Of a DNA stretch of 64,000 nt, positions 1 through 64,000 are shown one piece after another. Within the stretch, counting starts at the first letter, position 1. Every line of letters begins with the position of its first letter. The stretch covers positions 124,001-188,000 of the forward strand of contig NZ_JAFIMU010000017.1 of the NCBI RefSeq assembly GCF_017302985.1. The letters are read 5' to 3'. The position numbers were made by a program, and so were the translations under genes. Below the pieces are notes generated by a model. That model saw only the letters and a program-made list of their open reading frames with translations. It ran no database searches and was not told where the DNA came from. The stretch is from Corallococcus macrosporus. GTDB lineage: Bacteria > Myxococcota > Myxococcia > Myxococcales > Myxococcaceae.

Positions 1-2
1 CC

Positions 3-584
3 TTCGAGGCGCCCAGCGGCTGCTACGTCCTCTTGGAGTCCGAGGGCGGCGACCCGGCGGCGGTGGAGGCGTGGCTCGGCTCGCTCTTCGAGCGCGGGCT
101 CGTCACCGACGGCACCCAGGCGCAAGGCGCCGCGCAGGCGCAGGAGCTGTGGTCCCTGCGCGAGTCCATCAGCGAGAGCCTCTCCGCCACGGGCGTGCTG
201 CACAAGAACGACATCTCGCTGCCGGTGGCGAACCTGGAGGCGTTCTGCTCGGAGCTGGATGCCATCTTCGCCAGCCGCTACCCGGGCTGGGAGATCTGCC
301 TCTTCGGGCACATCGGCGACGGCAACCTGCACGTCAACGTGATGAAGCCGGACGGGGTGGAGAAGGCGGACTTCTTCGCCCACGCCAAGCAGTCCGACCA
401 CGCCATGTTCGACCTCGTGCGCAAGCACGGCGGCAGCATCTCCGCCGAGCACGGCATCGGGCTGCTCAAGAAGGACTACCTGGACTACACGCGCGCGCCC
501 GGGGAGCTGGAGCTGCTGCGCACCCTCAAGCGCGCGCTGGACCCCGCGGGCATCCTCAACCCGGGGAAGATTCTGGACGCCTGA
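3..584 (+). CDS. FAD-linked oxidase, C-terminal part (D-2-hydroxyacid dehydrogenase type), cut by window edge
   Basis: This is the 3' part of a gene that is open from the first base of the window. The visible 193 residues match the C-terminal cap of the FAD-linked oxidase family (GlcD, D-lactate and D-2-hydroxyglutarate dehydrogenases). The substrate/metal-site motif GHIGDGNLHVNV lies near the middle, SAEHGIG follows, and the typical ending ILNPGKIL is present. Family members oxidise a D-2-hydroxyacid to the 2-oxoacid with FAD, usually passing electrons to a quinone or electron-transfer flavoprotein. The substrate cannot be fixed without the N-terminal FAD domain. The gene converges on serA with only 13 nt between stops. 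Because PGDH enzymes can make D-2-hydroxyglutarate as a by-product, that substrate is attractive but inferred. Confidence 0.85.
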   Translation, partial: FEAPSGCYVLLESEGGDPAAVEAWLGSLFERGLVTDGTQAQGAAQAQELWSLRESISESLSATGVLHKNDISLPVANLEAFCSELDAIFASRYPGWEICLFGHIGDGNLHVNVMKPDGVEKADFFAHAKQSDHAMFDLVRKHGGSISAEHGIGLLKKDYLDYTRAPGELELLRTLKRALDPAGILNPGKILDA

Positions 585-597
585 GCGTCCCGCGGCC

Positions 598-1851
598 TCA
601 GGACACGATGCGCGTCTTGATGTCCGTCTCCAGCCCGGCGATGGCCTCGCACACCTGGCGGGACACGTCCTGGTCCAGGTCCATCACCAGGTAGCCCACG
701 TTGGCGTCCGTGCTCAGCACCTGCGCGTGGATGTTGGCGTTCAGGTCGGACACGATGCGGTTGATGTCGCGGAGCACGCCCGGCGTGTTGCGGTGCACGT
801 TGATGATGCGGTGGGTGCCCGGGTTGATGGGCGCCTCCACGTTGGGGAAGTTCACCGCGCCCGTCGTCGCGCCGCCCTTCACGAACTTGAGCAGCGACGT
901 GGCCACCTCCTTGCCAATGGACGCCTGCGCCTCCTCCGTGGAGCCGCCGATGTGCGGCGTGAGCACCACGTTGGGAATCCCCTGCAGCTCCGTCACGAAG
1001 CCGTCCGAGTTGCCCTCCGGCTCCTCCGGGTACACGTCCACCGCCGCGCCGCCCAGGTGCTTGGAGCGCAGCGCCCGGGCCAGCGCCGGGATGTCCACCA
1101 CCGTGCCGCGGCTGGCGTTGATGAGGCACGCGCCCGGCTTCATGGCCGCCAGTTGCTCCGCGCCAATCATCAGGTGCGTGGAGGCCAGCGCCGGCACGTG
1201 CAGCGTCACGAAGTCGGACTCCGCCAAGAGCCCGTTCAGCGTGGGCACCGAGCGCGAGTTGCCCAGCGGCAGCTTCGTCATCACGTCGTAGTAGAGGACG
1301 CGCATGCCCAGGGCTTCCGCCAGCACGCCCAGCTGCGAGCCGATGTGCCCGTAGCCGATGATGCCCAGCGTCTTGCCGCGCACCTCGTGGCTGCCCGTGG
1401 CCACCTTGCGCCACTGCCCCGCGTGCACCTCCCGGCTGCGGTCGAAGAGCTGGCGCGTCAGCACCACCACCTCCGCCAGCACCATCTCCGCCACGCTGCG
1501 CGTGTTGCTGAACGGCGCGTTGAACACCGGCACGCCGTGCACGCTGGAGGCGAGCAGGTCAATCTGGTTGGTGCCGATGCAGAAGGCGCCAATCGCCAGC
1601 AGGTCGTCCGCGTACTTCAGCGCCTCCTCCGGCACCGTCGTCTTGCTGCGGATGCCCAAGAGGTGCACGCCCTTGAGCCGCTCCGCCAGCTCCTCCGGCT
1701 TGAGCGCCGCGGACAGCCGCTCCACCTCGAAGCCCTCCGCCTTCAGCATCTCCTGGGCCGAGGCGTGGATGTTCTCCAGCAACATGACTCGCAGCGGGCC
1801 CTCGGTGCTCACGGGGCGGCGGGGCGACGGCGGGAAGCGGGGTGTGCTCAT
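598..1851 (-). CDS. serA: D-3-phosphoglycerate dehydrogenase
   Basis: This enzyme catalyses the first step of the phosphorylated serine pathway, oxidising 3-phosphoglycerate to 3-phosphohydroxypyruvate with NAD. The 417-residue length and order fit the ACT-domain form of SerA, without the longer intervening domain. A split substrate-binding domain surrounds a Rossmann domain with GIIGYGHIGSQ near residue 165. The catalytic Arg lies in NASRGTVVD and the catalytic His in TPHIGGST near residue 299. The ACT domain begins near residue 345 (HRIINVHRNTPGVL), so serine feedback is likely by family knowledge. Its ATG lies 11 nt after the stop of the histidine kinase gene on the same strand, so the two may be co-transcribed. 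Confidence 0.96.
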   Translation of the reverse strand: MSTPRFPPSPRRPVSTEGPLRVMLLENIHASAQEMLKAEGFEVERLSAALKPEELAERLKGVHLLGIRSKTTVPEEALKYADDLLAIGAFCIGTNQIDLLASSVHGVPVFNAPFSNTRSVAEMVLAEVVVLTRQLFDRSREVHAGQWRKVATGSHEVRGKTLGIIGYGHIGSQLGVLAEALGMRVLYYDVMTKLPLGNSRSVPTLNGLLAESDFVTLHVPALASTHLMIGAEQLAAMKPGACLINASRGTVVDIPALARALRSKHLGGAAVDVYPEEPEGNSDGFVTELQGIPNVVLTPHIGGSTEEAQASIGKEVATSLLKFVKGGATTGAVNFPNVEAPINPGTHRIINVHRNTPGVLRDINRIVSDLNANIHAQVLSTDANVGYLVMDLDQDVSRQVCEAIAGLETDIKTRIVS

Positions 1852-1862
1852 GGCGCCTTGCG

Positions 1863-3524
1863 TTAGACCTCGCCCTCCATGGTGTCAAGCCTCGGGTGGG
1901 AGGGAGGGGACTCCGGCAAGGTGAAGGTGAACGTCGTGCCGGCCCCTTCGTCGCTGTCCACCCATAGGCGGCCCCCGTGGGCGGTGATGATTCCGCAGGC
2001 GATGTAGAGCCCCAGCCCACTGCCCTGGTGGGCGGTGTCGCGCGCCTGCCAGTGGCGCTGGAAGAGCCGGCCCTGGTGGGCCTTGGGGATGCCGGGGCCG
2101 GTGTCGCGCACGCTCACGCGCACGGTGCCCGCGTCCTGCGTGGCCGTCACGGTGACGGTGCCTCCGGGCGGGGTGAACTTGACGGCGTTGCCCAGCAGGT
2201 TGGCCAGGACCTGGAGGATGCGCGGGCGGTCGCAGGAGGCGCTCAGCTCCGGAGCCAGCTGGTGCCGCAGGTGGACGCCCTTGCCCTGGGCCTGGGGCTC
2301 CACCATCGCCAGCGCGTCCACGGCGAGCGGCTCCACGGCTTCCGGGTGGCGGTCCATCACCAGGGGCTGTCCCGCGTCCAGCCGCGCGGCGTCCAGGAGC
2401 CGGGTGATGAGCTCCTGCATGTGCACCGCCGCCCGGTCGATGGCGGCCACCTGCCGCTGGAGCGCCGCCCCCTCCGGCAGGGCTTCCAGCCGGCGCGCCA
2501 GAATCCCCGCGCCCAGCCGCACCGTGGACAGCGGGTTCTTGAGGTCGTGCGACACGACGGCCAGCACGTCCTCGCGCGCGCGGGCGGCCTCGCCGGCCTC
2601 CGCGTAGAGCCGCGCGTTCTCCTCCGCCAGCCGGCGCTGGGCCCGCGCGTCCTCGCGGGTGCGCTCCTCGGCCCGCAGTTGCTCGGCGTGCAGGGCGTTG
2701 AGGCGCGTGGCCGCGCGCCAGACGACCCACGTGAGCACCGCCGCCTGCGCCACCTCCATCAACGACCACACCATGCGCGGATCCATCCGCGTGTGGCGCA
2801 GCGTCTGGTGCGCGGCCACGCCGCCCATCACGGGCACGAGCAGCGCCGGCAGCAGCCGCCGGGCCATGATGCCGCCCGCGCCCGCGTGGAGGAACGCCCC
2901 CACCACGCCGTCTTCGGGGCGCAGCAGCAGGGCCCCCAGGGACAACAGCAGCAGGCCCACGTCGGTGTGCAGCGCGATGCCAATGTCCTTGCCGGCGAAC
3001 CAGTAGATGCGCGGCTCCTGGAACGAGTAGGCCACCAGCACGCTGAAGGACAGGAACAGGGTCCCCAGCGCCAGTGCCTGGGACAGCCGCCGCGCCCGGC
3101 GTCCCTCCGCGTCCCGCAGCGCCAGGGCCAGGCCGAGCATCAGCAGCATCGACGCGGACTGGGGGGAGGTGCGCCCGTCCAACTGCTGGAACAGGGCATC
3201 CCAGCGCGACGGCTCCCAGACGTACGTGCTCAACATCAGGACGCTCAGCAGCACGCCCACCAGGGCCAGCACCCGGCCGAGCCGGCGCGATGCGGCCCTG
3301 CCTCCGCCCAGCGCCAGCTCCGCGCACGCGATGAGCATCAGGCCCAGCGCCGTCAGCGGGACCATCTGGGGCAGGCCGGGAACCAGCCGCGTCAGGGTCA
3401 CGCTCCCCACCGCCCAGCCCAGCAGCACCCCCGCGCCCAGCACGAGCGTCAGCCCCGCCATGGCCGACGACAGCCGGCGCGCCCGGCGCCAGAGCTCCTG
3501 TTGTCGGGCATCCGGGGTCTGCAC
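1863..3524 (-). CDS. Membrane sensor histidine kinase (orphan)
   Basis: The 553-residue protein has an N-terminal half (about residues 20-280) made of repeated hydrophobic segments, so a multi-span membrane sensor is likely. A short coiled stretch rich in Ala, Glu and Arg follows. The HisKA box VVSHDLKNPLSTVRLG carries the phospho-acceptor His near residue 325. The HATPase_c domain (about 430-540) shows NLLGNAVKF (N box), DTGPGIP (G1) and GSGLGLYI (G2), so it should be active. No response regulator lies beside it. The input domain is not recognised and may be a MASE-like module. It sits immediately upstream of serA on the same strand. Confidence 0.9.
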   Translation of the reverse strand: MQTPDARQQELWRRARRLSSAMAGLTLVLGAGVLLGWAVGSVTLTRLVPGLPQMVPLTALGLMLIACAELALGGGRAASRRLGRVLALVGVLLSVLMLSTYVWEPSRWDALFQQLDGRTSPQSASMLLMLGLALALRDAEGRRARRLSQALALGTLFLSFSVLVAYSFQEPRIYWFAGKDIGIALHTDVGLLLLSLGALLLRPEDGVVGAFLHAGAGGIMARRLLPALLVPVMGGVAAHQTLRHTRMDPRMVWSLMEVAQAAVLTWVVWRAATRLNALHAEQLRAEERTREDARAQRRLAEENARLYAEAGEAARAREDVLAVVSHDLKNPLSTVRLGAGILARRLEALPEGAALQRQVAAIDRAAVHMQELITRLLDAARLDAGQPLVMDRHPEAVEPLAVDALAMVEPQAQGKGVHLRHQLAPELSASCDRPRILQVLANLLGNAVKFTPPGGTVTVTATQDAGTVRVSVRDTGPGIPKAHQGRLFQRHWQARDTAHQGSGLGLYIACGIITAHGGRLWVDSDEGAGTTFTFTLPESPPSHPRLDTMEGEV

Positions 3525-3643
3525 GCGCGGCCTCGAGGGACTCGGAAGACGACCTTCAAGTTAAGGCGGCGCCTGTTCCCTGCCTGCGCGTGGCCCGCGC
3601 CCCCGCCTGCTTCCCGGGCGGGGCAGCGGGCTGCTGGAAGACA

Positions 3644-3690
3644 CCGGGCCCGCCACTCCCCACGCATGCGGTGGGGAGGGACGGGCCCGG
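3644..3690 (-). terminator. Long hairpin downstream of the protease gene
   Basis: A 9-bp outer stem (CCGGGCCCG at 3644-3652 with CGGGCCCGG at 3682-3690) encloses an 8-bp inner stem (CTCCCCAC at 3656-3663 with GTGGGGAG at 3671-3678). It lies about 30 nt past the stop of the minus-strand protease gene. There is no T tract, so termination is inferred from position and stability. Confidence 0.55.
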
Positions 3691-3722
3691 AAGGACAGCA
3701 GGGACGCGATGGGGCCTGGGGG

Positions 3723-5375
3723 CTACTGGAGGGTCCAGGCCACCGTGCCGCTGCACGCGGTGCTGCCGAAGCAGCCCACGCGGATCTGATACGTGCCGCC
3801 CGCGGGCGCGGTGTAGGCCGCGCGGGACAGCGAGCCGCACGCGTCGTCGTTGAACGTCACCTGCTGGCCGGTGGCGTTGTTGAACAGGCGCACCACCGTG
3901 TCACCCGTGCCGGACGCGCCCGCCACGCCGCAGCTGCCGAAGGACAGCGTCTGGCCGGCCTGGAGCGTCACGTCGCTGTTCGCCGTGCCCGTGGTGGCGT
4001 TGGCGGTGTTGCTCACGTCGAAGGTGAAGGAGCCCTGGGTGGGAGAGCTGCCCTGGGCAATCTCCCAGGCCACCGTGCCGCCGCAGCTGCTGTTCTGGTA
4101 GCAGCCGGCGCGGATCTCATAGGTGCCCGCGACGGTGGCGGTGAAGGTGATCTTCGAACCCGTGCCGCCGCACGCGTCGTCGTTGGAGGCGACCTCCGAG
4201 CCGGACGGGCCGCGCAGGCGCAGGAACGAGTCCCCCGTGACGGCGGCGCCGGTGACGCCGCAGGTGCCCACGGTGAGCTTCTGGCCGGCCGCGAGCGTCA
4301 CCGTGCCGTTGACGGTGTTGCGCGTGGCGGTGGAGGTGTTGGTCGCGTTGAAGTCGTACTTCGTCGCCGGGGGCGGCGTGGTGTTGCACAGCCGCTGGCT
4401 GGTGGTGCGCAGGCACAGTTCCTCGATGGCGTGGTGCACGTAGATGACGCCCTCGCCCCCGCAGCCGGTCTCCGAGCACACCTTGACCTCGTTGCAGCTC
4501 GCGCCCGGGCGCGGCACGTAGTCCGTGTCGCCGAACACCAGGATGCCCGCGACGGTGTTGTTGGTCGTCTCGTACACGCTGGAGCCGGAGTTGCCCTCGA
4601 AGGTGTCCGTGTTGGCGATGAAGTAGTCCATGTAGTCGGCGTTGTTCTCACGCACGGCGCCGCCCGAGTCGATCTTGAACGGGAGGCCGCTGCCGCTGCC
4701 GATGACGGCCAGCTTCTGGCCCACCGTCACGGGGGCCTTGCCCGCGCGCACCGGCGCGGGGGTGAAGCGCGGGTACGCGGAGCGGTCCAGCTTGATGATG
4801 GCGAAGTCCACGTACGCGTCCTCCGTGTCATCGCTCAGGTGCCGCGCGACGATGCTCTTGCAGGAGAAGACGTCCTGGCTGGTGATGGTTTCCAGCGTGT
4901 TCTCCCCCGTCTTGTAGAACTTGAAGACGAAGCGCACGTCCTCGCACTCGACGGCGTCCTCCTCCGCGGGCCCCACGCAGTGGCCCGCGGTCAGCACCAG
5001 GTCATCGTCGATGAGCGTGCCGGAGCAGAAGGCCGGCGCCGGGTCGTTGTAGAAGCGCTGGTCGGTGCACAGCTTCTCCCACTCGCCCAGCGTCTTCGGG
5101 TTCACCTTGACGTTGCTCGGGTTCGACACGTCGATGGCGCTGCGGTGCAGCAGCGCCACGGTGGACTGCTGCGCCCGCTGCTTCAGGACCCCCTCCGGGG
5201 CCGCGTAGACGTCCTGGCGGTCGTCGGTGCCGTAGACCACCGGCGCGCTGGAGTCGGTCAGCGCGGGCTGCTCGGGCGCTCCCGGTTCAGGGGCCGGCCC
5301 GCAGGCCAGCGCGGTGAGGGTACAGAACAGGGTGCCGAGCAGCTTCGCTCGGAGGGCGGGGGCGGACACGGACAT
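3723..5375 (-). CDS. Secreted trypsin-like serine protease (lipoprotein) with two C-terminal prepeptidase-type domains
   Basis: The N-terminus is a lipoprotein signal peptide ending in TALAC with Cys near residue 25, so the mature protein is probably membrane-anchored outside the cytoplasm. The chymotrypsin-fold triad is visible: His in TAGHC (about residue 130), Asp in VDFAIIKLD (about 190) and Ser in GNSGSS (about 262). The C-terminus carries two copies of a beta-rich PPC-type domain (about 342-448 and 452-550). Each contains GQ-L and SFGSCG/TVGTCG segments, a FNDDACG-like core and a final YEIR or YQIR strand. Such domains are usually trimmed or mediate export and binding. Start choice is supported by AGGAG about 9 nt upstream of the ATG. 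The substrate is unknown; predatory or extracellular proteolysis is plausible. Confidence 0.9.
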   Translation of the reverse strand: MSVSAPALRAKLLGTLFCTLTALACGPAPEPGAPEQPALTDSSAPVVYGTDDRQDVYAAPEGVLKQRAQQSTVALLHRSAIDVSNPSNVKVNPKTLGEWEKLCTDQRFYNDPAPAFCSGTLIDDDLVLTAGHCVGPAEEDAVECEDVRFVFKFYKTGENTLETITSQDVFSCKSIVARHLSDDTEDAYVDFAIIKLDRSAYPRFTPAPVRAGKAPVTVGQKLAVIGSGSGLPFKIDSGGAVRENNADYMDYFIANTDTFEGNSGSSVYETTNNTVAGILVFGDTDYVPRPGASCNEVKVCSETGCGGEGVIYVHHAIEELCLRTTSQRLCNTTPPPATKYDFNATNTSTATRNTVNGTVTLAAGQKLTVGTCGVTGAAVTGDSFLRLRGPSGSEVASNDDACGGTGSKITFTATVAGTYEIRAGCYQNSSCGGTVAWEIAQGSSPTQGSFTFDVSNTANATTGTANSDVTLQAGQTLSFGSCGVAGASGTGDTVVRLFNNATGQQVTFNDDACGSLSRAAYTAPAGGTYQIRVGCFGSTACSGTVAWTLQ

Positions 5376-5503
5376 GCGGGGTGACTCCTGACGGGTGCTG
5401 CGACAGACACAGCGAAGAATGGGCGTGTTACTGGAAGACGTAGACGGACCCGTGCGGTCGCAGGGAAGGACCGGGGGCGGGGGATGTCAGGGGTGGGTTC
5501 TTC

Positions 5504-5881
5504 TCAGTCCGCGTCGGGCGCTTCGAGCCAGGACAGCGCCTCGGCGCGCGTCTCGAAGGTCTTCGCGGGGATGGTGAGGCCGGCGTTCTTGGTCATGCGC
5601 CAGGCCTGGAGGCCGCTGCCGGGGTCGCTCACCACGCGCGCGGAGCGCTTCATGCCGCGCTGCTGGGCGTAGGCGTTCAGCCGCGCCATCTCCCCCACCA
5701 CCGAGGCCGGCATCACCCGCAGCTTGGACTGGTCCACCAGCGCGGACCACTCCGCGCCCCCACGGGCGGTGATGTCCTTCTTCAGTTGCTCGACGTACTC
5801 GGTCACGTCCTTCGGCGTCACTTCCGAGGGATAGATGATCTCGATGATGTCGTGGGGCAGGTGGGCGATTTCAATCTTCAT
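5504..5881 (-). CDS. SpoIIAA/STAS-like small protein
   Basis: A 125-residue soluble protein with no signal peptide or membrane segment. The pattern is alternating beta strands and helices: a strand around EIAHLPHDIIEIIYPSEV, a helix VTEYVEQLKKDI, a strand ALVDQSKL, and a C-terminal RAEALSWL helix. This resembles the SpoIIAA-like/STAS-related family of small proteins common in myxobacteria and proteobacteria. No phosphorylatable Ser/Thr motif can be assigned with confidence. It stands alone between the protease and the methyltransferase. Confidence 0.65.
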   Translation of the reverse strand: MKIEIAHLPHDIIEIIYPSEVTPKDVTEYVEQLKKDITARGGAEWSALVDQSKLRVMPASVVGEMARLNAYAQQRGMKRSARVVSDPGSGLQAWRMTKNAGLTIPAKTFETRAEALSWLEAPDAD

Positions 5882-6182
5882 GCGCGGCTTGCGGCTCTCT
5901 TCCAGGCGGGGCGCGCCATCCTAACCGCAGTGCCTGTCGCCGGATACCGCACCCCCGCATTCCGCCGCCCGCGCTGCTCCGCGCGGCTCCAGGCCGCAGG
6001 GGTTGTCGGACCTTGCGGGTAGAACCCAGCCTGCCCCAGTCCCCCCGGACCCGGGTGCGTCACGGCGCGCGCGATGGGTGCGGGACAGGCGGTGCGCTGG
6101 GGCCCGGCCGGCCGGCTGGAGCAGGGCCCGGCGAAAGGCGGAGGCGCGGGAAGTGGATGCCCTCCGCTCCCAGGTTGTCAGG
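5882..6182. other. Intergenic region, no gene seen
   Basis: About 300 nt between divergent genes. Plus-strand frames stay open here from a TTG at 6003, but the predicted peptide is dominated by Arg, Ala and Pro and has no family resemblance, so I treat it as the promoter region for both neighbours. No clear operator or riboswitch was found. Confidence 0.5.
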
Positions 6183-7223
6183 ATGATGCCTATGCGCCAG
6201 CCCATCTTTTCGGTCCACGGCGCGGCTCCGCCGGTCGCGCCTGAAACCAACCACCTCCTCCTGGTGAACCCGCCCAGGGAGGAAGCGTTCACAGCCGAGG
6301 AGGCCTTCCTGGAGTCCCGCGAGTGGCTGGACGCACTGCACGCCCGGATGATGCAGGGCCCGGACGAGACGCTGCACCAGGGCATGACGGACCTGCACGG
6401 GGGGCTCATCGAGCGGCGGCGGCATTGGAGCCCGGAGGTGTGGAAGCGCTTCTGCCTGGAGCTGGCGCGCAAGCACCCGATGCGCCCCTTCCTGCACCAG
6501 TGCCCCTTCACCCGGCACGCCTTCGAACGGCCGCGCGGCTACGCGGGCGACGCGGCCCTCATCGACTACCTCTACATGGACCACGCGGCGGACGAGCTGC
6601 ACGCGGGCCGGGAAATCTACCGGTACATGCACGGGCAGCCCTCCGCGCGGAGCGTGCGCGAGCGCCGGGAGCTGCTCGCGCGGATGATGGACGAGACGGC
6701 CGAGCGGCGGCCCGACGGGCGCGTGCTGTCGGTGGCGTGCGGGCACCTGCGGGAGGCGGAGTCCTCGCGCGCGGTGGCGGAGCGCGGGCTCCAGGAGCTC
6801 ATCGCGTTCGACCAGGACCCGGTGAGCCTGGCGGAAATCTCGCGCCTGCACCCGAACGGCATCGTGCGGCCGGTGTGCGGCTCGGTCCGCGCGCTGCTCG
6901 CGGGCAAGGCGGTGTTCACGGACCTGGACTTCGCGTACTCGGCCGGGCTGTACGACTACCTGTCGGACTCCGTGGCGGCCCGCCTCACCGCGCTGCTCTT
7001 CCACATGCTGCGCCCGGGCGGACGCCTGCTGGTGGCCAACTTCGCGGTGCACCCGCCGGAGACGGGCTACATGGAGGCCTTCATGGACTGGTGGCTCACC
7101 TACCGGGACGAGGACGGCATGCGCGACCTCCTGTCGGAGACGCCGCTGGAGCAGGTGGCCAACGTGCGGCTGTTCCGCGACTCGCAGGACAACGTCATCT
7201 ACCTGGAGGCGACGCGCCGGTAG
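6183..7223 (+). CDS. Class I SAM-dependent methyltransferase, 3-hydroxypalmitate methyl ester synthase-like
   Basis: A 346-residue cytoplasmic protein. The N-terminal part carries HPMRPFLHQCPFTRHAF then RPRGYAGDA, a signature I associate with methyltransferases annotated as extracellular-factor (3-hydroxypalmitic acid methyl ester) biosynthesis proteins. The C-terminal half is a Rossmann methyltransferase: motif I is VLSVACGHLRE, an acidic strand-end follows (LIAFDQDP), and RPGGRLLVANFA is the post-motif. Starts at 6183 or 6192 are preferred over the upstream TTG; AGGA sits 8 nt before 6192. Its stop is 17 nt from the stop of the giant kinase on the other strand. Whether it makes a fatty-acid methyl ester signal in this organism is not shown. 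Confidence 0.75.
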   Translation: MMPMRQPIFSVHGAAPPVAPETNHLLLVNPPREEAFTAEEAFLESREWLDALHARMMQGPDETLHQGMTDLHGGLIERRRHWSPEVWKRFCLELARKHPMRPFLHQCPFTRHAFERPRGYAGDAALIDYLYMDHAADELHAGREIYRYMHGQPSARSVRERRELLARMMDETAERRPDGRVLSVACGHLREAESSRAVAERGLQELIAFDQDPVSLAEISRLHPNGIVRPVCGSVRALLAGKAVFTDLDFAYSAGLYDYLSDSVAARLTALLFHMLRPGGRLLVANFAVHPPETGYMEAFMDWWLTYRDEDGMRDLLSETPLEQVANVRLFRDSQDNVIYLEATRR

Positions 7224-7240
7224 CCGCGCCGCCCGCTCTT

Positions 7241-10200
7241 TCAGTGCACGGGCGAGCCGGAGCGGGGCAGGGTGACGGTGAACGTCGAGCCCTGCTCCGG
7301 AGCGCTGGTGACGTCGATGTTGCCGCCCAGCGCCTGCACGATTTCGCGGACGATCCACAGGCCCAGCCCGAAGCCGCCGTAGTGGCGCACGGACACGGCG
7401 CGCTCGAAGCGCTCGAAGATGCGCGCCCGGTCCTCCTCCGCGATGCCGATGCCGTGGTCGCGCACCTCCAGCCGCACGCGCGTCGCGTCGCCGTCCAGCG
7501 TCACCTCCACCGGCTTGCCCGCGCCGTACTTCATGGCGTTGGTCAGCAGGTTGCCCACCACCTGCTCCAGCCGCAGCGCATCCCAGTGGCCCACGAGCCG
7601 GGGCTCGCTCGCGTGGAAGCGCACCTCGCACTCGGCGCGCACCAGGGCCTCGCGGCTGCGCTCCAACTGGCCGCGCACCAGGGACACCAGGTCCACGTCC
7701 TCGCGCTTGATGTGCAGCTGGCCCTGCGCGATGCGGGAGATGTCCAGGAGGTCGTTGACCAGCTTCCCCAGCCGCTGCGTCTGCGAGTAGGCCGACTCCA
7801 GCTTCGCGGTCAGCTTCTCCGGCGGCATGGGCGCGCCCTTCGCCTTCGCCTGGAGCCCCTGGATGTGGAGCTGCAGCGACGTGAGCGGCGTCTTCAATTC
7901 GTGCGCGGCAATGGAGAGGAAGTCGTCGCGGCGGCGCACGGCCTCCTGCTCTTCCCGGTAGAGGCGGCCCTGCTCCTCGGAGAGGGCGGCGACGCGCTCG
8001 AAGTTCTCCGCGTTCTCCAGCGCCGCGCCCGCCAGCACCGCCACGAAGGAGGCCAGGCGCTCCTCGTCCTCGCCGAACAGCGCGCCCACCTTGCGGTGGC
8101 TGGCCACCACGCACGCCACCGTCTTGCCGCGCACCTGGAGCGGCGCGCACAAGAGCGAGCGCACGCCGAGCAGCTCCATGCTCTCACTGATGCCGCCGGG
8201 CAGCCCCTGGCCCAGCACGGTGATGCGGCCCGTCTCCAGCGCGCGGGCGAGCGCGGTGCGGCTGAGGCCCTGGTTCTTCGCCTCCTCCTCGGACACCACC
8301 GCGCGCGGGTCCACCACCGCGCAGCGCTCGGCACGCAAGAGCTCCTGCATGGACTGGCGGGCGGTCTCGAACACGGCGTCGCGCGACAGGGCGGAGGCGA
8401 GCCTGCGCCCCACCTCCAGCACGCGCGGGAAGCGGTCCACCAGCGACAGCGTCTCCACGGCCGAGCCGTGCTCCGCCTCCTTGTGCAGGCCGTCCTCCAT
8501 GGCCTCCAGCTCGCGCGCCGCTGTCTCCAAATCGCGCGCGGCGCCGGGCCAGCCCTGCACGCGGCCCACCTCGCCCCGGGCCTGGAGCGTCAGCGCGCGC
8601 TCCTGGCGCATCCCCAGTTGTTCCGCCACGCGCAGCGCTTCGTCCAGGTGCTTGCGTGAGCGCGCGGGCCGGCCGCGCAGCGCGCACATCAGGCCGCGCT
8701 CGCGCAGCGCATGCGGCAGGTTGTTGCGGTAGGTGCGGGCAATCTCGTGGGCGCGGCGGGCCACGCCGTCGGCCTCCTTCAACAGCCGGTCGCGCTGCTT
8801 CGGGTTCAGGGGGCTGGCCTGCTGCGCCAGCCGCCTGCGCGCGGTCGCGAGCCACGGGGTGATGGGGGCCACGTACTCCTGGCGCAGGTGCGCGTCCTCC
8901 ACCACGCGCTCGGCGCGCTCCAGGACCTCCGCGGCGCGCGCGGGTTCGTTCTCACGCAACAGGCGCAGTCCTTCCGCCTGGAGCACGCCCGCGAAGGACT
9001 GCGGGTCGGTGGCGGTGGGCGCCGCCAGCTCCGTCTCCAGCAGCGCCGCGGGGATGCGGCCGCCGGTGGACTTGGCCCACGCCTCCAGGCCCAGGCGCAG
9101 CGAGTACCGGTCCCCCAGCGCGAGCGCCGCCGCGTGCAGCTTCTGGCTCACCGCCGCCGCTTCCTTCAGGCGGCCCAGGCGGTAGAGCGACATGGCGATC
9201 TGGAAGGTGGCGTTGTTCACCTCCCACGGGTCGCCGGTGCGCTCCAGGAGGCGCACCGCCTCGCGGCACTTCTCGATGCACTCCTTGAAGCGCGAGGAGG
9301 CATAGAGCGCCAGGCCGTAGAAGTGCAGCGACTGGCCCTGGCCCCACACGTCACCCAGTTGCTGGCGCAGGGCCAGCGACTTCTCCGCGTAGGCATACGC
9401 GCGCTGGAACCAGGGCAGGGTGGTGAGCGCGGGCGAGTGCGCGGAGTACGCCTGCGCCAGCTCCGGCGTGGGCGGGTAGCGCTCCGCGAGGTTCATGTCG
9501 CGCAGGTGCGCCCACAGCACCGCGGCGCGGCCGCGCTGGTACCAGTAGCCGTACGCGAGCCGGCTGTAGAGGTTGACCGCGAGCAGGTCCTCCTCGCCCT
9601 CGGCCAGGGACCTGCGGGCCAGCCACAGGCGCGGGGCCACGGTGTGCGCGGCCTGCATCAGGATTTCCCACGCGGCGCTCGCGCCGGTGGCCAGCGTGCC
9701 GGGTGGCACCCAGCGGCCCAGCAGCTTCAGTCCCTGCTCCAGGTAGGCGTTGGCCTGCACCGTCTGGCCGCGCTTGAAGGCGAGCTCGCCCAGGTGCCCC
9801 AGCGTGCGGCCCTGCTCCAGCCGGTCGTGCGCCAGCGCCTGCGCGGCCTCCAGCTGCTGCTGCGCTTCGTCGTAGCGGCCGCGCATCATCAGCGCGGTGC
9901 CCAGCCCGGACGCGATGCGGTAGCGGGTGTGCGCGTCCGCGCCCTCCGCGCCGCGCTCGGCGATGCGGTAGTTCACCTCCGCGGTGTCCAGCGAGAAGCG
10001 CTGGCGCGCCTGCTCCGCGGCCACCAGCGCGTAGGGCAGGGCCTGCGCGCTCTCTCCGGCGGCGTCGAAGTGGTAGGCCAGCTCGTAGGGGTCGTTGGGC
10101 ACGGCCTGCTGCGCGGCGCGCGCGGCCAGCCGGTGCAGCTCCCGGCGCTCCTCCGGGGACAGCAGGTCCAGCAGCACCTCGCGCAGCTTGTCGTGCACGA

Positions 10201-12199
10201 AGGTGGAGCGCGTGCCCTCCGTCCACAGCATGTGCCGGCGGCGCGGCGGCTCCAGCGCGGTGTTGACGGCCTCCAGCGGCGTGCCGGACAGGGCCGCCAC
10301 CGACTTCGCGTCGAAGGACTTGCCCAGCACGGCGCCCACGCTGAGCACGTGCAGGGACTCCGGCGGCAACAGGCGCAGGCGCCGCACCAGGAACGTGGCC
10401 GCCTGGCGCGACGAGCGCGCGTGCGCCATGGCCTCCGGCTGCACCAGCCAGCCGTCCGGACCGGGCACGAGGACGCCGTCCTCCACCAGCCCGTGCAGCA
10501 CCGCGGAGGCCATGAACGGGTTGCCCTCCGCCAGCCGCGTCACCAGCTCCACGGCCTCCGGCGGCAGCACGCCGGCCATGGACTCCGCGAGCAGCGCCAC
10601 CTCCGCCGCGCCAAAGGCGGACAGCTTCAGGTGCGCGCCCGGCGTCAGCCGCCGCAGCACGTGGCCCGCGTGGATGTCCTCGCTGCGGAAGGAGACGATG
10701 AGCAGGAGCCGCCCGTCCCCCGCGCGGCGGCCCTGGCACCACGCCTCCAGCGCGCGCAGCGTGAGCGCGTCCGCCCACTGGCAATCCTCCAGCACCACCA
10801 CCGCGGGCGCGTCCGGCGTGCCCAGCGCGCCCAGCAGCGCGGTGAGGCTCCACACGCTGCGGCTCTCGCTCAGGGACTCCGGCCCCAGGCCCTGGGCCTG
10901 CGGCGCCCGCGCGTCGGGGACGAGCACGTCCGTGAGCGTGGGCAGCACCGTGCACAGGCCGGCCTCCTGGCCCGCGAGCCTTTCACGCAGCAGCGCGGCC
11001 AGCGCGGGCTCTTCGCGCGCCGCCGCGGCGATGCCCTCCGCCACGCCCGCGAAGAGCTGGAAGGGGCGCTGCGCGGCCTGGTCCTGCGCCTGGCCATGCA
11101 GCACCCACGCGCGCTGGCCGGAGGCGCGGGCGGAGAACTCCTCCAACAGCCGGCTCTTGCCGCCACCGGACTCGCCCTCCACCACCACCGCGCGCGAGCC
11201 CTCCTCTCGCGCGTGCTCCAGCTCGCGCTCCAGCGTCAGCAGTTCCTCGCGGCGGCCCACGAAGGACGGCTCGGTGAGGCTCTGGCGGTGGTCGTGCGCG
11301 CCGGTGACGAGCGCGGGCTCCGCCTCGCCCCGCGACAGCGCGGCCTCCAGCGCGTTGAGGTCCGCGAGCGCGGCGTCCGCGGACTGGTAGCGGTCGCGCG
11401 GGTCGGTCTGGCTCAGGCGGGAGATGAGCTCCTCCATCGCCAGCGGCACCTCCACGCCCACGGGCCGCAGGCGCGGGTGCGCGGTGAGGTGCAGGCGAAG
11501 CACCTCACCCACCGTCGCGCCCTCCAGCGCGGGGCGGCCGGACAGCGCCTCGAAGAGCACCAGGCCCACCGCGTACAGGTCCGACGGCGCCTCCACCGGC
11601 CGGTTGATGAGCCCCGCCTGCTCCGGTGACAGGTAGCGCGCGGTGCCCACGGGCAAGTCGCGCAGGGATGGATCCAACCGCTCGCTGCGCGACAGGCCGA
11701 AGTCGGTGAGCCACGCGGCGGACATCGGGTGGTCACGCACCAGGATGTTGGAGGGCTTCACGTCGCGGTGCAGGACGCCCTCGCGGTGCGCCTCCGCGAG
11801 CGCCTTCAGCAGGCGCTGGCCCAGCATGATGGCCTCGGGCAGGGACAGCGGGCCGCGCTGCAGGCGCGCCTCCAGCGTCTCGCCCTCCACCCACGGGGTG
11901 ACGAGGTAGAGCAGGTCGTCGAAGGTGCCCAGGTCACGCACGGGCACGAGCGCCGGGTCGTGCAGCCGCCCCAGCACCTCCGCCTCGTGCTCCAGCCGGT
12001 GGCGGGCCGTGGGGACGAAGGCGGACAGGGCGGTGACCTTCACGAGCACGCGCTCGTGCGTGAGCAGGTCCAACCCCTGCCAGGTGGAGATCCCCCGGCC
12101 GGCCTTCATCCGCTGACGCAGCTCGTAGCGGTTGCCCAGCCGTTGGCCCGGGTGTGGCTCCCCAGGGGTGTCGCCGGCCTGTTGGAAGCCTTGCGCCAT
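7241..12199 (-). CDS. Giant hybrid Ser/Thr kinase - AAA ATPase - TPR-like - GAF - histidine kinase
   Basis: This 1652-residue protein fuses two kinase types. Residues about 25-290 form a Ser/Thr kinase: Lys in VLVKV, catalytic loop HRDVKPSN, TDFG and SPEQ. The glycine loop (KAGRGIST) is degenerate. An ATPase begins near 310 (FVGRREEL) with Walker A GESGGGKS near 345 and an acidic VVVLEDCQW Walker-B-like strand. About residues 650-1240 are helical and TPR-like. A GAF domain lies near 1250-1400, HisKA near 1430 (IAAHELKTPLTSL), and HATPase_c near 1545-1646 (NLLTNAMKY, DHGIGI, GFGLGLWI). There are no membrane spans. The order follows a known myxobacterial/cyanobacterial multi-domain architecture. 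Its ligand and partner regulator are unknown. Confidence 0.93.
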   Translation of the reverse strand: MAQGFQQAGDTPGEPHPGQRLGNRYELRQRMKAGRGISTWQGLDLLTHERVLVKVTALSAFVPTARHRLEHEAEVLGRLHDPALVPVRDLGTFDDLLYLVTPWVEGETLEARLQRGPLSLPEAIMLGQRLLKALAEAHREGVLHRDVKPSNILVRDHPMSAAWLTDFGLSRSERLDPSLRDLPVGTARYLSPEQAGLINRPVEAPSDLYAVGLVLFEALSGRPALEGATVGEVLRLHLTAHPRLRPVGVEVPLAMEELISRLSQTDPRDRYQSADAALADLNALEAALSRGEAEPALVTGAHDHRQSLTEPSFVGRREELLTLERELEHAREEGSRAVVVEGESGGGKSRLLEEFSARASGQRAWVLHGQAQDQAAQRPFQLFAGVAEGIAAAAREEPALAALLRERLAGQEAGLCTVLPTLTDVLVPDARAPQAQGLGPESLSESRSVWSLTALLGALGTPDAPAVVVLEDCQWADALTLRALEAWCQGRRAGDGRLLLIVSFRSEDIHAGHVLRRLTPGAHLKLSAFGAAEVALLAESMAGVLPPEAVELVTRLAEGNPFMASAVLHGLVEDGVLVPGPDGWLVQPEAMAHARSSRQAATFLVRRLRLLPPESLHVLSVGAVLGKSFDAKSVAALSGTPLEAVNTALEPPRRRHMLWTEGTRSTFVHDKLREVLLDLLSPEERRELHRLAARAAQQAVPNDPYELAYHFDAAGESAQALPYALVAAEQARQRFSLDTAEVNYRIAERGAEGADAHTRYRIASGLGTALMMRGRYDEAQQQLEAAQALAHDRLEQGRTLGHLGELAFKRGQTVQANAYLEQGLKLLGRWVPPGTLATGASAAWEILMQAAHTVAPRLWLARRSLAEGEEDLLAVNLYSRLAYGYWYQRGRAAVLWAHLRDMNLAERYPPTPELAQAYSAHSPALTTLPWFQRAYAYAEKSLALRQQLGDVWGQGQSLHFYGLALYASSRFKECIEKCREAVRLLERTGDPWEVNNATFQIAMSLYRLGRLKEAAAVSQKLHAAALALGDRYSLRLGLEAWAKSTGGRIPAALLETELAAPTATDPQSFAGVLQAEGLRLLRENEPARAAEVLERAERVVEDAHLRQEYVAPITPWLATARRRLAQQASPLNPKQRDRLLKEADGVARRAHEIARTYRNNLPHALRERGLMCALRGRPARSRKHLDEALRVAEQLGMRQERALTLQARGEVGRVQGWPGAARDLETAARELEAMEDGLHKEAEHGSAVETLSLVDRFPRVLEVGRRLASALSRDAVFETARQSMQELLRAERCAVVDPRAVVSEEEAKNQGLSRTALARALETGRITVLGQGLPGGISESMELLGVRSLLCAPLQVRGKTVACVVASHRKVGALFGEDEERLASFVAVLAGAALENAENFERVAALSEEQGRLYREEQEAVRRRDDFLSIAAHELKTPLTSLQLHIQGLQAKAKGAPMPPEKLTAKLESAYSQTQRLGKLVNDLLDISRIAQGQLHIKREDVDLVSLVRGQLERSREALVRAECEVRFHASEPRLVGHWDALRLEQVVGNLLTNAMKYGAGKPVEVTLDGDATRVRLEVRDHGIGIAEEDRARIFERFERAVSVRHYGGFGLGLWIVREIVQALGGNIDVTSAPEQGSTFTVTLPRSGSPVH

Positions 12200-12657
12200 T
12201 CAGTACCCTCGCGAGCCCCCCACCGCGTCGCCCCGGCGGCGCGGTCGGCCGGACGTCCCTCTTCCACAAGCTGGGTTGCCGCCCGGGTCCCTGCCAGGGG
12301 GGAGCAACCCACGCCCTGCGTACGCTGCTCGGGATTTGAACAGTCGGCACGCTCCCGCTTCCCGCCCCCGTCCCCCGGTACCCCCTGGCCGTTCGTGGGG
12401 CAGGCAGCCCGCCAGCACCCCGCACGGGTTTCCGCCAGGCTCGTGGGTTTCCACCCAGAGCCCTTGCGCGGGCCGCGCGTCGTCCATCATCCGACAGCCA
12501 CGCGAATGCGTGCGGCCAGCAGCGTTGCTGGAGGGAGGAAGGATGCCGCGCCGCGTTCAACGGGTGTGCTTGACTCCCCTGGTGGCCCGGCGGAAAAGCC
12601 CGTCGGGTCAGGCGGCCTCCCCCTTCCTCCCCCGCAGGCCGCCGAGGGAGCGCGGAA
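12200..12657. other. 458-nt intergenic region, nothing recognised
   Basis: This lies between the divergent starts of the giant kinase and the tyrosine operon. Short open frames here are rich in Arg, Pro and Gly and look like antisense artefacts. A GATTTGAAC segment near 12334 resembles part of a tRNA T-arm but has no pairing stem. Promoters for both flanking transcripts must lie here, but no consensus was seen. Confidence 0.5.
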
Positions 12658-13638
12658 TTGAAGCTCGCGACGCTCAGGGACGGAACCCGCGACGGGCGGC
12701 TCATCGTCGTCAAGCGGGACAACTCCGCCTACGCGCTGGCCACCAACGTGGCGCTCACGCTGCAAGCGGCCCTGGATGACTGGGACCAGAAGGAGCCGCA
12801 GCTGCGCGCGCTGGCGCAGCAGCTGGAGGCCGGCGCGGTGCAGAGCCGCCCGCTGGACGTGAAGGCGCTGCACGCGCCCCTGCCGCGCGCCTACGAGTGG
12901 GTGGACGGCAGCGCGTACATCAACCACGTGGTGCTGGTGCGCAAGGCGCGCAACGCGGAGCCGCCCGCCACGCTGCGCACCGACCCACTGGTGTACCAGG
13001 GCGGCTCCGGCGACTTCCTCGGGCCCACGCAGGACATCCCCCTGCGCGACGAGGCGTGGGGCCTGGACTTCGAGAGCGAGGTCTGCGTCGTGCTGGGTGA
13101 CACGCCCATGGGCACGAAGGCCGAGGACGCGGACAGGCACATCAAGCTGGTGATGATCGCCAACGACGTGTCGCTGCGGAACCTCATCCCGGAGGAGCTG
13201 GCCAAGGGCTTCGGCTTCTTCCAGAGCAAGCCCGCCACCGCGTTCAGCCCCTTCGCGCTGACGCCGGATGAGCTGGGCGCCGCGTGGAAGGACGGCCGGC
13301 TGCACCTGCGCATGCGCAGCACGCTCAACGGCCAGCTCGTGGGCGACGCGGACGCGGGCCCGGAGATGCACTTCTCCTTCCGCGACCTCATCCAGCACCT
13401 GACGCGCACGCGCGCCTTCACCGCGGGCACCATCCTGGGCAGCGGCACGGTGTCCAACGAGGACCGCACGCGCGGCATCTCCTGCCTCGCCGAGCGCCGG
13501 ATGATCGAGACCATCGACGAGGGCAAGCCGAAGACGCCCTTCATGAAGCCCGGCGACACCATCGAGATCGAGATGCTGGATGGGGACGGGCACAGCCTCT
13601 TTGGCCGCATCTCCCAGACGGTGGTGAAGGCGCCATGA
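12658..13638 (+). CDS. fahA: Fumarylacetoacetate hydrolase family protein
   Basis: Predicted to hydrolyse fumarylacetoacetate to fumarate and acetoacetate, the last step of tyrosine catabolism. The 326-residue protein is of the shorter bacterial FAH class. The metal-binding core appears as DFESEVCVVLGDTP, followed by KLVMIANDVSLRNLIP and the GTILGSGTVSNED segment, with MKPGDTIEIEM near the end. The start is TTG with GAGGGAG about 8 nt upstream. Its stop overlaps the ATG of the next gene (ATGA), showing translational coupling with maiA. FAH-family proteins also include other hydrolases, but maiA and hppD immediately downstream make the tyrosine role very likely. Confidence 0.88.
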   Translation: MKLATLRDGTRDGRLIVVKRDNSAYALATNVALTLQAALDDWDQKEPQLRALAQQLEAGAVQSRPLDVKALHAPLPRAYEWVDGSAYINHVVLVRKARNAEPPATLRTDPLVYQGGSGDFLGPTQDIPLRDEAWGLDFESEVCVVLGDTPMGTKAEDADRHIKLVMIANDVSLRNLIPEELAKGFGFFQSKPATAFSPFALTPDELGAAWKDGRLHLRMRSTLNGQLVGDADAGPEMHFSFRDLIQHLTRTRAFTAGTILGSGTVSNEDRTRGISCLAERRMIETIDEGKPKTPFMKPGDTIEIEMLDGDGHSLFGRISQTVVKAP

Positions 13639-14294
13639 AGAACCTCAAGCTGCACAGCTACTGGCGTTCCTCCGCGTCCTGGCGCGCGCGCATCGCGCTC
13701 CATTGGAAGGGCCTCCCCTTCGAGTACCGCGCGGTGCACCTGCTCCAGGACGGCGGTCAGCAGTTCCAGCCAGCCTACCGGGCGCTCAACCCCATGGCCC
13801 GTCTGCCCACGCTGGAGTGGACCGAAGCCGACGGGCAGACGCGCAAGCTGTCCGAGTCCCTGGCCATCCTGGAGTACCTGGAGGAGCGCGTGCCCTCGCC
13901 CGCCCTCCTGCCCACGGACGCGTACCTGCGCGCGAAGGCTCGCATGCTGGCGGAGATGGTGAACTCCGGCATGCAGCCCCTGCAGAACACGTCGGTGACG
14001 CTGCGCATCAAGAACGAGCTGAAGGCGGACGAGAAGGCCTGGGCGGCGCACTGGAATGTGCACGGACTGACGTCCCTGGAGGCGGCGGTGCAGGAGACGG
14101 CGGGCCGTTATTGTGTGGGAGATGCAGTGTCGTTCGCGGACGTCCTGCTCGTTCCCCAGCTCTACGGGGCCCGCCGGTTCGGTGTAGACCTGAAGCCCTA
14201 TCCCACGCTGCTGCGCATCGAGGCAGCGTGCAACGAACTTCCCGCCTTCCAGGCGGCGCAGCCCGACCGGCAGCCCGACGCGCAGCCGGCGTAG
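13635..14294 (+). CDS. maiA: Maleylacetoacetate isomerase
   Basis: A zeta-class glutathione S-transferase fold enzyme (219 residues) that isomerises maleylacetoacetate to fumarylacetoacetate, with glutathione or a substitute thiol. The active-site signature SYWRSSASWRARIAL is at the N-terminus, followed by the thioredoxin-fold segment ALNPMARLPTLE and SESLAILEYLEE for the glutathione gamma-glutamyl site. The helical C-terminal domain contains YCVGDAVSFADVLLVPQ. The ATG overlaps the fahA stop. A longer open frame upstream in this frame lies inside fahA and is not used. Confidence 0.93.
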   Translation: MKNLKLHSYWRSSASWRARIALHWKGLPFEYRAVHLLQDGGQQFQPAYRALNPMARLPTLEWTEADGQTRKLSESLAILEYLEERVPSPALLPTDAYLRAKARMLAEMVNSGMQPLQNTSVTLRIKNELKADEKAWAAHWNVHGLTSLEAAVQETAGRYCVGDAVSFADVLLVPQLYGARRFGVDLKPYPTLLRIEAACNELPAFQAAQPDRQPDAQPA

Positions 14295-14331
14295 TCACGA
14301 ACCATCTTCTTCATCACGAGGAGTCAGCGAC

Positions 14332-15495
<1,164 letters not shown>

Positions 15496-15506
15496 CTTCA
15501 CGGGTG

Positions 15507-15540
15507 ACCCGGCCGTGCGTGCTCGCGGCCGGGTTTCTTC
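15507..15540 (+). terminator. Rho-independent terminator of the tyrosine operon
   Basis: ACCCGGCCG (15507-15515) pairs with CGGCCGGGT (15526-15534) around a 10-nt loop and is followed by TTCTTC. It begins 11 nt after the hppD stop. Confidence 0.85.
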
Positions 15541-15567
15541 GTCGGGGGGATGGCCTATGTTTTCCCC

Positions 15568-15864
15568 ATGCGAAGGCTCATGCCGCTGTTGCTGGTAGGC
15601 GCGTTGGGATGGGGCTGCCAGACCGCCGGAGACAGGGCGCCAGCGAAGGCGCGCCCGGTCGATTGCAGCGCCACCTACGTCGCCTGCGGCTGCGGCTGCT
15701 GCGGCGGGGTGGAGCCCCAGGTGCAGTGCCTGTCCTGCGCGAACGGGGACGACCTCCATGCCCTGATTGAGAAGGACCAGGCGGCGCAGAAGGATCCGCA
15801 GTGCGCCGTGGAGGGCTGCTCCGTCGGGACGAAGTACGTGTACTGCGACGCCAACCCTCCGTGA
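15568..15864 (+). CDS. Small Cys-rich secreted protein, probable lipoprotein
   Basis: About 98 residues from the ATG at 15568; an in-frame ATG at 15550 would add six residues, and neither has a strong ribosome site. The N-terminus MRRLMPLLLVGALGWGC looks like a signal peptide with an atypical lipobox. The mature part has about ten cysteines, including the cluster CGCGCCGG, then CLSCANG and CAVEGCSVG. That suggests disulfides or metal binding outside the cytoplasm. No family was recognised. It follows the hppD terminator and so probably has its own promoter. Confidence 0.6.
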   Translation: MRRLMPLLLVGALGWGCQTAGDRAPAKARPVDCSATYVACGCGCCGGVEPQVQCLSCANGDDLHALIEKDQAAQKDPQCAVEGCSVGTKYVYCDANPP

Positions 15865-15984
15865 CCCTCATGGAGCGTCACTGAAGCCTCCGCCAGCAGG
15901 ACAAAAAGGCACGCAAGGACCGCGGTGCGCCCTCGTGGCTGCGGGTTTGGAACGAAGCACGCTTGTTGCAGCCCGAGTCCCCCC

Positions 15985-16218
15985 ATGACGCTCATTGAAT
16001 TCACTGTCATCGCGGGAATCTTCTTGGGCAGCCTGACTGGCGCGGTCTGGGGCTTTGTCTCCGGGGGAATCGGCTGGGCGGTGATGGGTCTGGCTGGAGG
16101 CGTCGTGCTGGGCCCCATCGCGTTGGCACTCCTGTTCACCCTGATGGTGTTGGTCACGGAAGTGCCGCTCTTCCTGCTGCGCGGCCTGAGGGGAAGGCGT
16201 CCGCCGGAGCGCCCCTGA
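15985..16218 (+). CDS. Small membrane protein
   Basis: 77 residues from the ATG at 15985. Two long hydrophobic segments are visible, about residues 4-45 (with GSLTGAVWGFVSGGIGW) and 48-62 (IALALLFTLMVLVTEV), followed by a basic tail LLRGLRGRRP that should face the cytoplasm. The longer upstream open frame begins with a Cys-rich stretch unlike a membrane protein, so I prefer the internal start. There is no clear ribosome site and no recognised family. Confidence 0.45.
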   Translation: MTLIEFTVIAGIFLGSLTGAVWGFVSGGIGWAVMGLAGGVVLGPIALALLFTLMVLVTEVPLFLLRGLRGRRPPERP

Positions 16219-16236
16219 ACGCGCTTCGTCTATCGT

Positions 16237-16257
16237 CTCCCCATCGGAGAAGGGGAG
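16237..16257. terminator. Possible bidirectional hairpin between convergent genes
   Basis: CTCCCC (16237-16242) pairs with GGGGAG (16252-16257) around 9 nt, between the converging membrane-protein gene and ygfZ-like gene. The stem is short and there is no T tract. Confidence 0.3.
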
Positions 16258-16270
16258 TCGCTCGGCTCTC

Positions 16271-17341
16271 TCAGGAAGCCGTGAAGGGCAGGGCGGCCAC
16301 CGTGACGGTGCCCGCGCCTTCACCGCCCAGCGTCAGCTCCGTGCCCGGCTCCAGCGAGTCCCGGTGCACGTAGCCCAGCGCCACGCGCTGACCCTTCACC
16401 GGGGACGTCACCACGCTGGTCACCCAGCCCACCTTCTTCTCGCCTTTGCGCAGCTCCGTGCCGGGCGCCACGTCCTGCTCACCCAGGAGCAGCCCCGCGA
16501 GCTTGCGGTTCATGTGCCCGCGGAAGGTGGCCCGGGCGATGACCTCCTGCCCGATGTAGCAACCCTTGTTGTACGAGATGGCGTTCGTGAGGTTCGCCTC
16601 CAGCGGGATGGTGGTGTCCACCATGTCCTGCCCGTACCTGGGCACCCCCGCCTCCACCCGGACCCGCTCCAGCGCGTCGAACCCCACTGGCTTCACCCCG
16701 TCCGCCCCGGCGAGCGCCGCCCACACCGCCTCCAGCCCCGCGCGCGGCACCAGCACGTCCACGCCGGACAGCCCGCCCGGCAGCGCCGTCCCCAGCAGCC
16801 ACACGTCCTGCTCGGCCAGCACCGCCTTGCGGCTGGACAGGGGGGCCGGCAGCTCAACCGGCCCGCCCAGGACGGCGGCCAGCACCCCGGCCGTCCGGGG
16901 GCCGAGCAGCTTCAGCCAGCCCCACTCCGGCGTCCCGTCGTGCAGCTCCGCGTCCTCGGAGATGAGGTACTTGTCCAGGAACTCCCGGACCTTGGCGCCC
17001 AGGCCGGGCTCCAGGTCCAGCAGGAGGTCGTCCTCCCGCTTGAGGATGCGCGCATCTCCCACCATGGCGCCCTTCACCGTGATGAAGGCGGCGTAGGCGG
17101 CCGAGCCGACCGGGAGGTTCTTCACCTCCTGGGTCACCATGCCGTGGAGGAAGGAGGCGCGATCCTCCCCCGTTATCCGGAGGATTTCGCGGTAGGACGC
17201 ATCGTGCAGTGCAACGGCGTCGCGCGCCGCGCCATACTCCGCGCCCACGTCTCCATACCCGGCCACGACTTCACGGCCACCCACCGGAATGAAGCGGGCA
17301 CCCACCCGCTCGTGAACAAAATGCAGCGTCAGCGGTTCCAT
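16271..17341 (-). CDS. ygfZ: YgfZ/GcvT-like folate-binding protein
   Basis: A 356-residue member of the tetrahydrofolate-binding YgfZ family, related to the glycine cleavage T-protein and involved in iron-sulfur cluster assembly or repair. The family signature KGCYIGQEVIAR is present near residue 258 and contains the key Cys. The N-terminal region ALHDASYREILRITGEDRASFLHGMVTQEVKNL is typical of the folate-binding barrel. It is divergent from a cupin gene with 38 nt between starts, so their promoters must overlap. The downstream VKOR-DsbA gene belongs to the opposite transcript. Confidence 0.88.
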   Translation of the reverse strand: MEPLTLHFVHERVGARFIPVGGREVVAGYGDVGAEYGAARDAVALHDASYREILRITGEDRASFLHGMVTQEVKNLPVGSAAYAAFITVKGAMVGDARILKREDDLLLDLEPGLGAKVREFLDKYLISEDAELHDGTPEWGWLKLLGPRTAGVLAAVLGGPVELPAPLSSRKAVLAEQDVWLLGTALPGGLSGVDVLVPRAGLEAVWAALAGADGVKPVGFDALERVRVEAGVPRYGQDMVDTTIPLEANLTNAISYNKGCYIGQEVIARATFRGHMNRKLAGLLLGEQDVAPGTELRKGEKKVGWVTSVVTSPVKGQRVALGYVHRDSLEPGTELTLGGEGAGTVTVAALPFTAS

Positions 17342-17379
17342 GCCCGTCGCTATATAGAGGCGCAGGAGCGGATGCCACG

Positions 17380-17706
17380 ATGGATGTGAAGCAGCTTTCG
17401 GCCTTCCAGGGCTTCTCCTTGGAGAAGCTCCAGAAGCACACCGTCTTCCAGTCGGGTCGCTTCTTCCTCGACGTCTACTGCCTGGCCCCGGGCCAGGCGC
17501 AGAAGCCCCACCGGCACGCCACGTCCGACAAGGTGTACCTCGTGCTGGAGGGAAGCTGCCGCTTCCGCATCGGCGACGAGGAAGCGGCGCATGGCCCCGG
17601 CTCCACCCTCTTCGCCCCCGCGGGCACCGAACACGGCGTCGTCAACGACGGCCCGGACAACGCCCGCCTCCTCGTCTTGATGACCCCGCCTCCGGAGCAC
17701 GCATGA
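17380..17706 (+). CDS. Small cupin-domain protein
   Basis: A 108-residue single-domain cupin. Motif 1 is visible as PHRHATSDKVYLVLEG with two His, and motif 2 as PAGTEHGV with a third His, so a metal site is likely. The usual motif-1 Glu is not clearly placed. The function could be metal-dependent catalysis or small-molecule sensing. Its stop overlaps the ATG of the next gene (ATGA), which suggests the two products are made together. Confidence 0.8.
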   Translation: MDVKQLSAFQGFSLEKLQKHTVFQSGRFFLDVYCLAPGQAQKPHRHATSDKVYLVLEGSCRFRIGDEEAAHGPGSTLFAPAGTEHGVVNDGPDNARLLVLMTPPPEHA

Positions 17707-19106
17707 CCAAGAAGGCCCCGACCCCGGCCGCCCCCGTCCCCACCCGCGGCGCACTCGCGCTGCTGGTGCTGGGCCTCCTCACCAGCGCGCTGGCCGTCTA
17801 CCAATGGATGGAGCTGCTCACGCTGCGCGCCGGCGGCGCCACCGCCTGCGGCATCAACGAGCACGTCAACTGCGAGACCGTCTGGAACTCGGAGTTCGCC
17901 AGCGCCGTGCACGACTCGCTGGGCATCCCCATCGCGGGCCTCGGGCTCGTGTGGGGGCTCACCGCCGTGGGGCTCGCCGCGCTGTACCTCGCGTGGGCCA
18001 AGGCGGGCCGCACGGTGCGTCCCGCCGCCAGCGGCCTGCGCCTGCTGGCGCTTGCGGGCGTCGTGTCCGTCGCCGTCTTCGCCACCGTCAGCGCGCGGGT
18101 GGGCGTGGTGTGCCCCACGTGTCTTGGCACCTACGTGCTGGTGCTCGCGTTCGCGGGCGTGGCGTGGCGCGGGCTGCCGGGCCCCTTCCTGCCCCAGGCG
18201 GGCGAGTGGGGCGACACGCTCAAGTGGACCGTGGGCCTGGGCGCCGTCGCCTTCGTGGCCATGCTGATGCCCGGCCGGGCCACGCCGCACGCGCCGAAGG
18301 CCGGCGCCTTCCTGCCGCCGGTGGCCGCGAACACGTCCCAGCCGCAGGACAGCTCCAGCGCCACGCCGCCCGCGCCGCCGCCGCCGGCCACGCTGGACGC
18401 GTTCATCGCCAGCCTGCCGGCGGATCAGCAGCAGTTCCTGTCGGACTCGCTGGCCGTGTACCGGGCCGCGCAGCCGAAGATCGCCGCCTATCCGCCGCGC
18501 ACCCTCTTCGGCCCGCCGGACGCGCCGGTGAAGGTGCTGGAGTGGACCGACAGCAAGTGTCCCCACTGCAAGTCGCTGGTGGAGGAGCTGGCCCTCATCA
18601 AGCAGCACGCCCCCAAGGGCATGCTGTCCGTGGAGGCGCGCCAGTTCCCGCTGGATGGCCAGTGCAACCCGGCCATCCCCAACCGCGGGCCGGACGCGCT
18701 CAGCGTGCGCTGCGCCGCGGCCCGGGCCACGGTGTGCCTGGAGGGCGCGAAGGACTTCTGGGCGCTGCGCGAGAAGCTCTTCGCCGCGCAGGCCTTCCTG
18801 GACACGGACAAGGTGATGGAGATCGCCAGCTCCGGCTCCGTGGCGCGCCCGCAGCTGGAGGCGTGCATGACGGCGCCGGAGACCATCGGGAAGCTGCGCC
18901 AGGACGTCGAGTACGCCATGCGCTACAACATCCAGGGCACGCCGCTGGTGCTGGTGAACGGCCGTGAGGTGCCCCCGTCCGCGCCGCTCATCTACGCGCT
19001 GACGCTGGCGAGCGGCAACCCCGACGCCCCGGCCTTCAGCACCCTGCCGCCCCCGCGCTCGCGCGGCGCCGGCGCCCCCGGCCACGAGGGCCACGCCCAC
19101 CCGTAA
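17703..19106 (+). CDS. VKOR - DsbA-like thioredoxin fusion (disulfide-forming system)
   Basis: A 467-residue membrane protein. The N-terminal VKOR domain has about four spans (residues 15-200), the loop cysteines in ACGINEHVNCETV (about 48-58) and the active CPTC near 137. A Pro/Ala-rich linker (about 215-235) leads to a thioredoxin-fold domain with CPHC near 285 and a cis-Pro-region candidate GTPLVLVNG near 410. VKOR reoxidises periplasmic thiol oxidoreductases and passes electrons to quinone, so this single protein could both make disulfides and be recycled. Fusions of this type are known in several phyla. It is translationally coupled to the cupin. Confidence 0.9.
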   Translation: MTKKAPTPAAPVPTRGALALLVLGLLTSALAVYQWMELLTLRAGGATACGINEHVNCETVWNSEFASAVHDSLGIPIAGLGLVWGLTAVGLAALYLAWAKAGRTVRPAASGLRLLALAGVVSVAVFATVSARVGVVCPTCLGTYVLVLAFAGVAWRGLPGPFLPQAGEWGDTLKWTVGLGAVAFVAMLMPGRATPHAPKAGAFLPPVAANTSQPQDSSSATPPAPPPPATLDAFIASLPADQQQFLSDSLAVYRAAQPKIAAYPPRTLFGPPDAPVKVLEWTDSKCPHCKSLVEELALIKQHAPKGMLSVEARQFPLDGQCNPAIPNRGPDALSVRCAAARATVCLEGAKDFWALREKLFAAQAFLDTDKVMEIASSGSVARPQLEACMTAPETIGKLRQDVEYAMRYNIQGTPLVLVNGREVPPSAPLIYALTLASGNPDAPAFSTLPPPRSRGAGAPGHEGHAHP

Positions 19107-19121
19107 GGGCCTGGGAACGCC

Positions 19122-19511
19122 ATGGGCAAGCGCGACAAGAAGGACGAGGCCCCGCCGCCGGCGCCCTTCAACAACCCCTTCGCCGCCCTGTCCGCGCAGC
19201 GGGACGCGCTGCCGTCAGGGCCGCCCCCGCCGTCTCCCGGCGAGAAGTCGGCGAACAATCCGGAGCCCAAGGGCCCCGCGCGCGCCGTGGTGCGCATGGA
19301 GCGCAAGGGCCGGGGTGGCAAGGAGGTGACGGTGGTGGAGCAGTTGGGGCTGCCCGCGGCCCAGCTCGACACCTGGCTCAAGGCGCTCAAGGGCGGCCTG
19401 GGCTGCGGCGGCGTGGTGGAGGAGGGCTCGCTGGTGTTGCAGGGAGACCAGCGCGAACGGCTTCCCGCGCTCCTGGAAGCGCGGGGCGTGCGCAAGGTCA
19501 TCGTCGGCTGA
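19122..19511 (+). CDS. SUI1/eIF1-family translation factor (YciH type)
   Basis: 129 residues: a Pro-rich, low-complexity N-terminal half followed by a SUI1 domain from about residue 58 (RMERKGRGGKEVTVVEQLGL, then LKALKGGLGCGGVVEEGSLVLQGDQ). That pattern matches bacterial YciH/eIF1 homologues that bind the ribosome P-site region and influence start-codon selection. It follows the VKOR gene by 15 nt and is likely in the same operon. The extended N-terminus is longer than in E. coli YciH and is probably disordered. Confidence 0.88.
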   Translation: MGKRDKKDEAPPPAPFNNPFAALSAQRDALPSGPPPPSPGEKSANNPEPKGPARAVVRMERKGRGGKEVTVVEQLGLPAAQLDTWLKALKGGLGCGGVVEEGSLVLQGDQRERLPALLEARGVRKVIVG

Positions 19512-19520
19512 AAGCACGAA

Positions 19521-19548
19521 GGGGGCGGAGGGAAACCCTCGCGCCCCC
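19521..19548. terminator. Bidirectional hairpin between convergent genes
   Basis: GGGGGCG (19521-19527) pairs with CGCCCCC (19542-19548), and GAGGG pairs with CCCTC around an AAA loop. It lies between the converging SUI1 and isocitrate dehydrogenase genes. Confidence 0.65.
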
Positions 19549-19572
19549 TGGGAGTGCCCGCCGGGGCGAGGA

Positions 19573-20580
19573 CTACAGCGCGGCGATGATGGCGTCGGTG
19601 AACTCGCGCGTGGTGGCGCTGCCGCCCAGGTCGCCGGTGCGCACCTTGGCCTCGCCGCCGTAGACCTTCTGGATGGCGTTGGCCATGCGCTGGGACGCCT
19701 CACGCAGGTCCAGCCACTCCAGCATCATCACCGCGGACATCATGAGCGCGGTGGGGTTCGCGATGCCCTTGCCCGCGATGTCCGGGGCGGTGCCGTGCAC
19801 GGCCTCGAAGACGGCGGTGCGCTCGCCGATGTTGGCGCCCGGCACCATGCCCAGGCCGCCCACCAGGCCCGCGCACAGGTCGCTGACGATGTCGCCGTAG
19901 AGGTTCTCCAGCACCATCACGTCGAAGCGGGTCGGGTCCTTCACCAGCTGCATGCAGAGGTTGTCGACGATGACCTCGTCGTAGGCGACCTCGGGGAACT
20001 CGCGGCTCACCTTGCGGCAGCAGTCCAGGAAGAGGCCGTCGGACAGCTTCATGATGTTCGCCTTGTGGATGGCGGACACCTTCTTGCGGCCGTTCTTCTT
20101 CGCGTACTCGAAGGCGAAGCGGGCGATGCGGGTGGAGGCCTTCTCCGTGATGACCTTGATGGCCTCCACGACGCCCGGCACCACGATGTGCTCCAGGCCC
20201 GCGTAGAGGTCCTCGGTGTTCTCACGCACGACCACCAGGTCGACGTTCTCGTAGCGCGTCTTGACGTTGGGGACGCTCTTCACCGGGCGCAGCGACGAGT
20301 ACAGGTCCAGCCGCTTGCGCAGGCCCACGTTCGCGGAAGGCAGGCCGCCGCCCACGACGGTGCCGGTGGGGCCCTTGAGCGCCACGCCGCTGCGCAGCAC
20401 CGCCTCCACCGTCTCGTGGGGCAGGTTGGTGCCGAACTTGGCCACGACCTCCGTGCCCGCGTCCTTGAACTCGAACTCCAGGGGGACCTTGAGGGCCTCC
20501 AGGACGCGGATGGTGGCCGCGGAGACTTCGGGCCCGATGCCGTCGCCGTTGATGACCGTCACAGTGCGCGTGTTCGCCAT
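19573..20580 (-). CDS. NAD-type isocitrate dehydrogenase (isocitrate/isopropylmalate dehydrogenase family)
   Basis: 335 residues, matching the short NAD-dependent IDH group rather than E. coli-type NADP Icd (about 416). The start [11 protein letters not shown] is typical. Substrate-loop residues appear in [30 protein letters not shown], with the Ser and three Arg expected for isocitrate. The catalytic Lys and Asp regions are [13 protein letters not shown] and LYGDIVSDL. It oxidises isocitrate to 2-oxoglutarate in the TCA cycle. Isopropylmalate or homoisocitrate use is less likely given the [13 protein letters not shown] loop. No leu genes lie nearby. Confidence 0.86.
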
Positions 20581-20674
20581 GGGGGCGTTTCACACCACAA
20601 ATCCGGTGGGGCCGGAAGGGCGAAAGCGGCCGGACTTCACCCCTGGACATGGCCCCCATCAGCCCGGGTGGGTC

Positions 20675-21463
20675 TCAATGGTCGAACGGGGCCGGAGGGC
20701 GCGGCGGGCTGGAGCGGACACCCGGCGTGGGGCGCGTGCGCTTGCGGCGCTGGATGGCGTAGGGCCGGTAGAACGACTCCCAGAGTGCGGCCCGGCGCCC
20801 GCGCGGCCGGGTGCGCAGCTCGCCCAGCGGCGCCCGGATGAAGAAGGACGCGGTGAAGAGGTACGCCGCCGCCACGGTGAGGAACAGCAGCGAGGCCATC
20901 ACCACCGGGCCGGGAATCCAGGCCACGTGCGCCCGCTCCACGAACTCGCCGAACTCGCGTGGCGGCCGGGGATGGCTGTAGACCTTGAAGAACCAGGTCA
21001 CCAACAGGACGATGAGGATGGGGCCGTACGCGCGGTTGAGCCGCGTGGCGATGGCGGACAGCAGCGACAGTTGGATCTGCGGCCGGGACATCTCCACCGC
21101 CAGCTCGCGCAGCGCGTCCGGATCCACCGGCTCGCGCCGCAGCATCGGTGCCCACCAGCCGTCCTCCAGCAGGCGCACCCGGCGGTTCCACAGGTCGTAG
21201 TAGCGGTAGCGCCGCGCCTCGATGAGCAGGAAGGACACCACCATCCAGATGCCCACCAGGAAGGTGACGTGAGAGCTCTGCGGCGTCGCGAAGCCGAAGG
21301 AGATGACCGCCGCCGTGGTGGTGAGCGCCCAGTTCGTCGTGGTGTCCAGGCGCGTGCGCCACGTGTCCGAGCGGCTCAGTTCGCCACGGAAGAGCTGCGC
21401 CATGGCCTGCTGCGAGACCACGGGCTGCTCCAAATCATTCTGCCTGCGCTCCTTGATGCTCAT
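20675..21463 (-). CDS. DUF2270 integral membrane protein
   Basis: 262 residues from the ATG at 21463. The frame stays open upstream to 21922 but overlaps the next gene and is not protein-like. Four hydrophobic segments are evident: TTNWALTTTAAVISFGF, VTFLVGIWMVVSFLLIEA, GPILIVLLVTWFFKVY and VVMASLLFLTVAAAYLFTASF. The conserved WALTTTAAVISFGF and LIEARRYRYYDLWNRRVRLLE stretch match DUF2270. The C-terminal tail is Arg- and Pro-rich. Function unknown. Confidence 0.8.
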   Translation of the reverse strand: MSIKERRQNDLEQPVVSQQAMAQLFRGELSRSDTWRTRLDTTTNWALTTTAAVISFGFATPQSSHVTFLVGIWMVVSFLLIEARRYRYYDLWNRRVRLLEDGWWAPMLRREPVDPDALRELAVEMSRPQIQLSLLSAIATRLNRAYGPILIVLLVTWFFKVYSHPRPPREFGEFVERAHVAWIPGPVVMASLLFLTVAAAYLFTASFFIRAPLGELRTRPRGRRAALWESFYRPYAIQRRKRTRPTPGVRSSPPRPPAPFDH

Positions 21464-21635
21464 CCGTGCCTGGGAAGGTGGGGACGGATGGCCTCTTCGG
21501 CCAGGGCGGGCGGGCAGGCGGGCCCTCGGCGCCTTCGTGCCGGGGGCCTGTGGGACGCCGGACATTCGCGACCCGCGCGAGCAGGGGGGACGGGTGGCTG
21601 GACGCCTGGGGCGTGCGCATCGTGCGCCCTTGAGC

Positions 21636-23681
21636 GTGCCTTCCTCTGATACCGCCATCACCGCACTGTCGGGCCTGCTCTCGGACGAGGGCGAGCGCAT
21701 CACGCGCCTGTGGTCCAAGCGCCTGCGCGCGGAGACGTATGAAGTGGAGGTGCCCGGCCGCGACCTGCGCGCGCCGCTGCGGCACCTGCTGGATGAGCTT
21801 GCCCGCCTGCTCGAGAGCCGGGGCGAGGACGCGGTGCGGCTGTGGCCGGAGGTGGTGCGTTCGCACGGAGCCTTCCGGTACGACCAGAACTTCGAACCGG
21901 AAGACCTGACGCGCGAGTTCAAGTCGCTCCAGGAGGTGCTGCTCTACGTCTACGCGCGCCGCAACGGAGGCGTCATCGACGCGGACGTCGCGGAGCTGGT
22001 GTCGGAGCTGGTGTGGGAGGCGGACGCGTCCGCGCAGGCCTCCTACGCGCGCGTGCTCAAGACGGAGGAGGTCCGCTTCCGCGAGGCGGCGGTGATGGAG
22101 TCGGTGCTCAACCACGTGGAGGTGGGCATCCTCCTGGCGGAGACGGATGGCATGGTGTCCTTCGCGTCGCCGCCGGTGAGCCGCCTGATGGGCGTGCCCA
22201 TGCGCGCGGTGGTGGGCGCGCGCGCCGCGAGCACGCTGGGCCCGGTGCTCACCCAGGTCAACGCGAGGCACCCCACCGGCGAACCCTTCAAGGTGCAGGA
22301 CATGCCCTTCCTGCGCGCGCTGCGCGAGAAGGCGCCGGTGCGCGGCGTGATGATGCAGGTGGAGCGCCCCGGCGGTGGGGATGCGACGCTGGAGATGAGC
22401 GCCACGCCGGTGTGGGAGGAGGACCACGTCCTGGCGGGCGTCATCCAGACCTTCAGCGACCGCACCGAGGCGGCCGTGAAGACCAAGGCCCTGGAGAACG
22501 CGCACGACGAGGTGCGCAGGCTCCAGGGGCAGCTCTTGCGGCGCACCCGTCAGCAGGCGCTGGGGCAACTGGCGAGCGGCGCCGCGCACGCGCTCAACAA
22601 CTTCCTCAACGTGCTGCGGCTGCGCATCACGCTGCTGCAGCGCGAATACAAGCCGGAGCACGTGGACGCGCTGGACAGGACGGTGCGCCAGATTGGCGAG
22701 TTGGTGGCGCGGCTGCAGGAGTTCAGCGTGCAGCGCACCGAGGAGCGCCTGGGCAACGTGCCGGTGGACCAGACAGTGCGCGAGGCCCTGGAGCTGGCGC
22801 GGGGCGAGCTGGAGCAGCGCGAGCACCCGGTGCACACGGAGCTGGACCTGGGCTTCCCGTGGGGCGTGAAGGCGGATGCGGGCTTCTTCCGCGAGCTCAT
22901 CGTGAACCTGCTCCTGTCCGCGAGGGACCGGATGGAGGGCGGCGGCACGCTGGTGGTCCGCACGCGTCCGGCCGGGGAGGCCTGGTTGGAGATGCGCCTG
23001 GAGGACGGCGGGCGGCCCTACGCGCAGGACGAACTGGCGGGCCTGTTCGACCCGCTTCGCCGGGATCCGGGGGCGCCGCAGTTCTCGCTGTTCCTGGCGG
23101 TGGCGCGCACGCAGGTGCAGCGCTGGGGCGGAGAGCTGACGGTGGAGAACCGGCGCGACGGTTCAGGCGCGAGCTTCATCATGAGGCTGCCGCGCTACAG
23201 CGACGTCTCGGCGGGAGCGCCGCCGTCGGCCATGCAGCCGATGCCGCACACGCCGGGAGGTGTGCCGCGCCTGCCAGCGAGAGCGCGCCGGGTGCTGGTG
23301 GTGGACGACGACCTGGACAACGCGCGGATGATGGCCGAGGTGCTGGGCGAGGAGGGCTACGACGTGCAGGTGGCGCACAGCCCGGAGGTGGCCCTGCGCA
23401 TCTGGGAGAAGCATCCGTACGACGCCGCGCTGCTGGACGCGGTGATGCCGGAGATGACGGGCTGGGAGCTGGCGCGCGAGCTGCGGCAGCGCACGCCCCA
23501 GGCGCTGCTGGCCATCGTCACCGGCATGGACGTGCGAGGCCAGAACCGGGCAAGCCTCGCGCAGGTGGACGCCGTCTTCCGGAAGCCCATCGACGTGGGA
23601 GCCCTGGACGACTTCCTCTCGCAGACTCGGGGAGAAGAAGAGGTCGCCGAGGAAGTCAGTCCGCACGACGCGACGCACTAA
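21636..23681 (+). CDS. RsbRD-N - PAS - histidine kinase - receiver hybrid protein
   Basis: About 681 residues from a GTG at 21636 (a TTG at 21630 is possible; neither has a strong ribosome site). Residues 1-140 resemble the RsbRD N-terminal sensory domain of stressosome proteins (LLSDEGERITRLWSKRL). A PAS-like domain follows (about 160-290: ILLAETDGMVSFASPPVSRLMGV). The histidine box is AAHALNNFLNVLRL, of the HxLNN type, near residue 320. The HATPase_c is divergent: the N box reads ELIVNLLLSARD, lacking the usual Asn, and the G boxes are weak (DGGRPY). A C-terminal receiver (about 550-660) has VVDDD, DAVMPEMTGWE with acceptor Asp, and KP. ATP binding is therefore doubtful while the receiver looks intact. 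Confidence 0.82.
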   Translation: MPSSDTAITALSGLLSDEGERITRLWSKRLRAETYEVEVPGRDLRAPLRHLLDELARLLESRGEDAVRLWPEVVRSHGAFRYDQNFEPEDLTREFKSLQEVLLYVYARRNGGVIDADVAELVSELVWEADASAQASYARVLKTEEVRFREAAVMESVLNHVEVGILLAETDGMVSFASPPVSRLMGVPMRAVVGARAASTLGPVLTQVNARHPTGEPFKVQDMPFLRALREKAPVRGVMMQVERPGGGDATLEMSATPVWEEDHVLAGVIQTFSDRTEAAVKTKALENAHDEVRRLQGQLLRRTRQQALGQLASGAAHALNNFLNVLRLRITLLQREYKPEHVDALDRTVRQIGELVARLQEFSVQRTEERLGNVPVDQTVREALELARGELEQREHPVHTELDLGFPWGVKADAGFFRELIVNLLLSARDRMEGGGTLVVRTRPAGEAWLEMRLEDGGRPYAQDELAGLFDPLRRDPGAPQFSLFLAVARTQVQRWGGELTVENRRDGSGASFIMRLPRYSDVSAGAPPSAMQPMPHTPGGVPRLPARARRVLVVDDDLDNARMMAEVLGEEGYDVQVAHSPEVALRIWEKHPYDAALLDAVMPEMTGWELARELRQRTPQALLAIVTGMDVRGQNRASLAQVDAVFRKPIDVGALDDFLSQTRGEEEVAEEVSPHDATH

Positions 23682-23719
23682 CGGGTGGGAACGTTCCAGG
23701 CCTCCGCCCGAAGCGCCCC

Positions 23720-24089
23720 AACCTGTCCGGCAGTCAGACAGGTTTCCGCAGTCCAGCGGCCCTCCGGCTCCTGAGGCGAGGTGCCCCAAACTGGTCCGAC
23801 AGTCGGACCAGTTTCCATGGCCCAGTGGTCACAGGCCCCGGGGCGAGGTGTTCCAAACCTGTCCGACAGTCGGACAGGTTTCCGCAGTCCGGTGGTGCCC
23901 CAGCCTCCGGGTTCGGTTCCTCAGACTGGTCCGACAGTCGGACAGGGTTCCATGGCCCGGTGGTTACGGGCCCCAGGGGGCGCGGTTCTTCAAACCTGTC
24001 CGACAGTCGGACAGGTTTTAGCGGCCGGACTGGAGTGGGCGCCGCCAGGACCCCAGGTCTCCAAACGGGTCCGACAGTCGGACAGGTTC
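23720..24089. repeat. Array of six regularly spaced palindromes (locus 1)
   Basis: Six dyads are centred at 23732, 23801, 23868, 23936, 24005 and 24076, so the spacing is 69, 67, 68, 69 and 71 nt. The full form has arms AAACCTGTCCGAC and GTCGGACAGGTTT around a central A (perfect at 23855-23881 and 23992-24018). A second form has AAACTGGTCCGAC and GTCGGACCAGTTT (perfect at 23788-23814). The copy at 23720-23744 has two substitutions. The copies near 23923-23949 and 24063-24089 are mixed or imperfect. Intervening DNA also repeats: stretches 1 and 3 start TTTCCGCAGTCC, stretches 2 and 4 contain CCATGGCCC(A/G)GTGGT, giving a roughly 136-nt higher-order unit. The array starts 38 nt after the preceding plus-strand stop. 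The 599-nt gap 23682-24280 holds nothing else I can identify. Confidence 0.95.
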
Positions 24090-24280
24090 GTGCGGTGGGC
24101 CGCTGGCGGGCTGTCCCATCGGGGTTCTCATCTTCTCAGCGCCGAGGACGGAGTTCATGTCCCGGGAGCCCTGTCACTCCTTGCCTGGTGCCCGGTGAAG
24201 GAAGAGGCCTCCCGTCGACGCGAGGACGACGTGGATGAACGGCGCTGGGCGCTCCCGGTATGGACCATTAAAGTCCGCTC

Positions 24281-25537
24281 GTGATTTCCCCGGCGGAACT
24301 GGAGCGCCTGCGCCGCAAGGTGGAGGCGGGTGAAGTGCTCAGCGGCTCTGAGCTGGACGCGCTGCGTGCCGAGGCCGCTCGCACTCCCGGGCCCACGCTG
24401 CGCCTCACCCTGGCGCATGCCCTGGTCAATGCGGACGCGGAGCGGGAGGCCCTGCCGTTGATGCAGGCCCTGCGGCGCGACTTCCCCCGGGACCTCCAGG
24501 TGCGCCTGGGCCTTGCTCGTGCGCTGCTGGGGCTGGAGCGCCACCGTGAAGCGGAGGCCGAGCTGCGGGAGGCTCTGGTCCTGAGCCCCGGCGACCCGGA
24601 GGCACTCAAGGTGCTGGCCGTGCTCGCGCTGCGGCAGGGGGAGGGCGCTCGCGCTCGCGCCTATGTGGCGGAGGCCGTGGAGCGTGACCCCTTCGACGCG
24701 GAGGCGAAGCTGCTGCGCGCGGAGCTGGAGGCCGCGGACCTGCCTCCGCCTTCCGTTCCCGAGGAACAGGTGCTGCGCCCGGAGTTCACCGCCGCGCTCA
24801 CCGCCGCGCTCGGCCGCGCGGGGGTGGCCTTCCGACGCCAGGGCCGCGACCTGCTGGTGAAGCTGGCCTCCGGGGGCGTGGGCCGGGTGGACGTGGGCTC
24901 GCTGTATGCCGCCTACCGCGAGGCGCCCGGAGCCCAGGGGCTCACCGCGCACGTGGAGGCGCTGGCCTCCCGGCTGGGCGGGCTGTCCTCCGGCGTGGGT
25001 CCCTCGGGTGTGTCACTGGAGTCGCTGCGCCCCGTGCTGCGGCCGCCGGGCTTCGTGGCGGGGACCCAGGGCGCGCTGTTCCGTCCGGGGCCGGCGGGGC
25101 TGGAGGTCTTCTACGTATTGGAGGACTCGGAGTTCATGCGCTACCTGCCGGCTTCCGCGCTGAAGGACGCCGGGCTCACGCTCGACGCGGTGGACGCGGC
25201 GGCGTGGCACAACCTGGAGCTGCGTCCCGCAGACGTGCGGCCCGTCGTCATTGATCAGGGCGAGGTGCGGCTGGCGGAGGCGTTCTCCGGCGTCTGGGCG
25301 GTGACGGGGGGTGATGGCCACGACGGCGCGCGGCTGCTCACGAAGTCGCAGCGCCGCAGGCTCGATGCCGCCACCGGCGGAGGCCCGCTGCGTGTGAGCC
25401 TGGGCCGGCGTGAGGTGGCGCTGCTGTGCCGCGAGTCGGACGGTGATTCGGTGCGGAGGCTGGCGGCGCTGGGGCACGCGCCGGATGGCGTCCCCGGGGC
25501 GTTCCTGCTGGAAGGTGACACGCTGCGAAGCGTGTGA
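24281..25537 (+). CDS. TPR protein with C-terminal DUF1444-like domain
   Basis: 418 residues from a GTG; the ribosome site is weak. The first 160 residues are TPR-like helical pairs, for example LGLARALLGLERHREAEAELREALVLSPGDPEALK. From about 165 onward the protein resembles DUF1444/YtpQ-type proteins: LEVFYVLEDSEFMRYLPASAL followed by AAWHNLELRP matches the pattern I associate with that family, which is soluble and uncharacterised. A final segment resembles a quality-control or storage-domain tail with HDGARLLTKSQRRRL. It follows the palindrome array and converges head-on with the macrodomain gene, with stop codons directly adjacent. Confidence 0.72.
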   Translation: MISPAELERLRRKVEAGEVLSGSELDALRAEAARTPGPTLRLTLAHALVNADAEREALPLMQALRRDFPRDLQVRLGLARALLGLERHREAEAELREALVLSPGDPEALKVLAVLALRQGEGARARAYVAEAVERDPFDAEAKLLRAELEAADLPPPSVPEEQVLRPEFTAALTAALGRAGVAFRRQGRDLLVKLASGGVGRVDVGSLYAAYREAPGAQGLTAHVEALASRLGGLSSGVGPSGVSLESLRPVLRPPGFVAGTQGALFRPGPAGLEVFYVLEDSEFMRYLPASALKDAGLTLDAVDAAAWHNLELRPADVRPVVIDQGEVRLAEAFSGVWAVTGGDGHDGARLLTKSQRRRLDAATGGGPLRVSLGRREVALLCRESDGDSVRRLAALGHAPDGVPGAFLLEGDTLRSV

Positions 25538-26047
25538 CTACACGCCCAGCGCCTGCTGATACACCTTCAGGTCCTTCTCGCTGAAGAGGACCACGGTGAC
25601 CTGCTCCAGCTCCGGCCGCTGCTCCAGGGCCGCGCGGATCTCCCGCAGCGCGATGGGCGCGGCCCGCTCGATGGGGAAGCCGTAGATGCCCGTGGAGATG
25701 GAGGGAAACGCCACCGTGCGCAGCCCGTGCTTCTCCATCAGCGCGAACGCGTTGCGGTAGCACGAGGCCAGCAGCGCGTCCTCGTTGTGTTTCCCTCCCT
25801 GCCACACGGGGCCCACCGCGTGGATGACGTGGGCCGCGGGCAGCCGGTAGCCCCGCGTGATGCGCGCCTGACCGGTGGGGCAACGGCCCAGCGTGAGGCA
25901 CTCCGCGAGCAGCTCCTTCCCCGCCGCGCGGTGGATGGCGCCATCCACGCCGCCCCCTCCGCCCAGCGAGGAGTTCGCCGCGTTCACGATGGCGTCCGCC
26001 GTGACGTGCGTGATGTCTCCCTGAATCAATCGCAGACGTTCCGTCAT
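25538..26047 (-). CDS. Macrodomain protein (O-acetyl-ADP-ribose / ADP-ribose hydrolase type)
   Basis: 169 residues, almost entirely one macrodomain of the MacroD/YmdB class. The ADP-ribose-binding motif is IVNAANSSLGGGGGVDGAIH, and the phosphate loop is SISTGIYGFPI. The catalytic-type Asp of the GGVD segment is present. Enzymes of this group remove acetyl groups from O-acetyl-ADP-ribose or ADP-ribose from acidic side chains. Its ATG overlaps the stop of the upstream DUF4230 gene (ATGA), so they form an operon, an association whose meaning is unknown. Confidence 0.93.
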   Translation of the reverse strand: MTERLRLIQGDITHVTADAIVNAANSSLGGGGGVDGAIHRAAGKELLAECLTLGRCPTGQARITRGYRLPAAHVIHAVGPVWQGGKHNEDALLASCYRNAFALMEKHGLRTVAFPSISTGIYGFPIERAAPIALREIRAALEQRPELEQVTVVLFSEKDLKVYQQALGV

Positions 26048-26661
26048 CCCGCGCTCCCCACCGGCAAGGTCTCCACGAAGCGCACCTCGCGGAAGCCCAG
26101 CGTGAGCAGCAGCCCCCGCAGCGAGCGTTCCGCGGACTGACGCGCCTTCTCCTGGAGGCGCCGGTCCTGCCGCACCTCCTTTTCAAAAGCCAGGCGCGCC
26201 TTCTCCAGCAACTGCGCCGTCTGCGCGCTGTCCAGGTTGGAGTCGATGACTTCCGTCTCCCCGGGCCGCAGTGCCACCGTCACCTGCATGGGCGGCAGGA
26301 GCACGTCCACGCGCGTGCCCACGGCGTGCAGGTGGCTGGCGTCGAAGCGCTGGAAGTCGAACCCCAGGTGCGCGTCCGCGAACACGATGGCGCGGCCGTG
26401 CGGGTTCTGGAGCGTGTAGCTGGCCCAGAGCAGCACGTCCTTCCACAGCGCGTCCGTGGCCTGCGGCTCCGGCGTGAACGTGACCTTCTTGTAGAGGGAC
26501 ACGTCCAGCGTCTCCAGCCGGGCCACCTCCCGCATCTGCTCCACCACCGCCGCCGTGTCCGGCAGCCGGGGAGACGCCGGACGCAGCAGCACCCAGGCCG
26601 CCAGCGCGCCGAGCGCGACCGCTGCGAGGAGGGACAGGGCTCGCGAGACGTTCTTCGCCAT
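26044..26661 (-). CDS. DUF4230 family membrane-anchored protein
   Basis: 205 residues from the ATG at 26661. A single N-terminal membrane segment (LSLLAAVALGALAAWVLL) is followed by a soluble domain outside the membrane. The features VVEQMREVARLETL, YKKVTF and later a GTRVDVLLPPMQVTVAL strand pair and RQSAERSLRGLLLTLGF match DUF4230. Family function is unknown. It is the first gene of a two-gene operon with the macrodomain protein. The same frame stays open far upstream, but that stretch is antisense to the oxygenase and is not used. Confidence 0.82.
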   Translation of the reverse strand: MAKNVSRALSLLAAVALGALAAWVLLRPASPRLPDTAAVVEQMREVARLETLDVSLYKKVTFTPEPQATDALWKDVLLWASYTLQNPHGRAIVFADAHLGFDFQRFDASHLHAVGTRVDVLLPPMQVTVALRPGETEVIDSNLDSAQTAQLLEKARLAFEKEVRQDRRLQEKARQSAERSLRGLLLTLGFREVRFVETLPVGSAG

Positions 26662-26757
26662 GGGCGGGAAGTCTAACCGCTTCCGGAACAGGGGCGTCCT
26701 GGGGCAGCGTGTCGGACGCGGGCTTCCGGACAGGCGCTCGGGAAGGAGAGGCGCACG

Positions 26758-27360
26758 GTGGAGCTGACGGACGCGGAGGTGGAGGCCCTGGGCTCGCATG
26801 GGTACTTCGTGCGGGATGGCTTCCTTGGCGAGGCCCAGGCCCGGGCCGTGCGAGCCGCGGCGCTCGCGCGCGTGGAGGCCGGGACGCTGAAGCCCGCGGG
26901 CATCCGGCGCGGCGCGGACCACTCGCTCGACACCTCCGTGCGCGGCGACCACATCGAGTGGGTGCTGCCCGGCGCGGCCCCGGAGCTTGAAGCCCTGTGG
27001 CACCACTTCCACGCGCTGGGCGAGGCCGTGTCCGCGGGCGCGTACCTGGGGCTGGGGCGCTTCGACGTGCAGCTCGCCTGCTATCCCGGCGGCGGCGCGC
27101 ACTACGCCCGCCACCGCGACGCGTTCCCCGGCCAGTCCAACCGCCGGCTCACCGCCATCTGGTACGCGAACGCGGGCTGGAAGCCGGAGGACGGCGGCGT
27201 GCTGCGCCTCTTCCCGGAGGACACCGGCGCTCCCGTGGAGGTGGCGCCGGTGCTGGACCGCCTGGTGGTGTTCCTGAGCGAGCGGCTGGAGCACGAGGTG
27301 ATGCCCGCCCACGCCTCGCGCCTGGCCCTCACCGCGTGGTTCTACGGCCGGGGCACCTAG
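26758..27360 (+). CDS. 2-oxoglutarate/Fe(II)-dependent oxygenase, prolyl 4-hydroxylase-like
   Basis: 200 residues from a GTG with GGAAGGAGAG ending 7 nt upstream. The double-stranded beta-helix core has the iron triad His-x-Asp in ARHRDAFPG (about residues 117-119) and the distal His in LEHEVMP (about 180). The 2-oxoglutarate-binding Arg is in SRLALTAWFYG eight residues later. AIWYANAGWKPEDGGVLRLF is the strand typical of P4H-type enzymes. The substrate, a protein or a small molecule, cannot be told. The stop codon overlaps the stop of the convergent lipoprotein gene through a CTAG shared by both strands. Confidence 0.88.
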   Translation: MELTDAEVEALGSHGYFVRDGFLGEAQARAVRAAALARVEAGTLKPAGIRRGADHSLDTSVRGDHIEWVLPGAAPELEALWHHFHALGEAVSAGAYLGLGRFDVQLACYPGGGAHYARHRDAFPGQSNRRLTAIWYANAGWKPEDGGVLRLFPEDTGAPVEVAPVLDRLVVFLSERLEHEVMPAHASRLALTAWFYGRGT

Positions 27361-27929
27361 CCCGCGTCGTACGCGCCGCCCCCGTCGTAGGACGGACCCG
27401 GGCCCGCGTCGTAGGCCGAACCCGCGTCCCAGACCGGGCCTCCGTCGGAGGTGCCCGCATCCTGCGACGGTCCGGGGCCGGTGCCCTCCAGCGTGCCGAT
27501 GATGTAGATGTCGCCCGTCCCGGTGCCCGGGCAGTTCTGCGGGTTGCGCTTGAGCTGGAGCTGCGCGTACGACACCGAGCCCTGGTACACGTCCACGGCC
27601 GTGGCGCCCGCGTACACCTCCCGCCCCACCGCGTTGTAGGCCTTCACCTCCACGACGCGCCGGGGCCCGACGGGGATGTTGCTCAGGTAGCCCTCGATGT
27701 AGCCATTCCCCACGTACAGGGACTGGGGATTCGAGGGCGGCAGGTCCGACGCGCTCACGGTCGCCGCGGCCGACGTGACGCCGCACGCGTCACCCGCCAG
27801 GGAGATGCTCATCTTCACGGACTCGGTGCCCTCGCTGCTTTCGGGCACGTCCTCCGGCCCGGCACCGCAGGCCGCGATCATCAGCGCGCAGCTCGTTCCC
27901 AGCACGACTCCCCATCGGCTTCGCTTCAT
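27357..27929 (-). CDS. Lipoprotein with Asp-Ala-Gly-rich C-terminal tail
   Basis: 190 residues from the ATG at 27929. The signal peptide ends in LMIAAC, a good lipobox. The middle domain is beta-rich (SLAGDACGVTSAAATVSAS, then GPRRVVEVKAYNAVGREVYAGAT) and resembles a carbohydrate- or surface-type beta-sandwich. The last 40 residues are low complexity with repeated DAG or DGG units. Such linkers are common in myxobacterial surface lipoproteins. Here the tail is at the C-terminus with nothing after it. Function unknown. Confidence 0.7.
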   Translation of the reverse strand: MKRSRWGVVLGTSCALMIAACGAGPEDVPESSEGTESVKMSISLAGDACGVTSAAATVSASDLPPSNPQSLYVGNGYIEGYLSNIPVGPRRVVEVKAYNAVGREVYAGATAVDVYQGSVSYAQLQLKRNPQNCPGTGTGDIYIIGTLEGTGPGPSQDAGTSDGGPVWDAGSAYDAGPGPSYDGGGAYDAG

Positions 27930-28183
27930 GTGGTCCCTCTCCCGGGTGGCGCGTCGTCCGCGCGACCTTGAGACACGCACCCCGTGCGGGTTGGGACATT
28001 TCCCGTGACGAAAGTCCTGGAGGGCAACGGCGCGAAGCGGAAAAGGGTCAGCGCCTGCCTGCTCTTCGGCCAGCCCGGAACCGGTGGGATTCTAGGGGGA
28101 ACGGCGGCGTCCGTGACGCCTGTCGCGCGGGCGGGGCGTGTCTAGGTTCTTCCCCAGTCATCTTTGGACGGGGGATCGAGAGC

Positions 28184-28888
28184 ATGTTCCAGAACAGGAC
28201 GAAGCGTCACTGGGTGGTGGGCCTGGCGTTGGGGGCGTCCATGACGTTCCTCGCCGGATGCAGCAGCTCGAAGGCCACGCGCGTGGACGACGCGATGATG
28301 GCGCGCATCCCCGAGGATCAGCTCGGCGAGGTGCGTGACGCGCAGCTGGCCCGCACGAAGGCCGCTGACAACGTGACGCGCGCCGAGGTGGCCGTGCGCG
28401 ACGCCGAGCGCGCCGCCGAGGTGGCCCGCCGCAACGGCGACGCCGCCGAGAGCCGCATGGAGGCGGAGAGGGCCGCGGTGAAGGCCGCCGAGGCCACCGG
28501 CCAGCAGAGCCCCATCGCGCAGGCGAAGTCCAAGCTCGAGGGCGCCCAGGCCGGCCGCGCCGCCGCCGACGCCGAGGTGTCCTGGCACGAGCGCAAGACG
28601 GACACCGCCAAGGCGGAGAAGGACCTGCGCGACGCGGAGCTGAAGGTGGCGGACGCGGAGCTCAACTTGGCCCAGTACAAGGCGCTGGAGAAGAGCGGCG
28701 ACGTGCGCGCCAAGGAGATGTCCGAGGCGAACTACATGTCCGCCGTCGCGGAGGCCAAGCGCGGGGTGGAGGACGCCCGGCGCAAGGTGGACGAGCAGAA
28801 GCGCGTGGAGCAGGACGCCCGCGCCCAGTGGCAGCGGCTGCGCTCGCAGGCCCCGCAGGGCTACGGCGGCAGCGGCGACGCGGACTGA
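28184..28888 (+). CDS. Coiled-coil lipoprotein
   Basis: 234 residues from the ATG at 28184. The signal peptide ends in FLAGC, a canonical lipobox. The mature protein is almost entirely Ala/Glu/Lys/Arg heptad sequence from about residue 45 to 220, with repeated AEVAVRDAERAAE and LRDAELKVADAELN motifs, indicating a long alpha-helical coiled coil. It could bridge membranes or cell wall, or be an efflux- or polysaccharide-associated periplasmic adaptor. No enzymatic domain. A longer open frame upstream is noncoding. Confidence 0.8.
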   Translation: MFQNRTKRHWVVGLALGASMTFLAGCSSSKATRVDDAMMARIPEDQLGEVRDAQLARTKAADNVTRAEVAVRDAERAAEVARRNGDAAESRMEAERAAVKAAEATGQQSPIAQAKSKLEGAQAGRAAADAEVSWHERKTDTAKAEKDLRDAELKVADAELNLAQYKALEKSGDVRAKEMSEANYMSAVAEAKRGVEDARRKVDEQKRVEQDARAQWQRLRSQAPQGYGGSGDAD

Positions 28889-28902
28889 TGCTCCCCGCGT
28901 GA

Positions 28903-28943
28903 ACAGGCGGCCCCGGGCACTCGCGAGGGTGCCAGGGGCCTGT
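28903..28943. terminator. Bidirectional hairpin between convergent lipoprotein genes
   Basis: ACAGG pairs with CCTGT at the base, GGCCCC (28909-28914) with GGGGCC (28935-28940), and GGCAC with GTGCC above, with CCTT following on the plus strand. It lies between the stops at 28888 and 28960. Confidence 0.7.
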
Positions 28944-28959
28944 CCTTCGCGCGTGCGGC

Positions 28960-30480
28960 CTACTGCACCTTCAGCGTGGCGGCGCCCTTCAGGTCCCGCT
29001 GGAGCGTGAGCCAGAGCGCCTTGCCCGCCGTGTCCACGGACGCGAAGTAGTCCGTGTCCGCGGTGAGGGGCTGTCCATCCAGGGTGACGGCCGCCGGCGC
29101 GGTGGTGGCGGTGTAGCCGTGCACCACCAGCATCGGGCGCGCGAGCGTGCGGCCCGAGGTGTCGAACGTCAGCGTCACGCGGTTGGAGGCGGCGTCCGCT
29201 TCCCACGTGGCGTAGACGGGGTTGTAGCCGGCCACGTCATACGGGACGGTGTCCGTGCGGCCCACGCCGCCGGGGCCGCGCGTGCGCACGGTGCCCTCGG
29301 AGGCGGTGAGCTTCACGCCCTGCCAGGCCTCCACCTCCGACACGAGCGACAGCACCGGGTTCGCCGCGTGCGTGCCCAGCACCATGAAGACGGAGTAGCT
29401 CTGGTAGGGGTGGCCGGAGAGCATCACGCCGTCGTCGCCCAGGCGGGGGTACTGCGACAGGCCCACCGCGCCGAAGTTGCTGCCCCACGCGAGCCGGTGT
29501 GAGTGGGTGACGGAGGGCAGCTCGTACTGGTTGAGCTGGTAGGCCCAGTTGTAGTCCACGGGCATGGGGCCGTCGGCGTGGCGGGTGCCCCACTCGGGAT
29601 AGAGCCAGTAGCCGCCCGCGGGCTTCTGCTCCCACGTCTGGGTCTGCACCGCGCCCATCTCCGCGTCCGGCGCGGCGGTCCACATGCGCGTGTAGGGGAC
29701 GACGTTGGGCTCGCGGTAGTCCCAGCCGGTGCCCATCGTCACGGGGGAGGACAGCGTGACGAAGCGGTAGCGGTCGCCCCAGCCCAGGCCGGCGATGTCC
29801 GCGTTGGCGCTGCCGTCGAAGCCCAGGTCGCCGTAGGGCGAGCGCACGTCGGCTTCAATCTGGTTCGCGGGGAAGCCGGACGCGTCGTGGGTGATGGCAT
29901 ACAGCGGGTGGTCCCGGCCGGTGGCGAAGAGGTACTGCACGGTGACCTGCACCACGTGGCCGTCCAGCGACAGCGGCCACTTCAATTCGTGCAGCGCGTG
30001 GTGCGCGCCCTTGAAGACGAAGCGGCCGGTGCCGCGCACGTCCTGCGTCCACGCTCCCCACGTCGCGCCGTCCTTCAGGTGGCTGGTCACCATGCCCCAG
30101 CCGGGGACCTGCGGGTTCTGGCCGTCGCAGACGCGCTCGGCGCCCGCGACCTCGTAGGTGTAGCGGCGGATGTAGCCGCCGTTCCAGCCCGCGGGGTCCG
30201 CGGCGTCGTTGCGCACGAGCGACACGGAGCGCACGCGGCAGTCGCGGTCGCGCCACACGTAGCGGTCCGTCTTGAAGCCGCTCAGGTCCTTCGCGCACTG
30301 CAGCCGCAGCGGGGCGCAGGTGCCGCTGGCCGGATCCGCGGTGGTGCTCTCCGCGCAGGGGTCGGTGACGGGGTTGGGGTTCTCATCGCCGGGGCGCACG
30401 TCCTTGCCGCCGCAGGCGGTGAGGCCCAGGGCCAGGAAGGCCAGGGCGTGTCGCGCGAAGGGGAGGGGCTTGAGGGGCAT
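28960..30480 (-). CDS. Large secreted lipoprotein, unknown family
   Basis: 506 residues from the ATG at 30480. The signal peptide ends in GLTAC, so it is lipidated. A Pro/Asp-rich spacer follows, then a large, Trp-, Tyr- and Gly-rich beta region (about 80-400) with WGAWTQDVRGTGRFVF and GYWLYPEWGTRHADG. The C-terminal part is consistent with a beta-sandwich. Composition suggests a carbohydrate- or polymer-binding exported protein; I see no catalytic motif. The frame remains open upstream to 31035, but that part is antisense to the next gene. Confidence 0.75.
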   Translation of the reverse strand: MPLKPLPFARHALAFLALGLTACGGKDVRPGDENPNPVTDPCAESTTADPASGTCAPLRLQCAKDLSGFKTDRYVWRDRDCRVRSVSLVRNDAADPAGWNGGYIRRYTYEVAGAERVCDGQNPQVPGWGMVTSHLKDGATWGAWTQDVRGTGRFVFKGAHHALHELKWPLSLDGHVVQVTVQYLFATGRDHPLYAITHDASGFPANQIEADVRSPYGDLGFDGSANADIAGLGWGDRYRFVTLSSPVTMGTGWDYREPNVVPYTRMWTAAPDAEMGAVQTQTWEQKPAGGYWLYPEWGTRHADGPMPVDYNWAYQLNQYELPSVTHSHRLAWGSNFGAVGLSQYPRLGDDGVMLSGHPYQSYSVFMVLGTHAANPVLSLVSEVEAWQGVKLTASEGTVRTRGPGGVGRTDTVPYDVAGYNPVYATWEADAASNRVTLTFDTSGRTLARPMLVVHGYTATTAPAAVTLDGQPLTADTDYFASVDTAGKALWLTLQRDLKGAATLKVQ

Positions 30481-30652
30481 GGTCGCTTTCGAAGGAATGG
30501 GCTCGCAGGCTTTGCCACCCTCACGCACGGTGATGCAAGCCTCCACTCGGAGCGCCGGAGAGGTTTGTTCCCAGGAAGCAGGGGGGCGGACGAGCGGTGG
30601 GCGGCACGGTGGGAAGGCCCCGGCGCATCGGACCCGTGTCCACCCTGCTGGC

Positions 30653-31399
30653 ATGGCGAACGTACGGCAGCTCGTCACGGTGGGACTGGTGGGGCTCTTC
30701 GCGGTGCCAGCGGTCGCGGAGGAAGGGGTGGAGGGGCGGGTACAGGAGTTCTTCCTGGGAGACGGAGCGCCCCCGCAGCAGCGCGGCGAGGTGCAGCTGG
30801 GCACGGGGCTGGAGTGGACGCGGCAGGAGGGCGAGACGCGCTTCGAGGTGCCGGTGCTCGGCGAGTACGGAATCAGCGACCGGATCCAGCTGGAGGCGCA
30901 GGTGGCGCTGACGACGCCGGAGGATCCGCGAGGGCTGGACACGGCGGAGGCGGGCATCGGGCTGGCGCTGATCAATGACAAGCGGCGCGGCTTCACGCTG
31001 AGCCTGGGCATGGACCTGGAGGCCACGCGAGACATCCGGGACGACCGCTTCCGCCCGGGCTTCGAGCCATACCTGCTGGCGTATCAGGACGTGGGCCCGG
31101 TGGGCCTCAACGTCCAGCTCAAGGCGGAGGAGCTGCCGGGAGTGCGCGGGCTGGAGAGCGAGCTCCATCCCGACTTCGCGGCGGGAGCGGTGCTGGCCCT
31201 GGGCCCGCTGCGGCCCATGGTGGAGGCCGGCTGGAGGGACGAGGACGGCACCTCCACCCTGCTCCTGTCCCCGGGCCTGATGGCGCACCCCATGAAGTCC
31301 CTGGAGTTCGGAGTGGCGGTGCCCTGGAGGCTGCACGCGGGCGGTGAGCGCGACGTGGGCGTGATGGGGATGCTGATCTGGCAGGGCGGTGGGGCGTAG
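30653..31399 (+). CDS. Probable outer-membrane beta-barrel protein
   Basis: 248 residues with a cleavable signal peptide (LVGLFAVPAVAEEG). The remainder alternates hydrophobic and polar residues in short strands, such as TRFEVPVLGEYGISDRIQLEAQVAL, AGIGLALINDKRRGFTLSLGMDLE and LEFGVAVPWRLHAGGERDVGVMGMLIW. This pattern fits a small barrel of the transporter or outer-membrane family seen in myxobacteria. The final residues do not end in Phe. It is divergent from the large lipoprotein and converges with the DUF2019 gene. Confidence 0.65.
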   Translation: MANVRQLVTVGLVGLFAVPAVAEEGVEGRVQEFFLGDGAPPQQRGEVQLGTGLEWTRQEGETRFEVPVLGEYGISDRIQLEAQVALTTPEDPRGLDTAEAGIGLALINDKRRGFTLSLGMDLEATRDIRDDRFRPGFEPYLLAYQDVGPVGLNVQLKAEELPGVRGLESELHPDFAAGAVLALGPLRPMVEAGWRDEDGTSTLLLSPGLMAHPMKSLEFGVAVPWRLHAGGERDVGVMGMLIWQGGGA

Positions 31400-31412
31400 C
31401 GGACGGCTTGTC

Positions 31413-31763
31413 TCAAGCTGGGTCCAGGGACCAGGTCCCTTCTTCCCAACGTTTCAGCGCTTGCCGCGCCTCGAAGGGAATCAGCCCTGTGCCTTTCGCC
31501 GCTTCTTCAAGAACCGCCCGAGCCTCCGCGGTCTTGTAACGAAGCAGGCAGGTCGCGGCAGTGGTCCGAACGTCCATCCGAGGATGCGTCAGCAGTACCG
31601 CCAATGCTTCACGCCCAGGATCCCCAAGGGAACGTAGTTTCTTGAACGCCGCGATGTATCGATCAGCATGCTTGTTTCCGGTCTTCGCGTCACCTCGCCA
31701 GATGGCGTCAGTTTGGGCGGCCACGTCCTGTGCGAACTCCTCGACAATTTCTTCAGTTGTCAT
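31413..31763 (-). CDS. DUF2019-like immunity protein
   Basis: 116 residues from the ATG at 31763. It is all-helical and HEAT-like (MTTEEIVEEFAQDVAAQTDAI, then KKLRSLGDPGREALAVLLTHPRMDVRTTAATCLLRY). The sequence matches DUF2019, a family frequently found next to nuclease toxins and regarded as immunity proteins. Its ATG overlaps the stop of the HNH gene just upstream (ATGA). The tail EARQALKRWEEG is typical of the family. It is cytoplasmic. Its role in neutralising the adjacent HNH protein is inferred. Confidence 0.78.
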   Translation of the reverse strand: MTTEEIVEEFAQDVAAQTDAIWRGDAKTGNKHADRYIAAFKKLRSLGDPGREALAVLLTHPRMDVRTTAATCLLRYKTAEARAVLEEAAKGTGLIPFEARQALKRWEEGTWSLDPA

Positions 31764-32095
31764 GGCCAGATTCCATTCTTTGTATCGTTGATGATCATCA
31801 ATCCGAACTCCCTCTGAGCAGCATATGGCTGAGCACTCAGCCACTGTCGCACGGTGAGGCTGTCGGATCCTGTCATCCGGAGGCTCTTCGAAGAGTAGAA
31901 CGCACTGATGCGGGCATGCAGTTCCTTGTCGAGCGGGATGACGTTCTCCGTGTTGTGGAGTGCCTGAGGCCCGAAGCGCGCCACGTTTCCGTCGGTCTGC
32001 TCCACGATGTGGTGCCACTCCTTTCCATTCCCCGCCGGTCCCATGGCCCGCTTGAAGGACGCATGTCTGACATGCCCGTGACACCGGAAGGCCAC
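31760..32095 (-). CDS. Short HNH-type nuclease (toxin-like domain)
   Basis: 111 residues from a GTG at 32095. This is essentially an isolated C-terminal nuclease domain of the type found in polymorphic toxins. The WHHIVEQT motif (Trp-His-His at about 26-28) and NTENVIPLD are characteristic, followed by a helical tail ending NDTKNGIWP. There is no signal peptide or delivery domain, so either the toxin is used internally or the N-terminus has been lost. The start is 13 nt after the stop of the DUF2381 gene, with no strong ribosome site. It overlaps the DUF2019 gene by ATGA, a typical toxin-immunity layout. Confidence 0.7.
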   Translation of the reverse strand: MAFRCHGHVRHASFKRAMGPAGNGKEWHHIVEQTDGNVARFGPQALHNTENVIPLDKELHARISAFYSSKSLRMTGSDSLTVRQWLSAQPYAAQREFGLMIINDTKNGIWP

Positions 32096-32108
32096 GGTGC
32101 GGCAGTGG

Positions 32109-33020
32109 CTATGGGAACGTCACGTTGCCCAGCGTGACGGTGCGCGGTCCGTCCTCCCAGAGTTTGAGGGAGTACGGGCCCTGAATCCCCGCCTTCGGAG
32201 CCTCGGTCTCGACCACGATGCTTCGGGCCGCAGCCAAGGGACTGGATGGCTGCTGCCAGATGCGAAGCACCTTCAACTCCGCTCCGCTCTTGCCTCGAAG
32301 TGTCGCCCCCTTCGGGCTCCAGGGCCGCGCACCCGCCTTCGTCACCAGATTGACCACGACGGCAACCGCCTTCTTGGCGCGGTAGGTGGTGACGGAGGTC
32401 GCCTCCAGGGCATTTCCAGAAGACGGAAGGATGTCCTTGGTCACGACGCTCCCCGACACACCGTTCTCATCCAGGGTTCCGGTGGAGAGGAGCCCCGCCA
32501 GTCCGGCTGGGGCTTCATGCTCGGCGACCAACCGTGAGTTCTCTTCCCGGCAGCGCTCCAGCTCCGCACGGAGTTCCCGGGCCTCTTGTTGATAGGTCTC
32601 GATTGTCCGCTTCCCGCGAAAGACTTCGACGAGGGGGTCCGCCTTCGCGGGATGCACCCGGAGGAGAAAGGAAGCACTGACGGGGGCCGCGCCATCCCTG
32701 AAGCGCACGACGAGCCGGAAGTGCTCGCCAGGGGTCACACGTGAAGACGGAACCAGGCGGAGGGTGGCCTGACCGATGTCCACCAGCGAGAAGCGCTCTC
32801 GTCCTTCCAGTTCGATGCCGTCACGCATCAGGTCCGAGTCGAAATAGAGCCCCGTGGAGAGACCTGCACTGACCGCGACTTCCGCGCTGGATGGACTCCC
32901 GTCTGGCGGCAGTTCGATGCGCCGGGCGCCCGGCACCGAGGCCGGGCTCTCGGATTGTGCGAATGCGGCCGCGCTCGCGAACAGGAGTCCCAGGAGGACA
33001 ACCGTGGATGAAGAGGGCAC
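32109..33020 (-). CDS. DUF2381 family exported protein
   Basis: 303 residues from the GTG at 33020, which has GGGAGA about 9 nt upstream. The signal peptide is SSTVVLLGLLFASAAAFAQ. The mature domain matches DUF2381, a myxobacterial paralogous family commonly encoded beside Ser/Thr kinases. A coiled segment (TYQQEARELRAELERCREE) lies near residue 170, followed by beta-rich sequence. It sits 26 nt downstream of a kinase gene and is probably in one operon with it. Function is unknown. Confidence 0.82.
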   Translation of the reverse strand: MPSSSTVVLLGLLFASAAAFAQSESPASVPGARRIELPPDGSPSSAEVAVSAGLSTGLYFDSDLMRDGIELEGRERFSLVDIGQATLRLVPSSRVTPGEHFRLVVRFRDGAAPVSASFLLRVHPAKADPLVEVFRGKRTIETYQQEARELRAELERCREENSRLVAEHEAPAGLAGLLSTGTLDENGVSGSVVTKDILPSSGNALEATSVTTYRAKKAVAVVVNLVTKAGARPWSPKGATLRGKSGAELKVLRIWQQPSSPLAAARSIVVETEAPKAGIQGPYSLKLWEDGPRTVTLGNVTFP

Positions 33021-33046
33021 TTGGCGGCGTCTCCCAGGCAAGCCTG

Positions 33047-34831
33047 CTACTCGAACTCCTGCACTGCCTTCACGCGCACCGTGGAGAAGACCCGGGCGCT
33101 CGACGGTGAGTCGTCTCCAGGCTCCCTCTCCATGCCCCGGCCTCCCCCCTCTGTGAAGACCTCTAGGCACACGGGAAAGCTGTCGCCTTGCGGGGTCACC
33201 GCCCACGTCAGGCGCCCATAGACGCGGTCTCTCACAATGAGCCGGCCAGACAGGGCCGTAGTACCGCCCGGCAGGTCTCCCACCGTCTCTCCCAGGAGAA
33301 ATTGGGCGGGGCCTTCAGACACCGAGATGATGCGCGGTCGCGAGCGCTCGAAGATCGCTACGTATTTGTCCCCTATTTCGATTCCCCGTGCCTCCATGGC
33401 CTTCACCGCTCCAATAGGGCAGGGCTCGGGCGGCGGGGGAGGGCGCAGCTGCGGGCCGGGGCATCCCAGCAGCGCCGTGCAGGCCGCGGTGACCGCCGCA
33501 CGGGTCAGGACGCTCCGGGCCTTCTTCGCTGGCTTCGAGGAGGGAGTTTCTGGCGTCTGCGTCGTCACGGTGGCTGCGACCTCCTGGTGCGTCGCGGGAA
33601 GGGCGACGGCCGCGGCGGTGGCCTCTGGCCCGCTGGGAACCGCGGCCCGGTCAGATTGGGATGACTTGTCAGTGGGCGCTACTTCCTGACGAAGCGTGGC
33701 CGTCCCTGGAGATCGCGCCGTCACGAGCAGCAGCGCAGCCACCGCGACCAGCGCCAGGGCCCTCATGATCACCGTCCGCGCCCGGAAGGAGCGCCGTGGC
33801 TTCACCCGCGTCGTCGGCGCTTCCGCCTGCGACGGCTCCGCACGCGCACCCCTCCGGGGCCGGTGCCTCGGCAGGTTCAGCCACTTCTCGAAGCTGTCCT
33901 GCTGACCCTCCGTCGTCGCGGTGTCCTCGCCGAACGCATCGCACAGCGGCACGTCCCACGCCGCGTCCGCGCCCCGCAGCGCCTCCTCCAGCGCGGCGAT
34001 GACTGCGAGCGCATCCGGCGTGCGCGCCTCGGGCGTCTTTTCCAGGAGCCCCATGCACACGTCGCTCAACGCTCGTGGCACGCGCTCGTTCTCTTCGCAC
34101 GGTGGCGCGGGCGTCCGGGTGAGCACGGCCTCGATGAACGCCGCATCGTCCTCGCCATCGAACGGCTTGCGCCCCGTGAGCAGCCAGTAGAGGACGACGC
34201 CCAGAGCCCACAGGTCATCCGGCGCGCTCGCCACGTAGCGGGCCCCGGGGCTTCGCGCGTGCTGCCGGAAGTACCGCCACGCTTCGGGCGCACGGTACTC
34301 CGGCGTCCCGGGCGGGAGGATGTCCGCCGTCACGTCACGCGCGCCCGCGTAGTCGCCAATCCCGAAGTCCACCAGCTTGGCCAGGCCGTCCGAGGCTCGC
34401 ACCATGACGTTGGCCTCCTTCACGTCCCGGTGGAGCACCCCCGCTGAGTGCGTCGCGGCCAGCGCCCGCGCCACGTCCAGCAGCACCCGCGCCACCTGCC
34501 TCGCGGACGGGTTCTTCTCGTCGGCCCAGACGTCCAACCGGCGTCCGTCCACGTACTCCATGACGATGACCGCGAAGCGCGGCTCACCCGGTGGCCACAA
34601 CCCGTAGCCCTGAAGTCCCACGACGTGGGGGTGACGCAGCTTCAAGAGGATGGAGACCTCGCGCTCCACCCGCGCCCCGACGCGCGGCAGGTGCAACAGC
34701 TTCAGCGCGAAGGACTGTCCCGCGTTGCGTGCGAGATACACCGTGCCGAAGCCGCCCTGTCCCAGCTGGCGCTCTACCGTGTAGCCCAGCACCTCGGCCC
34801 CGGGCACCAGGATGGCGGGAGGTGGCCTCAC
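33047..34831 (-). CDS. Transmembrane Ser/Thr protein kinase
   Basis: 594 residues. The kinase domain (about 15-290) has the glycine loop GQGGFGTVY, ALKLL with the ATP Lys, HRDVKEAN, VDFG and PEYRAPE in the activation segment, so all catalytic residues are present. A membrane segment near residue 355 (VIMRALALVAVAALLLVTA) separates it from a Ala/Thr/Pro-rich linker and a C-terminal region of about 150 residues that is not recognised. That tail contains TAACTALLGCPGP, which looks like a lipobox but is internal. It heads the cluster with DUF2381, HNH and DUF2019. It diverges from the XRE regulator by 93 nt. Confidence 0.93.
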   Translation of the reverse strand: MRPPPAILVPGAEVLGYTVERQLGQGGFGTVYLARNAGQSFALKLLHLPRVGARVEREVSILLKLRHPHVVGLQGYGLWPPGEPRFAVIVMEYVDGRRLDVWADEKNPSARQVARVLLDVARALAATHSAGVLHRDVKEANVMVRASDGLAKLVDFGIGDYAGARDVTADILPPGTPEYRAPEAWRYFRQHARSPGARYVASAPDDLWALGVVLYWLLTGRKPFDGEDDAAFIEAVLTRTPAPPCEENERVPRALSDVCMGLLEKTPEARTPDALAVIAALEEALRGADAAWDVPLCDAFGEDTATTEGQQDSFEKWLNLPRHRPRRGARAEPSQAEAPTTRVKPRRSFRARTVIMRALALVAVAALLLVTARSPGTATLRQEVAPTDKSSQSDRAAVPSGPEATAAAVALPATHQEVAATVTTQTPETPSSKPAKKARSVLTRAAVTAACTALLGCPGPQLRPPPPPEPCPIGAVKAMEARGIEIGDKYVAIFERSRPRIISVSEGPAQFLLGETVGDLPGGTTALSGRLIVRDRVYGRLTWAVTPQGDSFPVCLEVFTEGGGRGMEREPGDDSPSSARVFSTVRVKAVQEFE

Positions 34832-34924
34832 GGTGTGCTCCCTTCAGGTTCCCGTGGCACTCGCATGCCGTCTCCTCCCAGCGGGGGCCCGGGGCGGACA
34901 TCTCGGATACGCTGCGCGCCCTCC

Positions 34925-35287
34925 ATGAATGAAGAACTCGGCATCACCATTGGCACGGCGGCGCGCGCCGCCCGCGAGCACCTGGGACTGACGCAGGCCG
35001 AAGTCGCCGAGCGCATTGGACTGGTGCACCCCGTCTACAGCCGCCTGGAGCGCGGCAAGATGTTGCCCAGCGTCCCGTCCCTCTACCGCCTCTGCCAGGA
35101 GCTGCGCGTCTCCCCAGAAACGATGCTGGGTCTGACGCCGGAGGGGACCGTGCGCAAGGGCCGGAAGCCCTCGCCCCGGGAAGACAGCGACGCGCCAGAG
35201 TTGCGGCGCCTTCTGCACCTGGCGCGCAAGCTGGACGCGGAGAAGCTGGACGCCCTGCTGCACGTCGCTTCCGTGCTGGCGCGCTGA
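34925..35287 (+). CDS. XRE-family transcriptional regulator
   Basis: 120 residues from the ATG at 34925. An N-terminal helix-turn-helix covers residues 8-62 (AAREHLGLTQAEVAERIGLVHPVYSRLERG, with the recognition helix around VYSRLE). The linker has LGLTPEGTVRKGRK, and a short C-terminal helix (LHLARKLDAEKLDALLHVASVL) may mediate dimerisation. It diverges from the kinase and stops 5 nt from the end of the pseudokinase gene. It may regulate the neighbouring kinase cluster, but no operator was identified. Confidence 0.88.
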   Translation: MNEELGITIGTAARAAREHLGLTQAEVAERIGLVHPVYSRLERGKMLPSVPSLYRLCQELRVSPETMLGLTPEGTVRKGRKPSPREDSDAPELRRLLHLARKLDAEKLDALLHVASVLAR

Positions 35288-35292
35288 AGGCG

Positions 35293-36465
35293 CTACTTCT
35301 TCTCCAGGCCCTCCAGTTCGTGTTCCTCCAGTCCCTCCGGGAAGAGGCCGCCCTCGCCAAACTCCACCACGTCCCGGAGCACGCTGCCTTCCGCCAGCAG
35401 CCGCGCGGCTTCGTTGGCGGCCTCCTGGCGTCCATAGCCCGGGTGCCGCCTGACGAGCGCCGCGCGAAGGGCGTCACGCAGGTCCGCCGCCGTGGCGAAC
35501 CGGTCCTCGGGTTCGGAGCGAAGGGCCGCGTGCAGCAGTTGCTTCACGTCCGGCGAGAGCCGCTCCATCGCCGCCTCGATCTCCGCGGGCCCGAAGCGGG
35601 CCAGCAGCACCCGCATCTGCGTCAGCGGGAGCGAGGGAAGGACCTCCACCCGCAGCGGGCTCAGGCCGAGGGTTGGCCGGGGCACGTCCTGCACGTCGAA
35701 GGGATGCTTGCTGGTGAATAGCTCCACCAGCAGCACGCCCAGGCTGAAGACGTCGGAGCGCGGCGTCAGTGGTAGGCGCTCCAGGTACTCGGGTGAGGCA
35801 TAGGCCACGTCGCCCCGGACGAGGCTCGCGGGCGATTCCTCGCGTTCAATCACCAGCGAGTAGGCCGCGCCGAAGTTCATGAGCTTCACCTCGCCGTGCG
35901 AGCCCACGTAGACGTGGCGGGGGTTCACATCGCGGTGGATGATTCCAAGGGGCTTGCCCGCATCATCCGTCAGCGTGTGCGCATGGTGCAGCGCTTCGGC
36001 GAGCTCCGCTCCCACGTAGAGGGCGAAGGCCTCGGAGACGGGCTGGCCGCGCGCCACGCTCGCGCTCACCAGCGTCTCCAGTGAGGGGCCGTCCACGTAC
36101 TCCATGACCACGTGCAGCGCGTCCCGGTGCACCTTGCGGTGGAACACCTGGGCGATGGCGGGGTGACGGAGGCGGAAGGCCAGCTGGATCTCCTCTCCCA
36201 GGCGCGTGCGGCGCAGCGTGGTGGAGGGGTTGGCCAGCCGCCGCACGAAACAGAGTCCAGGCAGGGTGCCCCCGCGCTCCGGATGACGACGGGCGAGCAT
36301 CAGCACTTCCCCCGTCTGCATCCGCACCAGCTCGCGAATGGCCTCGTAGCGAATGCCATCGATGGTGAAGAGCGGCCGGGGCTGGCCAGGCGTGGGCAGG
36401 AAGGCGCCGAGACGCGATGCAGGCCGAAGGAGCACCGACCCGCCGACAGGGGTGGACGTGGACAT
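35293..36465 (-). CDS. Protein kinase-fold protein, probable pseudokinase
   Basis: 390 residues with a Ser/Thr kinase fold, but key catalytic positions are changed. There is no GxGxxG loop. The ATP-binding strand reads CFVRRL, with Arg where Lys is expected. The catalytic loop is HRDVNPRH, so HRD is kept but the metal-binding Asn is His. The metal motif DFG is NFG (KLMNFGAAY). The later fold markers remain: VAYASPEYL, DVFSLGVLL and DRFATAADL. Loss of the ATP Lys, catalytic-loop Asn and DFG Asp argues against phosphotransfer, so a scaffold or binding role is more likely. A short acidic C-terminus ends the protein. Its promoter region contains an unusually AT-rich stretch. Confidence 0.85.
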   Translation of the reverse strand: MSTSTPVGGSVLLRPASRLGAFLPTPGQPRPLFTIDGIRYEAIRELVRMQTGEVLMLARRHPERGGTLPGLCFVRRLANPSTTLRRTRLGEEIQLAFRLRHPAIAQVFHRKVHRDALHVVMEYVDGPSLETLVSASVARGQPVSEAFALYVGAELAEALHHAHTLTDDAGKPLGIIHRDVNPRHVYVGSHGEVKLMNFGAAYSLVIEREESPASLVRGDVAYASPEYLERLPLTPRSDVFSLGVLLVELFTSKHPFDVQDVPRPTLGLSPLRVEVLPSLPLTQMRVLLARFGPAEIEAAMERLSPDVKQLLHAALRSEPEDRFATAADLRDALRAALVRRHPGYGRQEAANEAARLLAEGSVLRDVVEFGEGGLFPEGLEEHELEGLEKK

Positions 36466-36522
36466 GACTCCTCGGGGGCCAGGGTTCAGCGCGACGGCGC
36501 CATCCGGAGTCTGGGCATGGTG

Positions 36523-36559
36523 TACCTGAAAAGTCCATATTTGTAGAACCTTAAAGGTA
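36523..36559. promoter_or_regulatory. AT-rich island upstream of the pseudokinase gene
   Basis: In otherwise GC-rich DNA this short stretch is AT-rich. It contains the 11-nt dyad ACCTT-A-AAGGT (36548-36558), plus an outer TACCT/AGGTA pair (36523-36527 and 36555-36559). It lies 58-94 nt before the minus-strand ATG at 36465, where a promoter or operator is expected. Confidence 0.45.
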
Positions 36560-36607
36560 AAGCCCGCGAGTGATGGCCGTGGGATGTCTGGGCTCCATCC
36601 ACCCCAG

Positions 36608-37165
36608 CTAGAGCGACGGCGCGAGCAGCACGACGGAGTAGCCCACCGCCGTGCGTGCGCCGGGGTTCTCGTACGAGTGCTTCTGGTCCCCCCGGAAGAC
36701 GACGACGTCTCCCGCCTCCAGCACGAAGCGCTCGCCGCTGGCCACCAGCGCCAGGGTTCCGGACTCGCAGGCCAGGTACTCGCGCGTGCCGGGGGTGTGG
36801 GGCACTCCCGTGATGCGCGCCCTCGCTGGCAGCTCCAGCCGGTCGAACTCCATGCCCGGCAGCGGATCCGGCAGGAGCTTTCTCAGGAACGCCGCGCCCC
36901 TCTGTCGCACGGGCAGGCTGTCTCGCCGGTAGTGCCGGGCGCTCGCCTTGGGCCGGGCCAGCAGCTCCTCCAGCGACACCTGCAGCGCCCCCGCCACCCG
37001 GTGCAGTACCGACAGCGTCGGGTTCGCCGCGCCTGACTCCAGATGCGCCCAGGTGGCCCGGGGCACGCCCGCCAGCTTCGCCAGCTGCACCTGCGTGGCC
37101 CCTCGCGTCTCCCGCAGGGTCCGCAGGTTGCGCGCCAGCCTGCCCGGAAGGTCCTCTTCGCTCAT
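36608..37165 (-). CDS. XRE-cupin transcriptional regulator
   Basis: 185 residues from the ATG at 37165. A helix-turn-helix near the N-terminus (LRETRGATQVQLAKLAGVPRATWAHLESG) is followed by a cupin domain from about residue 110 (GTREYLACESGTLALVASGERFVLEAGDVVVF, then QKHSYEN). This two-domain layout is typical of regulators that respond to a small ligand bound in the cupin. It is divergent from the SDR/QueA-like operon with 86 nt between starts, so it probably regulates that operon. Confidence 0.9.
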   Translation of the reverse strand: MSEEDLPGRLARNLRTLRETRGATQVQLAKLAGVPRATWAHLESGAANPTLSVLHRVAGALQVSLEELLARPKASARHYRRDSLPVRQRGAAFLRKLLPDPLPGMEFDRLELPARARITGVPHTPGTREYLACESGTLALVASGERFVLEAGDVVVFRGDQKHSYENPGARTAVGYSVVLLAPSL

Positions 37166-37251
37166 GCGCTGGCATTCTGCCAATGCGTTGTCGTCCCTGC
37201 CATCGCCTCGGAGCCCATCCGCTATCCCTGTCCTCAAGGAGGAGCAAAGCC

Positions 37252-37974
37252 ATGGACATGCGGAACCAGGCGGTACTGGTGACAGGCGCGAGCCGGGGAC
37301 TCGGCCGGGCCCTGATGGAGGCCTTCGCCCGGCGGGGCGCCCGGGTGGTGGGCGTCGCTCGCGACGCGAAGGCGCTGGACGCGGCGGTGGCGCCGCTGAA
37401 GGCGCGGGGGCTGGCGGTGCACGGGCTCGCGTTCGACGTAGGCGACAAGCAGGCCATCTACCCGCTGGTGGGCGCGGCCACCGCGCTGGTGGGCCCGGTG
37501 GACGTGCTCGTCAACAACGCCAGCACCCTGGGCCCCACGCCGCTCCCGCTCCTGCTGGACACGGCGTGCGAGGACGTGTCGCAGGTGCTGGAGGTCAACC
37601 TGCTCGGGCCCTTCCGGCTGACGAAGGCCGTGGCGGGCAGCATGGTCGTCCGGGGCCGAGGGCTCATCCTCAACATCACCTCCGACGCCGCCGTGTCCGC
37701 GTATCCCCGCTGGGGCGCCTACAGCGTGTCGAAGGCCGCGCTGGAGCACCTGACGCGCATCTGGGCCTCGGAGTTCGAGGGCAGCGGCGTGCGCCTGCTC
37801 ACCGTGGACCCCGGGGACATGGACACGCGCATGCACGCCGACGCGCTCCCCGACGCCGACCCCGCGACGCTGGCGAAGCCGGAGGACGTGGCCGCGCGCA
37901 TCCTCGCGCTCGTGGAGGCCCGCGACACCGCCTCCGGTCAGCGCTTCGAGGTCGCGAAGTGGGAGGCCGCATGA
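37252..37974 (+). CDS. Short-chain dehydrogenase/reductase
   Basis: 240 residues from the ATG at 37252, which has an excellent AAGGAGGAG ribosome site 7 nt upstream. The NAD(P) motif is TGASRGLG near residue 11, the structural NNAS is present, and the catalytic set is Ser (ITSDA), Tyr-x-x-x-Lys in YSVSK near residue 158 and an Asn in LEVNLLGP. A VDPGDMDTRMH segment follows. The substrate is unknown. It is translationally coupled to the QueA paralogue (ATGA). Confidence 0.92.
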   Translation: MDMRNQAVLVTGASRGLGRALMEAFARRGARVVGVARDAKALDAAVAPLKARGLAVHGLAFDVGDKQAIYPLVGAATALVGPVDVLVNNASTLGPTPLPLLLDTACEDVSQVLEVNLLGPFRLTKAVAGSMVVRGRGLILNITSDAAVSAYPRWGAYSVSKAALEHLTRIWASEFEGSGVRLLTVDPGDMDTRMHADALPDADPATLAKPEDVAARILALVEARDTASGQRFEVAKWEAA

Positions 37975-38993
37975 ACGCCGCCCGCTGGCCCCGGGACCGT
38001 CCCGACACCGCGAGGCTCCTGCACGTCGAGCCCCGCCAGGAACGCTTCACCGACACCGTCGCCTCGGAGTTGCCGCAGTTGCTGCGCGAAGGCGACCTGC
38101 TGGTGATGAACGACGCGGCCACGCTGCCCGGCTCGCTCACGGGCCGCACCGGCGCGGGCGCGCCCATCGAGCTGCGATTGCTCTCCCACGAACCGGACGA
38201 CACCTGGACCGCCGTCCTCTTCGGCGCGGGAGACTGGCGCCGGCGCACCGAGGACCGGCCCCCACCGCCCGAGCTTCCCGTGGGCGCACGCCTGGACGTC
38301 GGCGGGCTCGCCGCGCGCGTGGTGGAGGTGCTGCCTCCATCCCCCCGGCTCCTGCGCGTGGCCTTCGACCTGAGCGGCGCGGCGCTCTGGCAGGCGCTCT
38401 ACACGGCGGGCCGTCCGGTGCAGTACGCGTACACGGCGGGGCCGCTGGCGCTGTGGCACGTGCAGACGCTCTACGCCTCACGGCCATGGGCCGCGGAGAT
38501 GCCGTCGGCGGGCCTGCCCCTCACCGCGTCCGTGCTCCTGCGAATGAAGGCTCGCGGCGTGCGCTGGGCGTCGCTCACGCACGCGGCGGGGCTCTCCTCC
38601 ACGGGGGACGCGGCGCTGGACGCCGTCCTGCCCCGGCCCGAGCGTTCCGACATCCCCGAGCGCACCGTGGCGCTGGTGGAGGAGACGCGGGCGAAGGGCG
38701 GACGCGTGGTGGCGGTGGGCACCACCGTGGTGCGCGCGCTCGAAGGACGCGCGACGCAGCACGGAGCGCTGGTGCCGGGCGAGGCCGTGACGGACCTGCT
38801 GCTCGGGCCCGGCTACGTGCCCCGGGTGGTGCACGGGCTGCTCACCGGCGTGCACGACCCGGGGAGCAGCCACCATGCGCTGCTCCAGGCCTTCGCGCCG
38901 CTGCCGCTGTTGCAGCGGGCCTCGGCGCACGCGGAGGGCGCGGGCTACCTGGGGCACGAGTTCGGCGACACGTGCCTCATCCTGGATTCGTGA
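37971..38993 (+). CDS. QueA-like SAM:tRNA ribosyltransferase-isomerase paralogue
   Basis: 340 residues, close to QueA length (about 350), with the recognisable core GDLLVMNDAATLP, VPRVVHGLLTGVH and GGRVVAVGTTVVRALE. Several segments that are conserved in true QueA are altered. Where QueA has APTAGLHF, this has MPSAGLPLT. Where QueA has HVGAGTF, this has HAAGLSS. The FHLPxS region becomes VHDPGSS. This suggests a paralogue with a different substrate rather than the queuosine enzyme. It overlaps the SDR stop by ATGA and ends 6 nt from the convergent alcohol dehydrogenase. Exact activity is unknown. Confidence 0.75.
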   Translation: MNAARWPRDRPDTARLLHVEPRQERFTDTVASELPQLLREGDLLVMNDAATLPGSLTGRTGAGAPIELRLLSHEPDDTWTAVLFGAGDWRRRTEDRPPPPELPVGARLDVGGLAARVVEVLPPSPRLLRVAFDLSGAALWQALYTAGRPVQYAYTAGPLALWHVQTLYASRPWAAEMPSAGLPLTASVLLRMKARGVRWASLTHAAGLSSTGDAALDAVLPRPERSDIPERTVALVEETRAKGGRVVAVGTTVVRALEGRATQHGALVPGEAVTDLLLGPGYVPRVVHGLLTGVHDPGSSHHALLQAFAPLPLLQRASAHAEGAGYLGHEFGDTCLILDS

Positions 38994-38999
38994 CGCGCG

Positions 39000-40223
39000 T
39001 CACTGGAGCGTGACGCCCGGCTCCAGCTCCACCTTCACCCAGCCCGGCTTGCGCAGGTCGAAGTTGCGGTACGCGTCGATGGCGGAGGCCATGGACTTCA
39101 CGTGGCTCAGGATGGCCGTGGGGTCTACGGTGCCGGAGCGCACCAGCTCCAGCAGCTTCGGGATGTACTTGCGGTGGTTGCAGTTGCCCATGCGCAGGGT
39201 GAGGTTCTTGTTCATCGCCTCGCCAATGGGGAACGCGTTCATCGTCTGCGGATACACGCCGATGATGGACAGCGTGCCGGCCTTGGCCAGCCCCTGCACC
39301 GCCCACTGCGCGGCCTGGGACGGCCCGTCGCCGGGCACCCAGTTGTCGCCATCCGGCTTCTGCTTGGGCGCGACCATCTCCACCTCGCGCTTGAACTCGG
39401 GCTTCTCCGCCTTGGCCTTCTTGGCGGCCGGGCCGTGGTGCGCGTGCTGCGCGTCCACGCCCACCGCGTCGATGGCGCGGTCCACGCCGATGCCACCGGT
39501 GAAGCGCTTGAGCGTCTCCACCGGATCCTCCTCCTCGAAGTTGATGACTTCCGCGCCCTGCGCCTTCGCCAGCGCCAGCCGGTCCTCGTGGCTGTCGATG
39601 GCGAAGATGCGGCCCGCGCCCATCAGCTTCGCGCTCACGATGGCGAACAGGCCCACCGGCCCGCAGCCGAACACCGCCACGGTGTCACCGGGTTTGATTT
39701 CCGCCATCTCCGCGCCGAAGTAGCCCGTGGGGAAGATGTCGGAGACGAGGATGGCCTGGTCGTCGGTGACGCCGTCGGGCACCTTCACCATGGTGACGGC
39801 CGCGAAGGGGATGCGCGCCTTCTCCGCCTGCATGCCGTCGAAGGGGCCCGTCATCGCCGGGCCGCCGAAGAAGGCGGTGCCCGCGTCGGGGCCGTTGGGG
39901 TTCGCGTCGTTGCACTGGGCGTAGTAGCCCGCGCGGCAGTAGGAACAATTGCCGCACCCGATGGTGGAGCAGATGACCACGCGGTCACCCACGTTGAAGT
40001 TGCGCACGTCCTTGCCCAGTTGCTCGATGATGCCCACGCCCTCGTGGCCGAGGATGGTGCCGGGCTTCATGCCGGGCATGGTGCCGCGGATCATGTGCAG
40101 GTCCGTGCCGCAGATGGCGCTGGCGGTCAGCTTGATGATGGCGTCCGTGGGCTCCTTCAGCTTCGGATCCGCGACGTCGTCCAGCCGGATGTCCCCAATG
40201 CCGTGGAAAACGACTGCCTTCAT
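39000..40223 (-). CDS. Zinc-dependent alcohol dehydrogenase (formaldehyde dehydrogenase-like)
   Basis: 407 residues from the ATG at 40223. Catalytic-zinc ligands appear as CGTDLHM (Cys near 39) and GHEGVG (His-Glu near 60). A structural-zinc loop CGNCSYCRAGYYAQC is intact. The NAD motif is VFGCGPVG near 190, followed by an acidic strand end AIDSHEDR. The length and the insertion (about 280-320, Lys/Ala-rich with PEFKREVEM) match the glutathione-independent formaldehyde dehydrogenase-like group. Substrate is not assigned. Confidence 0.88.
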   Translation of the reverse strand: MKAVVFHGIGDIRLDDVADPKLKEPTDAIIKLTASAICGTDLHMIRGTMPGMKPGTILGHEGVGIIEQLGKDVRNFNVGDRVVICSTIGCGNCSYCRAGYYAQCNDANPNGPDAGTAFFGGPAMTGPFDGMQAEKARIPFAAVTMVKVPDGVTDDQAILVSDIFPTGYFGAEMAEIKPGDTVAVFGCGPVGLFAIVSAKLMGAGRIFAIDSHEDRLALAKAQGAEVINFEEEDPVETLKRFTGGIGVDRAIDAVGVDAQHAHHGPAAKKAKAEKPEFKREVEMVAPKQKPDGDNWVPGDGPSQAAQWAVQGLAKAGTLSIIGVYPQTMNAFPIGEAMNKNLTLRMGNCNHRKYIPKLLELVRSGTVDPTAILSHVKSMASAIDAYRNFDLRKPGWVKVELEPGVTLQ

Positions 40224-40394
40224 GTTCCGCTCCTTGCCCCCGCCAGGGCCTTGAAAGACGTGAAGGCCCACGGCGCTTTTCACGCAAGCGCACGGGACCC
40301 ATTCGTCTGCACACTGGCCACGGAGGTGGAGCCGGGCAGGACTGGCGCCGTGCTCCCCCACCCGGAGGGCGGGCGGGGAGGCAGCGCTGTGTCG

Positions 40395-41915
40395 CTAGCG
40401 TCCGGTGGAATGGACCTGGAAGGCGAGCCGCTTTCCGAACACCTTGCGGAAGGCGGCGACCTCGCGCTCGGCATTCCACAGCTCCAGGTCGAGGGGCTGG
40501 CGGGCGTGCAGGTGCAGCGTCACCGCCTCGCGGCCGTCCGTGACCTTGAAGTCGCGGATGGGCTGGTGGTGGCTGTGGTCCAGCGCGTTCGCCAGGCGCA
40601 GCAGCGTGGCCAGCTTGCGCACGCGTCGCGCTTCGGACGGGGTGAGCCCGGCCATGCCGGAGTGGGACAGCTCCGGCTGCGAGCGCCGGTGGTAGCGGGC
40701 GACGCGCGCGATGATCTCGCGCTCGCGGTCCGCGAGGCCCGGGATGTCCGCGTTGTGGATGAGGTAGTACGTGTGGCGGTGGTGGCGCTCGTAGCTGACC
40801 GCCGTGCCGATGTCGTGCAGCAGCGCGGCGACCTCCAGGTGCGGGCGCACGGACAGGGGCAGCTGGTGCAGCGCGGCCAGGCTGTCGAAGAGGCCCAGGG
40901 ACAGGCGGGCCACCTGGCGGGCGTGCTTCTCATCGAAGCGGAAGCGCTGGCCCATGACGATGGCCGCGTCCGCGAGGCTGTGGTCCTCACGGGACTCGTC
41001 CTGGCGGTAGAGCAGGTCCACCAGGACGCCGTCGCGCAGGCCGCGGTTGACGATGCTGACGGACTCCACGCCCAGGTGGCGCGCGACGCCCTCCAGGATG
41101 ACGGCGCCGGAGACGATGATGTCCGCGCGGCGCGGGTCGAAGCGCTTGCGGCGGCGCTCCGGCGGCATCTTCGCCAGGGTCTCCACGGTCTGGGTGAGCT
41201 GGCGCAAGGTGGCATTGCCTCCGTTGTCCACGGCGGCGAAGCCCACCACGGCACCGATGGTGCCGGACGAGCCCAGCGCCACGCGGGGCAGGGCAGGGAG
41301 CTTCTCCGGGAGCGTCTTGTGGAGGGTTTCCTCCACGAAGCTGCGCATCAGCCGCAGCTGCTTGGGCGTCACGGTGCGCGAGGTGTCGAACACCTCCGTG
41401 AGGCGCACGGAGCCCAGCGCGAGGCTCCAGAGCTCATCCGGCTTCTCGCCGGTGGCGATGGCGACCTCGGTGCTGCCCCCGCCGATGTCCACGAGGAGCG
41501 AGCGGGTGTTGGCGGGCTTGCGGTGCAGCACGCCCAGGCAGATGAGGCGGGCCTCCTCCTTGCCGCTGACGACCTCCAGCTCCAGGCCGGCCTCCTCATG
41601 CACGCGGCGCACGATGTCCTGGCGGTTGCGGGCCTCGCGCAGGGCGCTGGTGGCGACGGCGCGCACCTGGGCCTTGTGACGGCGGCAGAGGGCGGCGTAG
41701 CGGCGCAGGGTGGACAGCAGGCGGTCAGCCGTCTCCAGGGGCATCTCGCCGGTGGTGAAGACGCCCTCGCCGGGGCGGATGGGGTCGCGCTCCTGGTGGA
41801 GGGTTTCGAGCGAGCCCTCGGCGTCCGGGCGGGCCAGCTCCAGGCGCACGGCGTTGGTGCCCACATCGATGGCGGCGAGGACGGGAGGCTGGGACGGGCG
41901 GGCAGGAAGGGCCAT
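40395..41915 (-). CDS. ppx: Ppx/GppA phosphatase (exopolyphosphatase / pppGpp phosphohydrolase family)
   Basis: 506 residues from the ATG at 41915; a GTG at 41948 would add 11. The ASKHA fold starts with AAIDVGTNAVRLELA and continues with the acidic VDIGGGSTEVAIA. The C-terminal domain is HD-like: LLHDIG, then HHRHTYYLIHNADIPGL and ARVARYHRR. This domain pair is typical of Ppx proteins that degrade polyphosphate or pppGpp. Which of the two it prefers cannot be told. It lies downstream of no obvious partner (ppk is absent). Confidence 0.87.
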   Translation of the reverse strand: MALPARPSQPPVLAAIDVGTNAVRLELARPDAEGSLETLHQERDPIRPGEGVFTTGEMPLETADRLLSTLRRYAALCRRHKAQVRAVATSALREARNRQDIVRRVHEEAGLELEVVSGKEEARLICLGVLHRKPANTRSLLVDIGGGSTEVAIATGEKPDELWSLALGSVRLTEVFDTSRTVTPKQLRLMRSFVEETLHKTLPEKLPALPRVALGSSGTIGAVVGFAAVDNGGNATLRQLTQTVETLAKMPPERRRKRFDPRRADIIVSGAVILEGVARHLGVESVSIVNRGLRDGVLVDLLYRQDESREDHSLADAAIVMGQRFRFDEKHARQVARLSLGLFDSLAALHQLPLSVRPHLEVAALLHDIGTAVSYERHHRHTYYLIHNADIPGLADREREIIARVARYHRRSQPELSHSGMAGLTPSEARRVRKLATLLRLANALDHSHHQPIRDFKVTDGREAVTLHLHARQPLDLELWNAEREVAAFRKVFGKRLAFQVHSTGR

Positions 41916-42035
41916 GGGCTCGCGGGCGGAAACGCCTGGGAGGGGCACGGTCCTTCCGGGCCGTGTCCCTCCTCAGTGGGGGCGGTTCCTAGCGTAGCCG
42001 TGTGACAGCCGTGTGGCGTTGGTGAAGATGGGGTT

Positions 42036-42623
42036 TCAGGAGGGGGCGGCGCCGTACTCATCCAGGACGCCTTCGGCGCGGATGCGGCGGGAGCGGTCCA
42101 TGAGTTCGCGCCAGTTGGCCTCGTACTGCGCGCGGACGGTCTTCCAGGCGTGGCCGTTGGCGAGGCGCAGGTTCCTCAGGAGGTCTCCGGCGTTCTTCAG
42201 GCCGCGCTTGATGAAGTCGAGCTCCTCGCGGGTGAGCAGCGAGTCCTCGGCGGTGGCGCGCTTGCGGGCGGCCTCCCAGCGGTCCACCTGGGCGCCCAGC
42301 TCCATCAGCTCGGCCTCGCGTTGACGGCGGTACGCGGCGCGGAGGTCGCTCCAGCGGGTGTCCGCGCGGTCGAGGTGTTCGTGCAGGCGGTGGCGGGCCG
42401 TCTCCACGCCGGCCTTGAGGCGGTCCCAGTCGCGCTGGTCGGCGCGGCGGAGCGCCTGGAGCTCGCGGTTGACGTCGTCGTTGAACTGGCGGGCGCCGGT
42501 GAGGACGTCGAGCGCGTCCTCGTTGTCGGCGAGCTCCGCCTGGGCTTCGATTTCGCGGAAGCGAGCGGTCGCCTCACGCTGCTCGGCCTCCAGCTTCTGG
42601 ATGTATGCGTCCCGTTCCGTCAT
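42036..42623 (-). CDS. Coiled-coil protein, unknown family
   Basis: 195 residues, highly charged and helical throughout, beginning MTERDAYIQKLEAEQREATARF. It has regular heptads up to about residue 125, then a short Leu-rich region (REELDFIKRGLKNAGDLLRNLRL) and a second charged helix. No signal peptide, Cys or membrane segment. Probably a cytoplasmic scaffold or stress-associated protein. No family recognised. Confidence 0.7.
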   Translation of the reverse strand: MTERDAYIQKLEAEQREATARFREIEAQAELADNEDALDVLTGARQFNDDVNRELQALRRADQRDWDRLKAGVETARHRLHEHLDRADTRWSDLRAAYRRQREAELMELGAQVDRWEAARKRATAEDSLLTREELDFIKRGLKNAGDLLRNLRLANGHAWKTVRAQYEANWRELMDRSRRIRAEGVLDEYGAAPS

Positions 42624-42709
42624 GGCGTCCTCCCAGGCACGTTGGATGGAGGAACCATGGGAACGCGCACGGAGCGGTGCAGGGCGGAGGGGAACAGGAG
42701 GCGGAGCGC

Positions 42710-43633
42710 TCAGTCGAGGAAGCGGCGCTGCCAGCGGCGTGTGCAGTAGAAGAGGTCGGAGTCCTCCACTCCGGACGACTGGTACAGCCAGGGTTCAAGT
42801 ACGCGCGCGAGCTCCCGGTAGGCCGGCAGTGTCTGTCCTTGTTCGGTGTCACCGGCTTCCGGATAGGGCCCTAGCGTGACGACAGCGCGGTCCGGTCCGA
42901 GTGCCTGCACGGTGGTTGCAAGCGAGTGCAGCTTGGAGCGCAGTGCTTCCGTTCCTCCCAGCCCGCTGAGCACTGGAGGGCCCAGGAAGTTCATCCATGC
43001 CGGAGCGCGCACACGGCTGCCCAGTTCCCGAGCCACATCTTCCAGGCTGATCACGTCCATGGCCGGATAACGGAAGCTCAGTGCCTTCATCTCGTCCCGG
43101 ACGACAGATGCCTGGGGCACGCCGTTGAATGAAAGGCCTGCATGGCCTGAGCTGAAGGGAAGTGAACCCACAATCTCAAGCGCCAGCGCTCGAAAACGCT
43201 CGGGACCCTGTGCTTCCAGGAACTTCGTCGGGAAGGTCATCAGCAGGGCGCTGACGGAACCCGGCCAGTAGGAGTCTTCGAGCCGTCCCACGTACTGGAA
43301 CCGGAATCGATGACGCGTCGTGGATTCACCTGGGGCGGAAGACCCCACCATGTGGATCCGACTGCCGAACTCCTCCTGGAGTTCCTGTTGGATGAAATCC
43401 CATCCCGCCGCGTCGAGGGACTGCCACTGACCGTCGGGGTCCACATAGAAACTCAGGGACTCCCGTCCAATGGCATGGAGGTAGATGTCGAGAGCCCGTT
43501 GGACGTGGGGTTTTAATGTTTCATGTGCCTGCGGCAGGAAGAGGCAGATCTGGAGTCCGTCTCGCACGACAAGCAGCTTCTCGTCGAAGTCTCCGTTCAC
43601 GTGAAGGCGAATGTGTGGGATTGATTGCGTCAT
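42710..43633 (-). CDS. DUF3396-type (type VI-like) immunity protein
   Basis: 307 residues, no signal peptide. The pattern LSGLGG, DVISLEDVARELGSRVRAPAWMNFLGPPVL and the middle PFSSGHAGLSFNG match the DUF3396 family, whose members are immunity proteins beside nuclease toxins. Its ATG overlaps the stop of the upstream lipoprotein by ATGA (43630-43633). A second protein-binding role is possible, but the genetic pairing favours immunity. Confidence 0.78.
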   Translation of the reverse strand: MTQSIPHIRLHVNGDFDEKLLVVRDGLQICLFLPQAHETLKPHVQRALDIYLHAIGRESLSFYVDPDGQWQSLDAAGWDFIQQELQEEFGSRIHMVGSSAPGESTTRHRFRFQYVGRLEDSYWPGSVSALLMTFPTKFLEAQGPERFRALALEIVGSLPFSSGHAGLSFNGVPQASVVRDEMKALSFRYPAMDVISLEDVARELGSRVRAPAWMNFLGPPVLSGLGGTEALRSKLHSLATTVQALGPDRAVVTLGPYPEAGDTEQGQTLPAYRELARVLEPWLYQSSGVEDSDLFYCTRRWQRRFLD

Positions 43634-44424
43634 TCGAAGATTCCAAGTCTGGGGACGACGCGAAGAACCTGCCTGGTGCCCAGGCGGAATGCCTGCATAT
43701 AGCTTTCTTTCTGGGTAGGCCCGCTCAGTGAAGAACCTCCTGAGCGCCAGTCAGGTGGCTCCGAGACGTTCGTACAGGGGAACTTGAAGTCGTAGACCAC
43801 ACTGACTTGTAGCGGATCACCTGTGTGGATGACGAAATCTGGCGTCAGCGTGCCCTTCAGTTCATGCCGGAAACGGGGCTGCTTGAGCAACTGAACCTCT
43901 TCTTTGCTGATGAGTGTGCTGGTACCTGTACGCCGGTCGAATCGGTAGGTCGGCTCGATGCTGAAACGGCCCGGCATCATCGAGTCGAACTTCTGCTCGA
44001 CACACTCCAACGCCACGGCATGCATCTGGCTCCCCAGCCAGATGGCACGACTGACGGACTCACTCTGCGCGTTGTAGACCTGTTCCTTGCACTGCGCGGG
44101 CGTCGGGAACTTGCCCTCATGGTAGCGCAGCAGCACCTGTGACCGCGCCAGGTCCGCGCACTCCTTCAGCACGGACTCCACCGACCGCTTCGCGTCCTCG
44201 TCCAGCATCGCCCGGGCCCCGGCGACCACCACCGCCACCTCCGCCGCGCGCACTCCCGGGAGCACCGACTCCGGCCCGATGCACAGCGCCGGATGGGTCC
44301 GGCAGCTGTTCGATGGCGTGTCGAATCCCCGCTGCTCATACGTGCCCTGCCTGGGCCCGGCGCAGCCGCCCAGCCCCACGCCCAGCACCACCCACAGTCC
44401 ATGCGTCCAGCGTCGCAGCCCCAT
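43630..44424 (-). CDS. Lipoprotein with C-terminal PD-(D/E)xK-like nuclease domain (toxin candidate)
   Basis: 264 residues from the ATG at 44424. The signal peptide ends in GLGGC, so the mature protein is lipidated. The N-terminal region is helical and holds several Cys (SCRTHPALC). The C-terminus has TPDFVI, then SVVYDFKFPC, resembling the Asp-x(n)-Asp-Phe-Lys core of PD-(D/E)xK nucleases, and ends with YMQAFRLGTRQVLRVVPRLG. This layout suits a surface toxin delivered on contact. The overlapping immunity gene supports the toxin call. The active-site assignment is a pattern match, not proven. Confidence 0.68.
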   Translation of the reverse strand: MGLRRWTHGLWVVLGVGLGGCAGPRQGTYEQRGFDTPSNSCRTHPALCIGPESVLPGVRAAEVAVVVAGARAMLDEDAKRSVESVLKECADLARSQVLLRYHEGKFPTPAQCKEQVYNAQSESVSRAIWLGSQMHAVALECVEQKFDSMMPGRFSIEPTYRFDRRTGTSTLISKEEVQLLKQPRFRHELKGTLTPDFVIHTGDPLQVSVVYDFKFPCTNVSEPPDWRSGGSSLSGPTQKESYMQAFRLGTRQVLRVVPRLGIFE

Positions 44425-44540
44425 GTCCCCATCCTGCCAGTGCACGCTCGGCAGGTAGGCGCCCTGGCGTGAGACAGCGACACCGCGCCTTTCCATCACA
44501 CCTGTGCGAACCCACCCCGCCACGGCGGGCCCATCGACGC

Positions 44541-45674
44541 ATGAGACGTGAATCGGTAGCCTGCGGTCCCGTGACCGTCGCCGCCGCCGAGAAGAGTGAG
44601 AGAATCCGTCACCGCAAGATTGGCGCCTGCCGCGTGCTCGGCGAGCTGGGCCGGGGCGGCATGGCGTTGGTGTACCGCGGCCTGCATGAGCTGCTCCAGC
44701 GCGAGGTCGCCATCAAGGAGCTGCTCCCCGAGGGCCAGCGCGACCAGGAGGCCCTGTCCCGCTTCCGCCGCGAGGCCCTCGCGCTCGCCGCCTTCCGCCA
44801 CCAGAACATCGTCACCCTCTATGACCTGGTGGAGAAGAACGACAGCCTCTTCATGGTCATGGAGTACGTGGACGGCCCCACCCTCCACGGCCTCATCAAG
44901 GACGGCCCGCTCCCCCCGGACGTCGCCGCCGTCATCGGCGCGCGCATCGCCAGCGCGCTCGACCACGCGCACTTCCGCCGCATCATCCACCGCGACCTGA
45001 AGCCCGCGAACGTCATGCTCACCAAGTCCGGTGAGGTGAAGCTCATGGACTTCGGCATCGCCAAGGACGTCAGCCTCGAAGCCCTCACCCAGCAGGGCAT
45101 GGCCGTGGGCACGCCGTCGTACATGTCCCCGGAGCAGGTCACCGGCGCGCCCATCGACGCGCGCACGGACATCTTCTCCCTGGGCGTGCTCCTCTATGAG
45201 GCCCTCTCCGGCACGCGCCCCTTCGTGGGCAAGACGGCCGGCGAGGTGTTCGCCCGCATCCGCGACGGCAAGTTCATCCCGCTCCAGAAGGCGGCGCCGA
45301 ACGTGCCGCCCCCGCTCGCGCGCATCGTGAAGCGCGCGCTGTCGGTGAAGCCGGAGGCCCGCTTCCCGGACGCCGCGGCCATGCGCCGCGAGCTGGACCT
45401 GTTCCTCGCCCACGAGGTGCGCGTGTCCCATCCCGCGCTGCTCGTGGCCTTCCTGCGCTACCGCGAGAAGCTCACCGAGACGGAGGCCCTGGCCCACCTC
45501 ACCCAGCAGGAGCTGGGCGTGCTCGACGTGTTCGCCACGAAGAAGCCCGCGCGCACGCCCGGCAAGGGCCGGTGGGTCCTGGCCGCGCTCACCGCGGGCG
45601 CGGTCGCGGCCGGCACCGGCCTCTACCTGTCCCAGTCCCAGTGGGCGCCGCTGCTGGAGCAGCTCACCCGCTGA
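44541..45674 (+). CDS. Ser/Thr protein kinase with C-terminal membrane anchor
   Basis: 377 residues from the ATG at 44541 (GTG at 44571 is an alternative; no clear ribosome site for either). The kinase domain has GRGGMALVY, VAIKELLPE, HRDLKPAN, MDFG and SPEQ, all functional. A hydrophobic segment near residue 350 (WVLAALTAGAVAAGTGLYL) anchors it, leaving a short tail. It is divergent from the toxin lipoprotein and converges on queF. Confidence 0.93.
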   Translation: MRRESVACGPVTVAAAEKSERIRHRKIGACRVLGELGRGGMALVYRGLHELLQREVAIKELLPEGQRDQEALSRFRREALALAAFRHQNIVTLYDLVEKNDSLFMVMEYVDGPTLHGLIKDGPLPPDVAAVIGARIASALDHAHFRRIIHRDLKPANVMLTKSGEVKLMDFGIAKDVSLEALTQQGMAVGTPSYMSPEQVTGAPIDARTDIFSLGVLLYEALSGTRPFVGKTAGEVFARIRDGKFIPLQKAAPNVPPPLARIVKRALSVKPEARFPDAAAMRRELDLFLAHEVRVSHPALLVAFLRYREKLTETEALAHLTQQELGVLDVFATKKPARTPGKGRWVLAALTAGAVAAGTGLYLSQSQWAPLLEQLTR

Positions 45675-45687
45675 GCGCCTGACGGCC

Positions 45688-46050
45688 TCAGGCCTTCTTC
45701 TTGTCGTGCGTGACGGTGACGATGGTCCCGATGCCGCCGCGCACGAAGAAGTCACCCACCACCGTGAGCTTGCGCGGCTGGATGGCCTTGATGATGTCGT
45801 CCGCGATGGTGTTGGTCACCTTCTCGTGGAAGGCGCCCTCGTTGCGGTAGGACCACATGTAGAGCTTCAGGCTCTTGAGCTCCACGCACAGCTGATCCGG
45901 CACGTACTTGATGGTGAAGCGCGCGAAGTCAGGCTGGCCGGTGAGCGGGCACAGGCAGGTGAACTCCGGCACGTCGAAGGCGATCTCGTAGTCGCGATCG
46001 GCGGCGGGGTTGGGGAACGTCTGGATTTCCTTGGACGGCTTGGAGGACAT
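45688..46050 (-). CDS. queF: NADPH-dependent 7-cyano-7-deazaguanine reductase
   Basis: 120 residues from the ATG at 46050, the short type I QueF. It reduces preQ0 to preQ1, the step before tRNA insertion in queuosine synthesis. The hallmark [17 protein letters not shown] contains the catalytic Cys, followed by [18 protein letters not shown] with substrate Glu. The upstream open frame is antisense to the neighbour's promoter and not used. It is a single gene with no queCDE beside it; the QueA-like protein lies 7 kb away and its motifs differ from true QueA. Confidence 0.93.
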
Positions 46051-46256
46051 GCGCTGTCGTGTAGCACACGTTCGGCGCGTGTCACCGCCCTCCAGGATGT
46101 CGCCTCCCTGGCTGCCCGGCCCGGGGCTCTCTGTTCGGGTTCCAACGTGCCAGGGCCCTCCAGGACAGGAGAACGCCCGGGGGTGGTTGGCGATCATGCC
46201 CGGGGATTCCTATCTCCCTCCGGCGACCCCTGAAGCAAGCGCGTCCCGCCCCGCCC

Positions 46257-48161
46257 ATGCTGCCACCCAACGACGTCGAGGATGTCCTCTCGTGCTTGCC
46301 CCAAGCGCTCCTGCGCGTGGGGCCCGACCTCCGCGTCCAGTGGTGCGAGGCCGGCTTCGAGGCCAAGACGGGCGTGCCACTCGCTCCGGGCGGCACCCTG
46401 CTGGATGCCCTGGAGCCCGGGCGCAGCCGCGAGGCCCTGGCGCGCGCCATCCGCGATGGCCGGGCGCACTCCGGCCACGTCATCACCCGCGCGCTCCGGC
46501 AGGTGCGTGTGCAGGTGAAGCCCACCCACACGAACGGCTCGGCCGGGGCGTGGCTGGTGGTGGAGCCGTCCGGCGTGGACGACGAGGGCGCGTTTTCACA
46601 GGCCGTGCGGGAGATTGCCCGCGCGGTGGGTGAGTCCCTGGAGGTGGACCGGGTCTGCTCGGCCGCCGTGGTGTCGCTGGTGCGGTGCGCCCAGGTGCGC
46701 CGCGCGGAGGTGTTCCTCTACGAGGAGGACGACGCGACGCTGAAGCGCATGGCGGTGTCGGACCTGGAGGGCCTGGACGCGCCCCAGGACGTGTTCGACC
46801 CGTCGGAGGACCCCTACCGGCAGGCCCTGGCGCTGCGCCAGCCGCAGCTGGGCATCCAGCGCGGGTACGGCGACGCGGTGGGCTCGGTGTTCGCGGCGGT
46901 GCCGCTGTGCGCGCCGCGCCGAACGGTGGGGCTCTTGCTCATCTACAAGGAGCAGGGCGCGTCGTTCTCCGTGCGCGAGCTGGAGATGTGGAGCGCGGCG
47001 GCCAGCCAGCTCGCGGTGGCGGTGGAGAACGCGCGCCTGCTGCGCGAGGCCCAGGCGGCCCTGCGCGTGCGCGAGGAGTTCATGTCCATCGCGTCGCACG
47101 AGCTGAAGACGCCGCTCACGCCGCTGAAGCTGGGCCTGTACTCCATGGAGCGCCGCATCGCCGCCGGGCAGCCGGTGGCGCTCGCCAGCGTGCTCAAGTC
47201 CAAGCGGCAGGTGGACCGGCTCGCGGGCTTGGTGGAGGACCTGCTGGACGCAAGCCGCCTGGAGCTGGGGCGGCTGGCGCTGGACTCGGCGCCGCTGGAG
47301 GTGGGGCAGCTGGTGGCGGAGGTGGTGGACCACTTCCGCCACGCCTTCGAGCGCCCCTTCACGGTGGACGTGCCGCACGACGGCGTCTGGGTGCTGGGCG
47401 ACAGGGACCGGCTGGAGCAGGTGCTGGTGAACCTGCTGGAGAACGCGCACAAGTACAGCCCCGCGGGGGCGCCCATCTCCGTGAAGGTGGGGCGCACGGC
47501 GGAGTCGGCGCGCATCCAGGTGCAGGACCACGGCATCGGGATTCCGGGCGCGGACCAGGCGCTGGTGTTCCAGCGCTTCTACCGGGCGCGCAACGTGTCG
47601 CACCGCAACTTCGGCGGGCTGGGGCTGGGGCTGTTCATCAGCCACTCCATCGTGAAGATGCACGGCGGCGCGCTGGCGCTGCGCAGCCGCGAGGGCGAGG
47701 GCTCCACGTTCTCGCTGGACCTGCCGCGCATGCCCGCGCACGAGGTGCGCAGGCTGCCCCGGCGCGTGCTGGTGCTGGACGAGGACGTGCACCAGGAGGC
47801 CACGGCGGAGCGCACCCTGCGCGCGGAGGGCTTCGAGGTGTTCACCGTGCAGAGCGGCGCGGAGGCCCTGCGCAAGGCGACGCACCTGCCGGTGGACCTC
47901 ATCGTGCTGTCCACGAGCGCCTCGCAGTCCGCGGTGGGCACGTTCCTGGAGACCTTCGCCACGCTGCCGCGAGCGCGGCCGGTGCCCATCCTGCTGGCGG
48001 GAGATGAGCGGCCATGGTGGGCGCAGGAGAGCGCCGCGCTGTGTCCCCGGCACTACCGTCCGGACGAGCTGCTCGCGGGAGTGCGCACCGTGCTGACGCG
48101 CGAGAAGCGCCGGACGCTGACGCCGGTGGAGACGGAGCTTCCGCTCGTCACGCCCGCTTGA
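46257..48161 (+). CDS. GAF-histidine kinase with degenerate receiver
   Basis: 634 residues. A PAS-like start (LLRVGPDLRVQWCEAGFEAKTGV), a GAF domain (about 125-260), HisKA with ASHELKTPLTPLKLG near 280, and HATPase_c with NLLENAHKY, DHGIGIP and GLGLGLFI, so kinase activity is likely. The C-terminal 120 residues look like a receiver (VLDEDVHQEATAERTL), but the acceptor position reads DLIVLSTSAS, with Ser replacing Asp, so it is a pseudo-receiver. The stop overlaps the convergent deacetylase by 14 nt. Confidence 0.88.
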   Translation: MLPPNDVEDVLSCLPQALLRVGPDLRVQWCEAGFEAKTGVPLAPGGTLLDALEPGRSREALARAIRDGRAHSGHVITRALRQVRVQVKPTHTNGSAGAWLVVEPSGVDDEGAFSQAVREIARAVGESLEVDRVCSAAVVSLVRCAQVRRAEVFLYEEDDATLKRMAVSDLEGLDAPQDVFDPSEDPYRQALALRQPQLGIQRGYGDAVGSVFAAVPLCAPRRTVGLLLIYKEQGASFSVRELEMWSAAASQLAVAVENARLLREAQAALRVREEFMSIASHELKTPLTPLKLGLYSMERRIAAGQPVALASVLKSKRQVDRLAGLVEDLLDASRLELGRLALDSAPLEVGQLVAEVVDHFRHAFERPFTVDVPHDGVWVLGDRDRLEQVLVNLLENAHKYSPAGAPISVKVGRTAESARIQVQDHGIGIPGADQALVFQRFYRARNVSHRNFGGLGLGLFISHSIVKMHGGALALRSREGEGSTFSLDLPRMPAHEVRRLPRRVLVLDEDVHQEATAERTLRAEGFEVFTVQSGAEALRKATHLPVDLIVLSTSASQSAVGTFLETFATLPRARPVPILLAGDERPWWAQESAALCPRHYRPDELLAGVRTVLTREKRRTLTPVETELPLVTPA

Positions 48162-48939
48162 GGACGCGGTAGTCCGTAGGCTGGATTCCGGATTGAGCCA
48201 GGGCCTCGCGGGAGCGGGCGTCCAGGAAGGTGGCCAGCTCCACCTCGCGCTGCGCGGCGTAGCGGGTGGTGACCACTTCGGGCAGGTGGCCTGGGTGACA
48301 CATCCACTCCGTGACGCCTTCGCCCGGCAGCGCTTTTAGAGCCTCGGAGAAGCGCTCCGGGGTCCAGTACGCCGTCTCTCCGGACTCGCCCACGAAGTGA
48401 TCATTCGTCGTGACACCCCGTGCCCTCAGCGCGCCGCGCATGGCCGCGTCGATGGAGCGCACCGGCAGGCCCGCGCGCCTCGCGACGCGTGACAGTCCCT
48501 CCAACACCTGGGGATGCCGGTGCAGGTGCTTGTGCACGTCCAGGTGCGTGGCGGCCTGGCCCAGCAGCCGCTCCAGTTGCTCCAGTTGCGCGAGCGCCTC
48601 CGCCTCCACCACGTCCGCGGGAAGCCCGGCCACCCGTGCGCCATCGAGGCCGCCGTCCACGGTGCGCCACTCGCGCGGGAATCCGTTGGCCACGGGAGCG
48701 CCCCGGTCCAGGTTCAGGTGCAACCCGATGGCGAGTCCCCGCGCCTGCCTCGCGGCGTCCTCCGTCCCCGGCGCGTTCACCAGCAGGGTGGCGGAGGAGA
48801 CGACGCCTTCGCGCAGCGCCTGGAGGATGCCCCGGGTGATGCCCGGGTCGTAGCCCAGGTCATCGGCGTTGATGATGAGGGCGCGGGGCGGCGTGGAGGG
48901 CTCCTTCAGGGACGGGGCCGCGCCTGGAAGAAGCGCCAC
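48148..48939 (-). CDS. YdjC/ChbG-family carbohydrate deacetylase
   Basis: 263 residues from a GTG at 48939 that lies within the end of the upstream gene (34-nt overlap). The metal motif is NADDLGYDPG, followed by IGLHLNLD and HLDVHKHLHRHP, which supply the ligands for a mononuclear metal. The family removes acetyl groups from N,N'-diacetylchitobiose or related oligosaccharides. No carbohydrate transport genes lie beside it. Its coupling with the esterase suggests a joint role in sugar-polymer or ester breakdown. Confidence 0.88.
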   Translation of the reverse strand: MALLPGAAPSLKEPSTPPRALIINADDLGYDPGITRGILQALREGVVSSATLLVNAPGTEDAARQARGLAIGLHLNLDRGAPVANGFPREWRTVDGGLDGARVAGLPADVVEAEALAQLEQLERLLGQAATHLDVHKHLHRHPQVLEGLSRVARRAGLPVRSIDAAMRGALRARGVTTNDHFVGESGETAYWTPERFSEALKALPGEGVTEWMCHPGHLPEVVTTRYAAQREVELATFLDARSREALAQSGIQPTDYRVLKRA

Positions 48940-49925
48940 ATCTGCAGGGTCGCGTCCAGGTCCGGCGTGCCGTCATTGTAGAGCGTCTGGCCGGGCCACG
49001 CGTGCTTGCCGCCGGTGACGGTGCACAGGCTGGCGGTGGCGCTCTCCGGCTGACAGCCCGTATACGCAACACAGGTGCTGTTGCCCTGCTGATACGTCTG
49101 CTGCTGCGGGCCGGTGCAGCCGTTGCGCTCGGCGAAGCGGCGCACGGACTCCGGGGCGGAAGGGTAGGGCTTGCCGCCGAGGACGTTGTCGCCGCCGTCG
49201 TAGAGGATGGTCTCGTCGGCGCTGCCGTGGAAGTGGAGCACGGGGACGGCCCGCGACGGGCGGCAGTCCGTCACGCCCAGCATGCCCGCCACGGGCGCGA
49301 TGGCCGCGATGCGCTGGGCGCGCTCACAGGCCAGCCGGTAGGAGAAGAAGCCGCCGTTGGAGAAGCCGTTGGCGAAGACGCGGCGCGGATCCGTGCACAC
49401 GCGGGTGTCCAGGTCCGCGAGCAGCGCGTCCACGAAGCCCACGTCGTCCACGTTGCCAAGCTGCGCCGGGCCACAGCAGGCCTCGCCGTTCCAGCCGCGC
49501 GTGTCCGGTTCGCCCCGGCCGTAGACCTCCGGGAAGTTGAGGCCGCGCGGGTACACCGCGATGAAGCCCTCCGCGTCCGCCAGCGCGGAGAAGCCGGTCA
49601 GTTGCTCCTGTTCCTGCTCGGTGGAGCCGAAGCCGTGGAAGCTGAGGACGACGGGCGTGGGCTTCGTGGCGTCGTAGCCGGTGGGGACGTGGACGCGGAA
49701 GGCGCGGGTGCGGCCGCCGTGCTCGAGGGTCCAGTCGTAGGTGCCGGGCGTCACGGTGAGGCCGGAGCAGGCCGAGCGGTCCGCGGGGGCCACGTCGCCG
49801 GAGGGCGTGTCCGGCAGCTCCGTCCCGGCATCGGTCGAGGGGTCGTTGCTGTCGTCCGTGGAGCCACACGCGGTGGCGGTCAGCAGCAGGCTGGACGCGG
49901 CGAGGGCGAGGAGGCGAAGGCGCAT
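48906..49925 (-). CDS. Lipoprotein esterase of the LpqC/PHB-depolymerase type
   Basis: 339 residues. The signal peptide ends in TATAC, a good lipobox. The alpha/beta-hydrolase fold contains the oxyanion segment VVLSFHGFGST, the nucleophile GFSNGG near residue 195, the acid in HFHGSADET and the His in TGGKHAWPG. This matches secreted polyhydroxybutyrate depolymerase/feruloyl esterase-like proteins. The GEACCGPAQLGNVDDVGF segment with paired Cys is common in the group. It is transcribed just before the YdjC deacetylase. Confidence 0.88.
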   Translation of the reverse strand: MRLRLLALAASSLLLTATACGSTDDSNDPSTDAGTELPDTPSGDVAPADRSACSGLTVTPGTYDWTLEHGGRTRAFRVHVPTGYDATKPTPVVLSFHGFGSTEQEQEQLTGFSALADAEGFIAVYPRGLNFPEVYGRGEPDTRGWNGEACCGPAQLGNVDDVGFVDALLADLDTRVCTDPRRVFANGFSNGGFFSYRLACERAQRIAAIAPVAGMLGVTDCRPSRAVPVLHFHGSADETILYDGGDNVLGGKPYPSAPESVRRFAERNGCTGPQQQTYQQGNSTCVAYTGCQPESATASLCTVTGGKHAWPGQTLYNDGTPDLDATLQMWRFFQARPRP

Positions 49926-49937
49926 ATGGGCGGGAAG

Positions 49938-52133
49938 CTAGTTCCCCGCGCCGCACTCCGCCGCGAGCGCCTGCGCCCGGTCCGGGAACTTTTCCGCCAG
50001 CGTACGTTTCACCTCGGCCACCCGGGCGGCGTCGCCCTCGTGGACGTGGAGTTGGCAACGCGCGGTGAGGGCGCGCGGGTCGTCCGGGGCCAGACGCTCG
50101 GCCTCGCGGTACTCGCGCTCGGCGCCGCGAAGGTCGCCTTGCCGGAAGAGGACGGCCCCCAGGTAGGAGTGGGCCACCGCGAGCGAGGGCGCCTTGCGCT
50201 GCGCGCGCTTGAGCAGGGCGGCGGCGTCGTCCAGCTTCTCCTGGCGGAAGCGCACGAAGCCCAGCTCCGCCAGGGACTCGGCGTCGTCGTGCTGGCGCGT
50301 CCAGGCGGACAGCACGGTGGCGGCCTCGTCCAGCCGGCCCCCTTGCGACAGGAGCTGTCCGTAGCGGGGGGCCACCTGGGCGGAGCCCGGCGCCTGCGCG
50401 TACGCCTTCGCGAGCGCGGTCAGCGCGCCCGGCACGTCGCCCTGGCGGGCTCGCAGTTCGGCCAGGGCCAGCGGCACGCGGACGTCCTTGGGGGCCAGGG
50501 CAGTGGCCTCGTCGATGGCGCGTTCCGCGCGCTTGCCCATGCGCAGCTCCGTGGCGGCGCGCGCGGCGAGCAGGTGCGCCTCCGCCTCCTTCGGGAAGCG
50601 CGACGTGTAGGCCTCCGCCAGGGACAGGGCCTGCGAGTGGGCGCCCGCGTTCAACAGCAGCGTGCCCGCGCGGCCCAGTTCCTTGGCCGTGGCGCGCACG
50701 TCCTTGGCCAGCCCGTCCAGCGCGGACACCTTCGCGTCCACGGTCGTGGCGGCTTCGGCGGCGGCGATCCGCGCGGGAGGCAGCACGTCCGGACGCCGCA
50801 GGAACCACGTGGCCCCCGCGCCCGCTCCACCCAGCACGAGCACGCCCGCGACGATGGCCAGGGCCCGGCGCGACCGTGGCGCCCCGGCTTGAGCACCCTT
50901 CACCGCGCCACGGGGGGCCTTGGCCTGGGCGTCAGCTGGGACGGCGGCGTTGCCCGAGGGCCCGTCGTTGGATCCGCCGGAAGCCACGGGCCGGGCACGC
51001 AGCGACACGGTCTGGGTACCCACGGGCGGAAGGGGACGGGCAGGGGACAGACCGGCGCTGACCGGAGGCGGCACGGGCCAGGCGGGAACGCCCTGCACCC
51101 CGAACGGCGGCAGCAGGTCTCCACCGGGCGCACCCTCCGAGCCCGAGTTGGACGGATCCGCGAGCCTCGCCTGCCGCAGCGCCAGCCGCTTGGGGTCGCT
51201 GTCCGGCGGGAACAGCGCATCCAGGTACGCGGCCACCTGCGCCGGCGAGGCGACCTCCGCGGGGCCGCCCAGCATCTCGATGGCGGCGATGAACGTCTGC
51301 AGGCTGTCGAAGCGCGCCTCCGGGTCCTTCGCGAGCGCCATGAGGCACACCGCCTCCAGCGCCTGCGGCACCGACGGGTCGAACGCGGTGGGCGGCTTCG
51401 GCCGTCCCTCCGAGATGCGCGTGAGCACCTCGTCGGTGGACATGCCGGTGAAGGGCCGGCGGCCACACAACTGCTCGTAGAGCATCACCCCCGCGGCGAA
51501 CAGGTCCGCGCGGTGGTCCACGCTGCGGCCGGCGATCATCTCCGGCGACATGTAGAAGAACTTCCCCTTCAGCGTCCCGGGCTCCGTCCCCGCTCCCAGC
51601 GCGTCCGCCTTCGCGATGCCGAAGTCGATGACCTTCACCGCGCCGTTCACGCCGACGTGGATGTTGTCCGGCGTGAAGTCGCGGTGGACGATGCGCAGCG
51701 GCCGTCCCGCCTCGTCCACGGCGCGGTGCGCGGCGTCCAGCCCGCGGCACGCGTCCACCAGCACGCGCAGGGTGATGCCCAGGGGCACGCGCTGGCCGCG
51801 CTCGGCGGCCTCCTGCCGCACCTCCGCGAACGAGCGTCCCTCCAGGAGCTCCATGGCGATGAAGGGCTCTCCGCCCTCCATGCCCAGCTCCAGGATGGAC
51901 ACCACATGCGGGTGGCGCACCTGCGCGGTGATGCGCGCCTCGTTGAGGAACATCTGCACGATGCGCCGGTCCGCGACCAGGTGCGGCATCAACCGCTTCA
52001 CCGCCACGGCCGGGCCGCGCTGCCCATCCGGGGTGATGGCGCGCGCCAGATACACCTCCGCCATGCCGCCCGTCGCGATGCGCGCGCTCAAGCGGTATCG
52101 GCCTGCCCACGAAACGCCGGATTCCGACACCAA
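49938..52133 (-). CDS. Membrane Ser/Thr protein kinase with periplasmic TPRs
   Basis: 731 residues; the start is TTG at 52133 or GTG at 52130. The kinase domain has ATGGMAEVYLA, VAVKRLM, HRDFTPDN, IDFG and MSPEMIAG, so it should be active. A Pro/Ala-rich linker (about 340-430) leads to one membrane span near residue 420 (ALAIVAGVLVLGGAGAGATWFL). The C-terminal 280 residues are TPR repeats (AEAHLLAARAATELRMGK, then AHSYLGAVLFRQGDLRGAEREYREAERLAPDD), facing outside the cytoplasm. It sits 12 nt upstream of the esterase gene on the same strand and may share its transcript. Confidence 0.92.
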   Translation of the reverse strand: MVSESGVSWAGRYRLSARIATGGMAEVYLARAITPDGQRGPAVAVKRLMPHLVADRRIVQMFLNEARITAQVRHPHVVSILELGMEGGEPFIAMELLEGRSFAEVRQEAAERGQRVPLGITLRVLVDACRGLDAAHRAVDEAGRPLRIVHRDFTPDNIHVGVNGAVKVIDFGIAKADALGAGTEPGTLKGKFFYMSPEMIAGRSVDHRADLFAAGVMLYEQLCGRRPFTGMSTDEVLTRISEGRPKPPTAFDPSVPQALEAVCLMALAKDPEARFDSLQTFIAAIEMLGGPAEVASPAQVAAYLDALFPPDSDPKRLALRQARLADPSNSGSEGAPGGDLLPPFGVQGVPAWPVPPPVSAGLSPARPLPPVGTQTVSLRARPVASGGSNDGPSGNAAVPADAQAKAPRGAVKGAQAGAPRSRRALAIVAGVLVLGGAGAGATWFLRRPDVLPPARIAAAEAATTVDAKVSALDGLAKDVRATAKELGRAGTLLLNAGAHSQALSLAEAYTSRFPKEAEAHLLAARAATELRMGKRAERAIDEATALAPKDVRVPLALAELRARQGDVPGALTALAKAYAQAPGSAQVAPRYGQLLSQGGRLDEAATVLSAWTRQHDDAESLAELGFVRFRQEKLDDAAALLKRAQRKAPSLAVAHSYLGAVLFRQGDLRGAEREYREAERLAPDDPRALTARCQLHVHEGDAARVAEVKRTLAEKFPDRAQALAAECGAGN

Positions 52134-52386
52134 GGTGGCCGCAGTCTACGGGCCCGGGCCCCCGGCGCCCAACGTCCTGACGGGCCGCCTGCCTGCCTGT
52201 CCCCGTCTGTCGTACAGGGCACGCCGGGCATGCCCACCGTATTGGACCGGCCGGGACGACCGGTGTGGGTGCAGGGATGTGTGGACCCGATGACGGCGGA
52301 CGGGGCGGGAGTGCTAACCTCCCCGGCCTCAAGCGTGACCCCTAAGGGGAGGGGGCCGCCTTCACGAACCTCGCGACCCGTCGCGG

Positions 52387-53682
52387 ATGCAGGGAGGGAT
52401 GTTGGGCACCGTCCTCAAGGGTGGTTTCGTCGTCGAACTGGAGCCCGCGTCCGTGGAGCGGGTGGACCTGCGCATCGAGGGTGAGCGCATCGTGGCGCGG
52501 GGCGAGGACCTGGCGCCCGGCCCCGACGACGAGGTGGTCGCGCTGTCCGGCAAGCTCGTCTTCCCGGGGCTCGTCAACGCCCACCACCGGCTCGCGAGCG
52601 TGCTGGCGCGCGGCCTGGTCGGCCCGACGCCGACGTCCTACCAGGCCCTGCTGGAGCAGGTGCGCTGGCCCTTCGAGAACGCGCTGGACCTGGACGCGGT
52701 GCAGGTCGCCGCCACGGCGGGCGGCCTGGAGTCCATCCAGTGCGGCACCACCACCCTGTTTGATTTGCACGCCTCGCCCAAGGCGGTGACGGGCTCGCTC
52801 CTGCGCTCGGCGCGCGGCCTCCATGAGGTGGGCGTGCGGGGCGTGCTGTCCTACGCGGTGACGGACCGCATGGGCGCGGTGGGCCGCGAGGAGGGCCTGG
52901 AGGAGACGGTCAGCTTCGCGCGCAAGGCCCGGGGCCGCTTCCGCGGACAGGTGGGCGCGGGCCCCTGCTTCACGCTGGGCGACGACGCGCTCCAGGGCCT
53001 GGGCGAAGCGCTCAACACCACCGGCACCGGGCTGCACTTCCCGCTCGCGGAGGATCCGCTGGACGAGCGGCTGTCCACCGAGCGTCACGGCAACCCGCCC
53101 GTGACGCGGCTGCTCACCAGCAACCTGCTGTCCCCCCGCGCCATGGCGGCGCACGCGGGCCACCTGGCGTGGGCGGACCTGGCGCAGGTGCTGGCCACGG
53201 GGACGTGGCTGTTGCACACGCCGCGCTCCAACCAGGGCCTGGAGGTGGGCTACGCGCCCGCGCTGAAGTTCGGGGCACGCGCGTCGCTGGGCACGGACGG
53301 CACGTCGCCGGACATGTTCGCGGAGGCGCAGGCGGCGTATCTGCGCTCGCGCGAGGCGGGCCAGACCATCGACGTGCTGCGCTACCTGGCCAATGGCCAC
53401 CGGCTGGCGTCGCAGGTGTTCGAGGCGGCCATCGGCCCCATGCGCGAGGGCGCGCTCGCGGACCTGCTGGTGCTGGACTACCTGTCGCCCACGCCGCTGA
53501 CGGCGGAGACGCTGGCGTGGCACGTGGTGCACGGGCTGGGCAGCCGCCACGTGGAGGCGGTGATGGTGGACGGCGTGTGGCGCGTCTGGGCGCGCAGGCC
53601 GCTGTCGGTGAACCCCACCGTGGTGGCCGAGCAGTCCCGCGAGGCTGCCGCCGCCGTGTGGGCGCGCATGGCGTCGTCGTAG
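52387..53682 (+). CDS. SsnA-like amidohydrolase
   Basis: 431 residues. The amidohydrolase fold is seen in FPGLVNAHHRLASVLARG (first metal motif, His-His rather than His-x-His), GLHFPLAED, AHAGHLAW and the Asp in LGTDGTSPD. The stretch GTTTLFDLHASPKAVTGSLLRSA and the YAVTDRMG segment resemble SsnA, a protein of unknown substrate often found with selenate/xanthine-related enzymes. Those are absent here. An ATG at 52399 with AGGGAGG immediately before it is an alternative start, but the spacing is very short. Confidence 0.82.
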   Translation: MQGGMLGTVLKGGFVVELEPASVERVDLRIEGERIVARGEDLAPGPDDEVVALSGKLVFPGLVNAHHRLASVLARGLVGPTPTSYQALLEQVRWPFENALDLDAVQVAATAGGLESIQCGTTTLFDLHASPKAVTGSLLRSARGLHEVGVRGVLSYAVTDRMGAVGREEGLEETVSFARKARGRFRGQVGAGPCFTLGDDALQGLGEALNTTGTGLHFPLAEDPLDERLSTERHGNPPVTRLLTSNLLSPRAMAAHAGHLAWADLAQVLATGTWLLHTPRSNQGLEVGYAPALKFGARASLGTDGTSPDMFAEAQAAYLRSREAGQTIDVLRYLANGHRLASQVFEAAIGPMREGALADLLVLDYLSPTPLTAETLAWHVVHGLGSRHVEAVMVDGVWRVWARRPLSVNPTVVAEQSREAAAAVWARMASS

Positions 53683-53727
53683 GGCGGAGAGCTTGTCGCG
53701 GTGTCCGGGGCCCGTTAAGTCCCGGGC

Positions 53728-54288
53728 ATGCTCAACTCCCTGCTCGTCGTCGGATGGCTCAGCGCAGCGATTCCCCAGGTGGGGGAAACCGCCCCGGACT
53801 TCACGGTGAAGGACACCACGGGGACGACCTACACGCTGTCGGAGATGGTGAAGAAGGGGCCCGTCATCGTGGCCTTCTTCCCCAAGGCGTTCACTGGCGG
53901 CTGCACGAAGGAGCTGACCGCCTACCGTGACCGCTACAAGGACGTCGAGCAGGCGCAGGGCCAGGTCCTGGCCTTCTCCACGGACGACGCGGAGACGCTG
54001 ACGCGCTTCAAGACGGAGCTGAAGGCGCCGTTCGCGTTCATCCCGGACCCCGACGGCAAGATCGTGGGTGCGTACGACGTGAAGATGCCGGTACTGACGG
54101 TGTCCAAGCGCTACACGTTCGTCGTGGGCGAGGACCGCAAGATTCTCAAGGTGGACGAGGGCAAGGACGCCATCGACGTCTCGGGCGCCATCGCCGCGTG
54201 TCCCCTGCGCAAGGGCGCCGCCGCGAAGCCCTCCGCGGCACCGGCGGGCAACACGCCCCCCATCAAGGCCGAGCCCGCGACGAAGTAG
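53728..54288 (+). CDS. Exported peroxiredoxin
   Basis: 186 residues. A short hydrophobic N-terminus ([16 protein letters not shown]) suggests export. The AhpC/TSA fold starts at [12 protein letters not shown], with the peroxidatic Cys in [12 protein letters not shown] near residue 58 (the AFT-x-x-C arrangement) and an Arg position near 120. A second Cys in AIAACPLRK near residue 158 could resolve. The Ala/Pro-rich tail is probably disordered. It follows the SsnA-like gene by 45 nt. Confidence 0.87.
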
Positions 54289-54508
54289 CGGTGACCTGGC
54301 CGAGCCCCCTGGCTTCCAGGGCAGGGGCGCGTCCACTCGAGGACGTCCTCGTGGTCCGCGCGGGCTGATCGCGGACCGTGCCGTTGAGGAGTTCACGCGG
54401 CCCGGCGCACGGCTGCTTGTCCGCCCGAAGCGGGCCGCGATAGCCCTGGGCCTGCCGCGCGCGGGAGTTCCTCCATCCGCCGGGCTGTGGGCGTGGAGGC
54501 CCGAGTGG

Positions 54509-55576
54509 ATGGACATCGTCTTCCTGGGCCCCGCGTGCCGGCCTGGCGCCGAATCGCCAGCGGGCACGGCTTCGAGTCAGCTCGCACAGGCGCTCCGGCG
54601 GCGAGGACACGCGGTCCTCCTGCTGGAGCGCGAGGCGCCCTGCTCGCGGCCCGAAGTATCACCCACTGCCGCGACGTATCAGGACCTGGCGGACCTCCAC
54701 GCGCGCTTCCATTCGCGGGTGCGCCGCGCGGACCTGGTGCTGGTGGACGCGGACGTGCCGCAGGTCGCGGACGTGAGTCGCTGGGCCACGAACACGGCGG
54801 GCGGGCTCACCGTCTTCTGGGACCGGGACACGCCCCGCACGCTGGAGCGGCACGCCGTGCGTGAAGACCCGGGCGGCATGACGCCGGAGCTGTTCGCGGG
54901 CTACCGGCTCTATCTCTGCTCCAGCGGTGGCCCGGTGCCACGCCAACTGGAGCGCGAGTGGGGCGTGGCCCGTGCGCGCATGTTCCTCCCCGGTGTGGAC
55001 GCGGAGCATTTCGTGCCCGGAAGCGGCAGGACGCGCTGGGACCTGGGGCACCTGGGGCCGCTGCCGGCGGAGCGGCGAGGGCTCCTGAATCAATGGCTGC
55101 TCGGCGCCGCGCACGGCTGGCCGGAGGGGCGCTTCGTCCTCGCGGGGACGTTGTCCGCGGTGGATGACGCCTGTCCCGCCAACGTGGTGAGGCAGGCGGC
55201 CCCGTCGCCAGGGGAACACGCGGGCTTCCTCGGTGCGCAGCGCTTCACGTTGGCGCTCTCCCAGGCGGAGCACACGCCAGGCGCGAATCTGTTCGAGGCC
55301 GCGGCCAGCGGGGCGGCGCTGATCTGCGATCCCTGGCCGGGCCTGGAAGACGTCTTCGCGCTGGGCGAAGAGGTGATGGTCGCCCGCACGGAGCGGGACG
55401 TGCTCCGCTACTTGCAAGCGATGCCGGAAGCGGACCGGCGCCAGCTGGGCATGCGAGCCCGGGCCCGGGTCCTGGCCGAACACACCGTGGCCCACCGCGC
55501 CGAGCAACTGGAGCAATACGCGAACGAAGCAGACCGGGGAGCCACGTGGAGGGCCCCAGTGCGCTCGCTGAACTGA
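54509..55576 (+). CDS. CgeB-like glycosyltransferase family protein
   Basis: 355 residues from the ATG at 54509 with GGAGG about 10 nt upstream. The fold resembles CgeB/GT1-type glycosyltransferases: an N-terminal Rossmann start MDIVFLGPACRPG, the middle GYRLYLCSSGGPV, and a C-terminal donor region HTPGANLFEAAASGAALICDPWPGLEDVFALGEE. That last stretch is typical of nucleotide-sugar binding. The acceptor is unknown; spore-coat or surface polysaccharide is possible. It is followed by palindrome locus 2. Confidence 0.82.
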   Translation: MDIVFLGPACRPGAESPAGTASSQLAQALRRRGHAVLLLEREAPCSRPEVSPTAATYQDLADLHARFHSRVRRADLVLVDADVPQVADVSRWATNTAGGLTVFWDRDTPRTLERHAVREDPGGMTPELFAGYRLYLCSSGGPVPRQLEREWGVARARMFLPGVDAEHFVPGSGRTRWDLGHLGPLPAERRGLLNQWLLGAAHGWPEGRFVLAGTLSAVDDACPANVVRQAAPSPGEHAGFLGAQRFTLALSQAEHTPGANLFEAAASGAALICDPWPGLEDVFALGEEVMVARTERDVLRYLQAMPEADRRQLGMRARARVLAEHTVAHRAEQLEQYANEADRGATWRAPVRSLN

Positions 55577-55659
55577 GCGGCACGGGGCCGGGACGACGAC
55601 CGCACCGCGACGCGTCACATCCAGGCCAGGCCTGCTCCCCCGAGGCCGCGTCCCGCGCG

Positions 55660-55906
55660 AACCTGTCCGACAGTCGGACCAGTTGGGACAGCCGCCAATG
55701 CTGGACGGGAGCCCCTTCCACCCGGGCTGCGGAAACTGGTCCGACAGTCGGACCAGTTGAGACAGCTACCGATGCTGGAGGGGCGCCCTTCCACCCGCGC
55801 CGCGGAAACTGGTCCGACAGTCGGACCAGTTGGGACAGCCGCCAATGCTGGACGGGAGCCCCTTCCACCCGGGCCGCGGAAACCTGTCCGACAGTCGGAC
55901 AGGTTT
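55660..55906. repeat. Array of four regularly spaced palindromes (locus 2)
   Basis: Four dyads are centred at 55672, 55746, 55819 and 55893 (spacing 74, 73, 74 nt). Copies B (55734-55758) and C (55807-55831) are perfect with AACTGGTCCGAC and GTCGGACCAGTT around a central A. Copy D (55880-55906) has arms AAACCTGTCCGAC and GTCGGACAGGTTT. Copy A (55660-55684) is a hybrid with a CCTGT left arm and ACCAGTT right arm. Stretches A-B and C-D between copies differ by a single base, while B-C differs at several, giving a higher-order unit near 147 nt. The array begins 83 nt after the glycosyltransferase stop and ends 45 nt before the stop of the opposite helical-repeat gene. The rest of the 375-nt gap shows nothing else. 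Confidence 0.95.
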
Positions 55907-55951
55907 GGCGCATCCCGTCGGCCGGGAGGTGGACGGCACTTCCGGCCGGGC

Positions 55952-58900
55952 CTACTCCTGCTCCGGGGCCTTCACCATCTCCCGGGGCGGGAACACGAAC
56001 TGCGCGGCCCCGGCCACGAGCGGTGAGGCGTCGCGCTGGAACTCGGCGAGCATCGCCAGCCGCTCCTCCGTCCAGCCACGTCCGTCCGCCGCGTCGCGCA
56101 CCAGGCAGTGCAGGGCCACGCGCCGCGCCTCCGGGCTGGGGCTCCGCGCCAAACGCCCACCCACCTCCTCCATCATATCCACCGGCAGGTTCGACACCGC
56201 CACCTGGGCCGCCATCAGCGCGTCCGCGTGGAGCCATCCCTCCTGGCCCATCGTTTCCAGGTGGCTGGCGAAAGCCTCGGGCTCCAGGGCCACCGCCGCG
56301 CAGCGCACGCGCAGCGTCGCCAGGCACGGGTCCTTCGTGAGCAGCCCGCCCGTCACCAGTCCATGGACGGCCTGCAGGGGCACGGGCCGCATCCGCTCCC
56401 GGGGCTGGAGCAGCGCGTCCAGCGCCACGCTCAGCGCGCGCCGGTCCGGCGCCACCGCCTCCAGCATCCGCTCGAACAACGTCGCGTCGTGCTCATCGGT
56501 CCGGTACACCAGCGCCCCCATCGCCGCGCGCACCTCGTCGTCATAGGGCGAGGCCAGCCGCGCGCCGCAGGCGGAGAGGAACACCCGCTCCCGGTCCTTC
56601 ACCTGGAGCCACGCCGCGCGCCGCAGCAGGTCGATGCGCGCATCCGGCTCCGGCCGCGCCAGCACCTTCGCCAGCAGCGAGGACAGCCGCGCGTCCAGTC
56701 CTTCCGTCAGCCGGTCCGGCGGGATGTCCCCCACTCGCGACGCCATGATGGCGTCCTCGCCCGTGACGGCGCGCTCGAACACCGCCCACGTGGGCTCGCG
56801 GTCCAGGTGGTCCCACAGCGCGCGCAGGAGCGCGATGCGCACGTCGCGGTGCAGGGGCAGCGCGTCCAGCTCCAGCAGCCGCGCGTAGCCCGCGTCCGAG
56901 CGCAGCTCGCCCAACAGGCGTACCACCTCCTTGGCCACCGTGACCTTCGTCAGCGGCACCTCCGCCAGCAGCGACAGCACCCGCGTGACGGGCATGCCGT
57001 TGAACGCGCGGCGCAGGCCGTAGATGGCGATGCGCGCGCGCGCGTCCTCCAGGGCCCCCAGCAGCGTGGGCACGCCCTGGCCCTGATCGCACCGTGCCAT
57101 CACCCGCAGGGCCCGCTCCTGCACCGCGGGCCGCTTGTCGTTCGCCAGTGCCAGGAGCGCATCCATCGGCGCCCAGTCCAGCACCGCCATCCGCGTCACC
57201 GCCGCCAGCAGCGTGGGCGTGTCCCGCTCCAGGTCCTCGCACAGCCGCGCGAGCGCGCGCGAGTATGCCTGGTTCTGCTCCACGTTCCACCGGAAGAACC
57301 CCGAGTCGAACGGCAACAGCCAGTGCGTCGCCCCCGTGGCGAACTGCCCGGTGATGACCGGCGCGTGGAGGTACGGCCCCAGCAGGTCCTGCCGACGCCG
57401 GTGCAGGTACTCGCGCACCACCGGGATGGCGACGGCGCTCTCGTCCCGCTTGAGCAGCGCGGGCAGCATCCGGTCGAAGTCCTTCACCGCGCGGGAGCGC
57501 AGCACCCACAGCGCGCCCCCGGACGGCTTGCCCAGCCGCAGCGCCACGCGCTCCAGCTCGTCCACCAGCTCCCGGTGCAGGGGCAGGCCGCGCTTCTCGG
57601 CCACCGCCAGCGCCACCACCTCCTCGTCCCAGCCCCGGTCCCGCCAGCGCCGCAGGGCGCCCGCGAGCGTCGCCTCGAAGCGCGTCCGGTCCTCCTTCGC
57701 CAGCCACGCCGTCAGCGCCAGCGCCAGCCGGTTGTCGGGCGTGACGTCGCGCACGGAGACGAGCCAGTCCGACAGGCCGGGCACCAGCGCCGCGCGCTTG
57801 CCCAGGCTCGCCGCGAGCTGGAGCAGGGGACCGCCGCGCTCTCGCTCCGCCCACACCTTCGCCAGCGTCAGGAGGTACGGCGCGGCCCGGCGCACCTCGT
57901 CGTCCGTCAACCGGTGACCCAGCCCCGCGTCCTGGATGCGCCCGCGCTCCTTGAGGAAGGTGCCCAGCCACTGCGCGCCCCATGCCGGGTCCGCGCCGAA
58001 GGCCCGCACCAGGAGCCGTTCCGCCGCCTGCGCCGTGGCCATCGACAGGTCCGCGGCGTCCAGCGCGTCGCGCAGCATCCGGCCCAGGGCCTCGGTGTGC
58101 TCGGCGCGCCACATCCGCCGGGGCCACGCGGCCAGCGCCTGCAGCATCACCCCGCGCACCGGGTCCTGTTCGTTCTTCCGGGCCAGCACCAGCGCCAGCG
58201 CGGGCGCCACCCACGCGGGCTCGTCCGGGCGCAGGCCGGGCAGCGCCAGCAGGGCGCCCAGGCCCGCGCCGCGCATGGCCGCGTCCGGATGCCCCAGCGC
58301 GCCCCGGAGCGTCCCCAGCGCCTCGTCCCAGGGCAGGAAGCGCGCGTAGGAGATTCGCGCCTCGGCGCGGGTGCCTAGCGCCACCACCTCGTTCAGGTGC
58401 CGGCGCGCCTCGCGCTCGCGCAGGTCCGCCGGCAGGTGCCGCAGGTACTCCAGCGCGATGACGCCGTCACGGTTGCGCGCCCCCACGGTCCAGCGCGCGT
58501 AGACGCTCTCGCGCAGGGCCGCGTCCCCGATGCGCGCGATGAGCGGCGTGCCCCAGGCGGGCGCGCGTTCCACGGACGTGGCCCAGGCCTCGGTGAGCGT
58601 CGGGTGCAGCGCCTCCGGCAGCTCCTTCAGCACGTCCTCCGCGCGGCCCAGCAGCGTCGGGTCTCGCTGGACGATCCACGTCAGGGACTCGGCATCCAGC
58701 GACGCCAGGGACTTCGCGAACAGCAGGTGGGGGAGGAAGGCCGGGGGACGCTGGCGCACGAGCGCCACCAGGCGCAGGGGCCGCCGCCGCGCCAGCGTCC
58801 GCATGGCGTGCTCGTCCGGCGGGATGCCCCGCTCCAGCAGCACGGCCAGCAGCTTCTCCGCGAGGTCGGGCGCCAGCTCCGCCAGCCACGGCAGGCCCCA

Positions 58901-59524
58901 CCCCATGTTCTGCCGCGTGACGGGGTCGGGCTCTCCCTGCACCGCGCGCAGTTGCTCCAGCAGCACCTCGCCCAGCACCGACGGCGCGTGCCGGGCCAGC
59001 CGCGCCCAGAACCGGAAGCTGGGCCGCTCCAGTGCTCGCGCCAGGTGCCGGCGCAGGACGGCTTCGGAGGCCATCGGCAGCGTGTCCGCGAAGGTGGCGT
59101 GCTCGCCGCGCTCCGCCAGCCCGTCCACGAATGCGTCGATGACGGCGTGCCGCTTGCGCTTGCGCAATTGGTGGATGACGGTCTGCTCGCGGCGCATCCC
59201 GTGCGCCATGCGCAACGCCTCCAGCGCCTGGGCGTCGTCACAGGCCACGGACACCAGCTCGAATGCCAGCGCGCGCACGCGGAAGGATTCATCCGCGGTG
59301 GCCTTCAGCACCGCCGCGCCGTCGCGCCGCGTGAACTGGGCCGCCAGGGCCAGCCGCCGCTCGAAGGCGTTCCCCCGAGCCAGCGCGTCCAGCAGCGCCT
59401 GCGCCTCCGGATCCGTCCGGGCCTTGCGTCCCAGGTCCACCATGCGCCGCACCCGGGCGTCATGGAAAGTGGAGGACAGCTCGGCGCGCAGGGCGGACAG
59501 GGCGGGTTCGGACATGGCGCCCAA
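55952..59524 (-). CDS. Giant helical-repeat (HEAT-like) protein
   Basis: 1190 residues, no signal peptide, no membrane span and no enzymatic motif. The sequence is composed of short amphipathic helices with Ala/Leu/Arg, consistent with HEAT or ARM repeats throughout, for example DESFRVRALAFELVSVACDD and NDKRPAVQERALRVMARCDQG. A single internal Gly/Phe/Trp-rich interruption (TGATHWLLPFDSGFFRWNVEQNQ) lies near residue 720. Start may be the second Met (59515). Probably a large scaffold. Orthologues likely exist in myxobacteria, but no family name is known to me. Confidence 0.72.
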   Translation of the reverse strand: MGAMSEPALSALRAELSSTFHDARVRRMVDLGRKARTDPEAQALLDALARGNAFERRLALAAQFTRRDGAAVLKATADESFRVRALAFELVSVACDDAQALEALRMAHGMRREQTVIHQLRKRKRHAVIDAFVDGLAERGEHATFADTLPMASEAVLRRHLARALERPSFRFWARLARHAPSVLGEVLLEQLRAVQGEPDPVTRQNMGWGLPWLAELAPDLAEKLLAVLLERGIPPDEHAMRTLARRRPLRLVALVRQRPPAFLPHLLFAKSLASLDAESLTWIVQRDPTLLGRAEDVLKELPEALHPTLTEAWATSVERAPAWGTPLIARIGDAALRESVYARWTVGARNRDGVIALEYLRHLPADLREREARRHLNEVVALGTRAEARISYARFLPWDEALGTLRGALGHPDAAMRGAGLGALLALPGLRPDEPAWVAPALALVLARKNEQDPVRGVMLQALAAWPRRMWRAEHTEALGRMLRDALDAADLSMATAQAAERLLVRAFGADPAWGAQWLGTFLKERGRIQDAGLGHRLTDDEVRRAAPYLLTLAKVWAERERGGPLLQLAASLGKRAALVPGLSDWLVSVRDVTPDNRLALALTAWLAKEDRTRFEATLAGALRRWRDRGWDEEVVALAVAEKRGLPLHRELVDELERVALRLGKPSGGALWVLRSRAVKDFDRMLPALLKRDESAVAIPVVREYLHRRRQDLLGPYLHAPVITGQFATGATHWLLPFDSGFFRWNVEQNQAYSRALARLCEDLERDTPTLLAAVTRMAVLDWAPMDALLALANDKRPAVQERALRVMARCDQGQGVPTLLGALEDARARIAIYGLRRAFNGMPVTRVLSLLAEVPLTKVTVAKEVVRLLGELRSDAGYARLLELDALPLHRDVRIALLRALWDHLDREPTWAVFERAVTGEDAIMASRVGDIPPDRLTEGLDARLSSLLAKVLARPEPDARIDLLRRAAWLQVKDRERVFLSACGARLASPYDDEVRAAMGALVYRTDEHDATLFERMLEAVAPDRRALSVALDALLQPRERMRPVPLQAVHGLVTGGLLTKDPCLATLRVRCAAVALEPEAFASHLETMGQEGWLHADALMAAQVAVSNLPVDMMEEVGGRLARSPSPEARRVALHCLVRDAADGRGWTEERLAMLAEFQRDASPLVAGAAQFVFPPREMVKAPEQE

Positions 59525-59610
59525 GGATGCCTGCTCCCCTCGTTTCCTGACAGACCCGGCCCCCCGAGCGGCCCCCTTCCGCCCGGGTCGGGCACTTCAG
59601 CGGCGACGGC

Positions 59611-61731
59611 TCAGTGCGTCGCCTCGGTGGGGGTGACGGGGTAGTTCCCCGTGGCGTGCGCGCGCGTGTGCGCCGCGAAGAGGAAGCGCCGGACGGCGGC
59701 GCGGGTGAGGAGCCCGCACGGGGCCAGCCCCAGCACGGGCGTCACCGGCAGCGCGTCCACGTCCTCCTGGTCCATCACCTGGAGCGCGTGCGCCAGGTCC
59801 GAGTCCGGCGCCAGCGCGGGCAGCTTGCGCGCCAGGTCGCTGGCCACGAGCAGCGGGTACATGGACTCGTCCCGCCACACCTCGCGCAGCTGCTCCACAT
59901 GCACCGTGCCGTAGAGGTTGCCCTGCGTGTCCAGCACCGGCAGCGTGCCGGCCTCGGACGTGAGCAGCTGGTCCGTCAGCGCGCGCAGCGGCGTGCCCGC
60001 GGGCACCGCCGGCACCTCCGTCATCAGGGCCCGCACGTGCGTGGCCACGAGCAGGTCCTCGTCGCTCTGCACCTTGGGCGCCGTGCGCTCCGTGAGGAAG
60101 TGGCACACCGCGGACGCGATGGTGCACGTCACCATCAGCGGCAGGATGATCTCATGGCTGCCGCTCAGCTCGTACAGCATCATCATGCCGGTGAGCGGGC
60201 CGCGCGTGAGCGCCGCCACCGCGCCGCCCATGCCCACGATGGCGTACGCGCCGCTGGGCCCGGTGGCATGCGGGAAGAAGTAGTGCACCAGCGTGCCGAA
60301 CGCGCCGCCCGCCATGGCGCCAATCAGCGCCGCCGGGAAGAACGTGCCGCCCGAACCGCCCGAGCCGATGGTGAGCGCCGTGGCCACCAGCTTCAGCACG
60401 CACGCCGTCAGCAGGAAGAAGAAGGGCAGCTGCCCCGCCGCCGCCAGGTTGATGTAGTCGTTTCCGCTGCCCCACACCGTGGGGCTCAGGAACACGAGCA
60501 CGCCCGTGCACAGGCCGCCCAGCGCGGCGCGCACCGGCAGCGGCTTCCGGCCCAGCCACGGGGACAGCTTCCCGCCCATGCCGCCGTGGAAGAAGTGCTC
60601 CACGCCGTGCAGCAGCTTCACGAACGCGAACGCCAGCAGCCCGCACCCGATGCCCAGCCCCGCGTAGGCGAACACCTCCGTGCCGCTGACCAGCTCGTAG
60701 TTCACCCGGTTGAGCAGGGGCGCTTCGTCCAGCACGCCCCGGCTCACCAGCGTGCCCGCCACGCTCGCCAGGATGATGGGGGAGAACACGCGCAGCTCGA
60801 ACTCGCGCAGGATGATCTCCATCGCGAACACCGCGCCCGCGATGGGGGCGTTGAAGGACGCGGAGATGCCCGCGCCCGCGCCGCACGCCAGCAGGATGGA
60901 CAGCTCCTTGCGGCTGAAGCCCAGCACCCGCCCCACGCTGGACGCGAACGCCGCGCCTCCATAGACGATGGGCCCCTCGCGGCCCGCGGAACCGCCGCTG
61001 CCAATGGTGATGGCGGACGCGATGAGCTTGAGCAACCCCCGGTCCGCCGGCACCACGTTGGCGCCGCTCTTCACCGCGCGCACCACCTCCGGAAGGCCGT
61101 GCCCGTGCGTCTCCGGCCGGTCGCGCAAGAGCCGCCCCACGGCGAGCCCGCCCACCGTGGGCGCGATCAGGATGAGCCACCAGGGCAGGTGCGGCAGCAC
61201 CGCCGGCAGGTTGTGCGCATGGCCGAACACGGCGTTCACGGCCGCCAGCCCCACGAGCGGGTAGTAGAGCGACAGCGCGCCCAGCGTCAGCAGCGCGAGC
61301 AGCCGCAGGCGGCGCTTCACCTCGTCGCGAGGGCCGCCGGGTTCAATCACCCGCGCCAGCAGCAGCGCGCCCAGCGCCAGCGGCACGCCCACCAGCGCGT
61401 ATTCCAGGTGCCAGCGCGCGGAGGAGAGCGACTCCATCAACGTGCGCAGCCGCTGCGGCTTGAGCGCCGCCGCCAGCTCCGCGGCGCTGAACGTGATGCC
61501 GCTCATCACGCCAATGAGGTTGGAGAAGATGCCCGCGGCCAGGCCGCTGTAGAGCCCCACCACCGCGCCCGCGATGGGCAGCACCGACGGCGTCGGCAGC
61601 CGGATGCGGTTGGACGCGCCCAGCAGGAAGTAGATGAGGCGTGAAAGGTTCTGACGCGCCCAGAGCGTGAGCGCGGCCACCCGCTGCGACTGAGCAGGCG
61701 GAGGTTCGTCGGAGGTGTTCATTTGGTGCAC
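59611..61731 (-). CDS. ClC chloride channel/transporter with CBS pair
   Basis: 706 residues. The ClC pore motifs are present: [11 protein letters not shown] (gating Glu retained), [16 protein letters not shown] and [16 protein letters not shown]. About ten membrane spans cover residues 40-480. A C-terminal CBS pair follows from about 530 ([37 protein letters not shown], then [20 protein letters not shown]). The gating Glu is retained; the proton-glutamate position would be needed to decide between channel and Cl/H exchanger, and I did not resolve it. Start may be the second Met (61722). Confidence 0.93.
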
Positions 61732-61899
61732 CTACTAAACGGAGGTGGCCCCTGGGTTTCAAGCCTCTTGATGGAGGTGTGCACCCGCCGCCGTCCGCCT
61801 GCACTCCACTCCACACATCACCCGAGCGGTGCCCGGCTCCCCGCCCCCCGAGCGTGCTACGACGCCCTCCATTTCCACCCCATGAAGGAGGCATCGCAC

Positions 61900-62340
61900 A
61901 TGCTCAAGCAGGGAGACGTGGCGCCGGAGTTCACCGTGCAGGACTCGACGGGGAAGACGCACCGGCTGTCGGACTACCGGGGCAAGAACGTGGTGCTCTG
62001 GTTCTACCCGAAGGCGGACACCCCCGGATGCACCGCGGAGGGCTGCTCCTTCCGCGACCACAAGACCCAGTACGAGGCCAAGGGCACCGTCATCCTGGGC
62101 ATCAGCTTCGACACACCGGCGGAGAACCAGGCGTTCTCCCAGAAGTTCGGCTTCAACTTCCCGCTCCTGTGCGACGTGGACCGCAAGGTGGGGCTGGCCT
62201 ACGGGGCCGCGGATGACGCCTCGGCCGCCAACGCGCGCCGGGTGGGCGTCGTCATCGGCCCGGACGGCCGCATCAAGGAATGGCACGCCAAGGTGGACGC
62301 GCGCGCCTTCCCCCAGGAAGCGCTGTCGCGCCTCCAGTAG
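61900..62340 (+). CDS. bcp: Bcp-type thioredoxin-dependent peroxiredoxin
   Basis: 146 residues from the ATG at 61900, chosen because AAGGAGG ends 8 nt upstream; the ATG at 61882 lacks this. The motif [14 protein letters not shown] has the peroxidatic Cys and the resolving Cys five residues later, as in Bcp/Prx[22 protein letters not shown] and [29 protein letters not shown] are standard. It reduces peroxides with thioredoxin in the cytoplasm. It is divergent from the ClC gene. Confidence 0.95.
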
Positions 62341-62366
62341 GGCTCCGGAACTTCAGCGCCCGGCCC

Positions 62367-63149
62367 TCACGGCGCGAACGAGCGGGACGGCAGGCGCGAG
62401 CGGATGAACACCGCCACGCCCGCCAGCACGATCCACGGCAGCAGGTGGCCCAGCATCAGGTGGGCCGCGGTGCCGTCCGGGCAGTGCATGTGCAGCACCA
62501 GCATGCCCACGCCCACGGAGGACAGGCCCGCCGCCAGCGCGCGCACCGGCTGGAAGGCGGAGCGGCACAGGAGCACGAGCGCCAGCGCCACCGGCACCAC
62601 CGACAGCGCCACCTCCGCGCCCATGCACCCCAGGGTGCCCGCGAGGAAGGGCCGCACCTGGACGCCGGAGCGCCCGGTGAGCTGCGCCAGCGCCACGACG
62701 AGCGCGCCCACCGCCACCAGCGTGAAGGGCCAGGTGCGCTGCCTCGGCGCCAGGGCCACCATCGCGCCGCCGCCCACGCCCACGACGATGAGCAGCGCCA
62801 CCAGCGCCACCACCCACGGCGACGCGGCGTTGAGCATCAGCCCGTGCCGGCCCACCACGAGCAGGCCCACCACGCCCACGCCCAGGTAGGTGCCGAGCAG
62901 CACGGCCACCTCCTTCCACCACGGCGTGGGCACGGGCTGCGCGGCCAGCTCCGTGAGGGACTGGCGCCGCGTCTGTTCGAGCTTCGCCTCGTCGATGGGG
63001 ACGGGGGGCGGCGCCGCGGCGGGGGGCGCCAGGACCTGGAAGCCGTCCAGGAGGGCGCGGCAGTCCGCGCAGCCGGCCGCGTGCGACGCCAGCTCCGGGG
63101 GCAACGGGCCGTCCAGGCAGTCCAGGACGCGTTCGCACTCGGGCGTCAT
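62367..63149 (-). CDS. Anti-sigma factor with zinc-finger and membrane domain
   Basis: 260 residues. The N-terminal anti-sigma zinc-binding motif appears as HAAGCADC with an upstream Cys (ERVLDCLDG), a ZAS-like arrangement. Six membrane segments follow (about 85-250), resembling NrsF/DUF1109 anti-sigma factors. The start overlaps the sigma-factor stop by ATGA, so the pair is co-translated, as expected for a sigma/anti-sigma switch. The inducing signal is unknown. Confidence 0.87.
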   Translation of the reverse strand: MTPECERVLDCLDGPLPPELASHAAGCADCRALLDGFQVLAPPAAAPPPVPIDEAKLEQTRRQSLTELAAQPVPTPWWKEVAVLLGTYLGVGVVGLLVVGRHGLMLNAASPWVVALVALLIVVGVGGGAMVALAPRQRTWPFTLVAVGALVVALAQLTGRSGVQVRPFLAGTLGCMGAEVALSVVPVALALVLLCRSAFQPVRALAAGLSSVGVGMLVLHMHCPDGTAAHLMLGHLLPWIVLAGVAVFIRSRLPSRSFAP

Positions 63150-63787
63150 CGCGAGGTCTCCTGCTGAAGGGGGGCGAGCAGCTCGCGCAGGCGCGCGTAG
63201 CCCCGGTGGGCGCGCACCTTCACCGCGCTCTCCGTGAGGCCCAGGGCCTCGGCGATTTCGGCGAAGCCCATGCCCTCGAAGCGGTGCATGAGGATGGGCA
63301 GCCGCTGGCCTTCGGGAAGCTGCGCCAGGGCGCGTTGCACCGCGCGCTCCAGGCCCGCGTCGCGCGGCTCCGGGGTGTCCGCCACGGCGGTGAGGGGCAG
63401 CTCGCCCTCCGGGGTGAGGTCCTCCGGGCGGCGGTGGCGGCGCGCATGGTCGCGCGCGGCGTTGGTGGCGATGGCGTACAGCCAGGGACGGACGCGGGCG
63501 CCCGCCTGATAGCGGCCGCGCGCGCGCACCAGGGACAGGAAGGTGAGCTGGGCCAGGTCCTCGGCGGTGGCGGCGCTGCCCGTCAGCCGCGCCAGGTAGC
63601 CCTGGACGGGGCGCGCATAGCGCTGGAAGAGCGCGTCGAACGCCTGCGCCTCTCCCTGGCAGAACCGCTCCATCAACACCTCGTCCGAGTCGCCGGAAGC
63701 TCCTCCGGGAGCTCCTGGGGATGCCGGCATGTCCCCGGTACGCACGGGCGCGGCGGACGGTTTCAAGGGAGGGGACGAAGGGCTCAC
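63146..63787 (-). CDS. ECF-type RNA polymerase sigma factor
   Basis: 213 residues. Region 2 is MERFCQGEAQAFDALFQRYARPVQGYLARLTG and SAATAEDLAQLTFLSLVRARGRY, with the -10-binding segment WLYAIATNAARDHAR. Region 4 is LPEGQRLPILMHRFEGMGFAEIAEALGLTESAVKVRAHRG, the -35 helix-turn-helix. The first ~30 residues are Ser/Pro/Gly-rich; a start at 63730 is possible. It is coupled to the anti-sigma gene downstream. Confidence 0.92.
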   Translation of the reverse strand: MSPSSPPLKPSAAPVRTGDMPASPGAPGGASGDSDEVLMERFCQGEAQAFDALFQRYARPVQGYLARLTGSAATAEDLAQLTFLSLVRARGRYQAGARVRPWLYAIATNAARDHARRHRRPEDLTPEGELPLTAVADTPEPRDAGLERAVQRALAQLPEGQRLPILMHRFEGMGFAEIAEALGLTESAVKVRAHRGYARLRELLAPLQQETSR

Positions 63788-63850
63788 GGGACGGGCGGGA
63801 ACTCTAAGCCCCCCCAGCGCTTCACGGCAGAAATCGCCTCTCCCTCCGTG

Positions 63851-63868
63851 GCCCCCCGGCTCGGGGGC
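63851..63868 (-). terminator. Hairpin at the end of the truncated gene
   Basis: GCCCCC (63851-63856) pairs with GGGGGC (63863-63868) around CGGCTC; it abuts the stop at 63869. No T tract. Confidence 0.4.
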
Positions 63869-64000
63869 TCAGAGCGAGGCGGCCGGCCGCAGCCGCGCCA
63901 GCCACTCCTCGAAGGCGGGGTGTCCGTGCAGGTGCGCCAGGTCCTCGTCGGAGGCCGCATACGCCGCGTCCTGGAAGCCCAGCTCTCCGGCCCGCTGGAG
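63869..64000 (-). CDS. C-terminal end of a helical, TPR-like protein, cut by window edge
   Basis: The last 43 residues of a minus-strand gene that continues beyond the window. The sequence includes ELGFQDAAYAASDEDLAHLHGHPAFEEWLARL, a pattern often seen at the C-terminus of TPR proteins (a DL-L-hP-F segment). Too little is visible to name the protein. Confidence 0.6.
   Translation of the reverse strand, partial: LQRAGELGFQDAAYAASDEDLAHLHGHPAFEEWLARLRPAASL

Follow-up and report, generated by a model that had tools for sequence, protein, structure and literature searches.

A dispersed palindrome of Corallococcus as the probable operator of a multiplied family of FadR-like GntR regulators

What reads the palindromes that stand in a row between two genes of Corallococcus macrosporus, and why are there so many of them? 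The window analysed here, a 64-kb stretch of that genome, holds two such rows. Our answer is that a lineage-specific family of FadR-like GntR regulators probably uses the palindrome as its operator, and that the palindrome has probably spread as a REP-like repeat along with those regulators. Proteins and sites seem to have increased in number side by side and to have shifted specificity in step. The case is built from sequence, that is from position, co-variation, co-occurrence and predicted fold, and from these we infer binding, autoregulation and two dimers per palindrome. Least certain in this explanation is what the dispersed arrays do where they lie, at the 3' ends of genes.

The arrays and their repeat unit

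The first-pass annotation described six dyads of 25-27 nt at intervals of 69, 67, 68, 69 and 71 nt, three of them perfect across 27 nt around a central A, and all of this is confirmed; the perfect ones are copies 2, 3 and 5. It also described two arm versions alternating along the array. The alternation holds for five left arms (CCTG, CTGG, CCTG, CTGG, CCTG) but not for six, because the sixth is CGGG and copies 1, 4 and 6 are imperfect. A second array, absent from that annotation, lies at 55660-55905 between convergent ORFs. It has four exact cores at 55665, 55739, 55812 and 55886, with spacings of 74, 73 and 74 nt. The features are as follows.

21501..23681, + strand: upstream neighbour ORF, histidine-kinase-like with a receiver domain (named by eye), the anchor for the orthologous site
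23720..23744, no strand: palindrome copy 1, CTG type, two arm mismatches
23789..23813, no strand: palindrome copy 2, TGG type, perfect over 27 nt
23856..23880, no strand: palindrome copy 3, CTG type, perfect over 27 nt
23924..23948, no strand: palindrome copy 4, mixed, left arm TGG and right arm AGG
23993..24017, no strand: palindrome copy 5, CTG type, perfect over 27 nt
24064..24088, no strand: palindrome copy 6, mixed, left arm GGG and right arm AGG
24123..24138, - strand: conserved 'leader' TGAGAAGATGAGAACC at one end of the first array, 55 nt from the nearest core
24281..25537, + strand: downstream neighbour ORF, TPR-like (named by eye), context
55660..55684, no strand: second array copy 1, mixed arms
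55734..55758, no strand: second array copy 2, TGG type
55807..55831, no strand: second array copy 3, TGG type
55881..55905, no strand: second array copy 4, CTG type

At up to three mismatches the window holds 14 matches to the core where 9.06 are expected, a number equalled or passed in 7 of 100 shuffles. This count is not striking; the number of exact copies is. Regular repeats behind a leader-like sequence might recall a CRISPR-like or integron-like array, but unique spacers would then be expected and the DNA between the repeats of the first array is partly alike from unit to unit. We give this idea almost no credence.

The core, GTCCGACAGTCGGAC (15 nt), is found exactly at 157 places in the 9.81-Mb genome (17 contigs), and the same pattern read backwards at none. 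From 54 clusters of 1 to 10 copies we took 102 copies with their flanks. They share AAC..GTCCGAC W GTCGGAC..GTT, in which the inner 15 nt are conserved by the selection of the copies, and the central base relative to the flanks is A or T in nearly equal numbers (48 to 54). The arm combination is CTG/CTG in 42 copies, TGG/TGG in 38 and something else in 22. The earlier reading of the spacing as 6.5 helical turns does not survive as a firm constraint: spacings in this genome run from 51 to 108 nt and beyond, and a 10.5-nt phase is not significant (p = 0.07). Among 48 spacings below 400 nt, 22 are of 65-75 nt and six, all in one array, are of 108 nt. In 898 kb of the genome a leader like TGAGAAGGTGAGAACC (at most three mismatches) accompanies the core 14 times at a distance of 53-56 nt; elsewhere in the 898 kb there are 3 further matches, each with 3 mismatches. 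A short palindrome, 157 core copies and the position of 53 of the 54 clusters outside genes (called by script) are all REP-like features.

The regulators and the recognition rule

One gene family directly adjoins the palindrome. It does so at 9 of the 54 clusters and always reads away from the palindrome. The product has a GntR-type winged helix-turn-helix (Pfam PF00392, E 7.2e-10, 38.8 bits against a cut-off of 27), and its FCD domain is weak by sequence (E 0.0034, below the FCD cut-off). In the predicted structure (mean pLDDT 83) the C-domain is all-helical and FadR/FCD-like. E. coli FadR ranks 1, 3 and 4 among solved structures compared with this model (TM 0.64-0.71 by target) and is the closest match both alone and with DNA. 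There are 15 members in C. macrosporus, and members at E of at most 1e-10 occur in 27 of the 145 genomes of the order.

The position of the palindrome before these genes is the first argument that it is read by their products. We considered the Corallococcus genes that have at least 250 nt of upstream sequence and a legible residue 28. There are 95 of them in 15 genomes, and C. macrosporus contributes 15 of these genes. The palindrome is within 300 nt upstream in 95 of 95. The nearest copy lies 34-72 nt before codon 1 (median 65), a copy free of mismatch at the fixed positions is present for 82, and the four genomes with a single regulator gene have the palindrome upstream there too. Because each family gene carries it about 65 nt before its start, we believe that each regulator probably has one operator of its own and is probably autoregulated. 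Further away, in a second genus (g3), four genes have a palindrome at 115-206 nt, altered yet still dyadic. One g19 gene (L163) has only a degenerate palindrome, outside the limits used. No palindrome was found upstream of 38 fetched g7 and g8 genes (about 50% identical), one chance match with 5 mismatches aside, or upstream of the g20 gene L169, and the g7 and g8 paralogues share no upstream dyad of another kind that we could find. Two g7 genomes, G078 (L179-L196) and G080 (L199-L212), hold 17-18 dispersed paralogues each without the palindrome, and several of the G080 genes share an upstream stretch like AACCTGTTTCAGGGAAGTCCGGT.

The second argument is the form of the palindrome, which is two overlapping GT-N3-AC boxes. 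One reads GT-CCG-AC and the other GT-CGG-AC, and 8 bp separate their centres. PMC4494728 gives FadR-subfamily sites as TKGT/ACMA boxes, typically with 3 nt between GT and AC. Each 25-nt dyad would then be two overlapping FadR-type boxes, YKGT-CCG-AC and its mirror. It may take two dimers, and dimers of FadR size with centres 8 bp apart would need different faces of the helix. Table 1 of the same source lists Glu 27, Arg 38, Thr 40 and Arg 42 for FadR in its own numbering; the equivalents, by spacing, of FadR Glu-34, Arg-45, Thr-47 and Arg-49 are invariant in 27 aligned members of our family.

The third argument is a recognition rule. PMC4494728 reports that position 28 (FadR Arg-35) correlates with base K, Arg strongly preferring G/C and avoiding A/T. 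We surveyed 111 genes, of which 11 were unusable (contig ends, fragments) and 100 were scored. Arg-28 goes with G at K in 24 of 24 genes (23 TGGT and 1 CGGT, in the fragment L273), though these are not 24 independent cases because operator and gene lie about 65 nt apart and are inherited together. Where residue 28 is not Arg (Glu, Gln, Ala, Lys, His, Tyr, Val), K is T in 71 of 76. The five exceptions are two with G, one with C, one with A and one without a palindrome; at the nearest copy L178 and L233 have CGG, L120 has CCG and L289 has AAG, and L163 has none within limits. A palindrome copy inside the Arg-28 gene L156 is of CTG type, against the rule. On a gene tree built without residue 28 this residue changes 4 times and the base shifts the same way in 4 of 4, while base K changes 6 times, two of them without a change of residue 28. 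The sign test on the 4 independent pairs, one of which is the 54-aa gene fragment L273, gives 0.125. The two arm versions match two regulator specificities as the published contact rule predicts, and the two main copy specificities would correspond to two versions of the DNA-reading residue. Box signature, position and co-variation all fit predicted binding at GT-N3-AC. The first-pass annotation had guessed at a binding array for a dimeric DNA-binding protein, and we consider this guess strongly supported, with FadR-like GntR regulators as the likely family.

The rule can also be followed from genome to genome. Strict TGG-type copies occur in 6 of 6 Corallococcus genomes with an Arg-28 gene (47, 42, 9, 1, 15 and 1 copies) and in 0 of 10 without one (Fisher p = 1e-4, a value that is optimistic because the genomes share ancestry). 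Copies of the other type are present in all of those ten, from 1 to 70 per genome. The single TGG-type copy of G059 is the putative operator of its single Arg-28 gene (9 of 12 genes read), and G067 shows Arg-28 in two gene fragments that may come from a single broken gene. Over the 16 Corallococcus genomes gene number follows core copy number (Spearman 0.91). Within this genus Arg-28 genes correlate with TGG copies at 0.99 and non-Arg genes with other-type copies at 0.94, against 0.28 for Arg-28 genes with other-type copies; any p-values for such co-occurrence share the same optimism. At two of the loci common to C. macrosporus and G068, which has no Arg-28 gene, the former has a TGG-type copy and the latter a left arm of CTG type. 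The g3 genomes are less orderly. G048 fits the rule (Arg-28 gene, 12 TGG-type copies, 0 of the other type), and G043 breaks it: its gene has Gln-28, but its copies are 19 of TGG type and 0 of YTG type. In G044 an Arg-28 gene is present while strict copies of both types are missing. G046 has two strict copies of each, and G047 has 8 YTG-type copies and no regulator gene that was found.

How might gene and operator change together? Paralogues within a genome are mostly 80-97% alike over a stretch that starts near the operator's outer edge and ends near codon 251; for most pairs the search found no match beyond. L068 and L116, at a matching place in C. macrosporus and G057, are 90% alike in a stretch of the tail and what comes after it but only 79% alike in the first 730 nt, while paralogues of one genome reach 97-98%. 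In L063, L068, L116, L120 and their paralogues the sequence between the operator and about codon 251 has become uniform within a genome while the tails are locus-specific, which are signs of concerted evolution. Gene conversion in which operator and reading head are exchanged jointly would produce the pattern, and we offer this tentatively because the pairs are few.

Within the variable C-terminal tail there is often another palindrome, which is read as NLSDCRTG or close to it. At 0-2 mismatches it is present in 9 of 28 genes examined, in the frame of the gene in 9 of 9. In L152, L154, L157, L160 and others it lies at about nt 990-1060 of the regulator gene, and g7 relatives without upstream palindromes have the similar peptides NLSACPTG and NWSACHTS. 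By eye, the dispersed element resembles the 3' coding end of the regulator gene. We tried a 'solo-LTR' origin, in which operator and gene-end palindrome would be left after deletion of the gene: the right flank resembles the gene 3' end and the left flank mismatches the upstream flank of the operator (by eye). We regard this origin as conceivable and do not adopt it.

Spread and location of the dispersed copies

The core is present in 23 of the 145 genomes of the order. It is in 16 of 16 Corallococcus genomes (3 to 157 copies, five of them with only 3-10), in 5 of 6 genomes of g3 (1 to 19 copies), and in one g7 genome (10 copies) and one g19 genome (1 copy). We compared the site of the first array at the ten loci where the two flanking genes could be placed (L001-L010). 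In C. exercitus a single palindrome is present, which aligns as a 62-nt insertion relative to C. interemptor and has no clear target-site duplication. The other nine have no palindrome at up to 2 mismatches, and in seven of the ten loci only a gap of 40-69 nt separates the matched flanks. The first-pass annotation had held that an array absent from close relatives with intact flanking genes, with nothing changed in expression, would tell against function; of these two conditions the absence, at 9 of 10 related loci, is what we find. The same site (window 23682-24280) holds other sequence in C. carmarthensis (2.9 kb, L002) and C. llansteffanensis (1.4 kb, L003). This intergenic spot is a tolerant insertion site. 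Over a 400-kb stretch compared with two relatives about 90% identical, several palindrome loci have a counterpart in the same place in at least one of the two, with differing copy numbers (4, 10 and 6, for example). Some palindrome loci are, to judge from these alignments, old.

A rival view is that the palindrome is an ordinary REP- or MITE-like selfish repeat moved in trans by a transposase, with the GntR genes as passengers or chance recipients. The insertion in C. exercitus, with one palindrome where C. interemptor has none, is what this view expects. So is the sharing of flanks beyond the palindrome, namely the leader at 14 places and partly conserved flanks on both sides, and so is the concentration of copies at gene 3' ends. 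Several g3 copies also sit in a longer element whose inverted ends, AAGCCAG...CTGGCTT, are similar to each other (by eye). That longer element is seen at L308, L311, L312, L316, L321 and L322 (G043, G048), has no clear target-site duplication, and at L308, L312 and L316 begins at the apparent TAA stop codon of a gene (by eye). However, no Y1/RAYT transposase (PF01797) was matched in C. macrosporus with a model that is positive in 5 of 14 control genomes. A selfish repeat also leaves three things unexplained: the near-constant distance before 95 of 95 regulators, the rule that ties residue 28 to the base, and the absence of the strict TGG type from Corallococcus genomes without Arg-28 genes. 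We regard it as possible and do not favour it as a complete account. The element view concerns spread and the operator view concerns sequence, so the two can both be true. We believe that the operator, with some flanking sequence, probably spread as a REP-like element to well over 100 further copies, single or in tandem arrays like the two of this window, and that regulator genes multiplied in Corallococcus, to the 15 of C. macrosporus.

With genes called by our own codon-bias script, the 45 clusters that do not adjoin a regulator are 14 convergent, 2 divergent, 28 tandem and 1 inside a gene, against a background of 188 gaps with 19, 60 and 109 in the first three classes. Of the tandem clusters 24 of 28 lie nearer the 3' end of the upstream gene. 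The dispersed copies sit at gene 3' ends and avoid promoters, and therefore are not ordinary operators. We reject the idea that they serve as promoter operators of neighbouring genes.

A position at 3' ends is just where RNA hairpins would be expected, acting as bidirectional terminators or as 3'-end stabilisers, and the first-pass annotation had raised stacked RNA hairpins at a 3' end as well. The array folds as RNA to -211.6 kcal/mol, far better than shuffles (z -6.4), and the outer arms change together (CT/CT in 42 and TG/TG in 38 of 102 copies). This gives the guess weak support; in 23600-24300 no terminator-like stem with a T run was found. An Rfam search of the window gave no match. Hairpins would also not call for copies before 95 of 95 regulators or in frame within some coding ends, and RNA pairing has no need for an arm type that tracks residue 28 of a regulator. 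The evidence for binding accounts for the sequence, and we find the hairpin explanation unlikely.

A role in chromosome organisation had been suggested too, and would here mean sites of the SlmA or Noc kind read by a repurposed GntR regulator. Many dispersed palindromes for one DNA-binding family would suit this. In one complete relative, G068 (dnaA at 2029666), 29 of 42 loci are in the origin half (p = 0.02). The bias weakens to 23 of 34 (p = 0.06) when the regulator loci are left out, Rayleigh tests give p = 0.06 and 0.18, all of this is from one genome, and five Corallococcus genomes have no more than 3-10 core copies. We think the suggestion improbable.

Returning to the operator reading, our best guess is that the dispersed arrays are protein roadblocks or insulators at gene ends, with titration of the regulator as a by-product. 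A bolder idea, to which we give some weight and well short of belief, is a self-propagating regulator-operator pair, in which the binding site of a FadR-like repressor, having turned into an amplifying or mobile repeat, depends for its spread or survival on the cognate protein, and the arrays are genome-wide bound roadblocks or organising sites rather than promoter operators. If it is true, repeat type and copy number should follow regulator specificity and gene number, genome by genome.

Known systems and meaning

Taken singly, the two halves of this system have precedents: operators of FadR type are known, and so are dispersed palindromes of the REP sort. The FadR subfamily, as described in PMC4494728, shares the winged helix-turn-helix, the FadR-like helical C-domain, the GT-N3-AC boxes, the Arg-28/G rule and an operator just upstream of the regulator gene. 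The paper also reports weaker extra half-sites 7-12 nt from site centres. The Corallococcus palindrome differs in being two full overlapping boxes in one perfect dyad. A single genome moreover has 15 paralogues, each with its operator; dispersed copies number well over 100, and they and the arrays mostly lie elsewhere than at promoters; and some of the genes contain a further palindrome within the coding sequence near the 3' end.

The likeness to REP/BIME sequences and their RAYT (TnpA-REP) proteins lies in short extragenic palindromes in more than 100 copies, single and in arrays, tied to a protein family. The difference is that the Corallococcus partner appears to be a GntR regulator and not a tyrosine transposase, none of the latter having been found in the genome. 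BOX elements have a modular end and a variable number of inner repeats, and are present or absent at a given site. MITEs resemble our element in the same modular end, variable inner repeats and presence or absence at a site. Unlike both, the Corallococcus repeat unit resembles a regulator-binding site, and no transposase is known for it. SlmA and Noc sites are dispersed palindromes for a transcription-factor-like protein; the Corallococcus sites differ in standing in arrays and in having a multi-paralogue reader family with two specificities.

The core sequence was not found in the open-licence literature, and among the open-licence matches listed none describes a family of palindromic repeats whose specificities match those of a GntR regulator present in many copies. 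The main texts of RepRanger 2025 and of the GTAG/CGTC REP survey contain no mention of Corallococcus, Myxococc or GntR.

We believe the value of the finding lies in what it makes accessible. Palindromes of the REP type occur widely, and what they are for has long been asked; to our knowledge the partner protein, where there is one known, is a transposase. In Corallococcus the partner appears to be a transcription regulator whose recognition rule can be read from sequence, and nature has supplied genomes with one gene, genomes with many genes, and two specificities. With such a partner, such a rule and such a variety of genomes, the role of dispersed palindromes becomes testable in soil bacteria that are not pathogens, and so does the way in which a regulator and its operator may change specificity together.
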